DNA of 64,000 nucleotides. Origin: Deltaproteobacteria bacterium. Its GTDB lineage: Bacteria; Desulfobacterota; Desulfobacteria; Desulfobacterales; SpSt-501. The notes below the pieces were generated by a model, which saw nothing but the letters and a program-made list of their open reading frames with translations, made no database searches and was not told the origin of the DNA. A program made the position numbers and the translations under genes. Where the stretch lies: the NCBI GenBank assembly GCA_016219005.1, contig JACRCN010000084.1, positions 1-64,000 on the forward strand, in the 5' to 3' direction. Positions 1-64,000 of the stretch are shown in pieces (position 1 is the stretch's first letter; the number at the start of each line of letters is the position of its first letter).

Positions 1-296
1 CTACCCGCACCAGGGACCTTGCAAGCGGTGGCCGGTGCAGCGCCAGTGGCGCCGGCGCACATTTGCCGTTTCGGCCGAATTCAGGCCACCGGCTCCGTCG
101 GCAGCCGTTGGACGTTATCTCCGCACGCCGCCGCGGCCGGCTTCTTCCCACCTCCCCGTAAACGATCTGAGGCCCAGGCGGAAGGCGAGGCGCACCGCCC
201 TTGACTCGGGATGCGGGCGTCTCATATTGGAGCCAATACCTCGTAGATCCGTTTGTGCTCTCACGGGGTCTTCCCGCTGGCGGAAAGGACGGTTGC

Positions 297-1403
297 ATGC
301 CCAAGACGAAAATCGAACTGCCGGACACGATCGAACACCTCTGCATCCTGAACGAGCGCGGCGAGGTGGATCCGACCCTCGAACCCGCTATTCCCGATGC
401 GCTCCTGTTGAAGCTGCACCGGACGATGCTGCTCGCCCGCCGGTTTGACGAGCGGCTTCTCAGCCTGCAGCGCCAGGGCCGCATCGGCACCTTCCCGCCG
501 ATTTCCGGCCAGGAAGCCGCCCACTTGGGGGCCGCGGCGGTTCTGCGGCCGTCGGACTGGATCGTACCCGCCTTTCGCGAAATGGCGGCCGACATCTGGC
601 GCGGCCGGTCGCTCGAGAGCATCATCATTTACAACAACGGATTCAACGAAGGCGGGCGCATCCCCGCCGACCGCAACGACATGCCCATATCCGTGCCGGT
701 GGGATCCCAGATCCTGCACGCCGTGGGCATCGCCTGGGCCATGCGATACCGCGGGAAGGATGACGTCGCCATGACATTTTTCGGCGACGGCGCGACCTCC
801 CAGGGGGACTTCCACGAGGGTCTCAACTTCGCCGGCGTGTTCCAGCTGCCGGTGGTCTTTGTCTGCCAGAACAACCAGTGGGCCATATCGATTCCGCGTT
901 CAAAACAGACCCGGTCCAAAACCCTGGCACAAAAAGCAATCGCTTATGGAATTCCAGGGATACAGGTGGACGGCAATGACATCCTGGCCGTCTATGTTGC
1001 CGCGAAGGAGGCAATCGAGCGCGCCCGTGCCGGGGGCGGGGCCACCCTGATCGAGTGCGTCACCTACCGTCTGGCCATGCACACCACCGCCGACGATCCC
1101 AAGCGCTACCGTACGGACGCCGAGGTGGAAGAGTGGCGGCGGAAGGATCCCATCTCCCGCTTCCATGGCTACCTCATGGCCAAGGGGCTTTTGAGCGAAG
1201 AGGCCGTCAAGACCGAGGAGGAGGCGATTGCAGCCGAGATCCAGGCGGCCGTGGAGCGTGCCGAGGAGGAGATGAAAAGCCTTGGAGACCCGCTGCTCAT
1301 GTTCGAGCATGCCTTCGCCGAAATGCCGGCTTACCTGAAAGAGCAGCGCGCGGACTTCATCCGGTCCATGGCCGAGGCGCAGAAGGAGGAGAAACATGCC
1401 TAA
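297..1403 (+). CDS. pdhA: Pyruvate dehydrogenase E1 component, alpha subunit
   Basis: Thiamine-diphosphate-binding half of the alpha2beta2 E1 that decarboxylates pyruvate (or a branched 2-oxoacid) and passes the acyl group to lipoyl-E2. The 368-residue protein shows the TPP/Mg motif: GDGATSQGDFHEG starting near residue 163 and the NNQWAIS segment near residue 190. The ATG at 297 is chosen because GGAAAGG lies just upstream; the reading frame is open for 96 more bases but has no family similarity there. It overlaps the start of the beta subunit by 8 bases, so the two are translationally coupled. The downstream order E1 beta, E2, E3 fixes the assignment to the complex. Pyruvate versus branched-chain substrate cannot be decided from sequence alone. 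Confidence 0.93.
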   Translation: MPKTKIELPDTIEHLCILNERGEVDPTLEPAIPDALLLKLHRTMLLARRFDERLLSLQRQGRIGTFPPISGQEAAHLGAAAVLRPSDWIVPAFREMAADIWRGRSLESIIIYNNGFNEGGRIPADRNDMPISVPVGSQILHAVGIAWAMRYRGKDDVAMTFFGDGATSQGDFHEGLNFAGVFQLPVVFVCQNNQWAISIPRSKQTRSKTLAQKAIAYGIPGIQVDGNDILAVYVAAKEAIERARAGGGATLIECVTYRLAMHTTADDPKRYRTDAEVEEWRRKDPISRFHGYLMAKGLLSEEAVKTEEEAIAAEIQAAVERAEEEMKSLGDPLLMFEHAFAEMPAYLKEQRADFIRSMAEAQKEEKHA

Positions 1404-2376
1404 GATGACCATGGTGCAGGCCCTGAATCTGGCGCTGCGGCAGGAGATGGAAAAGGACGACAGCGTCATCGTTTTGGGCGAGGACGTCGGTGTTGACGGC
1501 GGCGTCTTTCGCGTGACCGACGGCCTGCTCCAAGCCTTCGGGGAGAGCCGCGTAGTGGACACCCCGCTCGCGGAATCCGCCATCGCGGGCATGTCCATCG
1601 GCATGGCTGTCTACGGGTTGAAGCCGGTCTGCGAAGTGCAGTTCGACGGGTTCAGCTACTACACCATGCACCAGATCGAAGCGCATGCATCGCGTCTGCG
1701 CGGGCGCTCCCAGGGACGGTACCATGTGCCCATGGTCCTGCGGGCGCCTTACGGCGGCGGCGTGCGCGCCCTGGAGCATCACTCCGAGAGCCGCGAGGTC
1801 TTTTGGGCGCACATCCCGGGCCTCAAGATGGTGATCCCATCCGGCCCCCGCAACGCCCGGGCCCTGCTGGTTGCCGCCATCCGCGACCCGGACCCCGTCA
1901 TTTTCTACGAGCCCAAGGCCGTTTACCGGGCTTTCCGCGAGGAGGTTCCCGAGGAGGAAGAGACCTTCCCGATCGGGAAGTCCCAGCGCGTGCGCGAAGG
2001 CCGGGACCTCACCCTGATCGCCTACGGTGCGATGATGCGGCCGACGCTGGAGGCAGCCGAGGAACTCAAGCAAAAGCACGGAGTCGAGGCCGAGGTTATA
2101 GATCTCTTGACGATTTCGCCCCTGGACGATTCCCTCCTCGTGGAATCCGCACGAAAAACCGGGCGCGTGGCCGTGGTGCACGAGGCACCTCGCAGTTTCG
2201 GGCCGGGGGCCGAAGTTGTGGCCCGTCTGGTGGAGAAGGCCTTTTTCCACCTCGAGGCCCCGGTGGCCCGGGTGACCGGTTATGACGTACTCATCCCGCT
2301 GTTCAGTCGTGAACAATACTACCTGCCGGGGGTTGCCCGCATCATCGACGCGGCCCGGAAACTGCTATCGGCGTAA
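1396..2376 (+). CDS. pdhB: Pyruvate dehydrogenase E1 component, beta subunit
   Basis: Beta subunit of the heterotetrameric E1 of the 2-oxoacid dehydrogenase complex, 326 residues, the usual length. The N-terminal pyrimidine-binding domain is recognisable from the LGEDVGVDGGVFRVTDGL segment near residue 30 and the conserved ESAIAGMSIGMA stretch; the C-terminal transketolase-like domain contains VIDLLTISPLD and EAPRSFGPGAEV. The start overlaps the end of the alpha subunit and has AGAAGGAGG immediately upstream. The E2 gene begins 12 bases after the stop. Together with the alpha subunit it forms the TPP site at the interface. Confidence 0.94.
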   Translation: MPKMTMVQALNLALRQEMEKDDSVIVLGEDVGVDGGVFRVTDGLLQAFGESRVVDTPLAESAIAGMSIGMAVYGLKPVCEVQFDGFSYYTMHQIEAHASRLRGRSQGRYHVPMVLRAPYGGGVRALEHHSESREVFWAHIPGLKMVIPSGPRNARALLVAAIRDPDPVIFYEPKAVYRAFREEVPEEEETFPIGKSQRVREGRDLTLIAYGAMMRPTLEAAEELKQKHGVEAEVIDLLTISPLDDSLLVESARKTGRVAVVHEAPRSFGPGAEVVARLVEKAFFHLEAPVARVTGYDVLIPLFSREQYYLPGVARIIDAARKLLSA

Positions 2377-2388
2377 AAGGAGGCGATC

Positions 2389-3678
2389 ATGGCCAAGGAG
2401 TTCAAGCTCCCGGACCTGGGGGAAGGAATCCACGAAGGGGAGGTGCTGGCGGTGCGGGTCAGCGTTGGGCAGGCGGTTAAGGAAGGCGACATCATCCTGG
2501 AGGTGGAAACCGACAAGGCCGCTGTGGAAATCCCCTCCCCGTACACCGGCACCGTTCTCGAGGTCCTCGTCAAGCCCGGTGACACGGTCAAGGTGGGGCA
2601 GGTGCTGATGGCCTTCTCCGCGCCCGGGGAAAAATCCGCGGCCGTCTCCGAATCGGCCGCAGCGGTCCCAAAGGCGGCCACCGTGCCGGAGCAGGCCGCC
2701 GCCTCCCAGGCCCCCGGCCCGCGGCCAGGGCCGGTCCCAGCCTCGCCGGCCACCCGTCGCCTGGCCCGCGAGTTGGGCGTGGACCTGGCGCTGGTACCCC
2801 CCAGCGGCGCGGCGGGTCTGGTCAACGCCGAGGACGTGCGGGCGTTTGCCGCGCGCGGCAAAGCCATGGAAGGCCCGGCGGTTGCGCGTCCGCAACCGGC
2901 TGCAGAAAGCCCTGCACCCACTCCCGAGCGCACGCCGGAGAAGACCGATTTCTCAAAGTGGGGCCCGGTGGAGCGGGTTCCCTTCCGGTCCATCCGCCGG
3001 GCCACGGCCAAACAGATGAGCCAGGCCTGGTCCCAGATCCCCCACGTGACCAGCCAGGATTACGTGGACGTCACCCGGCTCGAAGTCTTCCGCCGAAAGC
3101 ACAAGAAGGACGTTGAAGCGCTCGGCGGGCGTCTGACGTTCACCGTTTTCGCGCTCAAGGCCGCGGCGACGGCCCTGAAGGCCCATCCCCGGATGAACGC
3201 CAGCCTGGACACGGCCGCCGGCGAGATGGTCCTGAAAAAGCACTACCACATCGGGGTGGCCGTGAACACCGAAGATGGGCTCGTCGTCCCGGTGGTGCGC
3301 AACGTCGACAACAAGAGCATCAAAGAGCTCGCCGTCGAGCTCCATGCACTCGTGCAAAGAGCCCATGCACGCAAGATCGGCCTGGAAGAGTTCCAGGGCG
3401 GGACGTTCACCATCACCAATGCCGGCGCGCTCGGGGGATGGACGTTCGCGCCGATCATCAACCATCCGCAGGTCGCGATCCTGGGGCTCGGACAGGGACG
3501 GCTTCAGCCGGCAGTTGTCAGAGGGGAAAAAGGCCTGGCGATCGCCCCACGGCTTATCATGCCCGTGGTGCTGTGCATCGATCACCGGTTGCTGGACGGG
3601 GCCGATGCCGTGAACTTCCTGAAGATCTTCATGCAGATCATGGGAGACCCCGACGAGTTGCTCATGTCCCTAGTCTGA
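2389..3678 (+). CDS. pdhC: Dihydrolipoamide acetyltransferase (E2 of pyruvate dehydrogenase complex)
   Basis: Core of the complex: accepts the acyl group on a lipoyl lysine and transfers it to CoA. The 429-residue protein has one N-terminal lipoyl domain (residues about 4-78, with lipoylated Lys43 in ETDKAAVE), an Ala/Pro-rich linker, a peripheral subunit-binding domain (about 120-160, ATRRLARELGVDL), a second linker, and the catalytic domain ending in the HRLLDGADA motif whose His and Asp perform transacetylation. AAAGGAGG precedes the ATG. One lipoyl domain is typical of bacterial branched-chain-type and Gram-positive-type E2s. Confidence 0.93.
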   Translation: MAKEFKLPDLGEGIHEGEVLAVRVSVGQAVKEGDIILEVETDKAAVEIPSPYTGTVLEVLVKPGDTVKVGQVLMAFSAPGEKSAAVSESAAAVPKAATVPEQAAASQAPGPRPGPVPASPATRRLARELGVDLALVPPSGAAGLVNAEDVRAFAARGKAMEGPAVARPQPAAESPAPTPERTPEKTDFSKWGPVERVPFRSIRRATAKQMSQAWSQIPHVTSQDYVDVTRLEVFRRKHKKDVEALGGRLTFTVFALKAAATALKAHPRMNASLDTAAGEMVLKKHYHIGVAVNTEDGLVVPVVRNVDNKSIKELAVELHALVQRAHARKIGLEEFQGGTFTITNAGALGGWTFAPIINHPQVAILGLGQGRLQPAVVRGEKGLAIAPRLIMPVVLCIDHRLLDGADAVNFLKIFMQIMGDPDELLMSLV

Positions 3679-3726
3679 TCCACTTTCGGATTTACTATTT
3701 TCAAGTTCTTCATCGGAGGCATAACC

Positions 3727-5157
3727 ATGGTCATGGGTGAACTGTCACAGGACGCGGATCTGCTGGTGATCGGCAGCGGACCCGGTGGGTATGCCGCCGC
3801 GTTCCGCGCCGCCGATCTCGGTCTGGATGTGACCCTGGTGGACACGGCTCCCCGGCCGGGCGGCGTCTGCCTCTACACGGGCTGCATTCCGTCCAAGACC
3901 TTTCTGTTTCTCTCCGAGCTGATCTTCGATGCCGCCCGGGCCAAGGCCATGGGCGTCGCCTTCGATCCCCCGCGGGTCGACCTGGCAGGCCTGCGGCGCT
4001 GGAAGGCGGAGGTGATCGAAAAGATGGCCGGTGGCCTGATGAGCCTGACCAAACGCCGCGGGGTTCAGCTCCTCGGCGGGCGGGCCGAGTTCGAGTCCTC
4101 GGAGAGCGTGCGGCTGCACGACGCAGAGATCAGCCGCATCCGCTTCCGGCATGCCATCATTGCCAGCGGCTCCCGCCCCATCCCCTTTCCCGGCACGGAG
4201 TTCAGCGCCGGCCGCCGGGTCATGAGTTCCAGCGGCGCGCTCGCGCTCGCGGACATACCGGCATCGCTGCTCATTCTGGGCGGCGGGTATGTCGGGCTCG
4301 AGCTGGGCACGGTGTACGCCGCCCTCGGCAGCCGGGTGAGTCTCGTGGAGATGCAGGACCGGCTCCTGCCGGGTGTGGACGCGGATCTGGTCGAGCCATT
4401 GCAGCAGCGCTTGAAGACGATTTTTTCCGACATCTGGTTGAACACACGAGTCAAAAGCCTGCGGGAGGATGAGGCCGGGGTGGCGGTGAGCCTGGAGGGC
4501 GCGGGTGTTGCGCCCGAGCAGCGTTTCGACCGCGTGCTGGTGGCCATCGGGCGAAAACCCGACACCCAGGAGTTGGGCCTTGCGCACACGCGCGTGCAAC
4601 TGGACGCCAAGGGATTCATCCAGGTGGACGGGCAGCAGCGCACGGCGGATGAGCGCATCTTCGCCGTCGGCGATGTCGTCGGCGGCATGATGCTCGCCCA
4701 CAAGGCCAGCTACGAAGGCAAGGTGGCCGCCGAAGTGCTCGCCGGCAAAACCTCTTCCTTCGACGTGCGCGCCATCCCGGCCGTGGTCTACACCGACCCT
4801 CAGATCGCCTGGTGCGGCATCACCGAGGAGCAGGCACGGCGTGAGAACCTGCCCGTGAAGGTACAGCGGTTTCCGTGGAAATTCTCCGGCCGCGCCACCA
4901 CCATGGGCGCACCCGAAGGGTTGACCAAGATCATCGCCGACGCCGAATCCGGAAGGATCCTCGGGGTCGGCATCACCGGCCGCGACACGGAAGGGCTGAT
5001 CTCGGAAGGCGTCCTGGCCATCGAGATGGGCGCGCTTGCCGAGGACATGGCCGCCAGCATACACCCCCATCCCACGCTTTCTGAAACCGAGGGCGAAGCC
5101 GCCGAGCTCTTTCTCGGCCACGCCACGCACATTATGGGGAAGGAAAAGAAAAAATAA
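3727..5157 (+). CDS. lpdA: Dihydrolipoyl dehydrogenase (E3)
   Basis: FAD enzyme that reoxidises dihydrolipoamide with NAD+, closing the cycle of the 2-oxoacid dehydrogenase complex. In 476 residues it shows the FAD-binding GSGPGGYAAAF near residue 16, the redox-active disulfide Cys48/Cys53 in GGVCLYTGC, the NAD-binding GGGYVGLELG, the FAD motif AVGDV, and the C-terminal HPHPTLSE whose His-Glu pair is the catalytic acid/base. GGAGG sits 8 bases before the chosen ATG; a second ATG two codons later is possible. It follows the E2 gene by 48 bases and closes the operon. Confidence 0.94.
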   Translation: MVMGELSQDADLLVIGSGPGGYAAAFRAADLGLDVTLVDTAPRPGGVCLYTGCIPSKTFLFLSELIFDAARAKAMGVAFDPPRVDLAGLRRWKAEVIEKMAGGLMSLTKRRGVQLLGGRAEFESSESVRLHDAEISRIRFRHAIIASGSRPIPFPGTEFSAGRRVMSSSGALALADIPASLLILGGGYVGLELGTVYAALGSRVSLVEMQDRLLPGVDADLVEPLQQRLKTIFSDIWLNTRVKSLREDEAGVAVSLEGAGVAPEQRFDRVLVAIGRKPDTQELGLAHTRVQLDAKGFIQVDGQQRTADERIFAVGDVVGGMMLAHKASYEGKVAAEVLAGKTSSFDVRAIPAVVYTDPQIAWCGITEEQARRENLPVKVQRFPWKFSGRATTMGAPEGLTKIIADAESGRILGVGITGRDTEGLISEGVLAIEMGALAEDMAASIHPHPTLSETEGEAAELFLGHATHIMGKEKKK

Positions 5158-5317
5158 GGGTTCAAGAATTCAAGGGTCCTAGGGGCAAGCGAAGGAAAAC
5201 CACGAATCCGGTGTTTCTATGCCCACGAGGGCCAGCGTCGGAACCTTGCTTGCATCAAATAATGGCGGGTTGTTCAGAATCAGAAAGTCTTTCACGCGAT
5301 CCTTTGACCCCTTCGAT

Positions 5318-5803
5318 TCATTTTGCCTTCCCCAGTTTTTCGATCCAATCCGGCGTCATCTGCACGGCCACCACCTCCCCCCGGGCGCACAGGCTGCCAT
5401 TAGCCGAGAGGGTGACGGCAACCGAAACCTTGCGCCCCCTGATTTCCAGCACGCGGCCCCGCAGCTCGAGCACGGTGTCGATCGGCGTCGGGGCCAGGTA
5501 ATCCACGTGCAGCGAGGCGGTCACGAAGCGCAGCGGGGGCTCGGTGCCCATGGCCCGGTCTTCTTGCCGGTGCCGGGCGGCGGCGGCCGTGCCGGTGGCG
5601 TGGCAGTCGATGAGCGAGGCGATGAGCCCGCCGTAGACATAGCCGGGCAGCGCGGTGTGATACGGCCGTGGGCGGAAATGGCACACGCTTTCCGCCCCGT
5701 CCCAGAAGCTCTTGATCTGCAGGCCCTGGGCGTTCAGGCGGCCGCATCCATAGCAGTGGCTCACGTCATCCGGGTAATAGTCCTGAAAGGCTTTCAAGGT
5801 CAT
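5318..5803 (-). CDS. PaaI/YbgC-type hotdog-fold acyl-CoA thioesterase family protein
   Basis: 161-residue hotdog-fold protein predicted to hydrolyse acyl-CoA esters. The N-terminus carries the HCYGCGRLNAQGLQIKSF signature common in PaaI-like proteins, followed by the YVYGGLIASLIDCHA helix that holds the catalytic region and by the central sheet (LHVDYLAPTPIDT, LELRGRV). The start is taken at the internal ATG (5803) because a strong AGGAAGGGGGG element precedes it. It faces the pdh operon tail to tail. Substrate unknown. Confidence 0.8.
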   Translation of the reverse strand: MTLKAFQDYYPDDVSHCYGCGRLNAQGLQIKSFWDGAESVCHFRPRPYHTALPGYVYGGLIASLIDCHATGTAAAARHRQEDRAMGTEPPLRFVTASLHVDYLAPTPIDTVLELRGRVLEIRGRKVSVAVTLSANGSLCARGEVVAVQMTPDWIEKLGKAK

Positions 5804-5999
5804 CCCCCCCTTCCTGATAATTGCACACATATAAACGACGGCGCGGATGCCGCCGCAAAAGTGAACGGAAGAGACGGGCATGGGGCCGACCGCTCGGCCG
5901 GTGCGACACGCTTTCGATCGGCGATAGCCCGGCAGGCAAAAAAATCAAAGCGCACGGTCGGGGTACGGGGAAGTGGTGCTTGCCCGCCTTGCCAGGAAT

Positions 6000-6026
6000 G
6001 CCCGGCGGGAGCGACTCCCGCCGGGC
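6000..6026. terminator. Perfect GC-rich hairpin downstream of dodecin
   Basis: A perfect inverted repeat with 12-base arms (6000-6011 and 6015-6026) around a CGA loop lies 17 bases past the dodecin stop. No run of U follows on the dodecin strand, so it could be a transcript-end stabiliser or a repeat rather than a classic intrinsic terminator. Confidence 0.5.
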
Positions 6027-6042
6027 CGTGCGGTGCAACTTA

Positions 6043-6258
6043 TCAGTCACCCTTCTGATACTTGAAAGACAGGCTGACGCGGGCGCGGAAGGCGACCACC
6101 TTGCCCTTCTCGATCTTCAGGTCCATTTTGGTGATCTCGGCCACGCGCAGGTCCCTGAGGCTTTTCGAGGCGGTGTTCACGGCGCTCATGGCCGCATCTT
6201 CCCAGGACTTGGGGCTGGTTCCGATCAGTTCGATGACTTTGTAGATGCTTTCGGCCAT
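6043..6258 (-). CDS. Dodecin family flavin-binding protein
   Basis: A 71-residue protein matching dodecins: small dodecameric shells that bind and store riboflavin/FMN pairs between Trp residues. The sequence starts MAESIYKVIELIGTS, has the SWEDAAMSAVNTASKS helix with the flavin-stacking Trp, and ends in strands VVAFRARVSLSFKYQ, the family pattern. AGGAGG lies 5 bases before the ATG. It is a single-gene unit, with a perfect hairpin after the stop. Confidence 0.92.
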   Translation of the reverse strand: MAESIYKVIELIGTSPKSWEDAAMSAVNTASKSLRDLRVAEITKMDLKIEKGKVVAFRARVSLSFKYQKGD

Positions 6259-6635
6259 AGAATCCTCCTATGCGGTTAGGGGTGGGCGCGATCGCGCGGC
6301 AATCCGTCGCGTATCCCGGCGGACGGGCGCACCAAGACCGTTCGGTCTCTGTTGAAAGGCACTTGATCCGTGATGACGACGGGTGGCCCGGGTGTTTCAC
6401 TGAGCCGCTTTGCCCGGCCACCTTGCAGCCCGCCCGGAAGCGCAGAGAGGTGGAGGTCAGTGAACGAAGCCGCAGCGGAAGAAGGCGGTCACGGGTTCGC
6501 CGGAGGTTTGGCGATCGTCAATCTCTTAAACGAGCTGGACGGCAAAGTCAAGCCGCCGCGGGTTTCGGCGCGGCCCTTGCTTCCTGAATCATTCCCCGGT
6601 ATGGTTCGCCCATTTCACCGACAGATGAGCGGATC
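6259..6635. other. Intergenic stretch without a recognised gene
   Basis: 377 bases between divergent dodecin and the alpha/alpha-barrel protein. Open frames here overlap the downstream gene in the wrong frame and have no family character. It must hold the promoters of both genes; no clear consensus promoter was seen. Confidence 0.4.
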
Positions 6636-7673
6636 ATGGAACGCAAACTGCACACCCGCCGGCCCTCGCCGGAATTTTACATCGACATCGAAGCGGCCGT
6701 GGCGACGATTGTCCGGGCTCAGCAAGCCAGCGGCGAAATTCCATGGGGCGCCGGGCAGAAGACCGACCCGTGGGACCACGTGGAATGCGCCATGGGCCTT
6801 GCCGTCGCCGGCCGCCTGCCCGAGGCCCGGCGGGGCTTCGAATGGCTGGCCGGCATCCAACTGGAGGACGGCAGCTGGTACAGCGCCTACGTGCAGGGCC
6901 GCCCATCGGACCGCACGCGCGACGCCAATATGAGCGCCTACGTCGCCGTCGGAGCCTATCACCACTACCTCGTGACCCGTGACGCCGCCTTTCTCGCCAC
7001 GCTGTGGCCAACCGTTGCGGCCGCCGTCGATTTCGCGCTGAGCCTGCAGGCGCCCCAGGGGGAGATCCACTGGGCCGTCAGCCCTGCGGGGAAGGTCGAC
7101 CGCATGGCCCTGCTCACCGGATCGAGTTCCGTCTTCATGAGCATCAAGTGCGCTTTGGCCATCGCGGAGGTTCTTGGCCGATCCCGGCCCGGCTGGGAAT
7201 CGGCCCTCGAAAAGCTCGGTGCGGCCATCCGCTCCAAACCGCATCTGTTCAACATGACCAAGTCGCGTTTCTCCATGGACTGGTTCTACCCTGTGCTGGC
7301 GGGCGCGGTCACGGGCTCTGAGGCTGAGCGGCGGATCGAGCGGGGTTGGCGGAAGTTCGTGGTGGAGGGTCTGGGGGTGCGCTGCGTTTCCGACCAGCCG
7401 TGGGTGACCGTCGCCGAAACCTCGGAACTGGCACTGACGCTCGCGGGCATGGGACGCCTCGACCAGGCGCGGATTGTCTTCAGTTGGATCAGCGATCGAC
7501 GCTTTGACGACGGCTCATACTGGGCCGGTTTCACGATCCCCGACCTGCGGCTCTGGCCCGAGGACAAGTTCACCTGGACCAGCGCCGGGGTGCTTCTGGC
7601 CGCCGACGCCATCTTTGCCCTGACGCCGGCCGCCCGGCTTTTCAACCACCGCGATTGGAGCCGCACCCCCTGA
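6636..7673 (+). CDS. Alpha/alpha-barrel (terpene-cyclase/prenyltransferase-like fold) hypothetical protein
   Basis: A 345-residue cytoplasmic protein with repeated helical-pair units: YIDIEAAVATIVRAQ near residue 15, the WDHVECAMGLAVAG and GFEWLAGIQLEDGSW repeats, and late DDGSYWAGFTIPD and FTWTSAGVLLAADAIF segments. The recurring DGSW/DGSYW and WDHVE pattern is that of squalene-cyclase/prenyltransferase or glycoside-hydrolase-type toroids. Such proteins are often annotated prenyltransferase, but the squalene-cyclase DxDD motif is not seen, so no reaction is assigned. It may be a carbohydrate-active or regulatory relative. The ribosome site is weak (GAGCGGATC before ATG). Confidence 0.75.
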   Translation: MERKLHTRRPSPEFYIDIEAAVATIVRAQQASGEIPWGAGQKTDPWDHVECAMGLAVAGRLPEARRGFEWLAGIQLEDGSWYSAYVQGRPSDRTRDANMSAYVAVGAYHHYLVTRDAAFLATLWPTVAAAVDFALSLQAPQGEIHWAVSPAGKVDRMALLTGSSSVFMSIKCALAIAEVLGRSRPGWESALEKLGAAIRSKPHLFNMTKSRFSMDWFYPVLAGAVTGSEAERRIERGWRKFVVEGLGVRCVSDQPWVTVAETSELALTLAGMGRLDQARIVFSWISDRRFDDGSYWAGFTIPDLRLWPEDKFTWTSAGVLLAADAIFALTPAARLFNHRDWSRTP

Positions 7674-7741
7674 GGTCCGCGCGGCGGGGGGGAAGCGGCG
7701 GCCCCGTCTGCCCGGTCTCCCGTGACAACGCCTTGCGAGCT

Positions 7742-8911
7742 CTACCGGCGGGGGGCCGGGCGGGTTGCCACATGGAACCACGCCAGCAGCACTCCGCCCG
7801 CCAGGGCGATGAGGCTGCTCAGCTTAAAAAGCCCGGCCGATCCGATGATTCCGTACAGAGCGCCATTGAGGAAGAAACCCACCATCAGCCCAAGGCCGTA
7901 GGTCAGGGCGTTGTTCACCGCCTGGCCCAGGGTTTTGGCGGCGGCGGGGACGAGGCGATCGATGTAGAGGATGCTTGCCATGTGAAAGACCCCATAGGTC
8001 AGCGCGTGCAGCCCCTGGGCGAGGAGAATCGCGACAGGGGAGGTCACTTCCCCCAGGACCGCCCATCGCAGGACGGCTGCGGCGAAGGCCAGCCCGATGG
8101 CCCGTTCCAGGGAGACGCGGCTGAAGAGGGCGTTTGAAAAGACCATGACCACGATCTCGGCGGCGGAGGCCAGTGCCCAGCTCAGCCCGATGAAGGTGTG
8201 CGAATAACCCAATTGTTCCAGGTGGATCGAAAAAAACCCGTAATAAGCTCCGTGGCTCACCAGCATCAGGAAGGCACAGAAAATGAAAGCGAGCGATCGC
8301 CGCTGGAGCAGGACACCCGCTCCGCGGGTGAACCGGGCCTTGTCCGCAGCCCGGGCGCGGGGCACGCTGAAAGAGATGAGCGCCAGCATGAGCGAACCGG
8401 CCAGAATGGCGGCGATGATCAGCCGGGCGGAGGAAACATCGATGAGCCTGCCGAAGACCAGCACCACCGCTATGAAGCTGAGCGACCCCCAGACCCGGAT
8501 CCTCCCGTAGCTTTTTTTCTCGCGGCCTAAAACCTCCATGGTGAAGGCTTCCAGGAACGAGATGATCGGGGCATAGAACGTGCCGTAGACCACAGTGATG
8601 ACGGCCATGATGGCAAAGTCCTGCGTGAACAGGAAAGCGGCCCAGACTGCCGCGCTGAGAACGTTGCACAGAATGTACAGGGGGCGCCGGGTGTTCGTCC
8701 GGTCGGCCGCAATGCCCCACGCCAGAGGGAAGACCACCATTGTGACCGCCCGCAGTGCGGACAAGACACCGATGTGAAAACCGGAAAACCCCAGGTGGTA
8801 GCAGTAGAGGTTGAAATACGGCAGGTAGAGCCCCATCACGCCGAAGTAGATGAAATACTGGAAGGCGATGGCCGGTCGTGAGACCTGTGGTTCTGCCGGT
8901 TGCACAGCCAT
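7742..8911 (-). CDS. MFS transporter (phenylpropionate permease / LacY-like subfamily)
   Basis: 389-residue inner-membrane protein with about 12 hydrophobic segments. The N-terminus (FQYFIYFGVMGLYLPYFNLY) and the loop motif WGIAADRTNTRRP between helices 2 and 3 match the MFS_1-like group that contains HcaT and nucleoside symporters. The second half restarts with AFIFCAFLMLVSHGAYYGFFSIHLE, showing the internal duplication of MFS proteins. No good Shine-Dalgarno is seen before the ATG. It is convergent with the barrel protein. Substrate cannot be told; known relatives carry aromatic acids or sugars. Confidence 0.82.
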   Translation of the reverse strand: MAVQPAEPQVSRPAIAFQYFIYFGVMGLYLPYFNLYCYHLGFSGFHIGVLSALRAVTMVVFPLAWGIAADRTNTRRPLYILCNVLSAAVWAAFLFTQDFAIMAVITVVYGTFYAPIISFLEAFTMEVLGREKKSYGRIRVWGSLSFIAVVLVFGRLIDVSSARLIIAAILAGSLMLALISFSVPRARAADKARFTRGAGVLLQRRSLAFIFCAFLMLVSHGAYYGFFSIHLEQLGYSHTFIGLSWALASAAEIVVMVFSNALFSRVSLERAIGLAFAAAVLRWAVLGEVTSPVAILLAQGLHALTYGVFHMASILYIDRLVPAAAKTLGQAVNNALTYGLGLMVGFFLNGALYGIIGSAGLFKLSSLIALAGGVLLAWFHVATRPAPRR

Positions 8912-9113
8912 GGTCGGAATGCCGATCGATTCCTTGCAAGGGGTTCCGGCATGGGTGGGATCAGCGCCGTGTGGGTATCATACGGCAATTCGGACCGGAG
9001 GGCAAAGAGGATCCGCATGCGGCCCGGGTTTACAAAGAAACGGCGAGGTGCTATTTTTTCACGCCTTCAGCGCCCGAACGTTTTGCACAAGCGCTATCAG
9101 CCGGGAGGCGGGA

Positions 9114-9197
9114 ATGGACAACATTACGATTCGTTTTGCGGACGAATTCGAGGACCTCGGTTCCCGGTCCGAGCAAATCATGGAATGGAAGTGGTGA
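9114..9197 (+). CDS. 27-residue ORF resembling an Hsp20 N-terminus, coupled to rlpA
   Basis: A tiny ORF with a strong ribosome site (GGGAGG five bases before ATG); its TGA shares one base with the rlpA start (TGATG), a translational-coupling arrangement. The peptide begins MDNITIRFADEFEDLGSRSE, which lines up with the first residues of the Hsp20 protein encoded at 23207-23653 ([19 protein letters not shown]): shared IRF, R and E spacing. It ends MEWKW. It could be a leader peptide, a relic of an Hsp20 gene, or chance. Confidence 0.4.
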   Translation: MDNITIRFADEFEDLGSRSEQIMEWKW

Positions 9198-9985
9198 TGA
9201 CCAGCGCGCAACTGAAAAACAGATGCCGACTCCTGGTGGGGGTTGCCGCCGTGGCGATGCTGCTGGCCGTCCTGCACGGCTGTGCGGCGCGCACCCACTC
9301 GACGCCGCCGGCGTCAGCACCCCTGCCGCCGCCCCGGACAGAGGCCCCGCCGGAAAGCGCGCCCGGCCAGCCGCGGCCCTACAAGGCCCTGGGCAAGTGG
9401 TACCAGCCGATTCCGGACGCGAACGGGTTCCGTCAGCAGGGGCTCGCCTCCTGGTACGGCCCGGATTTCCACGGCAAGCGAGCCTCCAGCGGCGAGATAT
9501 ACGACATGCACGCCATGACCGCGGCCCACCGGACCCTGCCCATCGGCACCCTGGTGCGGGTGCGGCAATTGGAAAACAACCGTACCGTCGAGGTCCGCAT
9601 CAACGACCGCGGCCCCTTCGTGCGCGAGCGCGAGCGCATCATCGACCTGTCGTACGCCGCCGCCCGGCAGCTCGGAGTGGTCGGACCGGGCACCGCACCG
9701 GTGGAAGTCGTGGCGGTGGGTGCGGCGCCCGGCAGCCCGGTGGACCTTTATTCGGGCAACTTCACCTTCCAGGTCGGTTCCTTCGCCAGCCGGGAGAATG
9801 CGGAGCGGCTGAGGGCCGAACTGAACCCGCGCTTCGGCAACGCCCACATCGTCGCCTTCGATCGCGGCGACCGGGTGTTTTACCGGGTCCGGGTGGGGAA
9901 ATGCATATCGCTGGAGGAGGCATCGGCCTATGAAGTGCAGCTCATGCGCAACGGGTTCCCGGACGCCTTCGCGGTGGCCGAGTAG
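9197..9985 (+). CDS. rlpA: RlpA-like lipoprotein with SPOR domain (septal ring lytic transglycosylase family)
   Basis: Predicted outer-membrane lipoprotein of 262 residues acting on denuded glycan strands during division. The signal peptide ends in a lipobox LHGC at Cys29, followed by a Pro-rich linker, then the double-psi beta-barrel domain (about 75-165; GLASWYGPDFHGKRASSG and VRINDRGPFV, with His and Asp of the catalytic pair), and a C-terminal SPOR domain (about 185-262; FTFQVGSFASRENAERLRAEL) that binds septal peptidoglycan. The ATG at 9197 is chosen by the lipobox and GGAAGTGG upstream. The phosphatase gene follows within 20 bases. Confidence 0.9.
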   Translation: MTSAQLKNRCRLLVGVAAVAMLLAVLHGCAARTHSTPPASAPLPPPRTEAPPESAPGQPRPYKALGKWYQPIPDANGFRQQGLASWYGPDFHGKRASSGEIYDMHAMTAAHRTLPIGTLVRVRQLENNRTVEVRINDRGPFVRERERIIDLSYAAARQLGVVGPGTAPVEVVAVGAAPGSPVDLYSGNFTFQVGSFASRENAERLRAELNPRFGNAHIVAFDRGDRVFYRVRVGKCISLEEASAYEVQLMRNGFPDAFAVAE

Positions 9986-10003
9986 GAACGGGTGATCAGC
10001 CCC

Positions 10004-10585
10004 ATGCTGCAACGGGTGGTCTTTTTAGACCGCGACGGCGTGATCAACCGGAATTTCCCGGACTACATCAAGCGCGTGGAGGAATTCGAATTCCTGCCCG
10101 GAAGCCTGGAGGCGCTGCGCCACTTGGCCGGGTGCGGTTTCAGCCCCATCGTCGTCACCAACCAATCCGGCCTGCACCGCGGGCTTTTCTCCCCGGAAAC
10201 CCTCGCCGAGATCCACCGCAGCATGTGTGCGGCGGTGCAGGCGCACGGCGGCTTCATCTGCGACATTCTGGTCTGCCCCCACATGCCCACCGAGGACTGC
10301 CCGTGCCGCAAGCCCCGGCCCGGCCTGCTCACCGCGGCCCGCAGCAGGCACCGGATCGACTTTGCCACCGCCGTGATGGTCGGCGACAGCGTGAAAGACA
10401 TCGAATGCGCCCGGAACGCCGGCGTGCGGCAAGCCGTCCTGGTCAGGACCGGCAACGGTGGGGAGGCTGAGCGCGCGCTTTCGGCCCACAATCTTTGCCC
10501 GGATTTCGTCGCAGATGATTTGCGGGAGGCCGCCCTTTGGATCACGCAGCACGGCGCGGCGCCGGTTGATCAGAAAGCGCCCTGA
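10004..10585 (+). CDS. gmhB: D-glycero-D-manno-heptose 1,7-bisphosphate phosphatase (HAD family)
   Basis: 193-residue HAD-superfamily phosphatase of the HisB-N/GmhB type, which removes the C7 phosphate of heptose bisphosphate in LPS heptose synthesis. Visible: motif I FLDRDGVIN, motif II VVTNQSG, the zinc-loop cysteines in CPHMPTEDCPCRKP, motif III Lys in RKPRPG, motif IV MVGDSVKDIECA. Start uncertain: a GTG at 9992 lies 3-4 bases after AGGAACG, while the ATG at 10004 matches the usual N-terminus. Other HAD histidinol-phosphatase-like roles are possible. Confidence 0.85.
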   Translation: MLQRVVFLDRDGVINRNFPDYIKRVEEFEFLPGSLEALRHLAGCGFSPIVVTNQSGLHRGLFSPETLAEIHRSMCAAVQAHGGFICDILVCPHMPTEDCPCRKPRPGLLTAARSRHRIDFATAVMVGDSVKDIECARNAGVRQAVLVRTGNGGEAERALSAHNLCPDFVADDLREAALWITQHGAAPVDQKAP

Positions 10586-10623
10586 TCGGACGGGAAGGTT
10601 GTCGACCGGAAGGATGCCGGCGG

Positions 10624-11052
10624 TCAGGAGTCGGTCTCGGGTGGTGCGGGCAAGGGGATTTTGAAAAACTGAACCCCCTCCTGCAGCAGGGTCTTTTCCT
10701 CGGCCTGGGTGCTGACGCCGCGGATGTTGCGTGGTTCCGTGGCGCCGTAGTGGATCTTCAGGGCTTCCTTGGAGAAGTTGCAGCCCACGTCGTCGAAATT
10801 TTTTTCGACGAATTCGCCGAGCTGTTTTCCGAACCGCGCCCACATTTTTTCGTCGCGGGGACCGACCTCTTTCGGTTTGACGCTCGGGGCGTTCTTGATG
10901 GCGAACGTGGACGGCAGCCGCAGGATCTGGGTGTCGTTGCAGATCGGGCAGGCGACCAGCCCTTTCTTTTTCTGGCCGAGGAATGCCTTGCTGTCCTCGA
11001 ACCAACCTTCGAAGGCATGCCCGTTTCCGCATTGCAGATCGTAAGCAATCAT
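10624..11052 (-). CDS. DUF1178 family protein
   Basis: 142 residues beginning MIAYDLQCGNGHAFEGWF, the hallmark of DUF1178. Two cysteine pairs (C8 with GNGH, and CPIC near residue 36) suggest a metal-binding head. The middle is basic and the C-terminal half (WARFGKQLGEFVEKNFDDVG) is conserved in the family. Its function is unknown. It is convergent with the gmhB-like gene (38 bases apart) and divergent from the SH3-domain gene. Confidence 0.88.
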   Translation of the reverse strand: MIAYDLQCGNGHAFEGWFEDSKAFLGQKKKGLVACPICNDTQILRLPSTFAIKNAPSVKPKEVGPRDEKMWARFGKQLGEFVEKNFDDVGCNFSKEALKIHYGATEPRNIRGVSTQAEEKTLLQEGVQFFKIPLPAPPETDS

Positions 11053-11162
11053 GAATCAGAATCTGTCCAGGCGGCGGATGATGGAGTCCGAACGGTGCAT
11101 CGCATCGGGGGCCGCCCTCCCTGTTTGGAAAGGTATGTTCGTTCTGGATTATTCCAAAAAAC

Positions 11163-11178
11163 TGGTATACTTATACCA
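11163..11178. promoter_or_regulatory. Perfect palindrome between divergent genes
   Basis: TGGTATA-CT-TATACCA, a perfect inverted repeat with 7-base arms, sits in the 198-base gap between DUF1178 (minus) and the SH3-domain gene (plus). Its length, AT-rich centre and position fit an operator for a dimeric regulator. Confidence 0.45.
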
Positions 11179-11250
11179 TAAACTAAGAATGCGGTTTCGT
11201 CAAATTGTATTCGAGTGATGGGGATCGGTACAGCGAATCAAGGGGGGGCC

Positions 11251-11913
11251 ATGAAGCGGAAGACCGGATGGATGCTGGCGATCGGAATGTGCCTGCTGGC
11301 GGTTGCGACGAACGCCCGGGCTGAGACCGTGTACGTGTCCGACGTGATCAAACTCTCCGTGCGTTCCGGGCCGGGGAATGAACACAAGTCGATCGCCGTG
11401 ACGGAAAGCGGGCAGCAGTTGGAACTGATCACGCCCGGGCAGGAGTGGTCGTTGGTGCGCCTTGCCAACGGCGCCGAGGGATACGTGCTCGCGCGCTACT
11501 TGACAACGATCCAACCCGGCCGCTTCCAATACGGACAGCTGCAGGATAAAATCAAAGCGCTGACCGCCCAGGCGGCGAGCCTGGCTGGGGAAAACAGTCG
11601 GCTGAAGGCCGAAAACGAGAAGCTTGCCGCTACGGTGTCCGGAGGCCAGGAGCAGATTGACAGCCTGCGCAGCGAATATGAAACCTTCAAGCAAGAGGCC
11701 ACCGATCTCGTCGGCTTGAAAGCAAAGACCGACGCGCTTACCGCCGAGCTGGAGCAAAAAAACAAGCAGCTTGCCGTGCTTGAAATCCAGTCCGATGATG
11801 TCTACCGAACGACCTACCTGTACTGGTTTGTGGCCGGGGCCGCCGTGCTCTTTGCCGGCTTTCTGACCGGCTACAGCGTCAAGCGCCAGCGCTGGAGGTC
11901 TTCCCTCTCCTGA
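11251..11913 (+). CDS. SH3-domain membrane-anchored protein (TIGR04211-like)
   Basis: 220-residue exported protein: signal peptide (MKRKTGWMLAIGMCLLAVAT), a bacterial SH3 domain (about 23-88; YVSDVIKLSVRSGPGNEHKS, WSLVRLANGAEGYVLARYL), a coiled coil with heptads from about 95 to 170, and a C-terminal membrane helix (YLYWFVAGAAVLFAGFLTGY) followed by basic residues. This is the order of the TIGR04211 family (YgiM-like). AAGGGGGGG precedes the ATG at 11251, which decides the start over upstream GTG/ATG codons. Likely periplasmic, peptidoglycan-associated; role unknown. Confidence 0.87.
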   Translation: MKRKTGWMLAIGMCLLAVATNARAETVYVSDVIKLSVRSGPGNEHKSIAVTESGQQLELITPGQEWSLVRLANGAEGYVLARYLTTIQPGRFQYGQLQDKIKALTAQAASLAGENSRLKAENEKLAATVSGGQEQIDSLRSEYETFKQEATDLVGLKAKTDALTAELEQKNKQLAVLEIQSDDVYRTTYLYWFVAGAAVLFAGFLTGYSVKRQRWRSSLS

Positions 11914-12031
11914 CGGTGCGGTCTCTGCCCGATCCTGGGCGCTCCGGCGGTGGGATGTTCGTCTTGAGCCGGCGCTGCTGCGGTGGGGAAAGGCAGTGGC
12001 CTGGGCAGCGGTTGGCGGCGAAGATGCGGGC

Positions 12032-13306
12032 ATGACGATGCTGTTCGATCACATCATGATTCTGCTGATCCTGGTGGCGCTTTCGGCTTTCTTTTCCGCG
12101 GCCGAAACCGCCCTGTTTTTGATCAGCATGGACAAGGCCATTCATCACGGTGCGGAGACGGGCCGGGTCTACACCCTCATTCAGCGGATGAAGAAGGACC
12201 CGGATCGGTTCCTGAGCACCATTCTGCTCGGGAACACTCTGGTGAATATGTCGGCTGCCTCCCTGGCCACGGCCGTCACCTTGGACATGGTGCCCGAGCA
12301 TGCGCTGGCGATCGCCATAGGCGCCGCGACGTTCGTGATCCTCGTTTTCGGTGAAGTTTTCCCCAAGTCGATCGCTGCCCGCAACGTCACCCTCATCGCG
12401 CGGATCGTCATCGTGCCGATCGACGGACTCTCCAAACTGCTTTACCCGGTCGTGCTGGCATTGAACCTCATTCCCAACACGATGGCCCGCATTCAGAGAA
12501 AACCGAAGCTCACGGAGTCAGAACTCCTCTCCATCGTGGAAGCCGGCGAGGCGGAAGGGCAGATCAACGAGGAGGAAAAAGAGCTGATACACAACATTTT
12601 TGAGCTCGACGACACAAGCGCATCCGAGATCATGACGCCTCGGGCGGACATGTTCGTCGTCGATGTCAACGAGCCGCTCGATCGGCCCGAGCTTTTCAAG
12701 TCCGGCTTCACCCGGATCCCCGTCATCGACGGCGACATCGATCATATCATAGGCATTTTGAACATCAAGGACCTGCTGTGGCACCCGTCGGGCGGCGGGC
12801 CGCCCGTGGACATCCGAAAGATCATGCGCGAGCCCTATTTCGTGCCGGAGCACAAGAAGCTGAACCACCTGCTCAAGGGGTTTAAAAAACGCAAGCAGCA
12901 CATGGCCATCGTGGTGGATGAGCACGGCGGGGTGTCGGGCCTGATCACGCTGGAAGACGCCCTTGAGGAGATCGTCGGCGAAATCATCGACGAGACCGAC
13001 ACGTTCGAGCCGCCGATCGTCCGGGTAAGCGCCAACGAGTGGCGGGTGATGGGAAAAACGGGGATCGAAGAGGTCAACGACGCGCTCCTGATGAACATCC
13101 CCGACACCGGCGAATACGACACCTTCTCCGGCTACGTCCTGAACTTGATCGGCCGGATCCCCCGGGAGGGGGAGCAAATCGACATCGGCGCGTTCACCGT
13201 GGTCGTCAAGGAGCGGGAGGGCAACCGCATCGTCGAGTATCTCGTGCGCAGGATTGACTCCCCCGCAGCCCCCGAGAGCACTGCTGCACCCGCCGCTTTT
13301 AGTTGA
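12032..13306 (+). CDS. CNNM/CorC-type hemolysin-family membrane protein with CBS domains
   Basis: 424-residue inner-membrane protein: N-terminal DUF21/CNNM domain with four hydrophobic segments (residues about 5-170), a tandem CBS pair (about 190-335; IMTPRADMFVVDVNEPLD and MAIVVDEHGGVSGLITLEDALEEIVGEI), and a C-terminal CorC_HlyC transporter-associated domain (from about 345; NEWRVMGKTGIEEVN). The family is linked to Mg2+/Co2+ efflux. An earlier in-frame GTG exists at 11996, but the ATG at 12032 opens the first membrane helix directly. Its stop overlaps the HU stop by 8 bases tail to tail. Confidence 0.88.
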   Translation: MTMLFDHIMILLILVALSAFFSAAETALFLISMDKAIHHGAETGRVYTLIQRMKKDPDRFLSTILLGNTLVNMSAASLATAVTLDMVPEHALAIAIGAATFVILVFGEVFPKSIAARNVTLIARIVIVPIDGLSKLLYPVVLALNLIPNTMARIQRKPKLTESELLSIVEAGEAEGQINEEEKELIHNIFELDDTSASEIMTPRADMFVVDVNEPLDRPELFKSGFTRIPVIDGDIDHIIGILNIKDLLWHPSGGGPPVDIRKIMREPYFVPEHKKLNHLLKGFKKRKQHMAIVVDEHGGVSGLITLEDALEEIVGEIIDETDTFEPPIVRVSANEWRVMGKTGIEEVNDALLMNIPDTGEYDTFSGYVLNLIGRIPREGEQIDIGAFTVVVKEREGNRIVEYLVRRIDSPAAPESTAAPAAFS

Positions 13307-13568
13307 CGGCGTCCTTGAGGGCTTTGCCCGCCACGAACTTGGGGGCTTTGGAGGCGCTGATTTTGATTTCCGCGCCGGTCTGCGGGTTGCGGCCTATGCG
13401 CGCTTTGCGTTTGACCACCTTGAAGGTCCCGAAGCCCACCAGGGTGACCACGTCATCCTTTTTCAGCGCTTGGCTGATGGATTCTAAAACGCAATCCACC
13501 GCGGCCTGAGCTTCCTTCTTGGTGCTGACGACATTCGCCACTTCGTTGATCAGATCTGCCTTGTTCAT
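13299..13568 (-). CDS. hup: HU family DNA-binding protein
   Basis: 89-residue nucleoid protein: MNKADLINEVANVV start, DNA-binding arm around RKARIGRNPQTG (the RNPxTG tip with its intercalating proline) and C-terminal FVAGKALKDAV helix. The frame is open upstream, but the ATG at 13568 gives the exact family length. HU binds and bends DNA as a dimer. A small zinc-ribbon gene and dksA lie upstream on the same strand. Confidence 0.94.
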   Translation of the reverse strand: MNKADLINEVANVVSTKKEAQAAVDCVLESISQALKKDDVVTLVGFGTFKVVKRKARIGRNPQTGAEIKISASKAPKFVAGKALKDAVN

Positions 13569-13654
13569 GGATGTCCCTTTCTTCGCATGGAGTTTGAAGT
13601 TGAATACCGGCTGAGAACCATATGGGTGTTGCGTTTCCCGATCGGGGCTCGCGC

Positions 13655-13867
13655 CTATATGCTGTCGCGGCAGCTTTGACAATATTTCCGGGGCGTGCCC
13701 CGGCCGATCCAATGAAAGTTCATGATGTGTTTTTTGCCGCATTTCGGGCACACGCATTCCACTTTGCTCTTGTCGTGGTCGATCACGGTTTCGGGCTCTT
13801 CGCTGATGATCGCCTGGGAGGGTTTCGCGACGGATTTTTTCGAAGCACTGCGTTTGGCGGATGGCAT
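13655..13867 (-). CDS. Small zinc-ribbon protein, hypothetical
   Basis: 70 residues: a basic Ser/Lys-rich head (MPSAKRSASKKSVAK), an acidic middle, then a C-terminal zinc ribbon CPKCGKKHIMNFHWIGRG...CQSC with two CxxC knuckles. GGAG is placed 7 bases before the ATG at 13867. It lies between hup and dksA on the same strand, so may be a small nucleic-acid-binding protein. The family is not recognised beyond the ribbon. Confidence 0.7.
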   Translation of the reverse strand: MPSAKRSASKKSVAKPSQAIISEEPETVIDHDKSKVECVCPKCGKKHIMNFHWIGRGTPRKYCQSCRDSI

Positions 13868-13967
13868 AAAAACACTCCATGGATGCTCACGGTGACGCAC
13901 GGCCCGCTCGGTGTTCGGCGGTTGCGCGATGATGTTTCAGGGCGGTTCCGGATCTGCGCTGCGCCCA

Positions 13968-14330
13968 TCAGGTCCCGGTCTGTTTCTCCATGGCCTCCAT
14001 CTGAGTTTTGCAGCGGATGCAGTGGTGGGTGACGGGCCGCGCTTTAAGGCGTTCGACGGAAATGTCTTCCCCACAGGACTCGCAAATGCCGTACACTCCC
14101 TCTTTGATGTCTTCCAGGGATTGGCGGATTTTCTTGATCAGCATGCTTTCGCGGTCGCGGATCCGCAGGGTGAAGTTGCGTTCGGAGTCGAAAACGGCCC
14201 GGTCCAGCGGGTCCGGAAGATTTTCGTCGACTTCCCTCAAGCCGGTCATCGTGCTGTCGGCATGGCGCGACAGCTCCTCCAGCCAGCGGGTGAGGAGTTC
14301 CTTGAAATATTTAAGGTCTTTGTCTTTCAT
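13968..14330 (-). CDS. dksA: DksA/TraR-type RNA polymerase-binding transcription factor
   Basis: 120-residue secondary-channel regulator of RNA polymerase working with ppGpp. The coiled coil spans residues about 5-70; the tip carries PDPLDRA, corresponding to the DxxDxA acidic tip of DksA. The C4 zinc finger is CESCGEDI with a following CIRC. Length and arrangement fit DksA rather than the shorter TraR. The gene is transcribed away from the PilZ-like gene. Confidence 0.92.
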   Translation of the reverse strand: MKDKDLKYFKELLTRWLEELSRHADSTMTGLREVDENLPDPLDRAVFDSERNFTLRIRDRESMLIKKIRQSLEDIKEGVYGICESCGEDISVERLKARPVTHHCIRCKTQMEAMEKQTGT

Positions 14331-14850
14331 GGCGCCATTTCCCGTCGGATCAGACTTGCGGAATTTTCAGCGGGTCGATCGCTCACCATCAACGGCTCGA
14401 CCCGAATTTCCTTTATTCATGAACACGAAAATTTTTTCAAGACTTTTCTGCAACCGGCCCGCTTTGATACATGGCAAACGCCCTGCTGTCAACAGGCACG
14501 GCTAAATTTCTTGCCGGGCAGACGCCGGGGAGGCTGTGTCGGTGACGCGGGCCTGGATTGACAGCTTGGGGCGGATCGCGTATAATTGTAGCCAAATGTG
14601 CTGATCCCGGTCCTGTCCGGCTTCTTCTCATCCGGTTTTTCATTTTTTAGGCGCGGTTTCCGGCTCGCTGGGACACGCCGCCCGGGAGCGTTTGCTACCA
14701 CGTCAATGCCATCCGCTGACGTTTCATGCGCGGCTCCGTCGGCAGCCTAATCTTTCAGGGATAGTTGCCGGTCCGGTTCGGAAGGAGGATTGCGCCGCCG
14801 CTGTAGCGCCGGGCCATGCGCGTAGCTCACCTCTGCCGGAGGCAAAAGCG
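14331..14850. other. 520-base intergenic region with a consensus promoter
   Basis: Between divergent dksA and the PilZ-like gene. Besides the promoter at 14558-14586, no gene or known riboswitch pattern was recognised. The transcript from that promoter would have a leader of about 255 bases. Confidence 0.4.
14558..14586 (+). promoter_or_regulatory. Perfect sigma-70-type promoter
   Basis: TTGACA (14558-14563), a 17-base spacer and TATAAT (14581-14586): an exact match to the housekeeping consensus at optimal spacing. It points to the PilZ-like gene at 14851, leaving a long untranslated leader, or to an unannotated small RNA. Confidence 0.7.
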
Positions 14851-15177
14851 ATGGGATCTGAAACGGAAAAACGGAGCGAAGATCGCCGCGGATGCGACGC
14901 CGGCATCGATTGGGCCTACTTTAACAAGGCCGAATTCCGCAACGCGCACCTCCTGAACGTCAGCCCGAGTGGCGGGTATTTCGAATGCGAGCAGCGGATC
15001 ATCCCCGGGGCCACCCTTTTCATCCGGCTTCACCACTGCCAGACGTGTGTCGGGGACCCGACCATTCGCGACTGCATGCGCTCCACGGCCCTTGGAGAGG
15101 TCAAGTGGTGCCGAGAGCTGCCCGATCAAAAACCATTCCCATACGGGGTCGGCATCCGGTATCACATGCCGGTGTGA
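14851..15177 (+). CDS. PilZ-like domain protein, hypothetical
   Basis: 108 residues. The SEDRRGCD head and the NVSPSGGYFECEQRIIPGATL segment resemble the RxxxR and D/NxSxxG parts of PilZ c-di-GMP-binding domains; Cys-rich loop HHCQTCVGDPTIRDC is unusual for PilZ. The end (GEVKWCRELPDQKPFPYGVGIRY) matches the typical V-W...YGxGxxF strand pattern. GGAGG is 8 bases before the ATG at 14851; the longer frame to 14692 is unlikely coding. c-di-GMP binding is inferred, not shown. Confidence 0.7.
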   Translation: MGSETEKRSEDRRGCDAGIDWAYFNKAEFRNAHLLNVSPSGGYFECEQRIIPGATLFIRLHHCQTCVGDPTIRDCMRSTALGEVKWCRELPDQKPFPYGVGIRYHMPV

Positions 15178-15315
15178 GCCCCCCATTCCCCGCGGGTGCA
15201 AAACCGGACGGGCGCTGGCGCCGGTTCGCGGCGAAGACGGACCGCGCGAGGCTTCCGCTACGGACCCGCCGGTGTCATGGTGGCGTTTATTTCCTGCGGA
15301 TGAGGCAAGCAGACC

Positions 15316-16170
15316 ATGAAGCGTCACCCCTTTCTGAATATTGTGTGGAACCTTTGCATGCTTACCGCCGGCAGCATCCTCTGTGCCGTTGCCCTCAATG
15401 GGATTCTGATTCCGAACCAGTTTCTCTCGGGCGGTGTGAGCGGACTGAGCCTGTTCATTTACTATCTGTTCCCATTCATGCCGGTGGGGGTTTCCAATTT
15501 TCTCTTGAACATCCCGCTCTTCCTGGTGGGCTGGCTATTCGTCGGCCGGCGCTTTTTCTTTTTCAGCCTGGCGGGGATGACGATTTTCTCGCTGGCCCTC
15601 TTTATCCCCGTCCCGGTCTTGCCCATCCGCGACCCTGTGCTGAATGCGCTGACGGCCGGGATCATCTCGGGCATCGGTAGCGGAATCATTCTGAAGTCCG
15701 TCGGTTCGGGCGGAGGGCTGGACATTCTCTCCGTCATCCTGCTCAAGCGGTTTTCCATCCGGATCGGCACCACCGTCATGGGCTTCAATGCCGTCCTGAT
15801 GCTGGCCGCCCTGTTCCGGTTCAACCTCGAAATCGTTCTGTACACGCTCATTTACCTGTTTGTCACGTCCCAGCTCGTCGACCTGGTGGTCACCGGGCTC
15901 AACCAGCGCAAGGCCGTGATGGTGGTCTCGTCCCAATGGCAGGCGATTGCGCACGAGATCATGGAGAACATGCATCGCGGAGTGACCATCGTCAACGGCG
16001 AAGGGGGCTACACCGGGCAGAAGCTGCGGATCCTCTATGCGGTCATCACCTTCCAGGAACTCTCCCGGTTCAAGGAGATGATCCGGCAGCTGGACCCCGA
16101 CGCGTTTGTGGTGGTGGCTGAAACGGTTGAGGTGATGGGCAAGGGCATCGGCAACCAGCCCCACTGGTAA
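15316..16170 (+). CDS. YitT family membrane protein (DUF161/DUF2179)
   Basis: 284-residue inner-membrane protein. About five to six hydrophobic helices (residues 10-190; e.g. AGSILCAVALNGILIPNQF, GVSGLSLFIYYLF) form the YitT domain, with the conserved SGGGLDILSVIL motif. The C-terminal soluble DUF2179 domain (about 200-284) includes HRGVTIVNGEGGYTGQ and ends MGKGIGNQPHW. The family's transport substrate is not established. GATGAGG lies about 12 bases upstream of the ATG. Confidence 0.9.
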   Translation: MKRHPFLNIVWNLCMLTAGSILCAVALNGILIPNQFLSGGVSGLSLFIYYLFPFMPVGVSNFLLNIPLFLVGWLFVGRRFFFFSLAGMTIFSLALFIPVPVLPIRDPVLNALTAGIISGIGSGIILKSVGSGGGLDILSVILLKRFSIRIGTTVMGFNAVLMLAALFRFNLEIVLYTLIYLFVTSQLVDLVVTGLNQRKAVMVVSSQWQAIAHEIMENMHRGVTIVNGEGGYTGQKLRILYAVITFQELSRFKEMIRQLDPDAFVVVAETVEVMGKGIGNQPHW

Positions 16171-16486
16171 AAACGGCCCTAAGAAGCCATTTAACGCCCG
16201 ACAGCTGCGTTGTCCCGCGTCACGTACGAACGTGTACGCTCCGCTTTCAAACTGCGGGACACCTTGCTCCCAGGCGCGATCTGGGCTTTTAGAGTCGTTA
16301 CAAAAGCCGTGCAACGCCTGATCGCGGCATGTCCGGAAATTGCGGCCGACACTTTGGTCGGCTTCAGATAGCGGAACTCTCGGAGTTGAACCGGATCGTC
16401 GGTGATGGAACCGACCACTCTTGTTCGAGCGCAGCCCGGTTCACCGACAGCAAGTCGTCATAGATGCGGCGGATGCGAAACATGTC
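16171..16486. other. Intergenic palindrome-rich region
   Basis: 316 bases with nested inverted repeats: GTCCCGC (16212-16218) with GCGGGAC (16254-16260), enclosing CACGT-ACGA-ACGTG (16221-16234), then CCCAG (16269-16273) with CTGGG (16281-16285) followed by CTTTT. It looks like a dispersed palindromic intergenic element and may also end transcription from both convergent genes. No gene seen. Confidence 0.4.
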
Positions 16487-17506
16487 TCAAGAGGGCTTCT
16501 TGCGGGTATCGCTGAGAATGCGTTCCACCGCGCCGGCGTAACTGATGCCGGAAGCATCCAGGGCGGCGGCAAATCCGGCATCCGGCGAGAGACAGGGATT
16601 GGCGTTGATTTCAAGAATCCATGGCCGGCCGGCGGGATCGATCCGGAAATCCACCCGGGCATACCCATTCAACCCGAACAGCCGCCAGCACCGCAGGGCC
16701 AGGTCGCGCAGGCGTGCGAGCAGAGCCGCATCTTCCGGCGGAAAATCGAACCGGCGCGGGGTGTGGTGGAACTCGTAGGAGCCTGAATCCCACTTGGCGC
16801 GGTAGCCGACAATCTTAAGCGTGCGGTCGGCGTAGCCCTCGAAGAGGATCTCCGCCGGGGAGAGCACCTGCGGTCCGCACGGCGCGGCGAGCAGCGCGAG
16901 ATTGAACTCGCGGCCGTCGATGAAGCGCTCCGCGAAACAGGCCCCGCCCAGGCGGGGCGCACGCTCCCGCAACAGCGTTGCCGCGCGGTCCGCGCGGTCG
17001 CAGAGAAGATCGGTCTTCTCATCCAGGCCGATCGATGCGTGCTCCCATACGGACTTGACGATCCACATCGCATCCGGCGTTTCGGCCGGGTGCACCGCCG
17101 CAGGCGGCAGGTTCGGGATATCCTCCGGGTAGGGGCCGATCCAGGGCGGCGTCGGCAGGTGCGCGGCCGCCAGGCGTTGTTTGGCGAGGACCTTGTGCGA
17201 GGTCAGGCACATGGCCTCCGCGCAGGCACCGGTGTACGGCACGTTGAGCGCGTCCAGCAGCGACGGGATCACATGGATCAGGCGGCCCTTGCCGTCCAGG
17301 GATTCCACGATGTTGAAGACGAGATCCGGCCGCAGGTCCGCCAGGCGGCGTTTGACCTCGGAGAGGTCCAGGGTGCAGGGGAGCGTAACGGGTTCGTGTC
17401 CGAGCGCGCGGAGTGCCGCCTGGACCGATTCGGCCTGGATCAGAACGTCGCGTTCGTCCGGGGCATCGTCGTCGGCGACGGCGTTGTGAACGATGGCTAC
17501 GCGCAT
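16487..17506 (-). CDS. D-alanine-D-alanine ligase-like ATP-grasp enzyme (second ligase of KamA operon)
   Basis: 339-residue ATP-grasp protein of the Ddl type, forming an amide bond through an acyl-phosphate. N-terminal domain MRVAIVHNAV...DERDVLIQAESV and DLVFNIVESLDGKG; central ATP-grasp lid; C-terminal metal-binding signature DFRIDP...WILEINANPCLSPDAGFAAAL, where the ExN and late acidic residues coordinate Mg-ATP. The start overlaps the upstream ligase's stop by 10 bases. It differs from true Ddl in its N-terminal binding region, and it sits in a KamA operon rather than a mur cluster, so another amino-acid substrate is inferred. Confidence 0.82.
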   Translation of the reverse strand: MRVAIVHNAVADDDAPDERDVLIQAESVQAALRALGHEPVTLPCTLDLSEVKRRLADLRPDLVFNIVESLDGKGRLIHVIPSLLDALNVPYTGACAEAMCLTSHKVLAKQRLAAAHLPTPPWIGPYPEDIPNLPPAAVHPAETPDAMWIVKSVWEHASIGLDEKTDLLCDRADRAATLLRERAPRLGGACFAERFIDGREFNLALLAAPCGPQVLSPAEILFEGYADRTLKIVGYRAKWDSGSYEFHHTPRRFDFPPEDAALLARLRDLALRCWRLFGLNGYARVDFRIDPAGRPWILEINANPCLSPDAGFAAALDASGISYAGAVERILSDTRKKPS

Positions 17507-18510
17507 GGGTCGGGCCGCGTTTTGAGCGGCAGGACCCGTTGCCCGGCCGAAGCGAGTATCCGCGCGATCAGGCGCTCGAAGGAGACCCCCACGAGGCCGC
17601 AGATGATGGGCAGATCGGAGTGCTCGGGGTGCAGCCCGGCCAGGGGGTTTACCTCGATGAACTGCGGCCGGCCGCGTTTGTCGCAGCGCAGGTCGAGGCG
17701 ACCCGCGTCCCGGCAGCCGAGTACCCGCCAGGCGCGCAGGGCAATGTCCTCGACGGCGGCCACCAACGGGTCGTCGGCCGGCTGTACGAGCCGGTAGCGC
17801 ACCAGTGCTTCAAAGTTTTCCTTGTTGTGGTAGGAATAGACTTGCGGTTCGGCGGCGGCCAGCAGCAGAACCTCCATGGTGCCCAGCACTTCTGCCTGGC
17901 GACCGGTTCCGATCACGGCCGTCGTGAACTCCCGCCCGGGCAGAAATCGTTCCACCAGTACCGGCTGCCGGTAGGTCTCGATCAGCAGACGGCAGGCTTC
18001 CGGCAGGTCCTTGCGGCGGCGGACGATGGATTTCGGCGAGACGCCTTTGCCCGTGCCCTCGGCCACGGGTTTGACGAAATAGGGCGGACCGAAGCGAACC
18101 TGCGCGGTTTCGTCCGGGTGCTCAACCACGGTAAAGTCGCAGGTTGGTACGCCGGCGTCGCGGATGACCCGCTTGGTCATGCCCTTGTGCAGGGTCAGGC
18201 TCATGACCAGCGGGTCCGAGAAGGTGTAGGGGATTTCGTAGGCATCGAGAAGAGCGGGGATCTGCGCCTCGCGTCCGATCCCGATCATCCCCTCGGCGAT
18301 GTTGAAGACTAGATCCCAGCGGCGGCCGGCCGCGAGGCGTTCCACCAACTGCAACGCATTACCGACCCGGTCGGTTTCGTGGCCGAGGCGCTGCAGCGTG
18401 GCGTCGATGGCATCAATCGTTTCTTCGCGGTCAAACTCCGCGGTCTCGTCTTCCGTGTACCCGCGCGCGAGGTATTCGGACCGCAGGTCGTAGGTCAGGC
18501 CGATGCGCAT
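17497..18510 (-). CDS. D-alanine-D-alanine ligase-like ATP-grasp enzyme (first ligase of KamA operon)
   Basis: 337 residues. Starts MRIGLTYDLRSEYLARGYTEDE, a head unlike peptidoglycan Ddl, then WDLVFNIAEGMIGIGREAQIPALLD (substrate-loop region, with NIAEG), a Gly-rich ATP loop EGTGKGVSPKS, and RLDLRCDKRG...EVNPLAGLHPEHSDLPI, the metal-binding strand. The ATG at 18510 has GGAGAACG before it; the longer frame overlaps kamA and is not coding. The gene lies 16 bases after kamA and overlaps the next ligase. The two ligases are paralogs of similar length but clearly divergent, suggesting sequential or two-component ligation. Confidence 0.82.
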   Translation of the reverse strand: MRIGLTYDLRSEYLARGYTEDETAEFDREETIDAIDATLQRLGHETDRVGNALQLVERLAAGRRWDLVFNIAEGMIGIGREAQIPALLDAYEIPYTFSDPLVMSLTLHKGMTKRVIRDAGVPTCDFTVVEHPDETAQVRFGPPYFVKPVAEGTGKGVSPKSIVRRRKDLPEACRLLIETYRQPVLVERFLPGREFTTAVIGTGRQAEVLGTMEVLLLAAAEPQVYSYHNKENFEALVRYRLVQPADDPLVAAVEDIALRAWRVLGCRDAGRLDLRCDKRGRPQFIEVNPLAGLHPEHSDLPIICGLVGVSFERLIARILASAGQRVLPLKTRPDPCA

Positions 18511-18526
18511 GGGGGCGTTCTCCGCG

Positions 18527-19852
18527 TCACGCCCCCACCACATCCGGGTAGCGGTATTGCCGGTCGCAATAGTTGCGCAGCAGCAGCATGTCGCCGTCGC
18601 GGCCCTCGACGTAGTTCGGCATGAGCGGGATCTTGCCGCCGCCGCCGGGGGCGTCGATGACATACGTGGGCACGGCGTAGCCGCTGGTGAATCCCCGCAG
18701 GCCGCGGATGATCTCGAGACCCTTCTCGACCGGGGTGCGGAAGTGGCCCGATCCGGTGATCGGGTCGCACTGGTAGATGTAATAAGGCCGTACGCGCATT
18801 CGCAGCAGATGATGGCAGAGTGCCTTCATGGTCTCGACGTTGTCGTTGATGCCTTTGAGCAATACGCTCTGGGAACCCAGGGGGATGCCGGCGTTCGCCA
18901 GCCGTTCACAGGCCCGATAGGCTTCCGGCGTGCACTCGGCCGGGTGCGTGAAGTGCAGGCTCATCCACAGCGGGTGGTGGCGGCGCAGCATGCGGACCAG
19001 GTTGGGCGTGATGCGCTGCGGCAGCACGGCCGGGATTTTGGTGCCGATGCGCAGGATTTCCACGTGAGGAATCTCGCGCAGCCGCGACAGCAGCCAGTTC
19101 AGGCGCTCGTCGTTCAGGGTCAGCGGGTCGCCGCCGGAGATCAGAACGTCGCGCACCGTGGGGGTCGACCGGATGTACTCGATCGCCCGCTCCAGGCGCG
19201 AACGGCTGGGATAGATGGCGCCGTGGCCGACCACGCGCGAACGCGTGCAATACCGGCAGTAGGTGGAGCAGAAATCAAGCACGAGCAGCAGCACGCGATC
19301 GGGGTAGCGATGGACCAGACCCGGCACCGGGCTCATGGAATCTTCGCTCAGCGGGTCTTCGGCCTCCCCGGGGGTGGTGACGAATTCGGCCGTCGTGGGC
19401 ACCACCGTCCGGCGCAGAGGGTCGTTCGAATCCTCCTTGGACAGCAGGCTCATGAAGTAGGGCGTGATGCCGACCGGCAGTCTGGACTGGATCATTTCGA
19501 TCGCCGCGCGTTCTGCTTCGGAGAGTTTCAGCATCCGCTCGAGCGGGTCGATGTGACGGATCCTGTGCCGGATCTGCCATTGCCAGTCGTTCCATTCCTT
19601 GTCGGTAACGGCGGGGAAAAATGCGCGGCGAAAGGCATTCGCCTTTAAGTTCGAGACGGGGCGTGACCGAGATGCCGGGAAGACAGAGACTTTACTTTTT
19701 AAACGGGGCGTTATTTCCGGTAGGGGTACTACATTTTCCAGACAAACTGCTGGACTGGGAGGCTCTTCGTCGTTTTCTCCTGCCAACTCACCCGCTGATC
19801 CCGGCACCGTTGAATTAGCAGGACTGCGAAAACTTGCCGCATCCGTTTTCAT
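18527..19852 (-). CDS. kamA: KamA family radical SAM aminomutase (lysine 2,3-aminomutase-like)
   Basis: 441-residue radical SAM and PLP enzyme. The 4Fe-4S cluster is held by Cys195, Cys199 and Cys202 (CSTYCRYC). The PLP lysine is in APGGGGKIP; the aspartate seven residues before it and the one in YQCDPITGSGHFRTP correspond to the residues that hold the lysine side-chain amine in clostridial lysine 2,3-aminomutase, so lysine is the likely substrate and beta-lysine the product. About 80 N-terminal residues are low-complexity. ATG at 19852 is preceded by AAGGAGAT at a rather long spacing; an upstream in-frame ATG at 19903 is less likely. First gene of an operon with two ATP-grasp ligases. Confidence 0.87.
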   Translation of the reverse strand: MKTDAASFRSPANSTVPGSAGELAGENDEEPPSPAVCLENVVPLPEITPRLKSKVSVFPASRSRPVSNLKANAFRRAFFPAVTDKEWNDWQWQIRHRIRHIDPLERMLKLSEAERAAIEMIQSRLPVGITPYFMSLLSKEDSNDPLRRTVVPTTAEFVTTPGEAEDPLSEDSMSPVPGLVHRYPDRVLLLVLDFCSTYCRYCTRSRVVGHGAIYPSRSRLERAIEYIRSTPTVRDVLISGGDPLTLNDERLNWLLSRLREIPHVEILRIGTKIPAVLPQRITPNLVRMLRRHHPLWMSLHFTHPAECTPEAYRACERLANAGIPLGSQSVLLKGINDNVETMKALCHHLLRMRVRPYYIYQCDPITGSGHFRTPVEKGLEIIRGLRGFTSGYAVPTYVIDAPGGGGKIPLMPNYVEGRDGDMLLLRNYCDRQYRYPDVVGA

Positions 19853-20322
19853 TGGAATACAGAATCTCCTTTCTTTTTGTAGGCTATGGGTTGATGTCGA
19901 CAACCAAATGACTTGAAGCTGAGAGAATTCATAGCTATACTGAAACTATCCGCAAACTGTGTGTGTGGCTCCTCCCTAATAAGTAATTATTGTTAACGGG
20001 GCCGACATTCTCATTGTGTATTTCATGTTACAGATGCTCAAAATCCCCTGCATATGGTGTACTGGTGGCAACCGTAATACAAAATATCGCGCGTGTCAAT
20101 AAAAATTTTTGAACTCAAAAAACCATTTTTTTTGAGTTCTGTCAAACAATTATACAACATTGGGCCGCAACTTTCAAAGAATTTTTCGGGTTAAGGCCCC
20201 AGATCTGCCCTTTTCAGTGTCGGATGCTTCTTATCCGCACCCTGTTAAAAGGTGATTATCGCCATAAACGGAAGAATCTTGAATGCAATTCGCGTCCGAA
20301 CAGAAAAAAGGAGGGAATTCAA
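19853..20322. other. AT-rich divergent intergenic region
   Basis: 470 AT-rich bases between kamA (minus) and the CBM48 protein (plus). They contain the hairpin at 20111-20139; no gene is seen. The base composition is well below the neighbouring genes. Confidence 0.4.
20111..20139. terminator. 12-bp AT-rich hairpin, terminator-like in both directions
   Basis: GAACTCAAAAAA (20111-20122) pairs perfectly with TTTTTTGAGTTC (20128-20139) around a five-base loop. A-tract and T-tract arms allow termination on either strand. Its place between divergent genes would suit attenuation or insulation, or it could be an operator. Confidence 0.45.
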
Positions 20323-20616
20323 ATGGCCCGAACCGCTAAGAAGAAAGATCCCAAGCGTCGCCGCATCGAATTCGTATTGGAAATGCCCCAGGCCGAGCAG
20401 GTCATTCTAATGGGAGATTTCAACGAGTGGAACCCCAAGACGCACCCGATGCGCAAGGACAAACACGGGGTCTGGCGCAAAAGGGTGATGATCTTCCCCG
20501 GCCACTACGAATATCGGTTCTGGGTGGACGGGGAGTGGTACAACGACCCTCACAACCCGCTGATATGCCCCAATTGCTTCGGGAGCGAGAACAATGTGAT
20601 CGAAGTGGCGCCTTGA
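20323..20616 (+). CDS. CBM48 (isoamylase N-terminal/AMPK glycogen-binding-like) domain protein
   Basis: 97 residues forming a single glycogen-binding-type beta-sandwich: basic head MARTAKKKDPKRRRIEF, then QVILMGDFNEWNPKTHPMRKD and GVWRKRVMIFPGHYEYRFWVDGEW, followed by NDPHNPLICPNCFGSENNVIEV. The W/F/Y pattern matches CBM48 modules of AMPK beta and branching enzymes, here free-standing. GGAGGG lies 8 bases before the ATG at 20323; the longer frame upstream is not needed. Probably binds alpha-glucans or serves a regulatory role. It is convergent with lon. Confidence 0.85.
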   Translation: MARTAKKKDPKRRRIEFVLEMPQAEQVILMGDFNEWNPKTHPMRKDKHGVWRKRVMIFPGHYEYRFWVDGEWYNDPHNPLICPNCFGSENNVIEVAP

Positions 20617-20723
20617 TCGAGCAGACCCGCACGTTCCAATCCAACAGGGGCCTGCTGCATGGCTGCGTGCATTTACTGCACCGTGCCCCTGCGGTACACG
20701 CCGCGTTTCCCTGACCTCTCGAA

Positions 20724-23081
<2,358 letters not shown>

Positions 23082-23206
23082 CCTTACCTCCAAATCTAAG
23101 TTGCTCCCGGATGGGGATTCAAGCGTTTGCAGGACCGTGCCGGCCCCGGCGGACGGGCCGGGCAGGCGCGAACATCCGGTGGAAACACCCTTCGCGCTGT
23201 CGGCGT

Positions 23207-23653
23207 CTACTCGTTCGCAATCGGCACCTTGAAGGATTGATTGACGGGCCGCTTGGTCAGGCGGATCTCCAGGAACCCATTCTTGGAGGTCGCCGTGACC
23301 TGCTCCGGGTCGATCGGGCTCGGCAAAAACAGGATGCGTTCAAAACGGCCATACTGGATCTCGGCCAGGCGGTAGGTGTGGTCCGGGCTGCACGCCGGCG
23401 CCTGCCGTTGGCCCCGGATCCGTACGGCCTTGCTGCTGATTTCGACTTCGAGATCCGCTCTCTGCACGCCTCCGATTTCGGCCAGGATCACGATGATGTT
23501 CGACGTTTCGTACATGTCCATCGGTGGCCGCCAGGCACGCTCGGACAGCATGAAGGAAGGCCCCAGGGACCCAAGCATATCCTCGATCGTTTTTTCGAAC
23601 CGGGTGGTGATTTCGTCAAGGTCGTTTCCAAAGCGAATCTTGAAGAATTCCAT
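23207..23653 (-). CDS. Hsp20/alpha-crystallin family small heat shock protein
   Basis: 148-residue ATP-independent chaperone. N-terminal arm [14 protein letters not shown], then the alpha-crystallin domain (about 45-140): [36 protein letters not shown], and the GxL-type strand [15 protein letters not shown]...[13 protein letters not shown] at 23653 is chosen over one two codons upstream because GAGGAA is then 8 bases away. Lies upstream of lon in the same orientation, 125 bases apart. Confidence 0.92.
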
Positions 23654-23748
23654 GATCATTTCCTCGGCTGTTAAGGGTCATCTCCGTCACGGCGAAACCC
23701 TCTGTCCTGCTACCATATCCGCATGCACAAGTAAATACGCCGCAGCGG

Positions 23749-24696
23749 TTACAGCTCTTCCGGCGTGAACGCCACGACCTCGTCGATGGCGGCGGCGTCG
23801 GTGAAGAGCATCACGAGCCGGTCGATGCCGAGCGCGTTGCCGGCACAGGGGGGCATATGCGCCAGGGCGGCGAGGAATTTTTCCGGCAGGCGATGAACCG
23901 GCGCGCCGCGCGCCTGCATGAGCGCCTGTTCGGCGGCAAAGCGCCGCCGCTGCTCGGGCGCGTCGTTCAACTCGCTGAAGCCGTTGCACAGCTCCAGGCC
24001 ACCGATGTAAAGCTCGAAGCGCTCGGCAACAGAGGAATCTCCCGGTTTGAGGCGTGCTAGGGACCCGTGCTCGGCCGGGTAGTCATGCAGGAAAACGGGC
24101 CGATCCAGCCCGAGCCGCGGCTCGATCTCCAGTCCCATGACCGCATCGAAGCGGCCCTGGGCGAGGGCTGCCGGCATGGACAGCGACCCGTGGCGCGCGA
24201 ACGCGTCGGCCACGGTGAGCCTTTCCCAGGGCGGCGCGAGGTCGATCGGCCGGCCCTGGTAAAGGATGCTTCGGCCGGCCCCCAGTCCCTGGGCGATATG
24301 CAGAACCAGCTCCTCGCAGCGCGTCATGAGCTCGCGGTAGGTCTCCCCGACGGCATACCACTCGAGCATCGTCATCTCCGGCAGATGCCGCCTGCCGCGT
24401 TCCGCCTTGCGGAAGCACTTGCAGATCTGAAAAATCTTTTCATGGCCCGCCGCCAGCAGCCGCTTCATGCAGATTTCCGGGGAAGGCTGCAACACCCAAC
24501 CGTCCGCCGCGATGAGCTCGATGTGGGCCTCGGGCAGAGGTACCGGTATGCGAACGGGGGTCTCAACCTCGAGGTAGCCGCCTTCGGCAAAGAAGGCGCG
24601 CACCCAACGCAAAAGATCGGCCCGTAGCGCCAGGCTCGTGCTGCGGTGCGCATGTCGGACATTAGGCAAGCTGTTATTTTTCAATGATATGTCCAT
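23749..24696 (-). CDS. epmA: Elongation factor P (R)-beta-lysine ligase EpmA (PoxA/GenX)
   Basis: 315-residue class II aminoacyl-tRNA-synthetase paralog lacking a tRNA-binding domain; it attaches (R)-beta-lysine to a lysine of EF-P. Motifs seen: RWVRAFFAEGGYLEVETPVRIP (motif 1), CFRKAERGRRHLPEMTMLEWY (motif 2), and the motif 3 region AGNALGIDRLVMLF. The exact start is unsure because no clear Shine-Dalgarno precedes 24696; other in-frame ATGs reach 24762. The known partner EpmB is a KamA-like enzyme, and a KamA gene lies about 4 kb away. The upstream side abuts an integrase remnant. Confidence 0.9.
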   Translation of the reverse strand: MDISLKNNSLPNVRHAHRSTSLALRADLLRWVRAFFAEGGYLEVETPVRIPVPLPEAHIELIAADGWVLQPSPEICMKRLLAAGHEKIFQICKCFRKAERGRRHLPEMTMLEWYAVGETYRELMTRCEELVLHIAQGLGAGRSILYQGRPIDLAPPWERLTVADAFARHGSLSMPAALAQGRFDAVMGLEIEPRLGLDRPVFLHDYPAEHGSLARLKPGDSSVAERFELYIGGLELCNGFSELNDAPEQRRRFAAEQALMQARGAPVHRLPEKFLAALAHMPPCAGNALGIDRLVMLFTDAAAIDEVVAFTPEEL

Positions 24697-24709
24697 TCGC
24701 GTTTTGCAT

Positions 24710-24904
24710 TTACTTCCCAGCGTTGATGCTGGAGTGTGCCCTTCGCGGGCGTTCATTTTCATCCATGTCCTTGGGGTGCAGCTTGTCGTGGAACAGCATT
24801 AACTGCCTGATCCAACCGTAATAGGCGTTTTCGGTTTGGATGGAATAGCGGTTTTTGCGGATTTCGGTTCTGATCCGGTCCAGTAGCGTCAAGGCTACTC
24901 TCAT
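24710..24904 (-). pseudogene. intI: Integron integrase remnant (N-terminal SAM-like domain only)
   Basis: A 64-codon frame whose first 47 residues match the N-terminal core-binding segment of IntI tyrosine recombinases: LLDRIRTEIRKNRYSIQTEN followed by AYYGWIRQLMLFHDKLHPKDM. After HPKDM the similarity stops; the tail is unrelated and the catalytic domain with the RHRRY residues is absent. The orientation, divergent from the attC site and cassette ORF downstream at 25164 onward, is that of a true integron. Non-functional. Confidence 0.72.
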
Positions 24905-25163
24905 GTCGGGACATTATTGTTGAATATTTTAGAACATGCTGATATTTTATTAAATTATATGAAATACGAATGTCAAGCAAGATATCGCCTGTATTACATT
25001 GCAGATAATCGCCTTTCCGCCCACTTCAATACTTCAGTGAATTCTGTCAGCAAATCGGCGGCAAGAGGAAAAACATTGGCAAAGTAGCATGACTATTATT
25101 TGACCTGATAATAAAGATTTAATGAAAGCGTGCCCCAAAAATTTTCCCATCTCCCCACGAAAC
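24905..25163. other. AT-rich region between intI remnant and attC
   Basis: About 260 bases with no ORF of note, in the position where attI and the cassette promoter Pc are expected. No unmistakable attI core was identified. Composition is much poorer in GC than the backbone. Confidence 0.35.
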
Positions 25164-25232
25164 GCCCAACCCTTCCATCGAGCGAATAGCCACCGGCAAG
25201 CAGGTGTCTGTCGCTCACGGCAAACGTTAGCC
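25164..25232 (+). repeat. Integron attC recombination site
   Basis: A 69-base element beginning with the R'' core GCCCAAC (25164-25170) and ending with R' GTTAGCC (25226-25232). Inside, GAGCGA (25180-25185) and TCGCTC (25211-25216) are the inverted L''/L' arms. The left half GCCCAACCCTTCCATCGAGC and the right half ending CAAACGTTAGCC match attC sites of environmental cassettes as I know them. It lies 28 bases before the GNAT ORF. Confidence 0.7.
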
Positions 25233-25260
25233 GCAGGACGGAACCGATCGGTGCCTCGAA

Positions 25261-25740
25261 ATGCAAATAAGAGAAGCTAATCCCGAAGATCTGGCAACGA
25301 TTGCATTGCTTGTCAGTGAGTCAAATAGGGACGTCGCAGCGAGGTTCGGGTTGAACGCCGGGAACTGCCCCAAGCATCCATCGTTCTGTACAAAGAGCTG
25401 GGTAGAAGCCGATTTCGCACGGGGTGAAACGTACTTTATTCTCGAACAAGACTCCCTACCTATCGGCTGCGTCGCATACGAAAATTCGAGCGACAGGCTC
25501 GCGTACTTGAATCGCTTGTCGGTTCTTCCATTGCATCGCAACCGCGGAATTGGTGCTCGTCTGGTTCGGCACATTATCCAATACGCCCGGTCCATGTCAG
25601 TTCAAACTATCAGCATCGGCGTAATCGGCGAGCACACCGAACTGCAGCGCTGGTACCGTAAGCTCGGCTTCAAGGACGGCGAGACCAAGCGATTCCCGCA
25701 CCTACCGTTCTCTGTAAAGTACATGGCTTATGCGCTATAG
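25261..25740 (+). CDS. GNAT family N-acetyltransferase (likely gene cassette)
   Basis: 159-residue GCN5-type acetyltransferase: MQIREANPEDLATIALLV start, central strands CVAYENSSDRLAYLNRLSVLP, the acetyl-CoA pyrophosphate loop HRNRGIGARLVRHIIQYA, and the C-terminal ELQRWYRKLGFKDGE motif. The ATG follows the attC R' site by 28 bases, as in cassette genes; no strong Shine-Dalgarno is present, also common in cassettes. The substrate is unknown (small molecule or peptide amine). Probably mobile in origin. Confidence 0.85.
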   Translation: MQIREANPEDLATIALLVSESNRDVAARFGLNAGNCPKHPSFCTKSWVEADFARGETYFILEQDSLPIGCVAYENSSDRLAYLNRLSVLPLHRNRGIGARLVRHIIQYARSMSVQTISIGVIGEHTELQRWYRKLGFKDGETKRFPHLPFSVKYMAYAL

Positions 25741-25743
25741 GGT

Positions 25744-25786
25744 GGCTGACCCTTCCATTGGCGACACGCCTCTGGTGGAGTTGAGC
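25744..25786 (+). repeat. Degenerate second attC-like site
   Basis: Immediately after the GNAT stop, GGCTGACCCTTCCATTGGCG repeats the left half of the upstream attC with a few changes, and GTTGAGC (25780-25786) fits the R' core pattern GTTRRRY. The inner part is shortened to about 43 bases in total, so the site looks decayed. Confidence 0.4.
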
Positions 25787-25868
25787 CGGTTCACCGCGGG
25801 TCTGGAGGGGGCCGCCTGCTGGCTAAACTCGAGTACTTGAATCCAGGCCTCTCTAAAGAGGAATAAAC

Positions 25869-26186
25869 ATGATCAGTCGAATTTGGCACGGATGGACGAC
25901 CCCTGCGAATGCGGAGGCCTACGAAGCACTGCTCAAAGAGGAGATTTTCGCGGGGATCAGGGGGCGCGAAATTCCGGGGTACCGGGGAATTCAGCTTCTA
26001 AGGCGAGACGTTCGTGATGAAGTCGAGTTTATCACCATCATGACGTTCGACACATTGGATTCTGTGCGGAACTTCGCGGGCATCGATCTAGAGGCCGCTG
26101 TTGTGCCGGCTAATGCGCGGGCGTTGCTTGTTCGATTTGACGAGCGCTCGCAGCATTATGAGATTCGCCATGATTCACGATCATAA
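25869..26186 (+). CDS. Antibiotic biosynthesis monooxygenase-like (ABM/Dabb fold) small protein
   Basis: 105 residues of the dimeric alpha/beta-barrel fold: MISRIWHGWTTPANAEAYEALL, GYRGIQLLRRDVRDEVEFITIMTFDTLDSVRNFAG, then VVPANARALLVRFDERSQHYEI. This arrangement of two strands, helix, two strands with a closing HYE motif is typical of ABM-domain proteins of unknown substrate. GAGGAATAAAC precedes the ATG. Position downstream of a decayed attC suggests a second cassette; no attC is visible after it. Confidence 0.8.
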   Translation: MISRIWHGWTTPANAEAYEALLKEEIFAGIRGREIPGYRGIQLLRRDVRDEVEFITIMTFDTLDSVRNFAGIDLEAAVVPANARALLVRFDERSQHYEIRHDSRS

Positions 26187-26375
26187 GAAGCTGGTATTCA
26201 TGTGATCGGAGCGGGCGGGTGGGCATTGAAGCCACGCTCAACTTTCTTCGCAGGCGCTAATTGCGGAAGATGGATGCAAAATGCCGCCGCTGCAGTTGTC
26301 ACGGCGGACGCCTTGGTACCTGGATGGGCTGCATCGGGCAGCATGTTGTTAACCTTGGAGATGAAGGGAGAGATC

Positions 26376-26924
26376 ATGAAGCGATACATTTTGGCTTTGA
26401 TCTGTATCTCAATTGTTAGTGGTTGTGCAACCTCGCACATGATCAAATCCGAGGAAAAACCGACCATGGCACCCAAATCGGATTCCGCCTTGCTCGTTAT
26501 AATTCGTGACACTTATTTTGGCGGTGCCATTGTCTTTTGGAATTATCTTGACAGAAAATTGATTGGCGAAACCATGGGCAAATCGTATTTTGTCACTGAA
26601 GTACCGCCTGGCCCGCGTTATGTTATTTCTTCGACTGAGAACACGGGAGTGGCACGTTTTGATTTCAAGCCTCAAAAAATTTATTATTTGGGCCAGAGCG
26701 TGGCCATGGGAGTCTGGCGCGCGCGCACAGGCGGATTCTATCCTATGACCGCGCAAGAGGCTTCCGAATCAATGAAGAATTGTGCCTATTACAAATTTAA
26801 TCCAGAAGATGCTAATGAAGACTTGGACTCAGAAGCTTTCAAGAATGCTGTCGCAGAATATGAAGCAGGAATAAAAGAACACCCGGAGGCGTACAAAGCA
26901 TTGCTTGAATACGATGGACAATAG
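26376..26924 (+). CDS. DUF2846-like lipoprotein
   Basis: 182-residue predicted lipoprotein: signal MKRYILALICISIVSGC with lipobox Cys17. The mature part has a beta-rich domain (ALLVIIRDTYFGGAIVFWNYLDRKLIGE, YFVTEVPPGPRYVISSTENT) of the kind found in DUF2846 proteins, where a small molecule-like hook is displayed. The C-terminal helix (DSEAFKNAVAEYEAGIKEHPE) is charged. AAGGGAGAG precedes the ATG. GC is well below the backbone, so probably acquired. Confidence 0.78.
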   Translation: MKRYILALICISIVSGCATSHMIKSEEKPTMAPKSDSALLVIIRDTYFGGAIVFWNYLDRKLIGETMGKSYFVTEVPPGPRYVISSTENTGVARFDFKPQKIYYLGQSVAMGVWRARTGGFYPMTAQEASESMKNCAYYKFNPEDANEDLDSEAFKNAVAEYEAGIKEHPEAYKALLEYDGQ

Positions 26925-27080
26925 CCTTCAGAATGCGAGCGACGGTTTCAGCAATTACAAGCAAAAACTTCTCCATTGGAAGACCATAACCAGTACCAAG
27001 CGACCACAGCCGACCGGGCATTGCTGCATTCAAAAGAATCCGAAATATGCCGCTCGGCTTTAGAGAGGGATGGGTGAAAC

Positions 27081-27722
27081 ATGATTGCTGTTTGCCCAAA
27101 AAATGAATGTCATCAGCGATACCGCATACAACCCGGGATGATTGGAAAGATCGCTAAATGTAAGAAATGCAATAATCCATTTAAAATTGAGGAACTCATT
27201 TTTTCTCCTGAACCTTTAGAGCTTAAACCAATTCATAATGGTTTTATTGAACAGACAACGAAGCATTACGGCAATCATAGGTTAGAGCCTGAAGCGTCTC
27301 TCCCATCTTCCGGAACCGCATCACTTCGAGCACCTCTGACTCAAAGTTCCAAAAAAACATTTTACAAAGCGTCACCTTTACTCGTCATTGCGGTTTTGGG
27401 TATTGCCGCATTGCTTTTTATTGGGAACAACCATATTATCAGCGGCCGCGACAAGGGACTTTCTATTGTTCGTCGCGATTCATTTGGTTTAAGTGAGTTT
27501 TTTGTAAATGCTGATCGAATCACAGCCATGCAACCTGTTTCAGCCAATGCACAATTTCCTCTCAGTTTCAAAGTTCTGCAAAGAGAAGGGGTCATTAAAG
27601 CCGACGAAGCATCTAAAAGACGAATAAACGACGAAGAAAAAAAAGAAATTGATAAGGCCGTGCGAGATGCTCAAAAAGAAATTGATAGAATAATGCAAGG
27701 TGCTGAAAAATCATTTAAATAG
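27081..27722 (+). CDS. Zinc-ribbon membrane protein, hypothetical
   Basis: 213 residues, AT-rich. The N-terminus CPKNECHQRYRIQPGMIGKIAKCKKCNNPF is a zinc ribbon of the MJ0042/FHA-associated type (two Cys pairs around a YxI...G...C core). A single membrane helix lies at about residues 98-117 (LLVIAVLGIAALLFIGNNHI), followed by an extracytoplasmic tail ending in a charged helix rich in Lys/Glu (EEKKEIDKAVRDAQKEIDR). Function unknown; architecture suggests a membrane-anchored sensor or anti-sigma-like protein. Confidence 0.7.
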   Translation: MIAVCPKNECHQRYRIQPGMIGKIAKCKKCNNPFKIEELIFSPEPLELKPIHNGFIEQTTKHYGNHRLEPEASLPSSGTASLRAPLTQSSKKTFYKASPLLVIAVLGIAALLFIGNNHIISGRDKGLSIVRRDSFGLSEFFVNADRITAMQPVSANAQFPLSFKVLQREGVIKADEASKRRINDEEKKEIDKAVRDAQKEIDRIMQGAEKSFK

Positions 27723-27746
27723 CACTTAATTAAGCTATGAAGGAAG

Positions 27747-28601
27747 ATGAGGAGCGGGTGCTTGGGAACGCCCGTACCTTTTAAACTTATGCGGATAGGA
27801 CCAGGAGAGTCCTCATCTTATACGGATCAATCTAATTATGGCTGGGCACGCCATGGAGACGCCAATATAATGTCGGTCCCTCACATACTGTCGAGCATAA
27901 TTTCCGAAGATGTAAGGCTAAATCTCGTTGAACCGAATATCTACTCCGTTTATCCAATTGGAGATACACCTGGTTCTTACGACAGCATTGGTGCGTCTAC
28001 GATTTATGACGTAGTGGCCTGCAATCGATTTTATAACTTGATAATGTGGGGATACTCGATAAAGGATTATGCTACCTTATGTAAAGACTCTCTTGTTTCT
28101 TCGCCCGAGGGTTGGGTTCTGGATGTTGCATGCGGTTCCTTGGCATTTACGGCAGGTATTTATGCAGATTGTTCGGATCGACCTATGGTGTTTCTTGATC
28201 AGTCAATTAAATTGTTGCGAAAAGCCAAATCACGACTTGAGAAACTGAACGGAAATATATCTAAGAACATGTTCTTTTTGCACGCAGATGCACTTCAGTT
28301 GCCCTTCAGAGCTAATGTTTTTCATACCGCTATTTCACTCAACCTCCTGCACTGTCTATGCATGGCTGACGTGAAAAGAGCGTTGAAAGAGATACAACGT
28401 GTATTAACAAAACGTGGAAATTCAGCAATAACTACACTGGTACAGAGCAGCCGTTGGAGTGATCGTTATCTAAATATGCTTGCCGGATCCGGAGCACTCA
28501 TTTCTCGAAGTTCAGATGACCTTTTATCGGCATTTAATGAAATGCAAATGCAAGTTACACACGAGATCAAAGGAAACTTGGCGTTTATTAAATACGGATG
28601 A
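27747..28601 (+). CDS. SAM-dependent methyltransferase (type 11)
   Basis: Frame of 284 codons. The methyltransferase core begins near residue 120: GWVLDVACGSLAFTAGIY (SAM motif I), MVFLDQSIKLLRKAK (motif II acidic end), LHADALQLPFRANVFHTAISLNLLHC (motifs III/IV), and VKRALKEIQRVLTKRG. The first 100 residues are not recognised. The start is unsure: 27747 has AAGGAAG too close, and internal ATGs at 27789 and 27870 are possible. Low GC and the position before a palindromic repeat suggest acquisition. Substrate unknown. Confidence 0.75.
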   Translation: MRSGCLGTPVPFKLMRIGPGESSSYTDQSNYGWARHGDANIMSVPHILSSIISEDVRLNLVEPNIYSVYPIGDTPGSYDSIGASTIYDVVACNRFYNLIMWGYSIKDYATLCKDSLVSSPEGWVLDVACGSLAFTAGIYADCSDRPMVFLDQSIKLLRKAKSRLEKLNGNISKNMFFLHADALQLPFRANVFHTAISLNLLHCLCMADVKRALKEIQRVLTKRGNSAITTLVQSSRWSDRYLNMLAGSGALISRSSDDLLSAFNEMQMQVTHEIKGNLAFIKYG

Positions 28602-28605
28602 ATTG

Positions 28606-28749
28606 GAAGCCATCTCAAGAGTAGCAGATCGCAGCCGGGGGCAAGGCGCACGCCGATGAAAAAACGAGACAACCGCGGCAGGTTGCGAGCATTTTTCAGA
28701 GGCCTGCAACGCCGCGAGCGGTGGTCAGATGCATCTTTGAGATAGCTTC
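28606..28749. repeat. 144-bp palindromic intergenic element with imperfect terminal inverted repeats
   Basis: The left end (28606-28620, gaagccatctcaaga) is the reverse complement of the right end (28734-28749) with one substitution and one extra base. The interior is GC-rich. A second, truncated left end lies at 41051-41088. Looks like a MITE/REP-type element without coding capacity. Confidence 0.6.
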
Positions 28750-28780
28750 TAGACACAAACCGGAAAGGATGTTATCGAAC

Positions 28781-30268
28781 ATGTCATCTCAGGTTGCGGC
28801 CATGTCGGCCGAAGAAGCAGCTGCGTACATCCATCATGGCGACACCGTCGCTTTCAGCGGTTTCACCCCGGCTGGAGCGGCCAAGGCCATACCCAAGGCC
28901 CTGGCCGTGCGGGCGCGCCAGGAGCACGGGCGAGGGAAGGATTTCAGGTTGCGGGTGCTTACCGGCGCATCGAGCGGCCGGTGTATTGATGAAGAGCTGG
29001 CCGCGGCGGGTGCCATCATCTGGCGCGCGCCTTACCAGACGGGCGACTCCTTGCGCAAGCAGATCAACCGCGGCGAGGTGGAATACGTGGACATGCACCT
29101 GTCGCACGTGCCCCAGACGGTCGGGTTCGGGTTCTTCGGGCGGATCGACGTGGCCGTGGTGGAGGCGACGGAAGTCACAGCCGACGGGCGTGTCTACCTG
29201 ACTACCTCCATCGGTGCTTCCCCCACGTACCTTAGGCACGCCGAGAAGGTGATCATCGAAGTCAACCGCTCCCAGTCGGTCCGGCTGCGCGAGCTGGCGG
29301 ACATTTTCATCATGCCCCCGCCACCGCATCGCAACGCGATCCCGCTCTTTCATCCCCTGACCCGCATCGGCTGGCCTTACGCCATGATCGATCCGCAAAA
29401 AGTGATAGCGGTGGTTGAAACAGACGAACCGGACCAAGTGGCGGACTTCGCGGCACCCGACGAGGGCAGCCTCAAAATAGCCGCGCATGTCGTGGAATTC
29501 CTGCTCGGCGAGATGCGGGCCGGACGGATCCCTCCGGAGTTCCTGCCGCTGCAGGCCGGCGTGGGGAACGTTGCCAATGCAGTCCTCGCCGCCCTGGGCG
29601 AGCACCCGGACATTCCGCCCTTTTTCATGTACTCGGAGGTCTTCCAGAACTCCATGGCCGATCTCATGGCCGCTGGGAAACTGCAGGGCGCCAGCGCAAC
29701 CTCCCTGACCATCACGGCCGACAAATTGCAGCAGATCGTCGATAACATGGACGTCTATGGCCGTCGCATCGTGCTGCGGCCCCAGGAGATCTCGAACCAC
29801 CCCGGCGTCATCCGGCGCCTGGGGGTGGTAGGCATGAACACGGCCGTGGAAGTGGACATCTACGGCAATGTGAACTCATCGCATCTCCTGGGGATGGACG
29901 TCATCAACGGCATCGGCGGCAGCGGCGAGTTCACCCGCAACAGCCATCTCTCGCTGTTCATGACGCCGTCGATCGCCAAGAGCGGGAAGATCTCCCGCGT
30001 GGTGCCGATGTGCCCCCACATCGACAATAACGAGCACTCGGTGCAGATCATCGTAACCGAGCAGGGGCTGGCGGACCTGCGCGGCCTGGGCCCTCTGCAG
30101 CGCGCCGAGGTTATGATCGAGAAATGCGCCCATCCGATGTACCGAGACTACCTGCATCGCTACGTGCGCGAGGCCCGCCCCGGACACATCCGTCACGACC
30201 TGCTGCGCTGTTTCGAGCTGCATCGCAACCTGATGGAGAGCGGATCGATGCTGCCGGAGGTGAATTGA
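28781..30268 (+). CDS. Acetyl-CoA hydrolase/succinyl-CoA:acetate CoA-transferase family
   Basis: 495-residue class I CoA-transferase moving CoA between acetate and another acid such as succinate or propionate. Signs: GDTVAFSGFTPAGAAKAIPKAL near the start, GVGNVANAVLAALGEHPD, the catalytic glutamate in FMYSEVFQNSMADL, and the C-terminal GGSGEFTRNSHLSLF and VTEQGLADLRGL motifs of the AarC/ScpC/Ach1 family. ATG at 28781 is chosen since GGAAAGG is 12 bases away; the ATG at 28769 touches it. GC-rich, unlike the neighbours upstream. Confidence 0.92.
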   Translation: MSSQVAAMSAEEAAAYIHHGDTVAFSGFTPAGAAKAIPKALAVRARQEHGRGKDFRLRVLTGASSGRCIDEELAAAGAIIWRAPYQTGDSLRKQINRGEVEYVDMHLSHVPQTVGFGFFGRIDVAVVEATEVTADGRVYLTTSIGASPTYLRHAEKVIIEVNRSQSVRLRELADIFIMPPPPHRNAIPLFHPLTRIGWPYAMIDPQKVIAVVETDEPDQVADFAAPDEGSLKIAAHVVEFLLGEMRAGRIPPEFLPLQAGVGNVANAVLAALGEHPDIPPFFMYSEVFQNSMADLMAAGKLQGASATSLTITADKLQQIVDNMDVYGRRIVLRPQEISNHPGVIRRLGVVGMNTAVEVDIYGNVNSSHLLGMDVINGIGGSGEFTRNSHLSLFMTPSIAKSGKISRVVPMCPHIDNNEHSVQIIVTEQGLADLRGLGPLQRAEVMIEKCAHPMYRDYLHRYVREARPGHIRHDLLRCFELHRNLMESGSMLPEVN

Positions 30269-30407
30269 TTCTTGCCATATTAACCGGTAGCTTGGAACTC
30301 ACTCGGATGCAAGTTCAACTTTAAAACACATGCGTGCGCTTGTCTTTTCGGCTCACGGCCGAAAAGACAAGCCGCCCAAATGCGACGACCTGATAATTGA
30401 GGTCAAC

Positions 30408-30899
30408 ATGAGCCGCGCCTTTGTCAAAGAGCCTGACGGCGATCAGCTCATCGACGAACTCCCCGATCGGGTGCACAGCCCGCACGTCAACTACGTAACC
30501 CCGACCGGGCTGCGGCAGCTTCAGGAGCAGGTAGACGGACTTCTCGCCCGCAGGAAAAGTCTGGCCGCAGAGGCGTCTGCGGAGAACAAAAAGCAGCGGA
30601 TGTACATCGACCGGGACCTGCGCTACTACGAGGAGCGGATCCGGCGGGCGGTTCTGATCGACCCGGCCGGCCAGCCCGGGGACGAGGTGCATTTCGGGGC
30701 GGTGGTCGATGTGGAAACCCCTGAGGGCCGGCGCATGACGTTTGCCGTCGTCGGGGAGGACGAAGCGGATGCGGCGCAGGGCAGGATCAGCTGGGTCTCA
30801 CCCCTGGCCCGGGCACTGGCCGAGGCCCGGGTGGGGGATGTGGTGGTGTGGAAACGGCCGGCGGGCGAGGTCGAGCTGACGATCGTCGCCATCCGATAG
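30408..30899 (+). CDS. GreA/GreB family transcription elongation factor
   Basis: 163 residues. An N-terminal coiled coil (about 28-85: YVTPTGLRQLQEQVDGLLARR and MYIDRDLRYYEERIRRAVLI) is followed by the FKBP-like C-terminal domain (EVHFGAVVDVETPEGRRMTFAVVGEDEAD, ISWVSPLARALAEARVGDVVVWKRPAG). SPLARAL is the family's conserved strand. These factors enter the polymerase secondary channel and promote transcript cleavage. The ATG at 30408 is chosen because the extra upstream frame has no similarity. Confidence 0.88.
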   Translation: MSRAFVKEPDGDQLIDELPDRVHSPHVNYVTPTGLRQLQEQVDGLLARRKSLAAEASAENKKQRMYIDRDLRYYEERIRRAVLIDPAGQPGDEVHFGAVVDVETPEGRRMTFAVVGEDEADAAQGRISWVSPLARALAEARVGDVVVWKRPAGEVELTIVAIR

Positions 30900-30911
30900 G
30901 AGAACGTCCTT

Positions 30912-31610
30912 GTGGTACAAGAGAAGCTGCATGAGAGCATCCTCAATCTCATAATTGTTCCGGGTCATGCTGTCTATGTCGGAAGCTCGCCCGCTGATGC
31001 TTATGACGGAACAAAATGGATCGGAACCTATGCTGGTTATAAATACAATGACGAAGTGGCAAACTACGTTGGGCACATTCAGAGAGGAATCATGCTGTCA
31101 GGCCGTGATGCGAAATCGGTCCTCATCTTCTCTGGCGGTAAGACGCGAAAAGCAACGCAACTGTCCGAGGCTGAGAGCTACCGGAATTTAGCAATGCAGA
31201 ATTCATGGTTTGGTGCAGATCGAGTGGGCAATAAAACCCGTATTGAGGAATACGCTACTGACTCATTTGAAAATCTTCTTTTCAGTATTCAGCTTTTCCG
31301 TCTTTTGCATGCTTCTAAAAAATATCCTGACAAGGTCACAGTGGTTGGCCTTCGCTTCAAACGCAAGCGCTATGAAATGCATGCCGAAACAATAATTCAA
31401 AATCAATATAAAGGCATACCGCCATTTGTTTTCAGATACGATGACTGCAACGATATCCCCGACTATGTTCTAAGGGAAGGTTCAGGGGAAAATGAGGAAT
31501 TGACACTTCAACAATTCCGCGTTTGGCCGTACGGGGATCAAGGAGATCTTCTAAAAAAACGACAAGGCAGAGACCCTCACGGTTGGTACTCAAGAAAGCC
31601 ATATTTCTGA
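30912..31610 (+). CDS. DUF218/YdcF-like protein
   Basis: 232 residues with an AT-rich codon pattern. The IIVPGHAVYVG start, the KSVLIFSGGKTR strand-turn and the SEAESYRNLA plus EYATDSFENLLFSIQLF segments follow the DUF218 (ElyC/SanA/YdcF) Rossmann-like fold, here cytoplasmic since no signal or membrane helix is present. It resembles the eukaryotic-type DUF218 branch with an R/K-rich VVGLRFKRKRYEMHAE motif. GTG start at 30912, nine bases after AGGAG. Enzymatic role not known. Confidence 0.75.
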   Translation: MVQEKLHESILNLIIVPGHAVYVGSSPADAYDGTKWIGTYAGYKYNDEVANYVGHIQRGIMLSGRDAKSVLIFSGGKTRKATQLSEAESYRNLAMQNSWFGADRVGNKTRIEEYATDSFENLLFSIQLFRLLHASKKYPDKVTVVGLRFKRKRYEMHAETIIQNQYKGIPPFVFRYDDCNDIPDYVLREGSGENEELTLQQFRVWPYGDQGDLLKKRQGRDPHGWYSRKPYF

Positions 31611-31701
31611 CAATGAAAAAAGCAAAGTCTATTCTTCAGGCAATTCATTTTTCCAATTGCACAACTCCCGATTGGAGCCGCCTGGGAATTCGCCTGCCCT
31701 G

Positions 31702-32814
31702 TTATTTTTGCACCTGCTTGCGATCGGCGATCCAACGCTTCATCCATTCCCCCTTATCTCTCGGGGGGTCATGGGTCTCCTCGCGGCGCTCCAGGATCAG
31801 GGATCGGGTTGGGCATTTATGGACACACACCCCACATCCGAGACATTGGCCGGCATCGAGGGCTGCGGCTTTACCCAGCTTATTTGCGGCCGGAGTGAAA
31901 TCCTCGAGCCTCAGCGCCTGAACGGGACAGCGCTCCACACAGAGGCCGCATGCCTTGCAGGTTGCCGGATTGATTCTTACACGGTAGTTTGAAAAATCGT
32001 GACTCTTGGGGTGCTTCAGCACGTGGTAGGATTCGAAGAAGGCGCAGGAACATTTGCAGCAATTACAGATCGTGTCCGCGCCCTGCTGCCGGTTGGATAC
32101 GGCATGGACAAGGCCTGCGTCTGCAGCCAGATGGAGGATATCCTTGGCTTCCTCCCGGGTGATTTGCCGGGCCAGGCCATTCTCCACAAGGTAGTGGGCG
32201 AGCTCCCTGAAGTGGAGGCAGACTTCTACCGGGTGGTTGCACACCGCAGCGTCCGGGTCCATCCGCTTTCTCTGCCGGCAGGCACACCTGCTGACGGCAA
32301 AGAAATCCTGGGACTCTACAAAGCCCTTCACGTCTTCGTAAGGCAGGATTCTGCGGGGATCTTCGATCGTCTTGTTTATGGGGGTCACCCGCAAGGCCTT
32401 GGTTTGGGCCGCAGCGAGCTGGTCCATCAATCCGTCATGAAAATAGCGCTTCAGGTGCGGGGCCATGACCTGAGTCGCTTGATCGGGATGAATCGCCGAA
32501 AACGGGCCACTGAAGAAAATAAAGAAGGCGTCGTTTAAGCTGTAGAGAACCTGGCTGTCTCTTTGCATTCGCCAGACAGCGCCTTTTCGGGCGAGGGCAT
32601 CGAGCTTTGCCGCCAGATCATCGGCCTCCATGCCTTTCACGGCGGCAAGGGATTGAAGCTCCGTGGGATTGAATGGAAACCCGGTGAGCAATTCCGCCTC
32701 TTCCGGTTTAAAGAACGCCGTAATGGATGGAAGACGGTGCTCGGATGGGGGCAGGCGCCACCAGGCCTTGTCCAGCCAGTCTATGAATCGTGAGTAGATC
32801 TCTTTTTCAGACAT
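31702..32814 (-). CDS. 4Fe-4S ferredoxin-type iron-sulfur protein
   Basis: 370 residues. The first half is helical and winged-helix-like (ADDLAAKLDALARKGAVWRM). Two unusual Cys clusters follow: CACRQRKRMDPDAAVC and ICNCCKCSCAFFES. Two classical 4Fe-4S motifs close the protein: CKACGLCVERCPVQAL and CLGCGVCVHKCPTRSL. The family is common in sulfate reducers and methanogens near redox genes; it presumably passes electrons in the cytoplasm, but its partner is unknown. ATG at 32814 has AGGAG 8 bases upstream. Divergent from a GlxA-type regulator, which may control it. Confidence 0.82.
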   Translation of the reverse strand: MSEKEIYSRFIDWLDKAWWRLPPSEHRLPSITAFFKPEEAELLTGFPFNPTELQSLAAVKGMEADDLAAKLDALARKGAVWRMQRDSQVLYSLNDAFFIFFSGPFSAIHPDQATQVMAPHLKRYFHDGLMDQLAAAQTKALRVTPINKTIEDPRRILPYEDVKGFVESQDFFAVSRCACRQRKRMDPDAAVCNHPVEVCLHFRELAHYLVENGLARQITREEAKDILHLAADAGLVHAVSNRQQGADTICNCCKCSCAFFESYHVLKHPKSHDFSNYRVRINPATCKACGLCVERCPVQALRLEDFTPAANKLGKAAALDAGQCLGCGVCVHKCPTRSLILERREETHDPPRDKGEWMKRWIADRKQVQK

Positions 32815-32924
32815 GAAGAAGGTCTCCTTGCCATGAAAAGAAAGGTTCTCGAAAATCGGCTTCCATAGTATCGTGAACGCATTAAGGGAGCAAGCACCGA
32901 AAGGGACATAATGCAGAGGTGAAT

Positions 32925-33953
32925 ATGCCAGAATTCGACCTTGGGGCGAGGCCGCCGACGCGTGTAACGATCCTTGCCCTTGACAGGACGATGGCCTCCA
33001 CGGTGACGGGTCCGATGGACATATTCGGTCAAGCGGGAGTCCTGTGGAATCAGATTGCCGGCGTTGATCCCGAGCCGCGATTCCGGGTGGAAATCGCCAG
33101 CGTGGACGGAAATCCGGTGGAATGCCTGAACCGGGTTTGCATCCAGCCTCACGCTGCAATGGATCGGGTTAAGGATACGGATCTAGTCCTCATTTCATCG
33201 GAGGATCTTGCAGTGCTTTCGGACGTCCGCGATGAAGTCGTTCCCTGGCTGGTTGAGCGCGTCGGGGATGGGGCGAGCATTGCCAGCGTGTGCACGGGTG
33301 CGTTTCTTCTGGCCGAAACCGGCCTTCTCGATGGAAAGCGGGCAACCACCCACTGGGGATTTGCCGATGAGTTTCGGAGGCGATACCCCAAAGTCCATCT
33401 GACCCCCGAGTGCCTCATTACCGATGAGGGCAACCTCTATTGCGCAGGAGGGGCACACTCCTATTTCGACCTTTCCCTGTATCTGGTGGAAAAATATTGC
33501 GGTTACGAGGTCGCCTCCCAGTGCGCCCGGGCGCTTCTTCTTGAAATGGGGCGGGCTTCACAGGTGCCTTTCGCCATCTTCGAATACCAGAAACACCACA
33601 AAGACAAAGAGATTCTCAAGGTGCAGAATCTCATGGAACAAACCGACGGCGGAAAATTGAGCATGGAGAAGCTGGCCGAGGAGGCGGGTATGAGCCTTCG
33701 GAACTTCAAACGACGGTTTCGGGGGGCGACCGGCGAGTCCCCACTTGCCTACCTGCAGAGATATCGGATTGAAAAGGCGAAACGCCTGCTGGAAAACCCG
33801 GCCAACAATATCGCGGAGGTGAGCCGTCGTATCGGTTACGAGAACGCTGACTTTTTCCGGAATCTCTTCAAGCGGCATACGCGCATGACCCCCAATGCCT
33901 ATCGGGAAAGAATGCTGAGGAATGGAGAATTTTCGATGAGGAAAAATTCCTGA
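32925..33953 (+). CDS. GlxA family transcriptional regulator (DJ-1/PfpI + AraC HTH)
   Basis: 342 residues: an N-terminal DJ-1/PfpI-like domain (about 10-190; ASVCTGAFLLAETGLLDGKRATTHW contains the nucleophile-elbow cysteine CTGAF) and a C-terminal AraC DNA-binding domain (about 235-335; LAEEAGMSLRNFKRRFRG and AEVSRRIGYENADFFRNLFKRHTRMTPNAYR). ATG at 32925 follows GAGG by 5 bases. It is divergent from the Fe-S protein gene. Its 3' end overlaps the relic of another gene in a different frame. Confidence 0.9.
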   Translation: MPEFDLGARPPTRVTILALDRTMASTVTGPMDIFGQAGVLWNQIAGVDPEPRFRVEIASVDGNPVECLNRVCIQPHAAMDRVKDTDLVLISSEDLAVLSDVRDEVVPWLVERVGDGASIASVCTGAFLLAETGLLDGKRATTHWGFADEFRRRYPKVHLTPECLITDEGNLYCAGGAHSYFDLSLYLVEKYCGYEVASQCARALLLEMGRASQVPFAIFEYQKHHKDKEILKVQNLMEQTDGGKLSMEKLAEEAGMSLRNFKRRFRGATGESPLAYLQRYRIEKAKRLLENPANNIAEVSRRIGYENADFFRNLFKRHTRMTPNAYRERMLRNGEFSMRKNS

Positions 33954-34024
33954 CAAAGAAACTGCCGGGCTACGCGGAGTATAAATACAAGGTGAAATAT
34001 CGCTTGGTGCCGTTGGTTTGGTAA
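33908..34024 (+). pseudogene. Isoprenylcysteine carboxyl methyltransferase family C-terminal remnant
   Basis: In a frame shifted from the regulator that ends at 33953, the bases read RIFDEEKFLTKKLPGYAEYK and then KVKYRLVPLVW before TAA. The DEExFLxxxLPGYxxYxxxVRYRLxPxxW pattern is the end of bacterial ICMT-family membrane methyltransferases. Only the last 35 or so codons survive, fused into the 3' end of the regulator gene. Confidence 0.55.
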
Positions 34025-34361
34025 TTGCACAGAGGGAATAGGAGGCATTCTCAATGGCTGCTTCTTCCGGACAATTAAAAGATTTTGCCTTCTTGATAGC
34101 TTGCTTCTGATACGGATGGCTGATTTGAAAACCATCTTTGGGTATCCAGACCGGCAAACCGCCTGCCTATTATTTCTTGCCAAGCGCTACTGCCCCCTAT
34201 ATAATCCCCATAGTGAAAAACATGCGGCCGGTAGATCGAACGCGGTTCAGTTCAACAACATTTTATCCTTCATCCCGTAGGTCCCTGCGCCACAAATGTT
34301 CAACTCATATCCCATCCCCTATGCGCTATCATCGTAGGAGCTGACGCATAAAAAGTCTTCC
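34025..34361. other. Intergenic region with a truncated start of an ORF
   Basis: No complete gene. At 34054-34110 an ATG with AGGAGG nine bases before it opens only 18 codons, apparently a gene start cut off by rearrangement. The rest is AT-rich with no recognised features. Confidence 0.35.
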
Positions 34362-34383
34362 GTTGGGCGTCACTGAGGAAACA

Positions 34384-34866
34384 ATGATCGACATCGTCCC
34401 GTTCTCTTCACAGCACGCCGATGGCGTCGTCTCGGTCATCCTTCCAATTCAGCAGTCCGAGTTCGAAATTCCCATCACGCTCGACGCCCAGCCGGATCTG
34501 CGCGACATCCCCGGCTTCTACCAGCAGGGCGATGGCAACTTCTGGGTCGCGTTGGACGACCGCAAGGTCGTGGGCACCGTGGGCCTGTTGGATATCGGGA
34601 ACACCCAGGCGGCCTTGCGCAAGATGTTCGTCAGCGCCACGCATCGAGGTCCCGAGAATGGCGTCGCCAAGCGTTTGCTGGAAACTCTCTTCGCTTGGTG
34701 CCAAGCGCGCGGTGTGCGCGAGGTCTACTTGGGAACCACAGCCAAGTTCCTCGCCGCTCACCGCTTCTACGAGAAGAATGGCTTCCGCGAGATTACCCGC
34801 ACCGAGCTGCCCGAGAGGTTTCCGGTCATGGCGGTTGACACCAAGTTCTACTTTCGGGCGCTGTAG
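34384..34866 (+). CDS. GNAT family N-acetyltransferase
   Basis: 160 residues: MIDIVPFSSQHADGVVSVIL start, strands VALDDRKVVGTVGLLDIG, the acetyl-CoA loop KMFVSATHRGPENGVAKRLLETLF and AAHRFYEKNGFREITR close to the end. Residue order follows MarR-linked GNAT acetyltransferases such as YsnE/PhnO-like enzymes. The ATG at 34384 has GAGGAA just before it. A GTTGGGC motif (34362-34368) before and GCCCAAT (34876-34882) after the ORF resemble integron core sites. Substrate unknown. Confidence 0.85.
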   Translation: MIDIVPFSSQHADGVVSVILPIQQSEFEIPITLDAQPDLRDIPGFYQQGDGNFWVALDDRKVVGTVGLLDIGNTQAALRKMFVSATHRGPENGVAKRLLETLFAWCQARGVREVYLGTTAKFLAAHRFYEKNGFREITRTELPERFPVMAVDTKFYFRAL

Positions 34867-34958
34867 AGGCATGGCGCCCAATCCTGCTGACGCTATTCGC
34901 CGGGCCAAAGACGACATCTGCTGATCTATAGCGAAATTGAAGACTATAGGAGGTGGCA

Positions 34959-35708
34959 ATGAGCTTCATAGAGGTGGAAAAGAGTGAAGGGATTGCCACT
35001 CTTATCCTTGCCAGAGGGAAGGTTAATGCGATCAACGGCATGGTAGTCGATGAGCTAAATCAACTCTTGAAGACCTTGGAAAACGATCCGGAATTGAATG
35101 CCATAGTCCTCACAGGCCGCGGCAGGTTTTTCTCTTTCGGGTTCGACGTCCCTGAGTTTCTGTCTTTCACCCCGGAGGAGTTTACGGATTACCTGATCAA
35201 CTTCACTGATCTATATACGTACCTGTTTCTATATCCGAAACCGGTTGTGGCAGCACTCAACGGCCACACGATAGCCGGCGGCTGTATGCTGGCTTTGGCC
35301 TGTGATAATAGGGTAATGGTTGCCGGAAAGGGCAAAATATCACTCAACGAGATCGCTTTTGGTTCGTCTGTTTTTTTCGGAAGCGCTGAAATGCTGCGAT
35401 TTTGGATTGGAAGCGCAAATGCAACCAAGGTCCTCTATTCAGGTGCCATGTATTCAGCTGAGGAGGCGATGAGCCTCGGTCTGGTGCAGGAGGTTTTAAC
35501 CGAAGACAATCTTATGGTTCAGGCAAGGAGGATTGCCTCGGATCTGGCTTCGAAGCATTCGCCAGCTTTTACGAGCATAAAGTCCCTCCTGCGAAAACCC
35601 ATCGCTGAAGGTATGATGCAACGAGAGAGAGCATCAATACGCGAGTTTGTAGATATTTGGTACTCTGAACACACTTGGGCAAATCTCCAAAAAATTATGA
35701 TCAATTAG
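34959..35708 (+). CDS. Enoyl-CoA hydratase/isomerase family protein
   Basis: 249 residues of the crotonase fold: ATLILARGKVNAINGMVVDEL, the oxyanion-hole strands IVLTGRGRFFSFGFDV and the conserved KPVVAALNGHTIAGGCMLALACD, where backbone NH groups polarise the acyl-CoA. The usual hydratase glutamates are not evident (FGSSVFFGSAEML in the region), so isomerase or another crotonase reaction is possible. AGGAGGT lies 5 bases before the ATG. Relatives act in beta-oxidation. Confidence 0.87.
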   Translation: MSFIEVEKSEGIATLILARGKVNAINGMVVDELNQLLKTLENDPELNAIVLTGRGRFFSFGFDVPEFLSFTPEEFTDYLINFTDLYTYLFLYPKPVVAALNGHTIAGGCMLALACDNRVMVAGKGKISLNEIAFGSSVFFGSAEMLRFWIGSANATKVLYSGAMYSAEEAMSLGLVQEVLTEDNLMVQARRIASDLASKHSPAFTSIKSLLRKPIAEGMMQRERASIREFVDIWYSEHTWANLQKIMIN

Positions 35709-35807
35709 GCTCAACTATGCGATTGCACCTAATCGCAGGGGCTGAACCATTTAAAAAGTTTTTGGGCCTAAGTCACTTATCAACCCTAAAATCGAAAGGA
35801 AGAGAGA

Positions 35808-36173
35808 ATGAGAGGGAAAATCATTTTACTGTTGGCAGTTGTATTATTGACCGGGTGTACGTCTGTTGGGACGCTCGGAATAGTTACGAAAAGCACGGGA
35901 GATCCTGGGGCAATGTTGAGAAATGCGCAACCCTATAAAGAACTGGGGCCAGTGCAAAGTCAGGCTTGCCGTTTTTTCCTGTTAGGGGTGATACCATGGG
36001 GAAATGCAACTTTATCAACTGCAGTGGATAATGCGCTTTCAAATGTGGGCGGAGACGCCTTGATTAATGTCACCGTATCCAACAGTTTGTATGGGTTCGT
36101 ACCGATTTATAACGTTTTTGCCTATACCTGCACCGATGTTAATGGGATCGCAATAAAGTTTGAAAAAAACTAG
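35808..36173 (+). CDS. Small TRL-like lipoprotein, hypothetical
   Basis: 121 residues with a lipoprotein signal (MRGKIILLLAVVLLTGC, Cys17). The mature domain has CRFFLLGVIPWGNATLSTAVDNALSNVGGDALINVTVSNS, a pattern of TRL-like and similar small outer-membrane lipoproteins in which an AL..GGDALINV motif recurs. It ends NVFAYTCTDVNGIAIKF. GGAAGAGAG precedes the ATG. Function unknown. GC is lower than the backbone. Confidence 0.75.
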   Translation: MRGKIILLLAVVLLTGCTSVGTLGIVTKSTGDPGAMLRNAQPYKELGPVQSQACRFFLLGVIPWGNATLSTAVDNALSNVGGDALINVTVSNSLYGFVPIYNVFAYTCTDVNGIAIKFEKN

Positions 36174-36319
36174 GGGCTATAAGCATTCAGCGCACCACGA
36201 TACTCGAGCTTGGCCTTGGCACTGCCTGGGATGGACGGCACGGACGATTTGACTCAGATCAAGGCGGTCACCTTGATTCTACGTTAAGATCCGCTTAACT
36301 TGACATCGGGAGCCGCCGC

Positions 36320-37555
36320 ATGACGATCAATCTGCAAGACCTTCGGGAATCCAACGAGTTTCTCAACTATATCCTCGACAACATGGGGGCGGCGGTTCTG
36401 ATCGCCGACGAAAATTTCCAGATCCATCAGTTCAACGACTCGTTCCTCAATCTTTTCGACAGCGCCGCCGTTATTGCGACCATCAAGACCTTCGGTGAGG
36501 TCAGCGGCTGTGTCAATGCCGTGAAGGAAAACAAGCCATGCGGCGAAACCTCGGCCTGCGCCGCCTGCGTCCTGCGACATTCGCTCATCCAAACGATGAT
36601 CGCCGATGCGCCGGTGGACCGCAAGCCTCTCCATCGCATCTTCTACATAAAGGGGCAGGCGGTTCAAAAATACCTGCGGTTTACCACGCGGCGCATCGTC
36701 TACCAGGGCCGCACGATGATCCTCGTCATCATCTATGACGTTTCGGACATCGAGCGTCAGAAAGTCGAGCTGCAGAGCAAGCAGGCGATGATCGACGAGG
36801 ACCTCAAGGCCGCCGCGGCCATTCAGCGCAGCCTGCTCCCCGATGGCAACCCATCCATTCCGAATCTGCGGGTGGCCTGGAGGTTCGACCCCTGCGGGCG
36901 CATCGGAGGGGACATCTTCAACATCCATCGCGTGGACGAAAACCAGGTGGGACTTTACATGCTGGATGTATGCGGCCACGGGGTGCCGGCGGCGCTGATA
37001 GCGGTGGCGGCCTCTCAGTTTCTCGCGGGACCGCGGGGCCTGCTGGGGGGCGGCTGCCAGCTGGCCTCGCCGGAAACCGTGCTCAACCACATCAACGAGG
37101 CGTTTCCGTTTGAACGCTTCGACACCTATTTCAGCATTGTCTGCATGAGCATCGACATCCGTCGGGGGGTTCTCACTTACGGCGGCGCCGGGCACCCGCC
37201 GCCGGTGCTGCTGCATGCCGACGGGGTCCTGGAAACGTTGGGCTACCGCGGCCCGGTCATCGGATTCGGTTCAGACAGCGCCTACCGCCAGAGGGAGATG
37301 CGCCTGGAGCCGGGAGACAAGATCATCCTCTACACCGACGGCCTCACGGAAAACCGCGGCCGCGAGGGCCGGGCATTCGGCAGGGACAAGTTTTACAGCA
37401 TCCTGCGTGAGTTCGAGCGCAGCCCGGTGGAGGAACTGGTGGGCGGCCTGCACACGGAGGTGCAAGCCTTTTTAAAAGGCGTGAGGCCCGACGACGACAT
37501 CAGCCTGCTGGGCGTGGAATACACCGGAGCGGCGGCGAGCCACTTTGCCATATGA
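36320..37555 (+). CDS. PAS domain-containing PP2C-family (SpoIIE/RsbU-type) serine phosphatase
   Basis: 411 residues. PAS sensor (about 10-130; ILDNMGAAVLIADENFQIHQFND) with the Cys-rich insert CGETSACAACVLR seen in many deltaproteobacterial PAS domains, a short coiled linker (AAAIQRSLLPDG), then the SpoIIE phosphatase (about 185-405): RIGGDIFNIHRVDEN and LDVCGHGVPAAL supply metal-binding aspartates, and YTDGLTENR plus DDDISLLGVEY close the site. Likely acts on an anti-anti-sigma factor; none is encoded nearby. Confidence 0.9.
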   Translation: MTINLQDLRESNEFLNYILDNMGAAVLIADENFQIHQFNDSFLNLFDSAAVIATIKTFGEVSGCVNAVKENKPCGETSACAACVLRHSLIQTMIADAPVDRKPLHRIFYIKGQAVQKYLRFTTRRIVYQGRTMILVIIYDVSDIERQKVELQSKQAMIDEDLKAAAAIQRSLLPDGNPSIPNLRVAWRFDPCGRIGGDIFNIHRVDENQVGLYMLDVCGHGVPAALIAVAASQFLAGPRGLLGGGCQLASPETVLNHINEAFPFERFDTYFSIVCMSIDIRRGVLTYGGAGHPPPVLLHADGVLETLGYRGPVIGFGSDSAYRQREMRLEPGDKIILYTDGLTENRGREGRAFGRDKFYSILREFERSPVEELVGGLHTEVQAFLKGVRPDDDISLLGVEYTGAAASHFAI

Positions 37556-37587
37556 ATTTTCCTGCCGGACTTGCGGGGAAAATTCAT
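37552..37587. terminator. Inverted repeat at the end of the PP2C gene
   Basis: Perfect 11-base arms ATGAATTTTCC (37552-37562) and GGAAAATTCAT (37577-37587) around a 14-base loop, overlapping the stop codon. There is no U run, so termination is possible rather than certain. Confidence 0.4.
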
Positions 37588-37964
37588 TGATGCGGAGGGC
37601 ATCCCTCCTATTTTTTCCGGGACCGCGCAACACCTTCTCTCTCAGGCCATTTCCCCACAATGCACCCTTGACAGGGGCCTCACGAGTACAAAGAATCGTA
37701 AAAAGTAGTGGCTCTCTTTGCTCATCTCTATCTCGCCTGCTTTCCGGAATGCCACGCATAGTGAAGTGTGAGTGTAGCTTGGAAATAACCCGGAAAATTT
37801 TAGCACGGTGACGACGCCAGAATAACTGAAATACTGATACCATCCAACCTATCACCAAATCGATCATTATGGGATATTTGATTTTCCACAATCTTTCGTG
37901 TGTCACCAGACTCTCGGCCGATGGAAAGGGACAAATTCTTCACCGATGTGAGGAGGGTAAAAAA
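37588..37964. other. Intergenic region, no gene seen
   Basis: About 377 bases between the PP2C phosphatase and the TPR lipoprotein. Open frames here lack ribosome sites and family character. The final bases carry GAGGAGGGT, the ribosome site of the next gene. Confidence 0.35.
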
Positions 37965-38657
37965 ATGACCCAAATAGCCAGGGAAAATGGTACGGTTTTG
38001 ACTGCGCTCCTGTTAGTGTTCCTCGCCACACTTTCATGTTCGACGGGATATAACAAATATGCGGATGAATATTATGCACAAGGTAAGATTTATTATGAGA
38101 ACATGGAGTATGACAGATCCATTGACAGCTTCACAAAGGTATTGGAACTGGCACCGGACGGAGACGAAAACAACAGGGTCTACTATATGAGAGGTAGATC
38201 TTATTTGAAAAACAGACAATATGACCAGGCGATATACGATTTTTCAAAGGCCCTGGATTTAACCGGGAAAAGCGATAAACCGATGAGGTTTCTGGTTTAT
38301 GAAGTGAGAGGGGATGGTTATTTCGGAAAGAAGGCCTGGCCGAACGCTATACAGGACTATTCTATGGCCATTTCCCTGCTGCCGGAACATGAAAATGTTA
38401 AATATGTTTACCTGAATAGGGGCTGGGCATCACTTAACAACAACGATCTGGAGTCTGCGATAAAGGACTTCAGTAAAGCAACATCGATCGATCCAAAACT
38501 TGCTGAAGCCTATTATGGACGGGGAACAGCCTGGTTAAAGAAGGCAGATCCTCAACGTGCTTTGCCTGACGCAAAAGAGGCATTAAGGCTGAAACCAGAC
38601 GTTGTGAAATACGACGATTTTGTCTATGAGATCAGTTCAGGCACCAAGACAAAATAG
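37965..38657 (+). CDS. TPR-repeat lipoprotein
   Basis: 230 residues. N-terminal signal ending LATLSCSTG, with lipobox-like LSC at Cys25, then at least four tetratricopeptide repeats: ADEYYAQGKIYYENMEYDRSI, RVYYMRGRSYLKNRQYDQAI, YLNRGWASLNNNDLESAI and AYYGRGTAWLKKADPQRAL, each with the small residue/Tyr pattern of TPR helix pairs. Probably a periplasmic or outer-membrane scaffold. GAGGAGGGT precedes the ATG at 37965; the longer upstream frame is not used. Confidence 0.83.
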   Translation: MTQIARENGTVLTALLLVFLATLSCSTGYNKYADEYYAQGKIYYENMEYDRSIDSFTKVLELAPDGDENNRVYYMRGRSYLKNRQYDQAIYDFSKALDLTGKSDKPMRFLVYEVRGDGYFGKKAWPNAIQDYSMAISLLPEHENVKYVYLNRGWASLNNNDLESAIKDFSKATSIDPKLAEAYYGRGTAWLKKADPQRALPDAKEALRLKPDVVKYDDFVYEISSGTKTK

Positions 38658-38723
38658 GTTTCGACAGGCCGGACGGATCGGTGGCTCCGGGAAGTCGGAC
38701 AGAAAAGTTCGCTTTTTAAGGGA

Positions 38724-39962
38724 CTAAAATTGCTCCGCGGATGTTATAAAGCAGCCTCCACCTGATCCGCCTCCAGAACTTGTTGCTGCAGCTGGTTCCG
38801 TAACCTTATAGATGATTCCGTTGGCAGAAAAATGCGCTAAGTATAATTCTCCATCCTCATTCTCACCAAAAGCCGTAATTAACAGGTCTGTATCCAACAC
38901 CTGCTCGCTGATCCAGGCACCGGAAGCATCACGAGAGGCCTCCCAGATTATCCCCGAACAAAAATCCGCATAGAAATAGACACTCTCTAAGCCTGGGTAC
39001 AAATTACCTCGATACCGGTAACCGCCGGTGATGGAGCAGTTGCCAAGAGAATGCTCGTATTCAATAACGGGTAAAGTCAAGGACCCGTCGTTGCAGTTTG
39101 TGCTCGGGTTAAAGCAATGATTGCCCTCCATCAAGCGCCATCCGTAATTTTCACCACCCAAGCTGCTTGCCTGCTGGAAGTTAACTTCCTCCCAGCTGTT
39201 CTCCCCCACATCAGCGATCAACAGGTCGCCCAGAAGGCGATCAAAACTGAAACGCCACGGATTTCGCAAACCCAGCGCCCAAATTTCAGGGTTTGCATTC
39301 GGATTGCCAATAAAAGGATTGTCAAGCGGTATTCCATAGGGAAAACCGGCGTCGACATCGATTCTCAATATCTTGCCCAACATGGAGCCAAGGTTCTGTG
39401 CATTGTTCAAGGGATCACCGCCGGAGCCGCCATCACCCATCCCTATATATAGGAACCCATCCGGCCCGAATTGCAGCTGTCCGCCATTATGGTTGGCGAA
39501 AGGTTGTGGAATAGCGAGAAGAATGGCAGCGGAGGCCGGATCGACCACGTTAGGATCGATGGAGACGCTGTAGCGGGCAATCACTGTATCCCCATTCAGG
39601 TCAGTGTAGTCGACGAACAGAAATCCGTTTGCAGGATAGTCCGGATGAAACGCCACGCTAAGCAGCCCACGCTCACCCCCGGTGGTTATAAGCGCTCCGA
39701 TATCCAAAAACGGCGCGGGAAGCAGCTGTTGCCCATCGTAGACAAGAATTTTTCCGGCTTGAAGGGTGATGAAAAGCCTGCCCGAGCCATCGCCGGCGTG
39801 AGTAATGGCAACCGGGCTGTCGATACCGGTGATGACGGGCTCGAGTTGAACGTTGGGGACGGCGCCTGCAAGACTCGGGCAGACCGCGACATAGGCACCG
39901 AAAAGAACCAGAACAAATTTTCTATTCCTTGATTTTGACCATGGAGTGAGTGGGTGGCTCAT
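38724..39962 (-). CDS. PQQ-dependent sugar (glucose/sorbosone) dehydrogenase-like exported protein
   Basis: 412-residue secreted beta-propeller: signal peptide RKFVLVLFGAYVAVCPSLAGA, then GSH-type propeller motifs GRLFITLQAGKILVYD, ERGLLSVAFHPDYPANGFLFVDY, HNGGQLQFGPDGFLYIGMGDGG and LGLRNPWRFSFD, the order found in Asd/YliI soluble glucose dehydrogenases. Calcium and PQQ sites are inferred from family. The end GGGSGGGCFITSA resembles the Gly-rich CFIATA sorting tail of Desulfobacterota exoproteins but stops after AEQF without a membrane anchor. GGGAGGA precedes the ATG at 39962. Confidence 0.85.
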   Translation of the reverse strand: MSHPLTPWSKSRNRKFVLVLFGAYVAVCPSLAGAVPNVQLEPVITGIDSPVAITHAGDGSGRLFITLQAGKILVYDGQQLLPAPFLDIGALITTGGERGLLSVAFHPDYPANGFLFVDYTDLNGDTVIARYSVSIDPNVVDPASAAILLAIPQPFANHNGGQLQFGPDGFLYIGMGDGGSGGDPLNNAQNLGSMLGKILRIDVDAGFPYGIPLDNPFIGNPNANPEIWALGLRNPWRFSFDRLLGDLLIADVGENSWEEVNFQQASSLGGENYGWRLMEGNHCFNPSTNCNDGSLTLPVIEYEHSLGNCSITGGYRYRGNLYPGLESVYFYADFCSGIIWEASRDASGAWISEQVLDTDLLITAFGENEDGELYLAHFSANGIIYKVTEPAAATSSGGGSGGGCFITSAEQF

Positions 39963-40180
39963 GGGGGTCCTCCCAGGGCATTGGATTTCGTCCAAGAACG
40001 GATCTGACAATTTCGTCCGTTGCGATAACAATAAGAATTGCAGCCCTTCGAGTAAAGTCGACTGTCCCAAGGCATAAGGCGTAGACTGTATATGTTCCTT
40101 CGTCGCAGCGGCCCGCCTCGGGCGTCCGCTGAACTCAAGCGTTCGCGGCCTATGACGGCACGGTTCCGGGAGGCATCCGC

Positions 40181-40485
40181 ATGGCAAAAATGCCGTATGA
40201 AAAGCGGAACAGGATCGGGCACATCACTCTGAATCGTCCGGACGCTCATAATGCACTCGATGACGAACTGAACAGTGCGCTCTGGACTGTCTGGGGCGAC
40301 TTTGCTATGAATGGTATCTTGATGCAGGCATACTCACGGGGGCCGGCAAGACCTTCTGCTCGGGAGCGACCGGAAGACCCTTATTCCCAAATGGGAGAAG
40401 GAAACGATCCTCGATAGGATGGATCGCACGCTGGATGACGCGCTCCGTTCAGGCCCTGCACCCGGAAGCGCCGACCAACGGCTGA
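40181..40485 (+). pseudogene. Enoyl-CoA hydratase remnant
   Basis: Begins as YEKRNRIGHITLNRPDAHNALDDELN, an unmistakable crotonase N-terminus, then loses its frame around 40325: shifted by one, the bases read GILTGAGKTFCSGA, the oxyanion strand. The stretch between is shortened and the rest of the fold is missing; the shifted frame stops at 40483-40485. Frameshift plus deletions make it non-functional. Confidence 0.7.
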
Positions 40486-40570
40486 GCCGTGAACGTCGCC
40501 GCTGATCGTCGTCATGCTTGCCGCTCGCCGCATCTGGCCTTTTCCATCACCTCACTGCCCAGGAGGCGCC

Positions 40571-40975
40571 ATGACCAGACACCTCATCAGTTCCGGATCG
40601 ACCTTCGAACAGGAAATCGGCTATTCGCGTGCCGTCGTCGACGGTGACTGGGTGTTCGTTTCGGGCACGACGGGTTTCGACTACTCCACCATGTCCATTG
40701 CGGATGGTCTTCTTGAGCAGACTGAACAATGCCTGAAGAACATCGACGCCGCCCTGCGCCAAGCTGGGTCAAGTCTGAATGACGTTGTCCGCGTGACGTA
40801 CGTCCTTCCCAATGGAGCGGAATTCCCTGAATGCTGGCCGGTGCTGCGCAAATGCTTTGGTGAGATTCGTCCCGCCGCCATGATGATTTCCGCAGGTCTC
40901 GCGGACGCTCGCATGCGGATCGAAATTGAAGTCACGGCCCGCAAGCGCTGCGGGTCAACTGCCCTTCCCCCGTAG
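40571..40975 (+). CDS. RidA family (YjgF/YER057c/UK114) protein
   Basis: 134 residues. Typical RidA order: GSTFEQEIGYSRAVVDGDWVFVSGTTG, EQTEQCLKNIDAALRQAGSSLNDVVRVTYVLP, and the C-terminal PAAMMISAGLADARMRIEIEVTA, in which the usual Arg of the deaminase site region (MRIEIE) is present. RidA trimers hydrolyse reactive enamines/imines made by PLP enzymes; a PLP aminotransferase gene is 115 bases downstream, supporting that role. AGGAGG precedes the ATG at 40571. Confidence 0.88.
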   Translation: MTRHLISSGSTFEQEIGYSRAVVDGDWVFVSGTTGFDYSTMSIADGLLEQTEQCLKNIDAALRQAGSSLNDVVRVTYVLPNGAEFPECWPVLRKCFGEIRPAAMMISAGLADARMRIEIEVTARKRCGSTALPP

Positions 40976-41050
40976 GGGCGCAGCTGCGGTTGGGACGCGG
41001 GGAGAGGAGGCTGCGCTTGAAAGCATCGGGTTGCAGTATCCACGACAGGA

Positions 41051-41088
41051 GCCATCTCAAAAGTAGCAGATCACAGCCGAGGGCAAGG
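41051..41088. repeat. Truncated copy of the 144-bp palindromic element
   Basis: 35 of 38 bases match the left end of the element at 28606-28749. The copy stops at the aminotransferase ATG and even supplies its ribosome site (GAGGGCAAGG). Confidence 0.6.
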
Positions 41089-41090
41089 TT

Positions 41091-42239
41091 ATGACAATCC
41101 TCGAATCACAAAGACATTTGTTCGATATGCCCGATGAAATCGCCTATTTCAATTGTGCGTATAACTCACCCCTTTTGAATGAATCACGAAAGCGGCTGCT
41201 TTCCGGTGTTGACACCAAGCGCCATCCTTGGCAACGCGTGCCGGAGAGTTTTTTCGATGATGCGGAAACGATACGCCGCCTGTCTTCCGATATTTTTGGC
41301 GGTGACGCCGACGGATATGCCGTTGTTCCCGCGGCAAGCTATGGTCTGAGCACCGCGGCTCGCGCCGTGGAACCGCACCTGAAACCTGGCGACCGGATCG
41401 TCGTCATCGCGGAGGAATTTCCGAGCAACGTGTTGCCCTGGAGAAGAACGGCACATGAAACCGGTGCCGTTCTGACGACCGTTCCAGCACCTGAGCACGG
41501 CAGTTGGACAAAGGCGATCCTGGAAAAAATCGAAAAAGGAGTGAGAGTTGTTGCAGTATCCCCCTGCCACTGGACAAACGGGGCTTTTATCGATCTGGTT
41601 CCAATCAGCCGAGCGTGCCGTGAAGTGAATGGCATCCTGGTGGTCGATGCGACACAAGCGCTGGCTGCCATGCCTTTGTCCATCAAAGAGGTCAAGCCGG
41701 ATTTTCTTGTGGTCGCCGGTTACAAGTGGCTTTTGGGCCCATATGGGTTCAGCCTGCTTTATGTGTCTGAGCCGTGGCGTGATGCCCGCCCGCTCGAGGA
41801 AACATGGCTGGCGCGGCAGAATGCCGGAGATTTCACGGCCCTGGTCAAATATTCCGATACGTATATGCCTGGAGCGCGAAGGTTCGATGTAGGGGAAAAA
41901 TGCACCGCCACGATCCTGCCCGGCGCCATCGCCGCGTTGGAGCAGATCAAGGCCTGGGGGATCCCGGCAATCGCGGAGTCACTATCGGCTATGAACAGAA
42001 GAATCGGTGCCCATCTTGAACGACTTGGGTTTCAGTTGCCGGATGAATCCCAACGGTGTCCGCACATGTTTGGCGCCCTCTTGCCGAGAACGTACACAGG
42101 GAATTTGGTGACCGAGTTAAAGACGAGAAATATCTACATCAGCCAGCGGGGAAATGCGCTGCGCTTTGCGCCGCATCTTCACGTGAACGATCATGACGTG
42201 AACCGCCTCCTGGAAACGTTGGAGATTTTGGTGAAGTGA
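41091..42239 (+). CDS. Aminotransferase class V-fold PLP-dependent enzyme
   Basis: 382 residues of the NifS/CsdA fold: DEIAYFNCAYNSPL near the start, YAVVPAASYGLSTAAR, ILVVDATQALAAMPLS with the Asp that contacts the pyridine nitrogen, and the PLP lysine in VVAGYKWLLGPYG. The cysteine-loop of true desulfurases is not apparent, so selenocysteine-lyase/isopenicillin-epimerase-like or kynureninase-like roles are possible. It lies after a RidA gene, consistent with a PLP enzyme producing reactive imines. Its start abuts a repeat fragment that carries the ribosome site. Confidence 0.85.
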   Translation: MTILESQRHLFDMPDEIAYFNCAYNSPLLNESRKRLLSGVDTKRHPWQRVPESFFDDAETIRRLSSDIFGGDADGYAVVPAASYGLSTAARAVEPHLKPGDRIVVIAEEFPSNVLPWRRTAHETGAVLTTVPAPEHGSWTKAILEKIEKGVRVVAVSPCHWTNGAFIDLVPISRACREVNGILVVDATQALAAMPLSIKEVKPDFLVVAGYKWLLGPYGFSLLYVSEPWRDARPLEETWLARQNAGDFTALVKYSDTYMPGARRFDVGEKCTATILPGAIAALEQIKAWGIPAIAESLSAMNRRIGAHLERLGFQLPDESQRCPHMFGALLPRTYTGNLVTELKTRNIYISQRGNALRFAPHLHVNDHDVNRLLETLEILVK

Positions 42240-42332
42240 CGGTTATTGCGCCCAACCATCGGTTCAACGCGGGTGCACATGCCGCTGCTCGCCACGATCG
42301 CCGGTTAACTTGTCGACCCGGTTGCTCGCCAG

Positions 42333-42533
42333 TCACCCGGACCGTTTCATCCCCGTGGGGAATGGCGGACCGCCGCCGGCCCTGTCGGAGGCGGCGGACG
42401 AATTCCTCTTCATGCAGGCGATCTCAAATGCCCCGCCTTCGATCTTCAATGCCTTGGCCCGGACCAACGCTTCCGCCACCTTGTGGCGCGCCGACTCGAT
42501 GATCCGTCCAAACGTTTGACGAGAAATGCCCAT
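42333..42533 (-). pseudogene. DUF134 family protein, C-terminal remnant
   Basis: Reads MGISRQTFGRIIESARHKVA then EALVRAKALKIEGGAFEI, which is the helix-turn-helix recognition helix and following segment of DUF134 (sigma-70 region 4-like) proteins. The N-terminal half is absent: coding similarity stops where the methionine aminopeptidase gene ends (42536). A bit of sequence like the right end of the palindromic element (42537-42549) lies exactly at the junction. Confidence 0.55.
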
Positions 42534-42535
42534 TT

Positions 42536-43435
42536 TTAAGATAGCTTCAAGTCGAAAGGCGTGAGACTCTCGTATCCGCCGGCGGTGACGAGGATGGTCT
42601 GCTCGAACTGCGCGGAGAGGGACCCGTCGCGGGTGACGGCGGTCCATTCGTCGTCGAGGATTTTGAGTTCCTTGCGGCCGAAATTGATCATGGGTTCGAT
42701 GGTGAAGACCATGCCCGGGATCAGGGTGAGCCCGTCCCCCTTGCGGCCGAAGTGCGGCACCTGGGGCGGCTCGTGGAAATCGAATCCGATGCCGTGCCCC
42801 ACGAACTCCCGCACGACGGAGCAGTTCTCGGACTCCGCATAGTCCTGGATCGCCCAACCGATGTCGCCGACGGTGTGGCCGGGTTTCACCATGGCCATGC
42901 CGCGGTGCAGGCACTCGCGGGCCACGGCGACGATCTTGCGGGCGTCCGGTTGCGGGGTGCCTACGAAGAAGGTCTGATTCGCGTCGGCATAGTAGCCGTC
43001 CAGGATCGAGGTGACGTCGACGTTCACGATGTCGCCGTCCTTGAGCACGCGCTTGCCGGGGATCCCGTGGCAGATGACCTCGTTGACCGATACGCAGACG
43101 CTCTTGGGGTAGCCGCGGTAGTGGAGAGGCGCGGGGACGGCACCGTTTTGCACGGTGAACTCGTGCACCCAGGTGTTGATGTCGTCGGTGGTGATGCCGG
43201 GCCGGATGCGCGGGGCGACCAGATCCAGGGTCTCCACCACCAGGCGGCCGGTGCGGCGGATCGCTGCAATGTCCTTCTCCGTTTTGATGCGGATGCGGTA
43301 TTTGCGGGCGTAAACTTCCCCGATGTCGGCAAGCAGGACTGCGTCCTCCTTGCCCACGCAGCATTTCTTGTATTTAAGACCGCTGCCGCAGGGGCACGGG
43401 TCGTTGCGCCCGATCTTGACTGGTTTCAGTTTCAT
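42536..43435 (-). CDS. map: Methionine aminopeptidase type I with N-terminal SEC-C motif
   Basis: 299 residues. N-terminal SEC-C zinc motif ([18 protein letters not shown], residues 9-26), then the peptidase: [36 protein letters not shown] supplying two metal-binding aspartates, [18 protein letters not shown] with the metal His, [11 protein letters not shown] with the first Glu, and [11 protein letters not shown] with the last. This variant with SEC-C occurs in many anaerobes and Gram-positives. It removes initiator Met in the cytoplasm. Confidence 0.93.
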
Positions 43436-43655
43436 TCGTACCGGCTCAATGCACCTTTCGCTTCTGAAAACTGCTTTCGATCGTGCAATTTGTTATCATC
43501 TAATACATCTGCTCGTCCAATTCAACCTTGCCGCAGCGGCAGCTGCGGAATTCGGCATATCAATTCCCGCAGGACTCCGTGCAGGCAGGCTGAGGGTACC
43601 CGAACGACGTTAAAATCCAAGCCATCAACATACCGGATAGAACCGTCCTTCGGGG

Positions 43656-44414
43656 TCAGGATATTGAGGTATCCCGGCAGGTGCGCCAGTCGGTTATCGC
43701 GTCCGTCGTGACCGCATCGCTTCGGATGATGGACTGGCACTCTATTCGATTCATCATTTCGTGAATATCCCCCGCCGCAATCGATTTCCCGGCCTTCATG
43801 AGGACAAGGGTATCCGCGAGGCGTTGGATTTCATTGACGGAGTGGGTCACATAAAGGATCGGGATCAGAAACGCGCGCGGCAGTTTTGCAATAAACGGCA
43901 GAACTTCCTCCTTGCGGGCTTCATCGAGGGAGGACAGCGGTTCATCCATCAACAGCAGCCGGGGACTGGTCAGGAGCGCCCGTCCAATGGCGACTCGCTG
44001 CTTTTCACCACCGGAAAGCTTTGCTGGCCGCCGGTCGAGAAGGCGTTCAATGTCGAGCAGATCTACCGCCTGATCGAGGCCGATATAGCGCCGGCGGTGC
44101 GGGGTCAGCTTCATCCCGTAGGTCAGATTGCCGCGAACGGTCAGGTGCGGGAACAGACGACCGTCCTGGAAAATATAACCGATGGAGCGTTTTTCAGGCG
44201 GCTGTTCGATGCCGCGGTCGGAATCGAAAAGAACCCGGTCTTCAACTACGATGCGGCCTTTATCCGGCCGACTCAGACCGGCGACCATGTTGATCACCGA
44301 TGTCTTTCCGGCGCCGGACGGCCCAAAGAGGGCCGTGATGCCGGCGTTTTGAGTCCGGAAGGCCGCATCCACCCGGAAACTCCCCTGCTGCCTGACCACC
44401 TGGATATCGAGCAT
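43656..44414 (-). CDS. modC: Molybdate ABC transporter ATP-binding protein, short form
   Basis: 252 residues of the ABC ATPase fold: Walker A GPSGAGKTS, Q-loop YIFQDGRLFPHLTV, signature LSGGEKQRVAIGRALL, Walker B LLLMDEPLSSLD and H-loop VTHS. Full-length ModC carries a C-terminal TOBE/Mop molybdate domain of about 120 residues; here the frame ends soon after GDIHEMMNRIE with a tail that does not look like it. A shifted downstream frame (near 43560-43700) reads RDNRLAHLPG, possibly the remains of that domain. It starts 3 bases after the modB stop. Confidence 0.85.
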   Translation of the reverse strand: MLDIQVVRQQGSFRVDAAFRTQNAGITALFGPSGAGKTSVINMVAGLSRPDKGRIVVEDRVLFDSDRGIEQPPEKRSIGYIFQDGRLFPHLTVRGNLTYGMKLTPHRRRYIGLDQAVDLLDIERLLDRRPAKLSGGEKQRVAIGRALLTSPRLLLMDEPLSSLDEARKEEVLPFIAKLPRAFLIPILYVTHSVNEIQRLADTLVLMKAGKSIAAGDIHEMMNRIECQSIIRSDAVTTDAITDWRTCRDTSIS

Positions 44415-44417
44415 GGC

Positions 44418-45116
44418 TCACCCCTTTAACCGGCGATCGAGATGTCGTGCCAGCAGTTCCGAGGCAACGAGGGCCAGCAGCGCCAGGACGACGGAGATGA
44501 TGCAGAGCCGCAAGGCGCCGGCTTCACCGCCCGGCACCTGTGTCAAGGAGTACAGCGCGAGCGGAAGCGTTCGGGTCTGGCCGGGGATGTTGGAAACAAA
44601 CATGATGGTCGCCCCGAATTCACTCAGGCTGCGGGCGAAGCACAGAATCACGCCGGCCAAGACGCCGGGCATGATCAAGGGCAGCGTCACGCTAAAAAAG
44701 ACTCGCAGGGGACGAGCGCCCAACGTCCGGGCAGCTGCCTCAAGCCCCTGATCGACTGCTTCGATCGAAAGCCGGACTGCCCTCACCAGCAGGGGGAAGG
44801 CCATGACCGCAGATGCCAGGGCGGCCCCTTTCCAGTTGAAGCTGAAGCTGAGGCCGATGGTTTTCTGAAGTAGTGATCCCAGGTGCCCGTTCTTGCCCAT
44901 GAGCATGAGCAGGGTGTAGCCGGTCACGACCGGAGGCAGAACGAGCGGCAGGTGCACCAACCCGTCCAGCAGGATCTTTCCAGGGAACTTGAACCGCGCC
45001 AGCACCCAGGCAATGGCAATGCCTGCGGGGAGGCTGCCGATGACGGCCCACCCCGACACCCACAGGCTTAGACGCAGCGACTCGACCTCCAGTGCGGTAA
45101 GGGAAAGAGACTCCAT
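44418..45116 (-). CDS. modB: Molybdate ABC transporter permease
   Basis: 232-residue inner-membrane permease with five to six hydrophobic helices. VLPPVVTGYTLLMLMGKNGHLG is the ModB periplasmic segment and AARTLGARPLRVFFSVTLPLIMPGVLAG is the EAA coupling loop that docks on ModC. The ATG at 45116 shares a base with the modA stop (TGATG), giving coupled translation. Transports molybdate, or tungstate, with ModA and ModC. Confidence 0.93.
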   Translation of the reverse strand: MESLSLTALEVESLRLSLWVSGWAVIGSLPAGIAIAWVLARFKFPGKILLDGLVHLPLVLPPVVTGYTLLMLMGKNGHLGSLLQKTIGLSFSFNWKGAALASAVMAFPLLVRAVRLSIEAVDQGLEAAARTLGARPLRVFFSVTLPLIMPGVLAGVILCFARSLSEFGATIMFVSNIPGQTRTLPLALYSLTQVPGGEAGALRLCIISVVLALLALVASELLARHLDRRLKG

Positions 45117-45886
45117 CAATTTACCGTGAAACCGTGTTTCTCGAAGATGGGCCTGGCATCGGGGCTTCTTAAGAACTCCAGCAGGCGCCGAGCCGCTGGA
45201 ATATCGTGCCCTTTCACCAGGGCAGCCGGATAGACGATCGGGGGGTGGCTGCCCTCGGGGAACACCCCCACCACCATCACTCTTGGAAAGGCAGCCGCAT
45301 CTGTTGCGTAAACGATCCCGAGCGGCGACTCGGCGCGCTCCACCAGCGCCAAAGCGGCCCGCACGCTGTCGGCCCTGGCGATCCGGCTCGCGATGCCCTT
45401 CCATGCCCCCAGTTTCTCGAGGGCCGCTCGGGCGTACTTGCCGGCAGGCACGTGGTCCGGGTCCCCGGCTGCCAAGAGCCCGCCCGAGAGCAACCCCAAC
45501 AGATCGACGCCGGGTTTGATATCGATCCTGAGGGGGCTGCCTGCGGGGGCGATCAGCACCAGTCGGTTGCCGAGCAAATCGACACGGCTTCCGGAGACGA
45601 TCCGGTCGCGTTGGGCGAGGTAGTCCATCCAGTCCAGATCGGCGGAAAGGAAAAGATGGGCGGGGGCTCCGTTTTCGATCTGTTTTGCCAAGGTGGACGA
45701 AGAGGCAAAAGAGAACCGCACCTTGCCTTTTCCCTTCTGCTCGAACGCCTGTCCAACTTCGTTCAAGGCATTGGTCAGGGAGGCGGCTGCAAAAACGGTG
45801 ACCTCATCGGCGGCGGCCGATACCATTGAAAAAAAAACGAATGCCGGAACGAGTGGAACCACAAAAACCCCGGAAAAACGCAGCAT
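45116..45886 (-). CDS. modA: Molybdate-binding periplasmic protein
   Basis: 256-residue exported binding protein. Signal peptide MLRFSGVFVVPLVPAFVFFSMVSAAA, then the ligand-binding start EVTVFAAASLTNALNEVG, KVRFSFASSSTLAKQIENGAP with the Ser residues that hold the oxyanion, and PLGIVYATDAAAFPRV with the conserved Tyr region. GAGGAG is 8 bases before the ATG at 45886; the longer upstream frame would disrupt the signal peptide. First gene of modABC. Confidence 0.93.
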   Translation of the reverse strand: MLRFSGVFVVPLVPAFVFFSMVSAAADEVTVFAAASLTNALNEVGQAFEQKGKGKVRFSFASSSTLAKQIENGAPAHLFLSADLDWMDYLAQRDRIVSGSRVDLLGNRLVLIAPAGSPLRIDIKPGVDLLGLLSGGLLAAGDPDHVPAGKYARAALEKLGAWKGIASRIARADSVRAALALVERAESPLGIVYATDAAAFPRVMVVGVFPEGSHPPIVYPAALVKGHDIPAARRLLEFLRSPDARPIFEKHGFTVN

Positions 45887-46246
45887 CGTTCTTACTCCTC
45901 TCTGTGAGGGATGAGCGTGTGGAGTTCTGCTATATTTGACATAACGCTGTTCATTGACACACATGCCTTCCGGTTGTCAACCCTGAATTGGCCTTCGCAT
46001 GGAACTAGCGCCAAGGCATCGTTCAAACCGCGGCATGGCTCGGGACTGCGCGGAATGATTCGAAGGCCGCCTGTTTGGCTGTGGGCAAAATACAAGACGT
46101 ATGCCAACCACCAGCCGAGCGGTCAAGCGCTTCAGCATAGGAATCGGAGGTGGGCCTCACAGCTGCCGGAGGCTGCAAAATCGTCAACGTGACACTTACA
46201 TGTGTGCAGGGTCAGGCGGGTGGGCGAAATCCGGCCGCAGCGGCGC
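45887..46246. other. modA upstream region
   Basis: 360 bases with no gene seen. Apart from the ModE-like site at 45928-45947, no known riboswitch was recognised, including no clear molybdenum-cofactor motif. Confidence 0.35.
45928..45947 (-). promoter_or_regulatory. ModE-like imperfect palindrome upstream of modA
   Basis: On the minus strand the bases read GCGTTATGTCAAATATAGCA, about 42-61 bases before the modA start. The two halves (GTTAT and ATAGC) form an imperfect palindrome like the CGnTATA half-sites of ModE operators. A ModE-type DNA-binding protein is encoded at 56101. Confidence 0.35.
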
Positions 46247-46459
46247 CTATCCCCCGAAATTGGGGTGAATGAATTCAACGCGATCGTTGGGTGCCACCCC
46301 TGTAGAGGCATAGTCCTGGGGGAAGACAAAGCGGCCGTTGTGCTCGACGATCAGGTCCCGGTCCATCTCACGAAAGCGGTCGATGAGATCGGCCAGCGTC
46401 GCGGACGGCGACACTTCTTCGGGTAACCCGTTCACGGTAATGCGGATGCAGACACTCAT
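46247..46459 (-). CDS. ThiS/MoaD-type sulfur carrier protein
   Basis: 70-residue ubiquitin-like carrier ending in NFGG, the Gly-Gly tail that is adenylated and thiocarboxylated by a ThiF/MoeB enzyme. Strands RITVNGLPEEVSPSATLADL and RDLIVEHNGRFVFPQDY follow the ThiS fold. It lies 16 bases behind the ThiF-like gene. In this neighbourhood (molybdenum hydroxylase, modABC) a role in molybdopterin or in cofactor sulfuration is as likely as thiamine synthesis. Ribosome site weak. Confidence 0.85.
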   Translation of the reverse strand: MSVCIRITVNGLPEEVSPSATLADLIDRFREMDRDLIVEHNGRFVFPQDYASTGVAPNDRVEFIHPNFGG

Positions 46460-46475
46460 GGGGTTGTTTTGATCT

Positions 46476-47222
46476 TCAGCCTGCTGGGGCGCCACATACC
46501 GGGCAGCCCGGGTTGCGGTCGATTTGCAGCTTGCGAAATTCCATCGTCAATCCTGAAAACCGCAGCAATCGCCCCGCCAGCTGCGGGACGCACCCGACCA
46601 GCAGCCGGATGGTTTCCAGGCATTGGATCGACGCGACGATGCCGGCGGTGGGCCCCAGGACCGGCGGGGGAGCCGGCTTGGCCGTTTCCGCATGTGGCGG
46701 AAACAGGCAGCTGAAGCAAGCGGTTCGACCGGGGATGAACGTTGAGGCCATGCCCTCCCAACCGCTGATTCCCCCGTAAACAAACGGCACCTGGCGCCGC
46801 AGGGATAGCCGATTGAGCACCTGCCGGGTCTCACGGTTGTCGGTGGCATCGAAGATCACGTCGCAATCGGCGAGCAGGGCCGCGGCGTTGCTGTCTTCGA
46901 TGGCGGTGTGGACCGCCTCGATGCGGCAGTGCGGGTTGAGGCGGCTCAATTTTTCGGCCGCCGACTCCGGCTTCGGACGCTCAAGATCGAAGGTGCTGTG
47001 CAGGATCTGACGGTTCAGGTTTTCCACGGCCACCCGGTCGCGGTCGATGAGCTTCAGATACCCTACGCCGGCTGCCGCCAGGTAATAGGCCGCAATCGAC
47101 CCAAGGCCGCCCAGGCCGACCACCATGACCCGGCCGGCCGCAAGCCGGAGTTGGCCTTCCACCCCGATTTCCGGCAGCGCCACCTGCCGGCTGTACCGGC
47201 GGGCTTCCTCCTCGGTCAGCAT
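46476..47222 (-). CDS. HesA/MoeB/ThiF family adenylyltransferase
   Basis: 248 residues. Rossmann ATP-binding site VMVVGLGGLGSIAAYYLAAAGVG, the LIDRDRVAVENLNRQILHS signature with the Asp and Arg that activate the carrier C-terminus, FDATDNRETRQVLNRLS, and zinc-binding cysteine pairs (CFSC and CPVC). It adenylates the partner ThiS-like protein encoded just downstream. Starts 7 bases past the molybdenum subunit stop; ATG at 47222 preferred over 47264, which overlaps. Confidence 0.88.
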   Translation of the reverse strand: MLTEEEARRYSRQVALPEIGVEGQLRLAAGRVMVVGLGGLGSIAAYYLAAAGVGYLKLIDRDRVAVENLNRQILHSTFDLERPKPESAAEKLSRLNPHCRIEAVHTAIEDSNAAALLADCDVIFDATDNRETRQVLNRLSLRRQVPFVYGGISGWEGMASTFIPGRTACFSCLFPPHAETAKPAPPPVLGPTAGIVASIQCLETIRLLVGCVPQLAGRLLRFSGLTMEFRKLQIDRNPGCPVCGAPAG

Positions 47223-47229
47223 GAGCCTT

Positions 47230-49584
47230 TCATTGCTTGATGCCCCGGGCCTTGAGTGCCGCATGCACCCGCTCGGAGGTCAGGGGCAGCTCGTGGATGC
47301 GCAGGCCCGTGGCGTCGTAGACCGCGTTCAAGATGGCGGGAATGGTCGGCATGATGGCGCCTTCGCCCACCTCCTTGGCGCCGAAAGGACCGTTGGGCTC
47401 ATCGCTTTCGACGATGATGGTCTCTACCGGCGGCATGTCCAGAGCGGTGACCAGCTTGTATTCGGCCAGGTCGCAGTTGATGACGCGGCCGCGGTCGTCG
47501 AACTTGACCTCCTCGAAGAGCGCCTCGCCCATGCCCATGGCGAGTGAGCCCTCCATTTGGCCTTCGACCGAGGTCCGGTTGATGGCCCGGCCGCAGTCAT
47601 GGGCGTCGGTCATTTTTTCGATGACGATCTTGCCGGTTTCCAGGTCCACTTCCACCTCCGCCACCTGGGCCGAGCACCCGTAGGCCGGCGAGGTCCCGAC
47701 GGCAGCGCCCTTGAACGTGCCGCCCAAGGCCGGGGGCTTGTATTTGCCGGTGCCGACGATGGTGCCCTTGGCCAGGTAAGCGATGCGCGACGCCTCCCGG
47801 AACGTCAAGGCGTCTTCCTGCGGGCTGTCGCTCCACCCGCGGTGCTCCTTGATATAGCGGCTGCGGATGCCGCTATAGTCCACAAGCCCGTTTTTGAAAA
47901 CGATGCGGCCTTCCTTGATGTCCATGTCCGCCGCCGGCACCTTCAACTCGTCCGCCAGCGCCTCCAGCACTTGGCGCTTGACCTCCTCAGCCGCTTCCTT
48001 CACAGCGTGACCCGTCATCAGCGTCTGCCGGCTGGAATAGGCCCCGAGATCCACGCCGAAATCCGTATCGCCGGAGATGACCCGCACGCAGTCCAGGGGA
48101 ACCCCCAGCGCCTCCGCCGCGATCATGCCGAAAGCCGTGTCCGACCCCTGGCCGATCTCGGCCGAGGCCGAATACACCTGCACCGCGCCCCCGTCCTCGG
48201 CGAGCTTGACCGTGGCCGTGCAATGGTAGGTGTCGGAACGGTAGATGGGGTAACCGGCCCCCGACACAAAGAAGCCGCAGGCCATGCCGATCCCCTTGCC
48301 GCGGGGTAGCTTGCCCTTCTTGGACGCCCAGCCCGATGCATTACGCACCGCTTCGATGCACTCCTTCATTCCGAGGCTGCTCATGTTGAGGTCGTTGCAG
48401 GTCACATCCCCGGCCTGCATCATGTTCTTCAGCCTGAGCTCGATGGGGTCGATACCCAGTTCTTCGGCGATTGTATCCAGCTGCTGCTCCCAGGCGGCAC
48501 GGGCGGCGACCCCGCCGTGGCCGCGCTGGGCCCCGCAGGTCGGCTTGTTGGTGTAGACCCGCCACCCGTCGTACTTCATGTTGGGCAGCTTGTAGGGGCC
48601 GCCCAACAGGCTTCCGGCGTAGTAGACGGTCGCGATCCCGAAGCTGGAATAGGCGCCTCCGTCGAGATAGCACTCGTGCTGCAGGGCAAGCAGGGTGCCG
48701 TCTTTTTTGACGCCGGTGGTCATGCGGTGCACGAACTGGTGCCGGGCGCGGCACAGCATGAAGACTTGCTCTCGCGAGTAGATGAACTTGACCGGCTTGC
48801 CGGTCTTGCGCGCCAGCAGGCAGGCGGTAAGCTCGCCGGTGTTGACGGCGGCCTTTATTCCGAAACCGCCGCCGACGTAAGGTTTGACCACCCGCACCTT
48901 GCCCACCGGCAGCCCCAGCACCATGGCCAGGGTGCGCTGGACGTAGTGGGGCGACTGCGTCGAGCTGTGCAGGGTCAGGCGGCCGTCCAAGTCGAAAACG
49001 GCAATGCAGCCGGGCGGCTCAAGGAAGGCACCGTCCTGGCGCTTGTTCTTGAAGGTGGTGGTTTTAGTGAGATCGCACGTCTTCAAGGCCTCGGCCACGT
49101 TGCCGAACTCCTGGTGAACCTCGGCCGACAGGTTGCGGGGATACTCGGCGTGCAGTTGCGGCGCTCCCTCGGCCATGGCTTCCTCGATGGTCAATACGGC
49201 CGGCAGCTCCTCGAAATCGACCTTGATCAGGCCGACGGCTTCCTCGGCCGTTTCCTTGTCGACGGCCGCCACCGCTGCGATCTCATCGCCGACATAGCGC
49301 ACCCGGTCGTGGCAGAAAACGGTTTCGTCGTAGCGGGCCGGGCTGACCCCGTAGCGCACCAGGCCGGCATCCTTGGAGGTGATCACTGCCTTGACGCCCG
49401 GCAGTCGTTCGGCCCGGGAAGTGTCGATTTTTAATATCCGGGCATGCGGCAGCGGGCTTTGCAGCATGGCAGCGTGCAGCATGTTCGGGAAGGACATGTC
49501 GTCGATGAACACCGCCCGCCCGGTGGCTTTGACCGGTGCGTCGAGGCGGGGAAGCCGGCTGTTGATTACGCGATGGTCGCTCAT
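47230..49584 (-). CDS. Xanthine dehydrogenase family molybdopterin-binding subunit
   Basis: 784-residue catalytic subunit of a molybdenum hydroxylase. It starts with the aldehyde-oxidase a/b hammerhead (RLDAPVKATGRAVFIDDMSF), then the cofactor-binding domain with YVGGGFGIKA, and ends with the catalytic glutamate in GAKEVGEGAIMP. It resembles CoxL/HcrA-type subunits (4-hydroxybenzoyl-CoA reductase, xanthine dehydrogenase). The active-site loop TCGAQRGHGG lacks the VAYRCSFR motif of CO dehydrogenase, so CO oxidation is unlikely. Substrate not assignable. GGAGG precedes the ATG. Confidence 0.9.
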   Translation of the reverse strand: MSDHRVINSRLPRLDAPVKATGRAVFIDDMSFPNMLHAAMLQSPLPHARILKIDTSRAERLPGVKAVITSKDAGLVRYGVSPARYDETVFCHDRVRYVGDEIAAVAAVDKETAEEAVGLIKVDFEELPAVLTIEEAMAEGAPQLHAEYPRNLSAEVHQEFGNVAEALKTCDLTKTTTFKNKRQDGAFLEPPGCIAVFDLDGRLTLHSSTQSPHYVQRTLAMVLGLPVGKVRVVKPYVGGGFGIKAAVNTGELTACLLARKTGKPVKFIYSREQVFMLCRARHQFVHRMTTGVKKDGTLLALQHECYLDGGAYSSFGIATVYYAGSLLGGPYKLPNMKYDGWRVYTNKPTCGAQRGHGGVAARAAWEQQLDTIAEELGIDPIELRLKNMMQAGDVTCNDLNMSSLGMKECIEAVRNASGWASKKGKLPRGKGIGMACGFFVSGAGYPIYRSDTYHCTATVKLAEDGGAVQVYSASAEIGQGSDTAFGMIAAEALGVPLDCVRVISGDTDFGVDLGAYSSRQTLMTGHAVKEAAEEVKRQVLEALADELKVPAADMDIKEGRIVFKNGLVDYSGIRSRYIKEHRGWSDSPQEDALTFREASRIAYLAKGTIVGTGKYKPPALGGTFKGAAVGTSPAYGCSAQVAEVEVDLETGKIVIEKMTDAHDCGRAINRTSVEGQMEGSLAMGMGEALFEEVKFDDRGRVINCDLAEYKLVTALDMPPVETIIVESDEPNGPFGAKEVGEGAIMPTIPAILNAVYDATGLRIHELPLTSERVHAALKARGIKQ

Positions 49585-49697
49585 GGTATCCTCCGAAACC
49601 CCTTCAGGGTTTAGACGTCGTGGCGCTTACCGGCAAGCCCGGTGCGAGCAGCCGGCCCTCCGGTCCTTCCATGCGGTCGGCGCTGGAAGGCCCGTCG

Positions 49698-50156
49698 TCA
49701 GCGGGCCACATCCTTGATGGCCTCGATGATCTTCTGGTAGCCGGTGCAGCGGCAAAGGTTGCCCGAGATGGCGCGCCGGATATCCGGCTCCTGCGCATGA
49801 GGCATTCGATCCAACAGCTCCTTGGCCGAGAGAATCATGCCCGAGGAGCAAAAGCCGCACTGGATTGCACCTTTCTCGATGAAGGCCTGTTGCAGGGGGT
49901 GCAGCCCTTCGGCGGATTCCAGCCCCTCGATGGTTTGAACCGTGCGGCCGTTGGCCTGAACCGCGAGCACCAGGCAGGAGTTGACGGCCTTGCCGTCCAT
50001 GAGCACGGTGCACGCACCGCAATCCCCGAGGTCGCACCCTTTCTTGGTACCCGTCAACCCGAGGTGGTAGCGCAGCAGATCGACGAGTGTAGCGTTCGGA
50101 TCCACGGCCACTTCAAGTGCTCTGTCGTTGACGGTTAAGCGGATCAATTGCTTCAT
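49698..50156 (-). CDS. (2Fe-2S)-binding subunit of molybdenum hydroxylase
   Basis: 152 residues with the two clusters of the xanthine dehydrogenase small subunit: plant-ferredoxin type CDLGDCGACTVLMDG (residues about 41-55 with a following Cys in SCLVLA) and the helical-domain cysteines in QCGFCSSGM and NLCRCTGY. Carries electrons from the molybdenum centre to the FAD subunit. GAGGAGGAAG precedes the ATG. Located between FAD and Mo subunit genes on the minus strand. Confidence 0.93.
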   Translation of the reverse strand: MKQLIRLTVNDRALEVAVDPNATLVDLLRYHLGLTGTKKGCDLGDCGACTVLMDGKAVNSCLVLAVQANGRTVQTIEGLESAEGLHPLQQAFIEKGAIQCGFCSSGMILSAKELLDRMPHAQEPDIRRAISGNLCRCTGYQKIIEAIKDVAR

Positions 50157-50166
50157 GCCTTCCTCC

Positions 50167-51048
50167 TCATGTTCTGCTTCGGGCTTCGGCCATGGCCATG
50201 GCCAAGGTCCGGCGGGTCAGTACGTCGACCATGGCGCGCCGATATTCGGCCGATCCGCGGAAATCCAGGATCGGCGTGCAATCGTGCGTAGCGGCCTGTG
50301 CCGCCTGCTCGAAGAGCCGCTCGTCCGGCTTTGCGCCCACGAGCAGCTTTTCGGCCTTCAAGGAACGCAGGGGCGTGGGGCCGACGGACCCCAGGGCGAT
50401 GCGCGCGGTCCGGATGCGTTCGGCCTTTTCGTCCAGCTCCAGGAAGGATGCCACGTTGACGATGTTGCAGTCCTGGGATTTGCGGATGCCGAGGTTCAGG
50501 TAGCCCGCGCCGGAATATCCCCGGGGCACCTCAACGGCGATAGCGGTGATGAGTTCATCCTCGCGGGCGGTCGTCAGGCCGGGGCCTTTGAAAAACTCCG
50601 CGATGGGCATTCGGCGCTCGCCGGATGTGCCGGCCAAGACGAGCTCGGCGCCATACACCATAAGCGACAGCGGCAGGTCGGCCGCCGGCCGGGCCGAGCC
50701 GATGTTGCCGCCGATCGTGGCCAGGTTGCGGATCAGGGGGGTTCCCAACGCGCGGGCGCCTTGCCCCAACGCGCTGACGGCTTTGGCGACCGCCTCGGAG
50801 GCGGCGATGTCCGACACCGTGACGCCGGCCCCGACCCAAAGCGTCCCGTTGGATCTTTCCAGCCGGGAGAGTTCCGGAATGCGCCCCAACCATACCAGGT
50901 GCCCCGGGCTCATGACCTTCTTTTTCATGTTCACCAGAAGGTCGGTGCCCCCCGCGAGGGGCCGGGCTTTCCCCCGGTGGCGGGCCAGCAGATCGCAGGC
51001 TTCGGCGACGGAAGTGGGTTCGTGAAACTCAAACTTGGGCAGGATCAT
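50167..51048 (-). CDS. FAD-binding subunit of molybdenum hydroxylase
   Basis: 293 residues of the CoxM/XdhB fold: the AGGTDLLVNMKKKV FAD loop near residue 32, the second binding loop ATIGGNIGSARPAADLPLSL, and a C-terminal CO_deh_flav_C domain. No extra 4Fe-4S insert is present, unlike the FAD subunit of 4-hydroxybenzoyl-CoA reductase. First of the three subunit genes; its start overlaps the end of the phosphatase gene by 20 bases. GGAGGT precedes the ATG. Confidence 0.92.
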   Translation of the reverse strand: MILPKFEFHEPTSVAEACDLLARHRGKARPLAGGTDLLVNMKKKVMSPGHLVWLGRIPELSRLERSNGTLWVGAGVTVSDIAASEAVAKAVSALGQGARALGTPLIRNLATIGGNIGSARPAADLPLSLMVYGAELVLAGTSGERRMPIAEFFKGPGLTTAREDELITAIAVEVPRGYSGAGYLNLGIRKSQDCNIVNVASFLELDEKAERIRTARIALGSVGPTPLRSLKAEKLLVGAKPDERLFEQAAQAATHDCTPILDFRGSAEYRRAMVDVLTRRTLAMAMAEARSRT

Positions 51049-51682
51049 GCGGACCTCCGATTTCCCCGCCGGGGGAGCAGCTAAGGTTGGACGGTCTCAG
51101 GTTGAGGGCACACACCTCGACACGCCCCGGTGAGTAGGCAACAATGCTCACGCATCCATAATCCAGACGGATTCGAAAAATGTTCGACAGCGGTATCTGC
51201 AGCATGTGGCAGATCAGAACCCGGATCACTCCGGCGTGCGTTACAATGCATGCGGTCCCTTGTGTTTCCTCGGCAATCCTGGCGATTTGCGGGACGACAC
51301 GTTGCTGCAAGTCCCGAAAGCTCTCGCCTCCCGGCGGTCTGAAGTCGGCCAGATCCTCACCGCGGGCACGCCAGTGATCGGGATGGCTTTCTCGCACGCG
51401 GCCCCGGGGCTGGCCGTCCCACTCGCCAAGTTGAATTTCCCGAAGCTCCCGGCACGTCCGAATACTTGCAGCGCAGCCGGCAAAGATGATTCCGGCGGTT
51501 TCGGTCGCGCGCGTAAGATCGCTCGACCACACGGCGGTGAATTCCAGGTTGCGAAGTTCACTCCGGCAGGCGCCGGCTTGGCGGCGTCCTTCCGCGCTGA
51601 GCGGGGCATCCGTCTGCCCGATGAAGCAATCCGCTTCCGGCCAGTCGATCGCCCCGTGGCGCAACAGGTAGAGCAGCGTCAT
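51029..51682 (-). CDS. Histidine phosphatase family protein (CobC/GpmB-like)
   Basis: 217 residues of the phosphoglycerate-mutase-like fold: LLRHGAIDW gives the phosphorylated His, AVWSSDLTRATETAGII the conserved Arg-rich loop, ELREIQLGEWDGQPRG the catalytic acid region and CIVTHAGVIRVLI the second His. The GEWDG and overall length fit alpha-ribazole phosphatase or another small-molecule phosphatase. It is translationally linked to a molybdenum hydroxylase operon, so a role in its cofactor or product handling is possible. No clear ribosome site. Confidence 0.85.
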   Translation of the reverse strand: MTLLYLLRHGAIDWPEADCFIGQTDAPLSAEGRRQAGACRSELRNLEFTAVWSSDLTRATETAGIIFAGCAASIRTCRELREIQLGEWDGQPRGRVRESHPDHWRARGEDLADFRPPGGESFRDLQQRVVPQIARIAEETQGTACIVTHAGVIRVLICHMLQIPLSNIFRIRLDYGCVSIVAYSPGRVEVCALNLRPSNLSCSPGGEIGGPHDPAQV

Positions 51683-52116
51683 GACGTTTCAGATGGTTCA
51701 TGCCGGCAATCCGGCAAGTGCCCCTGCGGCCGGAGGCGATGCGCGCCTCGACTTGTTTTCCCCCATATGGGGCCGGGCCGGAAAAAGACTGTGGTAATCC
51801 GGCGCAGTCAGGCTTTGCTGCAGGCTTGCTTCAACCAATTCAGCCTTTATCCGCGTGATGGATTCCAAGGTATATGCAATTGAAATAAATCATGTTTGGA
51901 TTTGACAGCAGATACTCTCGTAACGTATATGTCGTGCTGTGTCAATAATGATAAAGCAACGTCAGGGTTGTTTTTTTTCGGGCAAAAACTGTAAATGGTT
52001 TTTGGATGACTCTAAAAGCCTGTTTCAAACCAAATCCGACATGATGCGCGGGATGGGTTACCGTCTGCTCCAGACCCACCGGAGCGCTGCCATCACATGG
52101 TTAAGGAAAACTCCCC
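51683..52116. other. Divergent intergenic region between phosphatase and MoeA-like gene
   Basis: 434 bases; a possible plus-strand promoter TTGACA (51902-51907), 18-base spacer, TATATG (51926-51931) points to the MoeA-like gene. No gene was seen. Confidence 0.35.
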
Positions 52117-53136
52117 GTGAAAAGCGTGTCCATCCATGATGCCGTCGGCATGGTATTGTGCCACGATGTCACCCGCATTATTCCAGGCCGGCACAAAGGG
52201 CCGGCCTTCCGAAAAGGCCACATCATCACGGCGCAGGATGTCGGGCCGCTCCTCGACATGGGCAAGGCCAACGTCTATGTCTACGATCTTTCCGAGGGCT
52301 ACATCCACGAAGACGATGCGGCAACCCGCATCGCGTCGGCCGCCGCCGGCCCCGGGCTGCGGCTGACATCGCCTGCGGAGGGGCGGGTGAACCTGACGGC
52401 GTCCTTGAACGGACTGCTGAAGGTAGACCCGGCGGCCCTGAGGCAGATCAACTCCGTCGAGGACGTCGTCTTTACGACGCTGCACTCCAATCTCTCTGTC
52501 AGCTGCAACCAGCCGGTGGGCGGCACCCGCATCATTCCGCTGGTCACCCGCGAGGAGAACGTTTGCCGGGTCGAGTCGATCTGCCGCGAACACGCTCCGG
52601 TGATTCAAGTCAAAGCCCTTCGTTCCATGCAGGTCGGCATCGTCACCACCGGCAGCGAGGTCTTCCATGGCCGGATCGAGGACAAGTTCGGCCCGGTGCT
52701 GCGCGTGAAATTTGCCGAGCTGGGCTGTCCGGTTTTGGGCCAGGTGTTCGTCTCCGATGACGCCGCCATGACCGCGCACGCCATTCGAAAATTCATCGAC
52801 GAGGGGGCCGAGATGGTGGCCGTGACCGGCGGCATGTCGGTCGACCCGGACGACCGCACGCCGACGGCTGTTCAGGATACCGGCGCCCGCGTCGTCACTT
52901 ACGGCGCACCGGTGTTTCCCGGGGCCATGTTCATGCTGGCTTACCTGAAGGAAATACCGATCATCGGCCTGCCCGGCTGCGTCATGTACCACCGCACCAG
53001 CATTTTCGATCTGATTGTTCCGCGCATCCTGGCGGGCGAAACCCTCACCCGCGAGGATTTCATCGACCTGGGCCACGGCGGTTTCTGCGCGGGTTGCGCG
53101 ACGTGCACATACCCCCGTTGCGGGTTCGGCAAATAG
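52117..53136 (+). CDS. MoeA-like molybdopterin-binding protein
   Basis: 339 residues. It lacks the full MoeA domain set but has the MPT-binding core: VGIVTTGSEVFHGRIEDKFGPVL, EGAEMVAVTGGMSVDPDDRTPTAV and the metal loop IPIIGLPGCVMYHRTSIFDL. The N-terminal part AFRKGHIITAQDVGPLLDMGK is that of the CinA/MoeA-related molybdenum hydroxylase maturation proteins. The C-terminus ends in a Cys-rich tail (GFCAGCATCTYPRCGFGK). GTG start nine bases after AAGGA. Likely inserts or modifies the molybdenum cofactor for the neighbouring hydroxylases. Confidence 0.83.
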   Translation: MKSVSIHDAVGMVLCHDVTRIIPGRHKGPAFRKGHIITAQDVGPLLDMGKANVYVYDLSEGYIHEDDAATRIASAAAGPGLRLTSPAEGRVNLTASLNGLLKVDPAALRQINSVEDVVFTTLHSNLSVSCNQPVGGTRIIPLVTREENVCRVESICREHAPVIQVKALRSMQVGIVTTGSEVFHGRIEDKFGPVLRVKFAELGCPVLGQVFVSDDAAMTAHAIRKFIDEGAEMVAVTGGMSVDPDDRTPTAVQDTGARVVTYGAPVFPGAMFMLAYLKEIPIIGLPGCVMYHRTSIFDLIVPRILAGETLTREDFIDLGHGGFCAGCATCTYPRCGFGK

Positions 53137-53720
53137 CAGGGATTCATCTCCACAGCCGCTTCGAACGGAAAGCCAACAGATAAGGAGGCCATCGACGAGA
53201 TCCTTGCCCATCGGGTCGAATGCCTGGGGGGAATCCCCGTGCAGGTCCTCTCCCTGGTCAGGCACCCCAAGAGCGGCCGCATCCCGCGGGGTTTCATCCG
53301 CAGCGTGCTGCTGAGTACCGATTACGTGCCCGCGTCCATCGTCGCTGATATCGAGCGGACGTGGGGGTGCAGGGCCGGCTGGCGGACGGCGCGGCGCTGG
53401 GGCCGTCGACCCGGCTTCACCTGGCGGCTCTCGACGAGGTGATTTTCGCCATCCCGGAAATCCTCAATTTCCAGGCGGAGCTGATCCCCGTGAACGGCGC
53501 CAGCCGGCTGCGCATAACGGCCCACTGCGACCCCTGCCGGTTTCCGGACAGCCTGGCCGACGTGCGCGAGGCGCTGATCCGTGTGCCGGGGGTTCGCGAC
53601 GCCGTCGCCCAGGGGCTTCTGGATATCGAGCCCATCCGACTGAACCCCGAGAACTGGTTCACAACGGGAGCCGCGAAAAGGGCCCTCATCGACCGAAGAC
53701 AGGAGGGATCGATTTCATGA
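53137..53720 (+). pseudogene. PaaK-like (DVU_1553-type) AMP-dependent CoA ligase remnant
   Basis: A broken acyl-CoA ligase. In the frame from 53137 the bases read EILAHRVECLGGIPVQVLSL and VLLSTDYVPASIVADIERTW, as in the middle of phenylacetate-CoA-ligase-like proteins. After WGC the frame shifts by deletion and continues as GRLADGAALGPSTRLHLAAL then DEVIFAIPEILNFQAELIP to a stop at 53720, the normal C-terminal domain. The N-terminal third and an internal segment are missing. The last codons overlap the XdhC start (ATGA), so the operon spacing is intact. Confidence 0.65.
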
Positions 53721-54769
53721 ATCCGATTGCGGAGATGGCCGGGCAACTCCTGGACGATCATCAGGAATTCGTCCTGGCGACTATCGTCAGCCGCCACGGG
53801 TCGACGCCCCGAACGGCGGGCACCCGCATGATCGTTTCCAGGAAGGGACAGGGACTGGGCACCATCGGAGGCGGACTTCTGGAGGCCCGCGTAATGAAAA
53901 GGGCCGGCGAAGTGTTTGCGACCCGACGTTCCGAGCTGATTCCCTTTGACCTGTCGCACACCGAAGTGGCGGCGATGGACATGATCTGCGGCGGTCAATT
54001 GGAAGTGCTCCTGGAATTCATCAGCCCGTCGAGCCCGGCAGCCGTTGTGTTCAAATGCTGGCGGGACGCCCTGAGCACCGCGAATCCGTGCCTCTTTCTG
54101 GCCGTGCTTAAGTTTTCCGGCGGGCAGGTCGACCGCATCGACCACTGCGTGGTCAGGGCCGATCAGGTGGTTTGCGGAGATTGTCCCCTGAAGCCGTCCG
54201 CCCTCCAAGAACTTGTCCGCGCCCACTCCGGGGCCGCCTGCATGCGTACCGTCTCCCTGGAGGAGGCCATGATCGTCATCGACCCGGTCCTGAGGGCGGA
54301 TACGGTTTATCTGTTCGGGGCCGGCCACGTCGCGCAACCCACGTCCCGACTCGCGGCTTTCGTCGGGTTCCGCGTGCGGGTCGTGGACGACCGGGCGGAG
54401 TTCGCCAACGCCGAACGGTTCACCGAGGCAGAACAGATCCGGGTGGTCACGGACTTCGACACCGCCCTGAAGGGGTTTGCCATCGACCGTAGCGCCTTCA
54501 TCGTCATCGTGACCCGCGGCCATCTGCACGACAAGACCGTGCTGGCGCAGGCGCTGCGCACGGAGGCGGCCTACATCGGGATGATCGGCAGCCGGCGCAA
54601 GCGGGACCACATCTTCAACGCGCTGCTGAAACAGGGTTTCAATGAAGCCGATTTGAAACGGGTGCGCTCCCCCATCGGTCTGGACATCGGCGCGGAGACC
54701 CCCGAAGAGATTGCGGTGAGCATCGTGGCCGAACTGGTCCACGCCCGCTCGCAAGGGCGACGCGCATGA
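53717..54769 (+). CDS. XdhC family molybdenum hydroxylase maturation protein
   Basis: 350 residues: the N-terminal XdhC_CoxI domain (about 10-75: EFVLATIVSRHGSTPRTAGTRM, GTIGGGLLEARVM), a middle linker and a C-terminal Rossmann XdhC_C domain (about 190-330: VYLFGAGHVAQPTSRLAAFVGF, VVTRGHLHDKTVL, YIGMIGSRRKRDHI). XdhC proteins bind the molybdenum cofactor and help sulfurate it before insertion. AGGAGGG precedes the ATG. The NTP-transferase gene overlaps its stop by four bases. Confidence 0.92.
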   Translation: MNPIAEMAGQLLDDHQEFVLATIVSRHGSTPRTAGTRMIVSRKGQGLGTIGGGLLEARVMKRAGEVFATRRSELIPFDLSHTEVAAMDMICGGQLEVLLEFISPSSPAAVVFKCWRDALSTANPCLFLAVLKFSGGQVDRIDHCVVRADQVVCGDCPLKPSALQELVRAHSGAACMRTVSLEEAMIVIDPVLRADTVYLFGAGHVAQPTSRLAAFVGFRVRVVDDRAEFANAERFTEAEQIRVVTDFDTALKGFAIDRSAFIVIVTRGHLHDKTVLAQALRTEAAYIGMIGSRRKRDHIFNALLKQGFNEADLKRVRSPIGLDIGAETPEEIAVSIVAELVHARSQGRRA

Positions 54770-55908
54770 ACCCGGAATCCGTCACCGCTCTCGTGCTGTC
54801 GGCTGGATTTTCGGAGCGCATGGGCGATTTCAAGCCCCTGATGATGCTCGGCGGGATGACGATTCTGGAGCGGGTCATCCGGCTGTTTCAAACCATCGGG
54901 GTCCGTCGCATTCATGTCGTGGTCGGCCACCGCGCGGCTGAGTTGACCGCCCTGATCGACCGATGGGGCGCCCGCAGCGTCGTGAACGTCTGCTACGCCG
55001 AGGGCATGTTCTCCTCGGTCGTGGCCGGCGTGTCGAGCCTGGATGAGGGAACCGGGTCCTTTTTCGTCCTGCCCGTGGATATCCCTCTCGTGCGGCCTGC
55101 GACCCTCCGCGACCTCCTGCAGGCCTTCCCGGCCGCAGCCGCCGCGATTTGCCACCCGACGTTCAGAGGACGGCGCGGGCACCCTCCGCTGATCGGCAGC
55201 CATCATATTCGCAGCATCCTGGAATGGCGCGAGGAGGGCGGCCTGGGCGCCCTGCTCACCCGATTGGAGCAGCACGCCGTCAATGTGGCCGTGGTCGACG
55301 AATTCATCCACCAGGATATGGATCGCGCCGAGGATTACCGACGCATGGCCGGCAGGCTGGAAAGCCGCGAAATCTTTTCCCCGGCGGAGTGCGCAGCACT
55401 GCTGAACGACCGGGTGTACGTTCCGCCCGCCGTGCCGGCGCACGGCCGCGCCGTCGCCGAAATGGCCATGCGCATCGGACAGGCTCTCAACCACGCGGGT
55501 TTTTCTCTGAATCTGCGGCTGATCTGCGCGGCCGCGCTCGTGCACGACGTGGCCCGCGGGGGTCCCGACCACGCCCGCCGCGGAGGAAAGCTGCTTCGTG
55601 ACCTTGACATGCCGCTGCTGGCCGAAATCGTCGAGACCCACATGGACATGGCGGTGGGCGTGGGGCGGCAGATCAAAGAGGCCGAAGTGGTGTTCCTGGC
55701 GGACAAGCTGGTGCAGGAAGACCGCTTTGTGGGGCTCGCTGAACGCTTTCGCCTCCGCATGCGTGATTCTTCCGCCGATTCCCGTGAGCATGACTCCGCC
55801 CGCCGCAGGCTTGACGCCGCCCGGAAAATAGCCGAACGGATCGAAGCCGTCATCGGCCGGTCGCTGGAAAGCCTGCGGGACGGCAGCCGGGTCGCGGATA
55901 CGATCTAA
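54766..55908 (+). CDS. MocA-like NTP transferase fused to HD domain (DVU_1551-type)
   Basis: 380 residues in two parts. Residues 1-195: nucleotidyltransferase of the MobA/MocA type, with VLSAGFSERMGDFKPLMMLGG, a variant of the LAxGxSxRMG..K motif, and VLPVDIPLVRPATL with the metal-binding Asp. Residues 205-380: an HD domain (CAAALVHDVARGGPDHARRGG), which in this family is thought to be a phosphohydrolase. Such proteins convert molybdopterin to a dinucleotide form for hydroxylases. ATGA overlap with xdhC. Confidence 0.88.
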   Translation: MNPESVTALVLSAGFSERMGDFKPLMMLGGMTILERVIRLFQTIGVRRIHVVVGHRAAELTALIDRWGARSVVNVCYAEGMFSSVVAGVSSLDEGTGSFFVLPVDIPLVRPATLRDLLQAFPAAAAAICHPTFRGRRGHPPLIGSHHIRSILEWREEGGLGALLTRLEQHAVNVAVVDEFIHQDMDRAEDYRRMAGRLESREIFSPAECAALLNDRVYVPPAVPAHGRAVAEMAMRIGQALNHAGFSLNLRLICAAALVHDVARGGPDHARRGGKLLRDLDMPLLAEIVETHMDMAVGVGRQIKEAEVVFLADKLVQEDRFVGLAERFRLRMRDSSADSREHDSARRRLDAARKIAERIEAVIGRSLESLRDGSRVADTI

Positions 55909-56100
55909 TCCGCTTCCTCCTTCCGGGAGAAAACACTTTCTTCGATGGGTCTGCCCGAGATCTTTGGTGGACGTCCCGTACGCGATCTGGTAAATAGTTT
56001 GCCAGGCTGTCGGCAGCTTCATCCATCCGGGGACCGGTAAGGCGCGTGCAGTGCACTCGGGTTGCCGGCAAACATCCTGATCTTGCATGGGAGACTGCGC

Positions 56101-56454
56101 ATGGCGAAAAAAGAATCGCCGTTTTGCATCCGCTCAAAAATCTGGGTGGAAGACGCCCACGGGAAGGTGGTGTTCGGCCTGGGAAGGTACCGCATCCTGG
56201 AGGCCGTGCAGCGTCTCGGATCGCTGCAGGCCGCAGCCCAGGAACTCAAGATGAGTTACCGGGCGATCTGGGGGCGGATCAGCGCCACCGAAGAACGCCT
56301 GGGCAAACCGCTGCTGATTCGAGAGCCCCGGGGGTCCCGGCTGACGCCCCTGGGCGAAACGCTCCTGAAGCAGTTCCAGCGGCTGCTGAAAATCGTCGAG
56401 ACCGAGTCCGACGACGTCTACAACGACCTCATGGCGGCGTACCTCGACGGCTGA
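56101..56454 (+). CDS. modE: ModE-type winged helix-turn-helix regulator (DNA-binding domain only)
   Basis: 117 residues beginning MAKKESPFCIRSKIWVEDAHG, then the LysR-like wHTH of ModE: YRILEAVQRLGSLQAAAQELKMSYRAIWGRI and LIREPRGSRLTPLGETLL. The C-terminal molybdate-binding Mop domains of full ModE are absent, so molybdate sensing must use another route. It sits between molybdenum maturation genes and molybdopterin enzymes and may control modABC or the enzymes. The ATG at 56101 is followed by the best similarity. Confidence 0.83.
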   Translation: MAKKESPFCIRSKIWVEDAHGKVVFGLGRYRILEAVQRLGSLQAAAQELKMSYRAIWGRISATEERLGKPLLIREPRGSRLTPLGETLLKQFQRLLKIVETESDDVYNDLMAAYLDG

Positions 56455-56542
56455 ACTGAGGGCATTCCTCCGGCAGGGGTCATTTCCACTCCTCTTCGCC
56501 TTCCTCGATAATAGGTCCCCGCTACGCCCTACTATATCCTAA

Positions 56543-56571
56543 TTGACACAGTCTTTCGCCTCTGCTAATAA
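56543..56571 (+). promoter_or_regulatory. Strong sigma-70-type promoter
   Basis: TTGACA (56543-56548), 17-base spacer, TAATAA (56566-56571). It drives toward the molybdopterin oxidoreductase, leaving about 375 bases of untranslated leader. Confidence 0.6.
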
Positions 56572-56618
56572 TCGCGAGTATCGGTCAGGGTAGCAAACGC
56601 CCTCCCGGGCGCCCCGCC

Positions 56619-56637
56619 CCGGCCTTCGGAAGGCCGG
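56619..56637. terminator. GC-rich hairpin in the oxidoreductase leader
   Basis: A 19-base palindrome with arms CCGGCCTTC/GAAGGCCGG and one central base lies about 45 bases downstream of the predicted start of transcription. T-rich bases follow only about 25 bases later, so it may be an attenuator or just a stable leader stem. Confidence 0.4.
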
Positions 56638-56954
56638 AAGATTAGACCATTCCTGACTTCCTTTTTTGTTTTTCGGCATGTTGAATTCCGGGATAAACGT
56701 CGACGGTCGCCCCTTCGACGGCGCCTGAGATATGCCAAAAATGACTCGACCGGCTGACGAACTGGCCGCGGAGCCTCGGCCGTGGCGCCGGGTTCCCCGC
56801 GGCCGGATCGTTTCATGGCAATCCGGCGCCGGGAGTGCGGATCGATGCCAAACGTGATCTGCTCTGACTGGGGGGAGGCCTACCCCGCCGGCCATGTCCT
56901 CATCTGCCGGGGATGCCGGTCCGGAACGGGCTATCTTGCAAGGGAGGAAATAAA

Positions 56955-59123
56955 ATGACCACGCAATCGGTATACAGCATCTGCGGCATGTGCACGGTGC
57001 GCTGTCCCATCGTGGCCGAAGTGAAAAACGGCGAGGTCCAGTTCCTGCAGGGCAACCCCCACGTCCCCGCCATGAAGGGGTCGATCTGCCCGCGGGGGGC
57101 TGCCGGCAGGGCCTTGATCCGGGACCACGAACGCATTCAGGCGCCCATGATCCGCGAGGGCCGGCGCGGCGAAGGCAAGTGGCGCCGGGTGGGCTGGGAC
57201 GAAGCCCTGGACGAGGTGGCCGGGCGGCTGAAAGCCGTTATCCGGCAGCATGGGGCCAGGAGCGTCGCCTTTTCGGACCGGGGAGGCCCGTTCCGGGACT
57301 TGCACCAGGCCTTTGTCCGCGGCCTGGGCTCCCCCAACTACACCAACCATGACAGCTCCTGCGCCCGCAACGTGCAACACGCCTGCATGTCGGTTGCCGG
57401 GGTCGGGCGCAAGGAACTGGTCTACGATTTAAAAAATGCCCGGCACGTCGTCCTGCAGACACGCAACATCTTTGAAGCCATCGCCGTCCAGGAAGTCAAC
57501 AACCTCACCGAGGCCCTGGCCAACGGCTGCAAGCTCACGGTCATCGACATTCGCGCCACGATATCGGCGGCCAAGGCCGACCGCTTCATGCTGGTACGGC
57601 CCGGCAGCGACTACGCCTTGAACCTGGCGGTGATCTACGAACTGCTCATGCAAAAGCTCTATGACGCCGAGTACGCCGCTCGCTGGATCAAGGACCTCGG
57701 CCGGTTGGAGGAGTTCGTGCGTGCCTGCACGCCGGAGTGGGCCGAGGCGGAGACCGGCATTCCCGCCGGCGAGACCCGGCGGTTCGTGCGCGACCTCGCC
57801 GCGGCCAAACCCGCCGTCATCTGGCACCCCGGTTGGATGACCTCGCGCTACATGGACTCCTTTTACGTCAGCCGTTCGATTTACATCATCAACGCGCTGC
57901 TGGGCGCCAAGGGCGGCCTGCCGTTCGCGAACAAACCCGGCGACGTCGGCCGCAAGGGCCTGAAGAAGCTGGTGGACCTGGTCCCAAAGCCCGCGGAAAA
58001 ACGGGCCGACGGCGTCGGTTGGCGCTACAAGCACTTCGACGGTGGACCCGGGCTGGCGCACCTGGTCTACGGCGCCATGGAGTCCGGCGACCCTTACCCC
58101 GTCAAGGCATACATCGCCTACCGCCACGACCCGCTCATGGGGTTCCCCGATCCGGATCGACTCCTGCAGAAACTCGACAAGCTGGATTTCCTGGTGTCGG
58201 TAAGTTTCACCTGGTCGGACACGGCTTGGTATTCGGATGTGGTGTTGCCGCTGTCTCCTTATCTGGAGCGGGAGAGCATTATCGCCTGCAAAAACGGCCT
58301 GAAGCCCTACTTCTTCCTCCGACAGCGGGCGCTGCCGCCGCGCTTCGACACCCGCGCGGACTGGGAAATCCTCTGCGGCCTGGCCAAGCGGCTGGGGTTG
58401 AAAGAGCTCGTCTTCGACTCCATAGACGCCATATGGGACTATCAACTCAAAGATACCGGTGTGAGGCCGGAGGATTTCAATGCTACCGGTTTCGTCAACC
58501 TGACGGAGGCCGTGAAATATCGAAAGCCGGACGAGCTGAAAATCCCAACCCCCAGCGGCAAGATCGAGATCATCTCCGAAAAGCTCGAAAACCAGGGGCT
58601 GGCCTCCCTCATGCCCTACAATACTCCGAAGCGTCCGCCTGAAGGCCAGTTCCGTCTGACCTTCGGCCGTTGCGCGCTGCACACCCAGGGGCATACCGCA
58701 AACAATCCCATGCTGGCCGAGCAGATGCCGGAAAACGTGCTCTGGATCAACGCCAAGGCCGCGGAGGCGCTCAAAATCGCCGACGGCGAGCGCGTCACGG
58801 TCAGCCGCAACGGCTACGCGGAAACCATCGCGGCCAAGGTCACGCCGCTCATTCACCCGGAGGCCGTGTTCGTGGTGCACGGCTTCGGCCATCGCCTGCC
58901 GGTGGAGAGCCGGGCTTTCGGCAAGGGACTGGCGGACAACCGCTTCATGCAGGGGGGCTCGATGTCTGGGACCCGGCCGGCGGCGGCATCGCCATGCAGG
59001 AGCACTTCGTTACCGTCTCCAAGATTCGATAAGGCTTCGCAAAGAAGGCAAAGACAACTGACCCTCCCCCGGGACATGCCGAAACCCGGCGACCGGCGTT
59101 CCGGGGTTTTTTTAAGTGCATAG
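56955..59123 (+). CDS. Molybdopterin-dependent oxidoreductase (PhsA/PsrA-like), frameshifted near the C-terminus
   Basis: DMSO-reductase-family catalytic subunit. N-terminal 4Fe-4S motif CGMCTVRCPIVAEV with the fourth Cys in SICPRG, cofactor-binding PNYTNHDSSCARNVQHAC whose Cys is the likely Mo ligand, and a C-terminal molydop domain (INAKAAEALKIADGERVTVSRNG). As read, the protein changes into a basic low-complexity tail after RFMQGG. One extra base in the G run near 58950-58955 restores LDVWDPAGGGIAMQEHFV and a stop at 59030-59032, giving 692 residues. No Fe-S or membrane partner subunit is adjacent. Substrate unclear (thiosulfate, polysulfide or other). Confidence 0.85.
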   Translation: MTTQSVYSICGMCTVRCPIVAEVKNGEVQFLQGNPHVPAMKGSICPRGAAGRALIRDHERIQAPMIREGRRGEGKWRRVGWDEALDEVAGRLKAVIRQHGARSVAFSDRGGPFRDLHQAFVRGLGSPNYTNHDSSCARNVQHACMSVAGVGRKELVYDLKNARHVVLQTRNIFEAIAVQEVNNLTEALANGCKLTVIDIRATISAAKADRFMLVRPGSDYALNLAVIYELLMQKLYDAEYAARWIKDLGRLEEFVRACTPEWAEAETGIPAGETRRFVRDLAAAKPAVIWHPGWMTSRYMDSFYVSRSIYIINALLGAKGGLPFANKPGDVGRKGLKKLVDLVPKPAEKRADGVGWRYKHFDGGPGLAHLVYGAMESGDPYPVKAYIAYRHDPLMGFPDPDRLLQKLDKLDFLVSVSFTWSDTAWYSDVVLPLSPYLERESIIACKNGLKPYFFLRQRALPPRFDTRADWEILCGLAKRLGLKELVFDSIDAIWDYQLKDTGVRPEDFNATGFVNLTEAVKYRKPDELKIPTPSGKIEIISEKLENQGLASLMPYNTPKRPPEGQFRLTFGRCALHTQGHTANNPMLAEQMPENVLWINAKAAEALKIADGERVTVSRNGYAETIAAKVTPLIHPEAVFVVHGFGHRLPVESRAFGKGLADNRFMQGGSMSGTRPAAASPCRSTSLPSPRFDKASQRRQRQLTLPRDMPKPGDRRSGVFLSA
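59082..59113 (+). terminator. Intrinsic terminator after the molybdopterin oxidoreductase
   Basis: AAACCCGG (59082-59089) pairs with CCGGGGTTT (59101-59109) with one bulge, directly followed by a run of T. It lies about 50 bases after the restored stop, supporting the shorter, frame-corrected protein. Confidence 0.6.
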
Positions 59124-59241
59124 ATATGCCAAATTTGATATATGCACAGCTTATGGAAAGCAACGATCCCGTCTGACCGCGGGATCGGTTGGGCACATAT
59201 GAGGGGCAGATAAATATCAACCTACACGTGGAGAGGAAAGA

Positions 59242-61944
59242 ATGGCCGAGAACACCTTCACACTCAATCAGCGCAGGGTCGCATTCATGCCGGGCCAGAC
59301 CATCCTGGAGGCGGCTGCGGCCGCTGGCGTCCGCATCCCGACGCTATGCCACCTCAGAGGGACCACGCCCACCGGTGCGTGTCGCATTTGCTTGGTGGAG
59401 GTCACCGGGGCTCGGAGCCTGATGTCGGCGTGTAGCACGCCGGCGGCTCCCAACATGGTGATACAAACCGAGTCCACCCGGGTGGTCCAAGCGCGCAAGT
59501 TGATCCTGGAGTTGCTGCTGGCTTCCGGTGAACATGATTGCCTGATCTGCCCTTCCTGTGGAGATTGCCAACTGCAGGATCTGGCCTTCAAGTACCAGGT
59601 GTCCCCGAAACGGTTCAATCGCTGGACGGATTTTCGGAAAACCGAAGTCAATCCGCTGATCGTTCGCGATTTTTCACGATGCATCCTCTGCGGCCGGTGC
59701 GTTCAGGCCTGTAACGAAGTTCAGGTCAACCGCGCCATTTCTTTCGGTTACCGCGGAAAAAAAGCCAAGATCGTCGCCGCAGGGGATGGGCCGCTAAAAG
59801 ACAGCGAATGCGTATTTTGCGGTGAGTGCGTACAGGCTTGCCCCACCGGCGCCTTATCGGAAGAAAAGGCCAGGACGACATGGCGTCCTTGGAAAGAGAG
59901 ACAACGCGTCCGGACCACGTGCCCCTATTGCGGGGTGGGATGTCAGCAATGGCTCCATGTGCAGGATGGTAAAATCGTCAAGGTGACGGGCGTCATGGGA
60001 GCTGAGCCCAACAAGGGTCGCCTCTGCGTGAAGGGCCGCTTCGGTTATGACTTCATCTACTCGGAGGAACGGCTCAAAACCCCCCTTATCAAAGAGAACG
60101 GCGAGTTCAGGGAAGCCTCTTGGGACGAAGCTCTAGACCTTGTGGCTTCTAAGTTCAAGCAGATCGTCGCCGAAAGCGGTCCCCATGCGCTGGCCGGGGT
60201 CAGCTGCGCCCGCAGCATCAACGAGGACTCCTACCAGATGCAAAAGCTGTTTCGCGCGGCGATCGGCACCAACAACATCGATCATTGCGCGCGTACCTGA
60301 CATGCCCCGACGGTCGCCGGTCTGGCGGCTGCTTTCGGCTCGGGTGCCATGACCAACTCCTTCAATGAATTCGCGCGCGCCAAAATGTTCATGATCATCG
60401 GTTCCAACATGGTGGAAGCCCACCCCGTGGCGGCCACCTTCGTGAAAAACGCGGTGATGCGGGGCGCACAGCTCATCGTGGTGGACCCCCGCCGACATGC
60501 GCTGGTGGACCTGGCGGCGCTGCACGTGCCCATCCGCGTGGGCTCGGACATCGCCCTTCTCAACGCGCTGATGCACGTACTGATCGCGGAGAACCTGTAC
60601 GACCGAAAATTCGTGGAGTCCTGCACCATCGATTTTGACAAGCTCGCGGCGAACGTTCGCACGTATCCGCCCGAGCGCGCCGCCGCCATTTGCGGCATCA
60701 GCGCCGAGATGATCCGGGACCTTGCCCGGCGGATCGCCTCGGTCAAGCCCATGATGGTCTGCTACACCCTGGGCATCACCGAGCACACCTGCGGCAAGCA
60801 CAACGTGCAGGCCGTCGCCAACCTGCAGATGCTGCTCGGAAACCTCGGCGTGGAGTGCGGCGGAGTCAACCCCCTGCGGGGGCAGAACAACGTCCAGGGC
60901 GCCTGCGACATGGGGGCTCTGCCGAACGTGTTTCCGGGCTACCAGGCCGTTACGGACGCGGACCATCGGGCAAAGTTCGCCAAGGCCTGGGGGGTGGCTA
61001 TCCTCCCCGACACGCCGGGGCTCATGATCCCGCAGATGATGGAAGGCCTCACCACAGGCAAGGTCCGGGCGTTCTACGTGTTCGGCGAGAACCTGGCCAA
61101 CACCGAACCGGACATCCGCAAGGTGGAGCACGAGCTTTCCTCGGCCGAATTCCTGGTGGTTCAGGACATCTTTCCCAACGAGACCACGCGCTTTGCCCAT
61201 GTCGTACTGCCGGCTGCGGCCTGGAGCGAGAACGACGGCACCTTCAGCAACAGCGAACGCCGCATCAGCCGCGTGCGGACCGCGAGCCCGCCGCCTGGGC
61301 TGGCCAAGCCCAACTGGTGGATTTTCAAGGAGCTGGCCAAACGCATGGGCCGTGCCTGGGCCGCCGACAGCGCTCAAGCCATCTGGGACGAGGAGGTCTC
61401 GGTGCTGGCGCCGCAGCTGTGCGGGATCAAGTATCACCGCCTGGAAGGCGACGGCCTGCAGTGGCCCTGCCCCGATGAAAGCCATGCGGGGACCTGCTTC
61501 CTGCACAAGGACGGCCAGTTCACCTGCGGATTAGGGGTCTTCACCCCGGTGGAGTGGACCCCTCCGGCCGAAGAGGCCTGCGCGGACTATCCGCTTGTGC
61601 TGAGCACCGGCCGGCGCCTGGCGCACTATCACACCCGCACCCAGACCGGTCGCTGCGAGGGCCTGAACGACATCCTCGGAGAAGAGACGGCCGACATCTC
61701 ACCCCAAGACGCGGCGGAGCTGAGCATCCGCGACGGGGAGACGATCCGCGTGCGGTCTCGCCGCGGAGAAGTCCGGATCAAGGCCCGGGTCAGCGCGCGG
61801 GTCCCGCGGGGGCTGGTGTGGATGTCGTTTCATTTTCGGGAAACCTGCGCCAACTGGCTTACGAACCCGGCTTTCGATCCGTCGACCCTGACGGCGGAGT
61901 ACAAGGCTTGCGCCGTGCGCATCGAAAAGGTATATACCGCGTAA
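59242..61944 (+). CDS. fdhA: Formate dehydrogenase alpha subunit, selenocysteine-containing
   Basis: A 900-residue cytoplasmic molybdo/tungsto-enzyme read through TGA at 60298-60300 as selenocysteine 353. Upstream: 2Fe-2S domain (PTLCHLRGTTPTGACRICLVEV), His-Cys 4Fe-4S (HDCLICPSCGDCQLQ), two 4Fe-4S motifs (CILCGRCVQACNEV, CVFCGECVQACPTGAL), then CPYCGVGCQQW. Around the TGA: HCART-U-HAPTVAGL, matching HCARVUHGPSVAGL-type FDH sites. After it the frame continues uninterrupted (MIIGSNMVEAHPVA, GTFSNSERRISRVR) to the C-terminal molydop domain. The NuoG-like head suggests NAD(P) or ferredoxin-linked complexes; no partner subunit is adjacent. Its ribosome site is GAGAGGAAAG. Confidence 0.9.
60298..60300 (+). 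other. Selenocysteine UGA codon of fdhA
   Basis: In-frame TGA between CART and HAPT, at the position of the Mo/W-ligating selenocysteine of formate dehydrogenases. The frame stays open on both sides for the whole family length. Confidence 0.88.
60311..60331 (+). promoter_or_regulatory. Bacterial SECIS hairpin in fdhA
   Basis: Ten bases after the UGA, CGGTCGCC (60311-60318) pairs with GGCGGCTG (60324-60331) (six Watson-Crick and two G-U pairs) around the loop GGTCT. This is the same apical loop and spacing as the E. coli fdhF SECIS bound by SelB. Confidence 0.8.
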
Positions 61945-62032
61945 TTTTTACACCGGTGGGCCCGATGTTCAACCGAGACCCCACCGGCTTGTTTTCACCA
62001 TCACGATCAGGCATCAGAAAGGAGTGTCGCCC

Positions 62033-63664
62033 ATGTTGAATGCCACCCCTGCAATCGAAGCGCCTCGGAATGAAGACACTCTGCACTACGGGCCGGGCAG
62101 TCCGGAGCGGCGCCGGATATCCGCTACACTGAGCGAACTCAGGGGCAAGGAAATCGAAATCCCCCTGATCATCGGCGGCCGCGAGGTCCGGACCGGTCGG
62201 ACCGCCGCCTGCAGCGTACCCCACGATCACCGCCACCGGTTGGCCGTCTGCCACCTGGCGGGGCCGAAGGAGACCGCCATGGCGGCCGAGGCGGCGCGTG
62301 AAGCGGCCGTGGACTGGGCCGGCATGGCCTGGGCCGACCGGCTGGCGATCTTCCAGAAGGCCGCCGACCTCATCGCGGGCCCCCACCGCATGCGGATCAA
62401 CGCCGCCACCATGCTGGGGCAGGGCAAGAACGTCTACCAGGCCGAGATCGATGCGGCCTGCGAAAGCGCCGATTTTCTGCGGTTCTACTGCTGGAACGCG
62501 AGCCGCCTGTTCGGCCTGCAGCCCTTCTCCTCTGCCGGGGTCTGGAACCAGATGGAGTACCGCCCGCTGGAAGGGTTCGTCTTTGCGATTTCACCCTTCA
62601 ACTTCACCGCCCTCGGCGTCAACCTGGCCGGCTCTCCGGCCCTGCTCGGCAACACGGTGATCTGGAAGCCGGCCTCCTCTGCGGTCTACTCGGCCTATCA
62701 CCTGATGCGGATCTTCCATGAAGCCGGGCTGCCGGAGGGCGTCATCAATTTTCTGCCGGGCCCCGGCAGCCAGATGGGGCCGGTTTTGCTGAAGCACCCC
62801 GAGCTGGCCGGAGTGCATTTCACCGGATCAACCGCGGTGTTCCGGGAGATCTGGAAAACCGTCGGCGCAAACATCGACCACTACCGCAGCTACCCGCGGC
62901 TGGTGGGCGAAACCGGCGGCAAGGATTTCGTCTTCGCCCATCCCTCCGCCGATGCGCGGGCTCTGGCCGTGGCGCTGGTACGCGGCGCTTTCGAATACCA
63001 GGGCCAGAAGTGTTCGGCGGCATCCCGAGCCTACATCCCGAAATCCATCTGGAAATCGCTGAAGGAGTCGCTGTTGGAGATGATCGGCGGCCTCCGGGTG
63101 GGCCCCCCGGAAGACGCTGCCAATTTTGTCAATGCCGTCATCGACAAGACCGCCTTCGACAAGATCGTCTCTTACATCGAGTTCGCGCGAAAATCCCCCG
63201 ACGCCGAGATAGCCGCCGGGGGCGTCTATGACGATCGCGTGGGCTATTTCATCCACCCGACCGTCATCGTGGCCAAGAAACCCGATTTCAAGACCATGGT
63301 GGAGGAGATCTTCGGGCCGGTGCTCACGCTGTTCGTCTACGACGACGATCGCTATGAGGAAACCCTGAGGCTGTGCGACCGGACGTCGCCTTACTCCTTG
63401 ACCGGTTCCATTTTCGCCCGCGAGCGGCAGGCCATCGTGGCCGCCAAGCGTATACTGGTGAACGCCGCCGGCAATCTCTACATCAACGACAAGCCCACCG
63501 GGGCCATGATCGGCCAGCAGCCCTTCGGCGGCAGCCGGGCTTCGGGCACCAACGACAAGGCCGGCACCCTGCTTAACCTGATGCGCTGGGTCAGCCCGCG
63601 TACGATCAAAGAAACCTTCGTTCCTGCAACTGACTATCGCTACCCGTTTATGGAATCCGAATGA
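62033..63664 (+). CDS. pruA: L-glutamate gamma-semialdehyde (1-pyrroline-5-carboxylate) dehydrogenase-like
   Basis: 543-residue aldehyde dehydrogenase. NAD-binding ISPFNFTALGVNLAGSPALLGNTVIWKPA, catalytic Glu in LVGETGGKD, catalytic Cys in YQGQKCSAASR, and the C-terminal IFGPVLTLFVYDDD and GQQPFGGSRASGTNDKAG motifs follow the P5C dehydrogenase branch closely. GAAAGGAG precedes the ATG. In an aldehyde/formate redox cluster it may oxidise proline-derived semialdehyde or another aldehyde; specificity is inferred from the family. Confidence 0.88.
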   Translation: MLNATPAIEAPRNEDTLHYGPGSPERRRISATLSELRGKEIEIPLIIGGREVRTGRTAACSVPHDHRHRLAVCHLAGPKETAMAAEAAREAAVDWAGMAWADRLAIFQKAADLIAGPHRMRINAATMLGQGKNVYQAEIDAACESADFLRFYCWNASRLFGLQPFSSAGVWNQMEYRPLEGFVFAISPFNFTALGVNLAGSPALLGNTVIWKPASSAVYSAYHLMRIFHEAGLPEGVINFLPGPGSQMGPVLLKHPELAGVHFTGSTAVFREIWKTVGANIDHYRSYPRLVGETGGKDFVFAHPSADARALAVALVRGAFEYQGQKCSAASRAYIPKSIWKSLKESLLEMIGGLRVGPPEDAANFVNAVIDKTAFDKIVSYIEFARKSPDAEIAAGGVYDDRVGYFIHPTVIVAKKPDFKTMVEEIFGPVLTLFVYDDDRYEETLRLCDRTSPYSLTGSIFARERQAIVAAKRILVNAAGNLYINDKPTGAMIGQQPFGGSRASGTNDKAGTLLNLMRWVSPRTIKETFVPATDYRYPFMESE

Positions 63665-63685
63665 TCGGCAGAATGAGGAGACAAG

Positions 63686-64000
63686 ATGAAGAAGATTCGG
63701 CTGTGTGTGAATGGAACCTGGCGTGAGTTGATCGTCGATAAGGAAACCGTGCTGCTGGATCTGTTGCGGGATGACCTGCGGCTGACGGGAGCCAAGCAAT
63801 CCTGCGACCGGAAGGGCCAGTGCGGCGCTTGCACGGTGGTGGTGAACGGCAAGGCGGTGCGGTCCTGCCTGGCCCGGGTGGTCGACCTGGAAGGGGCGGA
63901 CATCATTACGGTGGAGGGGCTGGGAACGCCGGACAACCCCCATCTCATCCAGGAGGCCTTCGTTCTGACCGGGGCGATCCAATGCGGGTTCTGCACCCCC
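63686..64000 (+). CDS. Aldehyde oxidoreductase (Mop-type), N-terminal part, cut by window end
   Basis: First 105 codons of a molybdenum aldehyde oxidoreductase. It shows the plant-ferredoxin 2Fe-2S site CDRKGQCGACTVVVNGKAV with the fourth Cys in RSCLARV and the start of the second cluster, AIQCGFCTP. Single-polypeptide Mop enzymes of sulfate reducers (about 900 residues) begin in this way, but a separate small subunit cannot be excluded as the rest lies outside. GAGGAG precedes the ATG. Confidence 0.85.
   Translation, partial: MKKIRLCVNGTWRELIVDKETVLLDLLRDDLRLTGAKQSCDRKGQCGACTVVVNGKAVRSCLARVVDLEGADIITVEGLGTPDNPHLIQEAFVLTGAIQCGFCTP

Follow-up and report, generated by a model that had tools for sequence, protein, structure and literature searches.

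On balance, we favor the reading that a three-gene operon in the window (the whole 64,000-nucleotide stretch analyzed here) encodes the core of an intracellular pathway to an N-acetylated beta-lysine amide. We infer that beta-lysine is made and then amide linked: KamA would turn L-lysine into beta-lysine, as its conserved residues suggest, and two ATP-grasp enzymes of the Ddl fold would form two successive amide bonds, each via an acyl phosphate made with ATP, at least one of which would have beta-lysine as its carboxyl donor or amine acceptor. A dedicated GNAT, assigned as a partner because of linkage and co-occurrence, would acetylate an amine on either the product or an intermediate. Roughly half of the relatives add a further GNAT-like domain and a deacetylase of the acetylpolyamine amidohydrolase type, mostly on one polypeptide, which could act as a protecting-group or turnover module. 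The product, a peptide or a polyamine conjugate, may serve as an intracellular solute or a polyamine-like cation. The original prediction was a beta-lysine-containing di- or tripeptide or conjugate made with no acetyltransferase. It is partly supported: the unit is conserved and the ligases fall outside the Ddl clade, but the lack of an acetyltransferase does not hold; a peptide is now one option, as the gene context in divergent relatives also allows a polyamine partner. The pathway is apparently widespread and undescribed, and its product is now a concrete search target.

Operon layout and conservation of the unit

All three ORFs are intact and lie on the minus strand. KamA, a radical SAM/PLP lysine 2,3-aminomutase-like protein (P0001; 18527..19852, ATG at 19852, stop at 18527, 441 aa), is the first gene of the operon. 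It is followed by ATP-grasp 1 (P0002; 17497..18510, ATG at 18510, 337 aa), a Ddl-fold ligase with its own clade, and ATP-grasp 2 (P0003; 16487..17506, ATG at 17506, 339 aa), a second such ligase in a different clade. The ORF coordinates agree with the tight packing noted originally, with a gap of 16 bases between KamA and ATP-grasp 1 and an overlap of 10 bases between the two ligase genes. Upstream of KamA, the strongest sigma-70-like promoter match, at 20149..20177 on the minus strand (TTGAAA-17-TATAAT, 11/12), is a consensus match only; three sites of such quality occur in 15300-20800, versus a mean of 1.1 in shuffles. Riboswitch control was considered and dropped, since nothing from six sources reached the Rfam gathering score and 19800-20320 gave no match at an E value of 1. 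The host is an uncultured bacterium, kin of sulfate reducers.

The triad proved to be conserved as a unit. In the 80 named loci, drawn from the top of at least 568 and therefore biasing conservation towards close relatives, KamA was located upstream of ATP-grasp 1 in 76, across several phyla, and ATP-grasp 2 downstream of it in 75; a GNAT was found in 66 and a deacetylase in 38. Among the 47 well-flanked loci (≥3 kb upstream and ≥5 kb downstream), the numbers were 45 for KamA, 44 for ATP-grasp 2, 41 for GNAT, and 24 for the deacetylase. The exceptions within this set (6 without a nearby GNAT, 3 without ATP-grasp 2, and 2 without KamA) count against the preferred reading. These neighborhood counts used HMMs built here from few seeds, several of the loci L028 to L047 duplicate contigs of named loci, and the names of metagenome-assembled genomes are as deposited, some possibly mis-binned.

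At the genome level, the KamA subfamily of the operon was present in 21 of 40 related genomes (the window's own included), 20 of which encode a full-length ATP-grasp 1 and the 21st a 64-aa piece. The KamA subfamily, ATP-grasp 1, and GNAT were each found in 0 of the remaining 19. A search for ATP-grasp 1 and its close relatives was positive in 140 of the 395 genomes sampled from the window's phylum (E 1e-60) and in 34 of 294 from the phylum to which the planctomycete L101 belongs (E 1e-90); thus, the product may be a common, nameless bacterial metabolite. Seven of the 140 genomes from the phylum sample lacked KamA at E 1e-90, which we count against the preferred reading. Carriers available in culture include Desulfatitalea alkaliphila (L058) and Desulfosarcina cetonica (L082). 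In the loci compared, transporter genes do not recur in any set position next to the operon genes; thus, the product probably stays in the cell. An ABC-ATPase-like cluster does occur at scattered places in 9 of 100 loci, making export possible, and this too is counted against the preferred reading. The open-access literature searched yielded no description of the unit of KamA and two ATP-grasp enzymes, which a 2009 amidoligase survey in Mol BioSyst (Iyer, Aravind and colleagues) may mention.

The acetyltransferase and a possible polyamine partner

The absence of an acetyltransferase, as first proposed, is contradicted by a GNAT that is a regular partner in relatives, a remnant in the window, and an intact unlinked homologue in the genome. 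In relatives, GNAT is fused, adjacent, or contained within a deacetylase/GNAT protein. There, ATP-grasp 2 is often GNAT fused or has a GNAT after it, and 10 of the 80 named loci (best 80 of at least 568) have the ATP-grasp and GNAT models within one open frame; L030 is an example of a fused set. Across the 40 related genomes, GNAT was found in 20/21 with the KamA subfamily versus 0/19 without it (14/15 versus 0/19 by genus); in 3 of the 21, it is present off the operon. The window genome holds all four components (KamA, two ATP-grasp enzymes, and GNAT), the intact GNAT being on a separate contig (G000:C35:5141-5644). Contamination was considered as a source of this gene and is opposed by two genomes of the same genus, in which its homologue is found close to a counterpart of the same larger gene.

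The remnant of the fourth gene, which encodes a GNAT-like/deacetylase/GNAT protein in relatives, lies at 16302..16483 on the minus strand. It consists of two pieces in different frames, 16421-16483 matching codons 1 to 21 and 16302-16421 matching codons 212 to 251, with the remainder lost. Against the L028 protein, these pieces scored 38.9 and 48.1 bits by tblastn; the best of 200 mononucleotide shuffles reached 24.6 bits. The fourth gene has decayed in the window genome, which encodes GNAT on the other contig. In the fourth protein, the N-terminal domain has no Pfam match and was called GNAT-like by eye. The deacetylase of relatives is closest to acetylpolyamine amidohydrolases. An alignment of the L028 domain, which is missing from the window, with 9gkz places an HH dyad, Asp/His/Asp, and Tyr at what we take to be the catalytic dyad, zinc ligands, and tyrosine of that family.

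As a special case of the preferred reading, one or both ligases may join beta-lysine to putrescine or homospermidine, with the GNAT and the acetylpolyamine-type deacetylase setting the acetylation of the conjugate; we advance this tentatively, as possible but doubtful. Of 40 divergent loci, picked from lower-scoring places of the phylum-wide ATP-grasp 1 search, 12 have a pyruvoyl arginine decarboxylase gene upstream of the two ligase genes. These 12 loci also carry genes for an agmatinase (8/12) and a deoxyhypusine synthase homologue of the SpeY type (9/12); the NCBIfam check of polyamine genes covered L139 and L144 only. All 12 genomes encode KamA elsewhere, in neighborhoods named by eye. Ligase genes that follow homospermidine genes, together with KamA elsewhere, make a beta-lysine-polyamine conjugate possible, as do the deacetylase family, an arginase-family gene after the operon in L111, and, on another contig of the window genome, SpeY-type and agmatinase-type genes (with a weak decarboxylase match of 37.9 bits).

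Against such a conjugate, L111 is the only one of 101 core stretches with polyamine genes nearby, 4 of the 12 decarboxylase loci lack GNAT at the locus, and the marked residues are nearly identical in the one ATP-grasp 1 clade with both contexts; the linkage to polyamine genes may therefore reflect shared regulation alone. It seems rather unlikely that the system yields acetyl-tunable beta-lysine-polyamine conjugates, a new class of bacterial polyamine derivatives in several phyla, assembled by two Ddl-derived ATP-grasp ligases and with turnover by a deacetylase akin to eukaryotic polyamine and histone deacetylases. The unit does provide a possible link of beta-lysine to polyamines.

Three related ideas were tried and rejected. 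KamA and arginine decarboxylase as alternative inputs (21/40 and 12/40 divergent loci, none with both) failed because KamA is present elsewhere in 12/12 decarboxylase genomes, so the alternation is one of linkage only. Replacement of polyamines by beta-lysine peptides is opposed by a SpeY homologue or nspC match in 16 of the 21 genomes with the KamA subfamily; SpeY is present in 7/7 genomes of the window's genus. Residues separating the two contexts were not obtained, as a few columns differ, but the decarboxylase-type state is mostly found in the KamA-linked rows of that clade as well.

The aminomutase and other possible uses of beta-lysine

KamA scored 360.6 bits against TIGR00238 (cutoff of 199.2), above the general KamA threshold; 495.4 bits against the AblA model TIGR03820, slightly below the equivalog cutoff of 525.4; and 257 against the EpmB model, below the cutoff of 369.3. 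Eleven positions were compared with clostridial lysine 2,3-aminomutase (2a5h). The three cluster cysteines (CxxxCxxC), Lys337, Asp293, Asp330, Arg112, Arg116, and Arg134 are conserved in the window KamA and in 109/109 aligned rows (matches of >300 aa, with some contigs present twice, named and unnamed). Retention of the 4Fe-4S cysteines, of the presumed PLP lysine (Lys337), and of the two aspartates presumed to recognize the lysine side chain, as originally reported for the window, thus extends to every row. The window KamA and almost all core rows deviate from 2a5h at two positions, with Lys for Arg at 202 and Ser for Asn at 228; we count these differences against the preferred reading. From its sequence, we infer that KamA converts L-lysine to beta-lysine. 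Rows from genomes without ATP-grasp 1 fell outside the 45-row tree set containing the operon KamAs in 17 of 18 cases (a sample picked by score, L226 being the one row inside). Among 20 KamAs with linkage to divergent loci, 13 also fell outside this set, which counts against the preferred reading; in these, the aminomutase may have been exchanged or its product may differ.

An EpmA-like EF-P lysine/beta-lysine ligase is encoded at 23749..24762 on the minus strand, ∼3.9 kb upstream of KamA and outside the conserved unit; the genes in between were named by eye. It scored 316.5 bits against TIGR00462 (cutoff of 286.9) and 242.4 against PRK09350, below 264. EpmA is a possible second user of beta-lysine. 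Since the genome has EpmA and a single KamA-family match, with a separate EpmB not seen, KamA may also serve EF-P, a point against the preferred reading. That KamA serves EF-P beta-lysylation through this EpmA, with the ligases belonging to something else, is improbable. The EpmA neighborhood is the same in two more genomes of the genus, but among 200 other stretches EpmA appeared only in these two genomes (three stretches) and in L181 (34% identity), whereas KamA, which scores below the EpmB cutoff, accompanies ATP-grasp 1 in other phyla.

We give still less credence to an osmolyte of the N-epsilon-acetyl-beta-lysine type, in which GNAT would act directly on beta-lysine and the ligases would make a side product. 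KamA with an acetyltransferase does follow the AblA/AblB plan, and PMC9337991 names both beta-lysine and acetylated beta-lysine as archaeal and bacterial osmoprotectants. However, the AblB model TIGR03827 was unmatched in the five partner GNAT proteins tested (C35 copy included), which gave weak matches only, such as RimI, and KamA falls below the AblA cutoff. Relatives without ATP-grasp 1, in turn, show a true AblB beside KamA in 4/4 loci tested (302.9 to 337.5 bits), which belong to four of the sampled KamA rows mentioned above; the AblA score in the one such locus tested was 770 bits.

The ligases and comparison with known systems

The original description of two divergent D-Ala-D-Ala-ligase-like enzymes was apt. 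Both ligases exceed the Pfam Dala_Dala_lig_C cutoff of 24 (94 and 52.8 bits) and fall below every NCBIfam Ddl cutoff shown (best scores of 156 and 97.1 versus 243). Nine Ddl rows of the same order form one clade separate from both ligases (support of 100) in a quick tree made without bootstrap, with a long-branch warning at the genome's own Ddl; 22 of the 80 named loci were included and L029 to L031 excluded. Judging from predicted models (pLDDT of 91.9 and 90.0), both ligases have the Ddl fold, with Ddl as the closest solved fold (Z scores of 32.1 and 31.6).

In an alignment of core rows, the ATP site is conserved and the residue set of the Ddl D-Ala site is not. The nine ATP/Mg/phosphate positions are retained in 39/39 ATP-grasp 1 and 35/35 ATP-grasp 2 rows. 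We take Glu15, His63, Ser150, Tyr216, Ser281, and Leu282 (Escherichia coli DdlB numbering) to make up the D-Ala site. Position 63 is Glu in 74/74 rows, and position 150 is changed in 73/74. Tyr216 is replaced in 74/74 (Glu in 33/39 ATP-grasp 1, Trp in 35/35 ATP-grasp 2), as is Leu282 (Asp in 39/39 and Gly in 35/35, respectively). Glu15 (39/39 and 24/35) and Ser281 (39/39 and 6/35) are retained to differing degrees; thus, the D-Ala site is rebuilt in part only, which we count against the preferred reading. Synthesis of altered D-Ala-D-X ends by both enzymes, as in cell wall or resistance ligases, is very improbable: fold, Pfam family, and a mostly retained Glu15 and (in ATP-grasp 1) retained Ser281 speak for it, but the Ddl rows cluster apart, His63 and Leu282 are replaced throughout, and a canonical Ddl is present on contig C83 of the window genome. 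The unit offers a testable gene set and two ligase clades with an altered substrate site.

The operon resembles several known systems in part. Ddl has the same fold and ATP/Mg site, but the ligases form separate clades below Ddl cutoffs with several D-Ala-site residues replaced. The SpeDA/SpeB/SpeY homospermidine clusters of PMC10407285 resemble the divergent loci, in which decarboxylase, agmatinase, and SpeY genes adjoin the ligases, although "ATP-grasp" and "ligase" are absent from that paper's main text. EpmB/EpmA beta-lysylation of EF-P likewise uses a KamA homologue to make beta-lysine, and an EpmA is present in the window; the operon's KamA differs in scoring below the EpmB cutoff, and EpmA linkage was seen in this genus only among the stretches searched. 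The AblA/AblB pathway similarly combines a lysine 2,3-aminomutase with a GNAT acetyltransferase and, like the operon, would likely yield a small intracellular product. In the operon's case, however, KamA groups apart from the sampled AblA rows in the tree and scores below the AblA cutoff, GNAT has no AblB match, and two ATP-grasp ligases are present. Finally, N-acetylglutaminylglutamine amide synthesis also places ATP-grasp and GNAT on one chain, as in the 10 fused loci above. That system uses glutamine and has its GNAT at the N terminus, whereas relatives of the operon have a C-terminal GNAT and KamA.

Conservation of the KamA/ATP-grasp unit

The three tightly packed minus-strand genes at 16487-19852 were found as originally described, encoding a lysine 2,3-aminomutase-like enzyme (KamA) and two ligases of the D-alanine-D-alanine ligase (Ddl) fold, ATP-grasp 1 and ATP-grasp 2. 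As noted originally, KamA retains the three cluster cysteines, the PLP lysine, and both lysine-binding aspartates of clostridial lysine 2,3-aminomutase. Three arginines are also retained; positions 202 and 228, also checked, differ. A good sigma-70-like match lies 5′ of the operon, where no Rfam element was found. The nearest named relatives place the window in an uncultured Desulfobacterales genome; in one of them, "Desulfobacterales bacterium isolate Prado111" (L064), ATP-grasp 1 is 85% identical.

Using ATP-grasp 1 orthologues as bait in GTDB genomes, we examined the best 80 of at least 568 loci. KamA lay upstream of ATP-grasp 1 in 76 (gap between models, ≤1,021 bases) and ATP-grasp 2 downstream in 75 (≤221 bases), bearing out the proposed co-occurrence. 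At the 47 loci with enough flank on both sides, KamA was present in 45, ATP-grasp 2 in 44, a GNAT-family acetyltransferase in 41, and a deacetylase in 24. The KamA/ATP-grasp unit is real and widespread; titles of records containing it include Desulfobacterales, Syntrophaceae, Planctomycetota, Acidobacteria, Calditrichaeota, and one Nitrococcus. No description of it was found in the open-access literature searched, which did not extend to one key survey.

A CxxCxxCC protein between KamA and ATP-grasp 1 recurs in 25/101 stretches. No transporter gene keeps a constant position next to the unit, and an ABC-ATPase-like cluster (named by eye) occupies scattered positions in 9/100 loci. Deacetylase or ATP-grasp 2 matches fall in two parts at four loci (L082, L070, L106, and L112), perhaps through frameshifts or sequencing errors.

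Divergence of the ligases from Ddl

A tree of 127 rows placed the 39 ATP-grasp 1 rows in one clade and the nine Ddl rows, taken from the same order, in another (support, 100 each). Among operon-type (core) relatives, 34 of 35 ATP-grasp 2 rows formed one set (support, 100), which the 35th joined together with three divergent rows (support, 99). Both ligases thus fall outside the Ddl clade and, as judged from sequence, neither is a Ddl. Their predicted structures are confident, with Ddl structures as best matches, as expected from the fold.

All core rows retain nine ATP, magnesium, and phosphate positions of Ddl. The D-Ala substrate surroundings appear mixed: the His63 position is Glu and the Leu282 position Asp or Gly in 74/74 core rows, Tyr216 is replaced, and Ser150 nearly always so, while Glu15 is mostly retained and Ser281 is retained in ATP-grasp 1. 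The acidic residues gained here would be suited to substrates rich in amines.

Other ATP-grasp arrangements were also seen. L130 and L131 carry tandem ATP-grasp 1-like pairs, in each of which one copy has lost marked residues, including the conserved Glu that stands in place of His63. A further Ddl-like family (motif FNWC; L157, L168, L169, and L171), found in the window genome and in three others of the genus, forms a separate long branch. In L162, a single open frame (1257-3296) encodes a Ddl-like ATP-grasp together with a part that, by eye, resembles a methyltransferase.

Polyamine context and EF-P

Forty lower-scoring (divergent) ATP-grasp 1 loci of the phylum sample were mapped for neighbors. 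In 21, KamA lay within the stretch; in 12, ATP-grasp 1 was preceded by a gene for pyruvoyl arginine decarboxylase, with agmatinase in 8 of these 12 and a SpeY-type gene in 9; no locus had both KamA and decarboxylase, and 7 had neither, some at contig ends. All 12 decarboxylase-linked genomes encode KamA elsewhere; its neighborhood, read by eye in 10 of them and in one further genome, showed no obvious acetyltransferase. In the KamA tree, a 45-row set (support, 99/92) unites the core operon KamAs, these unlinked KamAs, and eight others (seven linked divergent rows and L226, whose genome gave no ATP-grasp 1 match). Of the 20 linked divergent KamAs, 13 lie outside this set. Across the phylum sample, KamA was detected (E, 1e-90) in 133/140 genomes with ATP-grasp 1 versus 71/255 without. 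Beta-lysine contains a 1,4-diamine, like putrescine, a likeness that fits a shared substrate theme without proving anything.

At L111, an arginase-family gene (13265-14116) directly follows a KamA/ATP-grasp/deacetylase/GNAT operon. At L147 (3078-4133 and 2169-3014), KamA adjoins a third, RimK-like ATP-grasp, which has a relative at L139, a decarboxylase-linked locus.

The operon KamA may also supply beta-lysine for the nearby EF-P lysine ligase, EpmA (23749-24762). A single KamA-family gene was found in the window genome and no separate EpmB was seen there; with EpmA in the window, that sole KamA may feed two users. In a further 200 stretches, EpmA was seen only in two genomes of the window genus and, weakly, in L181. 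Use in EF-P modification would leave unexplained the persistent linkage of KamA to the ligases in other genomes.

Acetyltransferase, deacetylase, and likely product

The original prediction stands in outline, except for its statement that no acetyltransferase is involved: GNAT is a regular partner, present in 66 of the 80 best loci (deacetylase in 38). GNAT matches above 90 bits numbered 64: 22 stood alone, and the others lay in one open frame with the deacetylase (30), ATP-grasp 2 (10), or another GNAT piece (2). Two other genomes of the genus (L028 and L029, the latter copy cut by a contig end) carry, 3′ of ATP-grasp 2, a gene for a ∼750-amino-acid protein. It combines a GNAT at the C terminus with a domain of the histone deacetylase family (PF00850, 250.9 bits in L028) and an N-terminal part that, by eye, resembles a GNAT. 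Only two pieces of this fourth gene, in different frames, are left in the window (16302-16483), and each piece outscored all 200 shuffles. An intact 169-amino-acid homologue of the C-terminal GNAT lies on another contig (C35) of the same genome. In a set of 40 relatives that includes the window genome, this GNAT type occurs in 20/21 genomes with the window KamA subfamily (in three, away from the operon) and in 0/19 without.

The deacetylase is optional for the unit. Its operon subfamily seems lost in the window genome, because the remaining matches reach only 35 to 39% identity (three longer ones) or 47% over a 62-residue piece.

Four related genomes in which ATP-grasp 1 had no match (L218, L219, L220, and L223) carry KamA next to AblB, the acetyltransferase of acetyl-beta-lysine synthesis, which exceeded its cutoff in 4/4 tested.

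The operon most likely yields a beta-lysine amide that is N-acetylated and intracellular, its partner being either an amino acid or a polyamine. In a passage of PMC2922099, an acetyl block on a lysine amine ahead of amide formation is proposed for other systems, a precedent for pairing a GNAT with a deacetylase.
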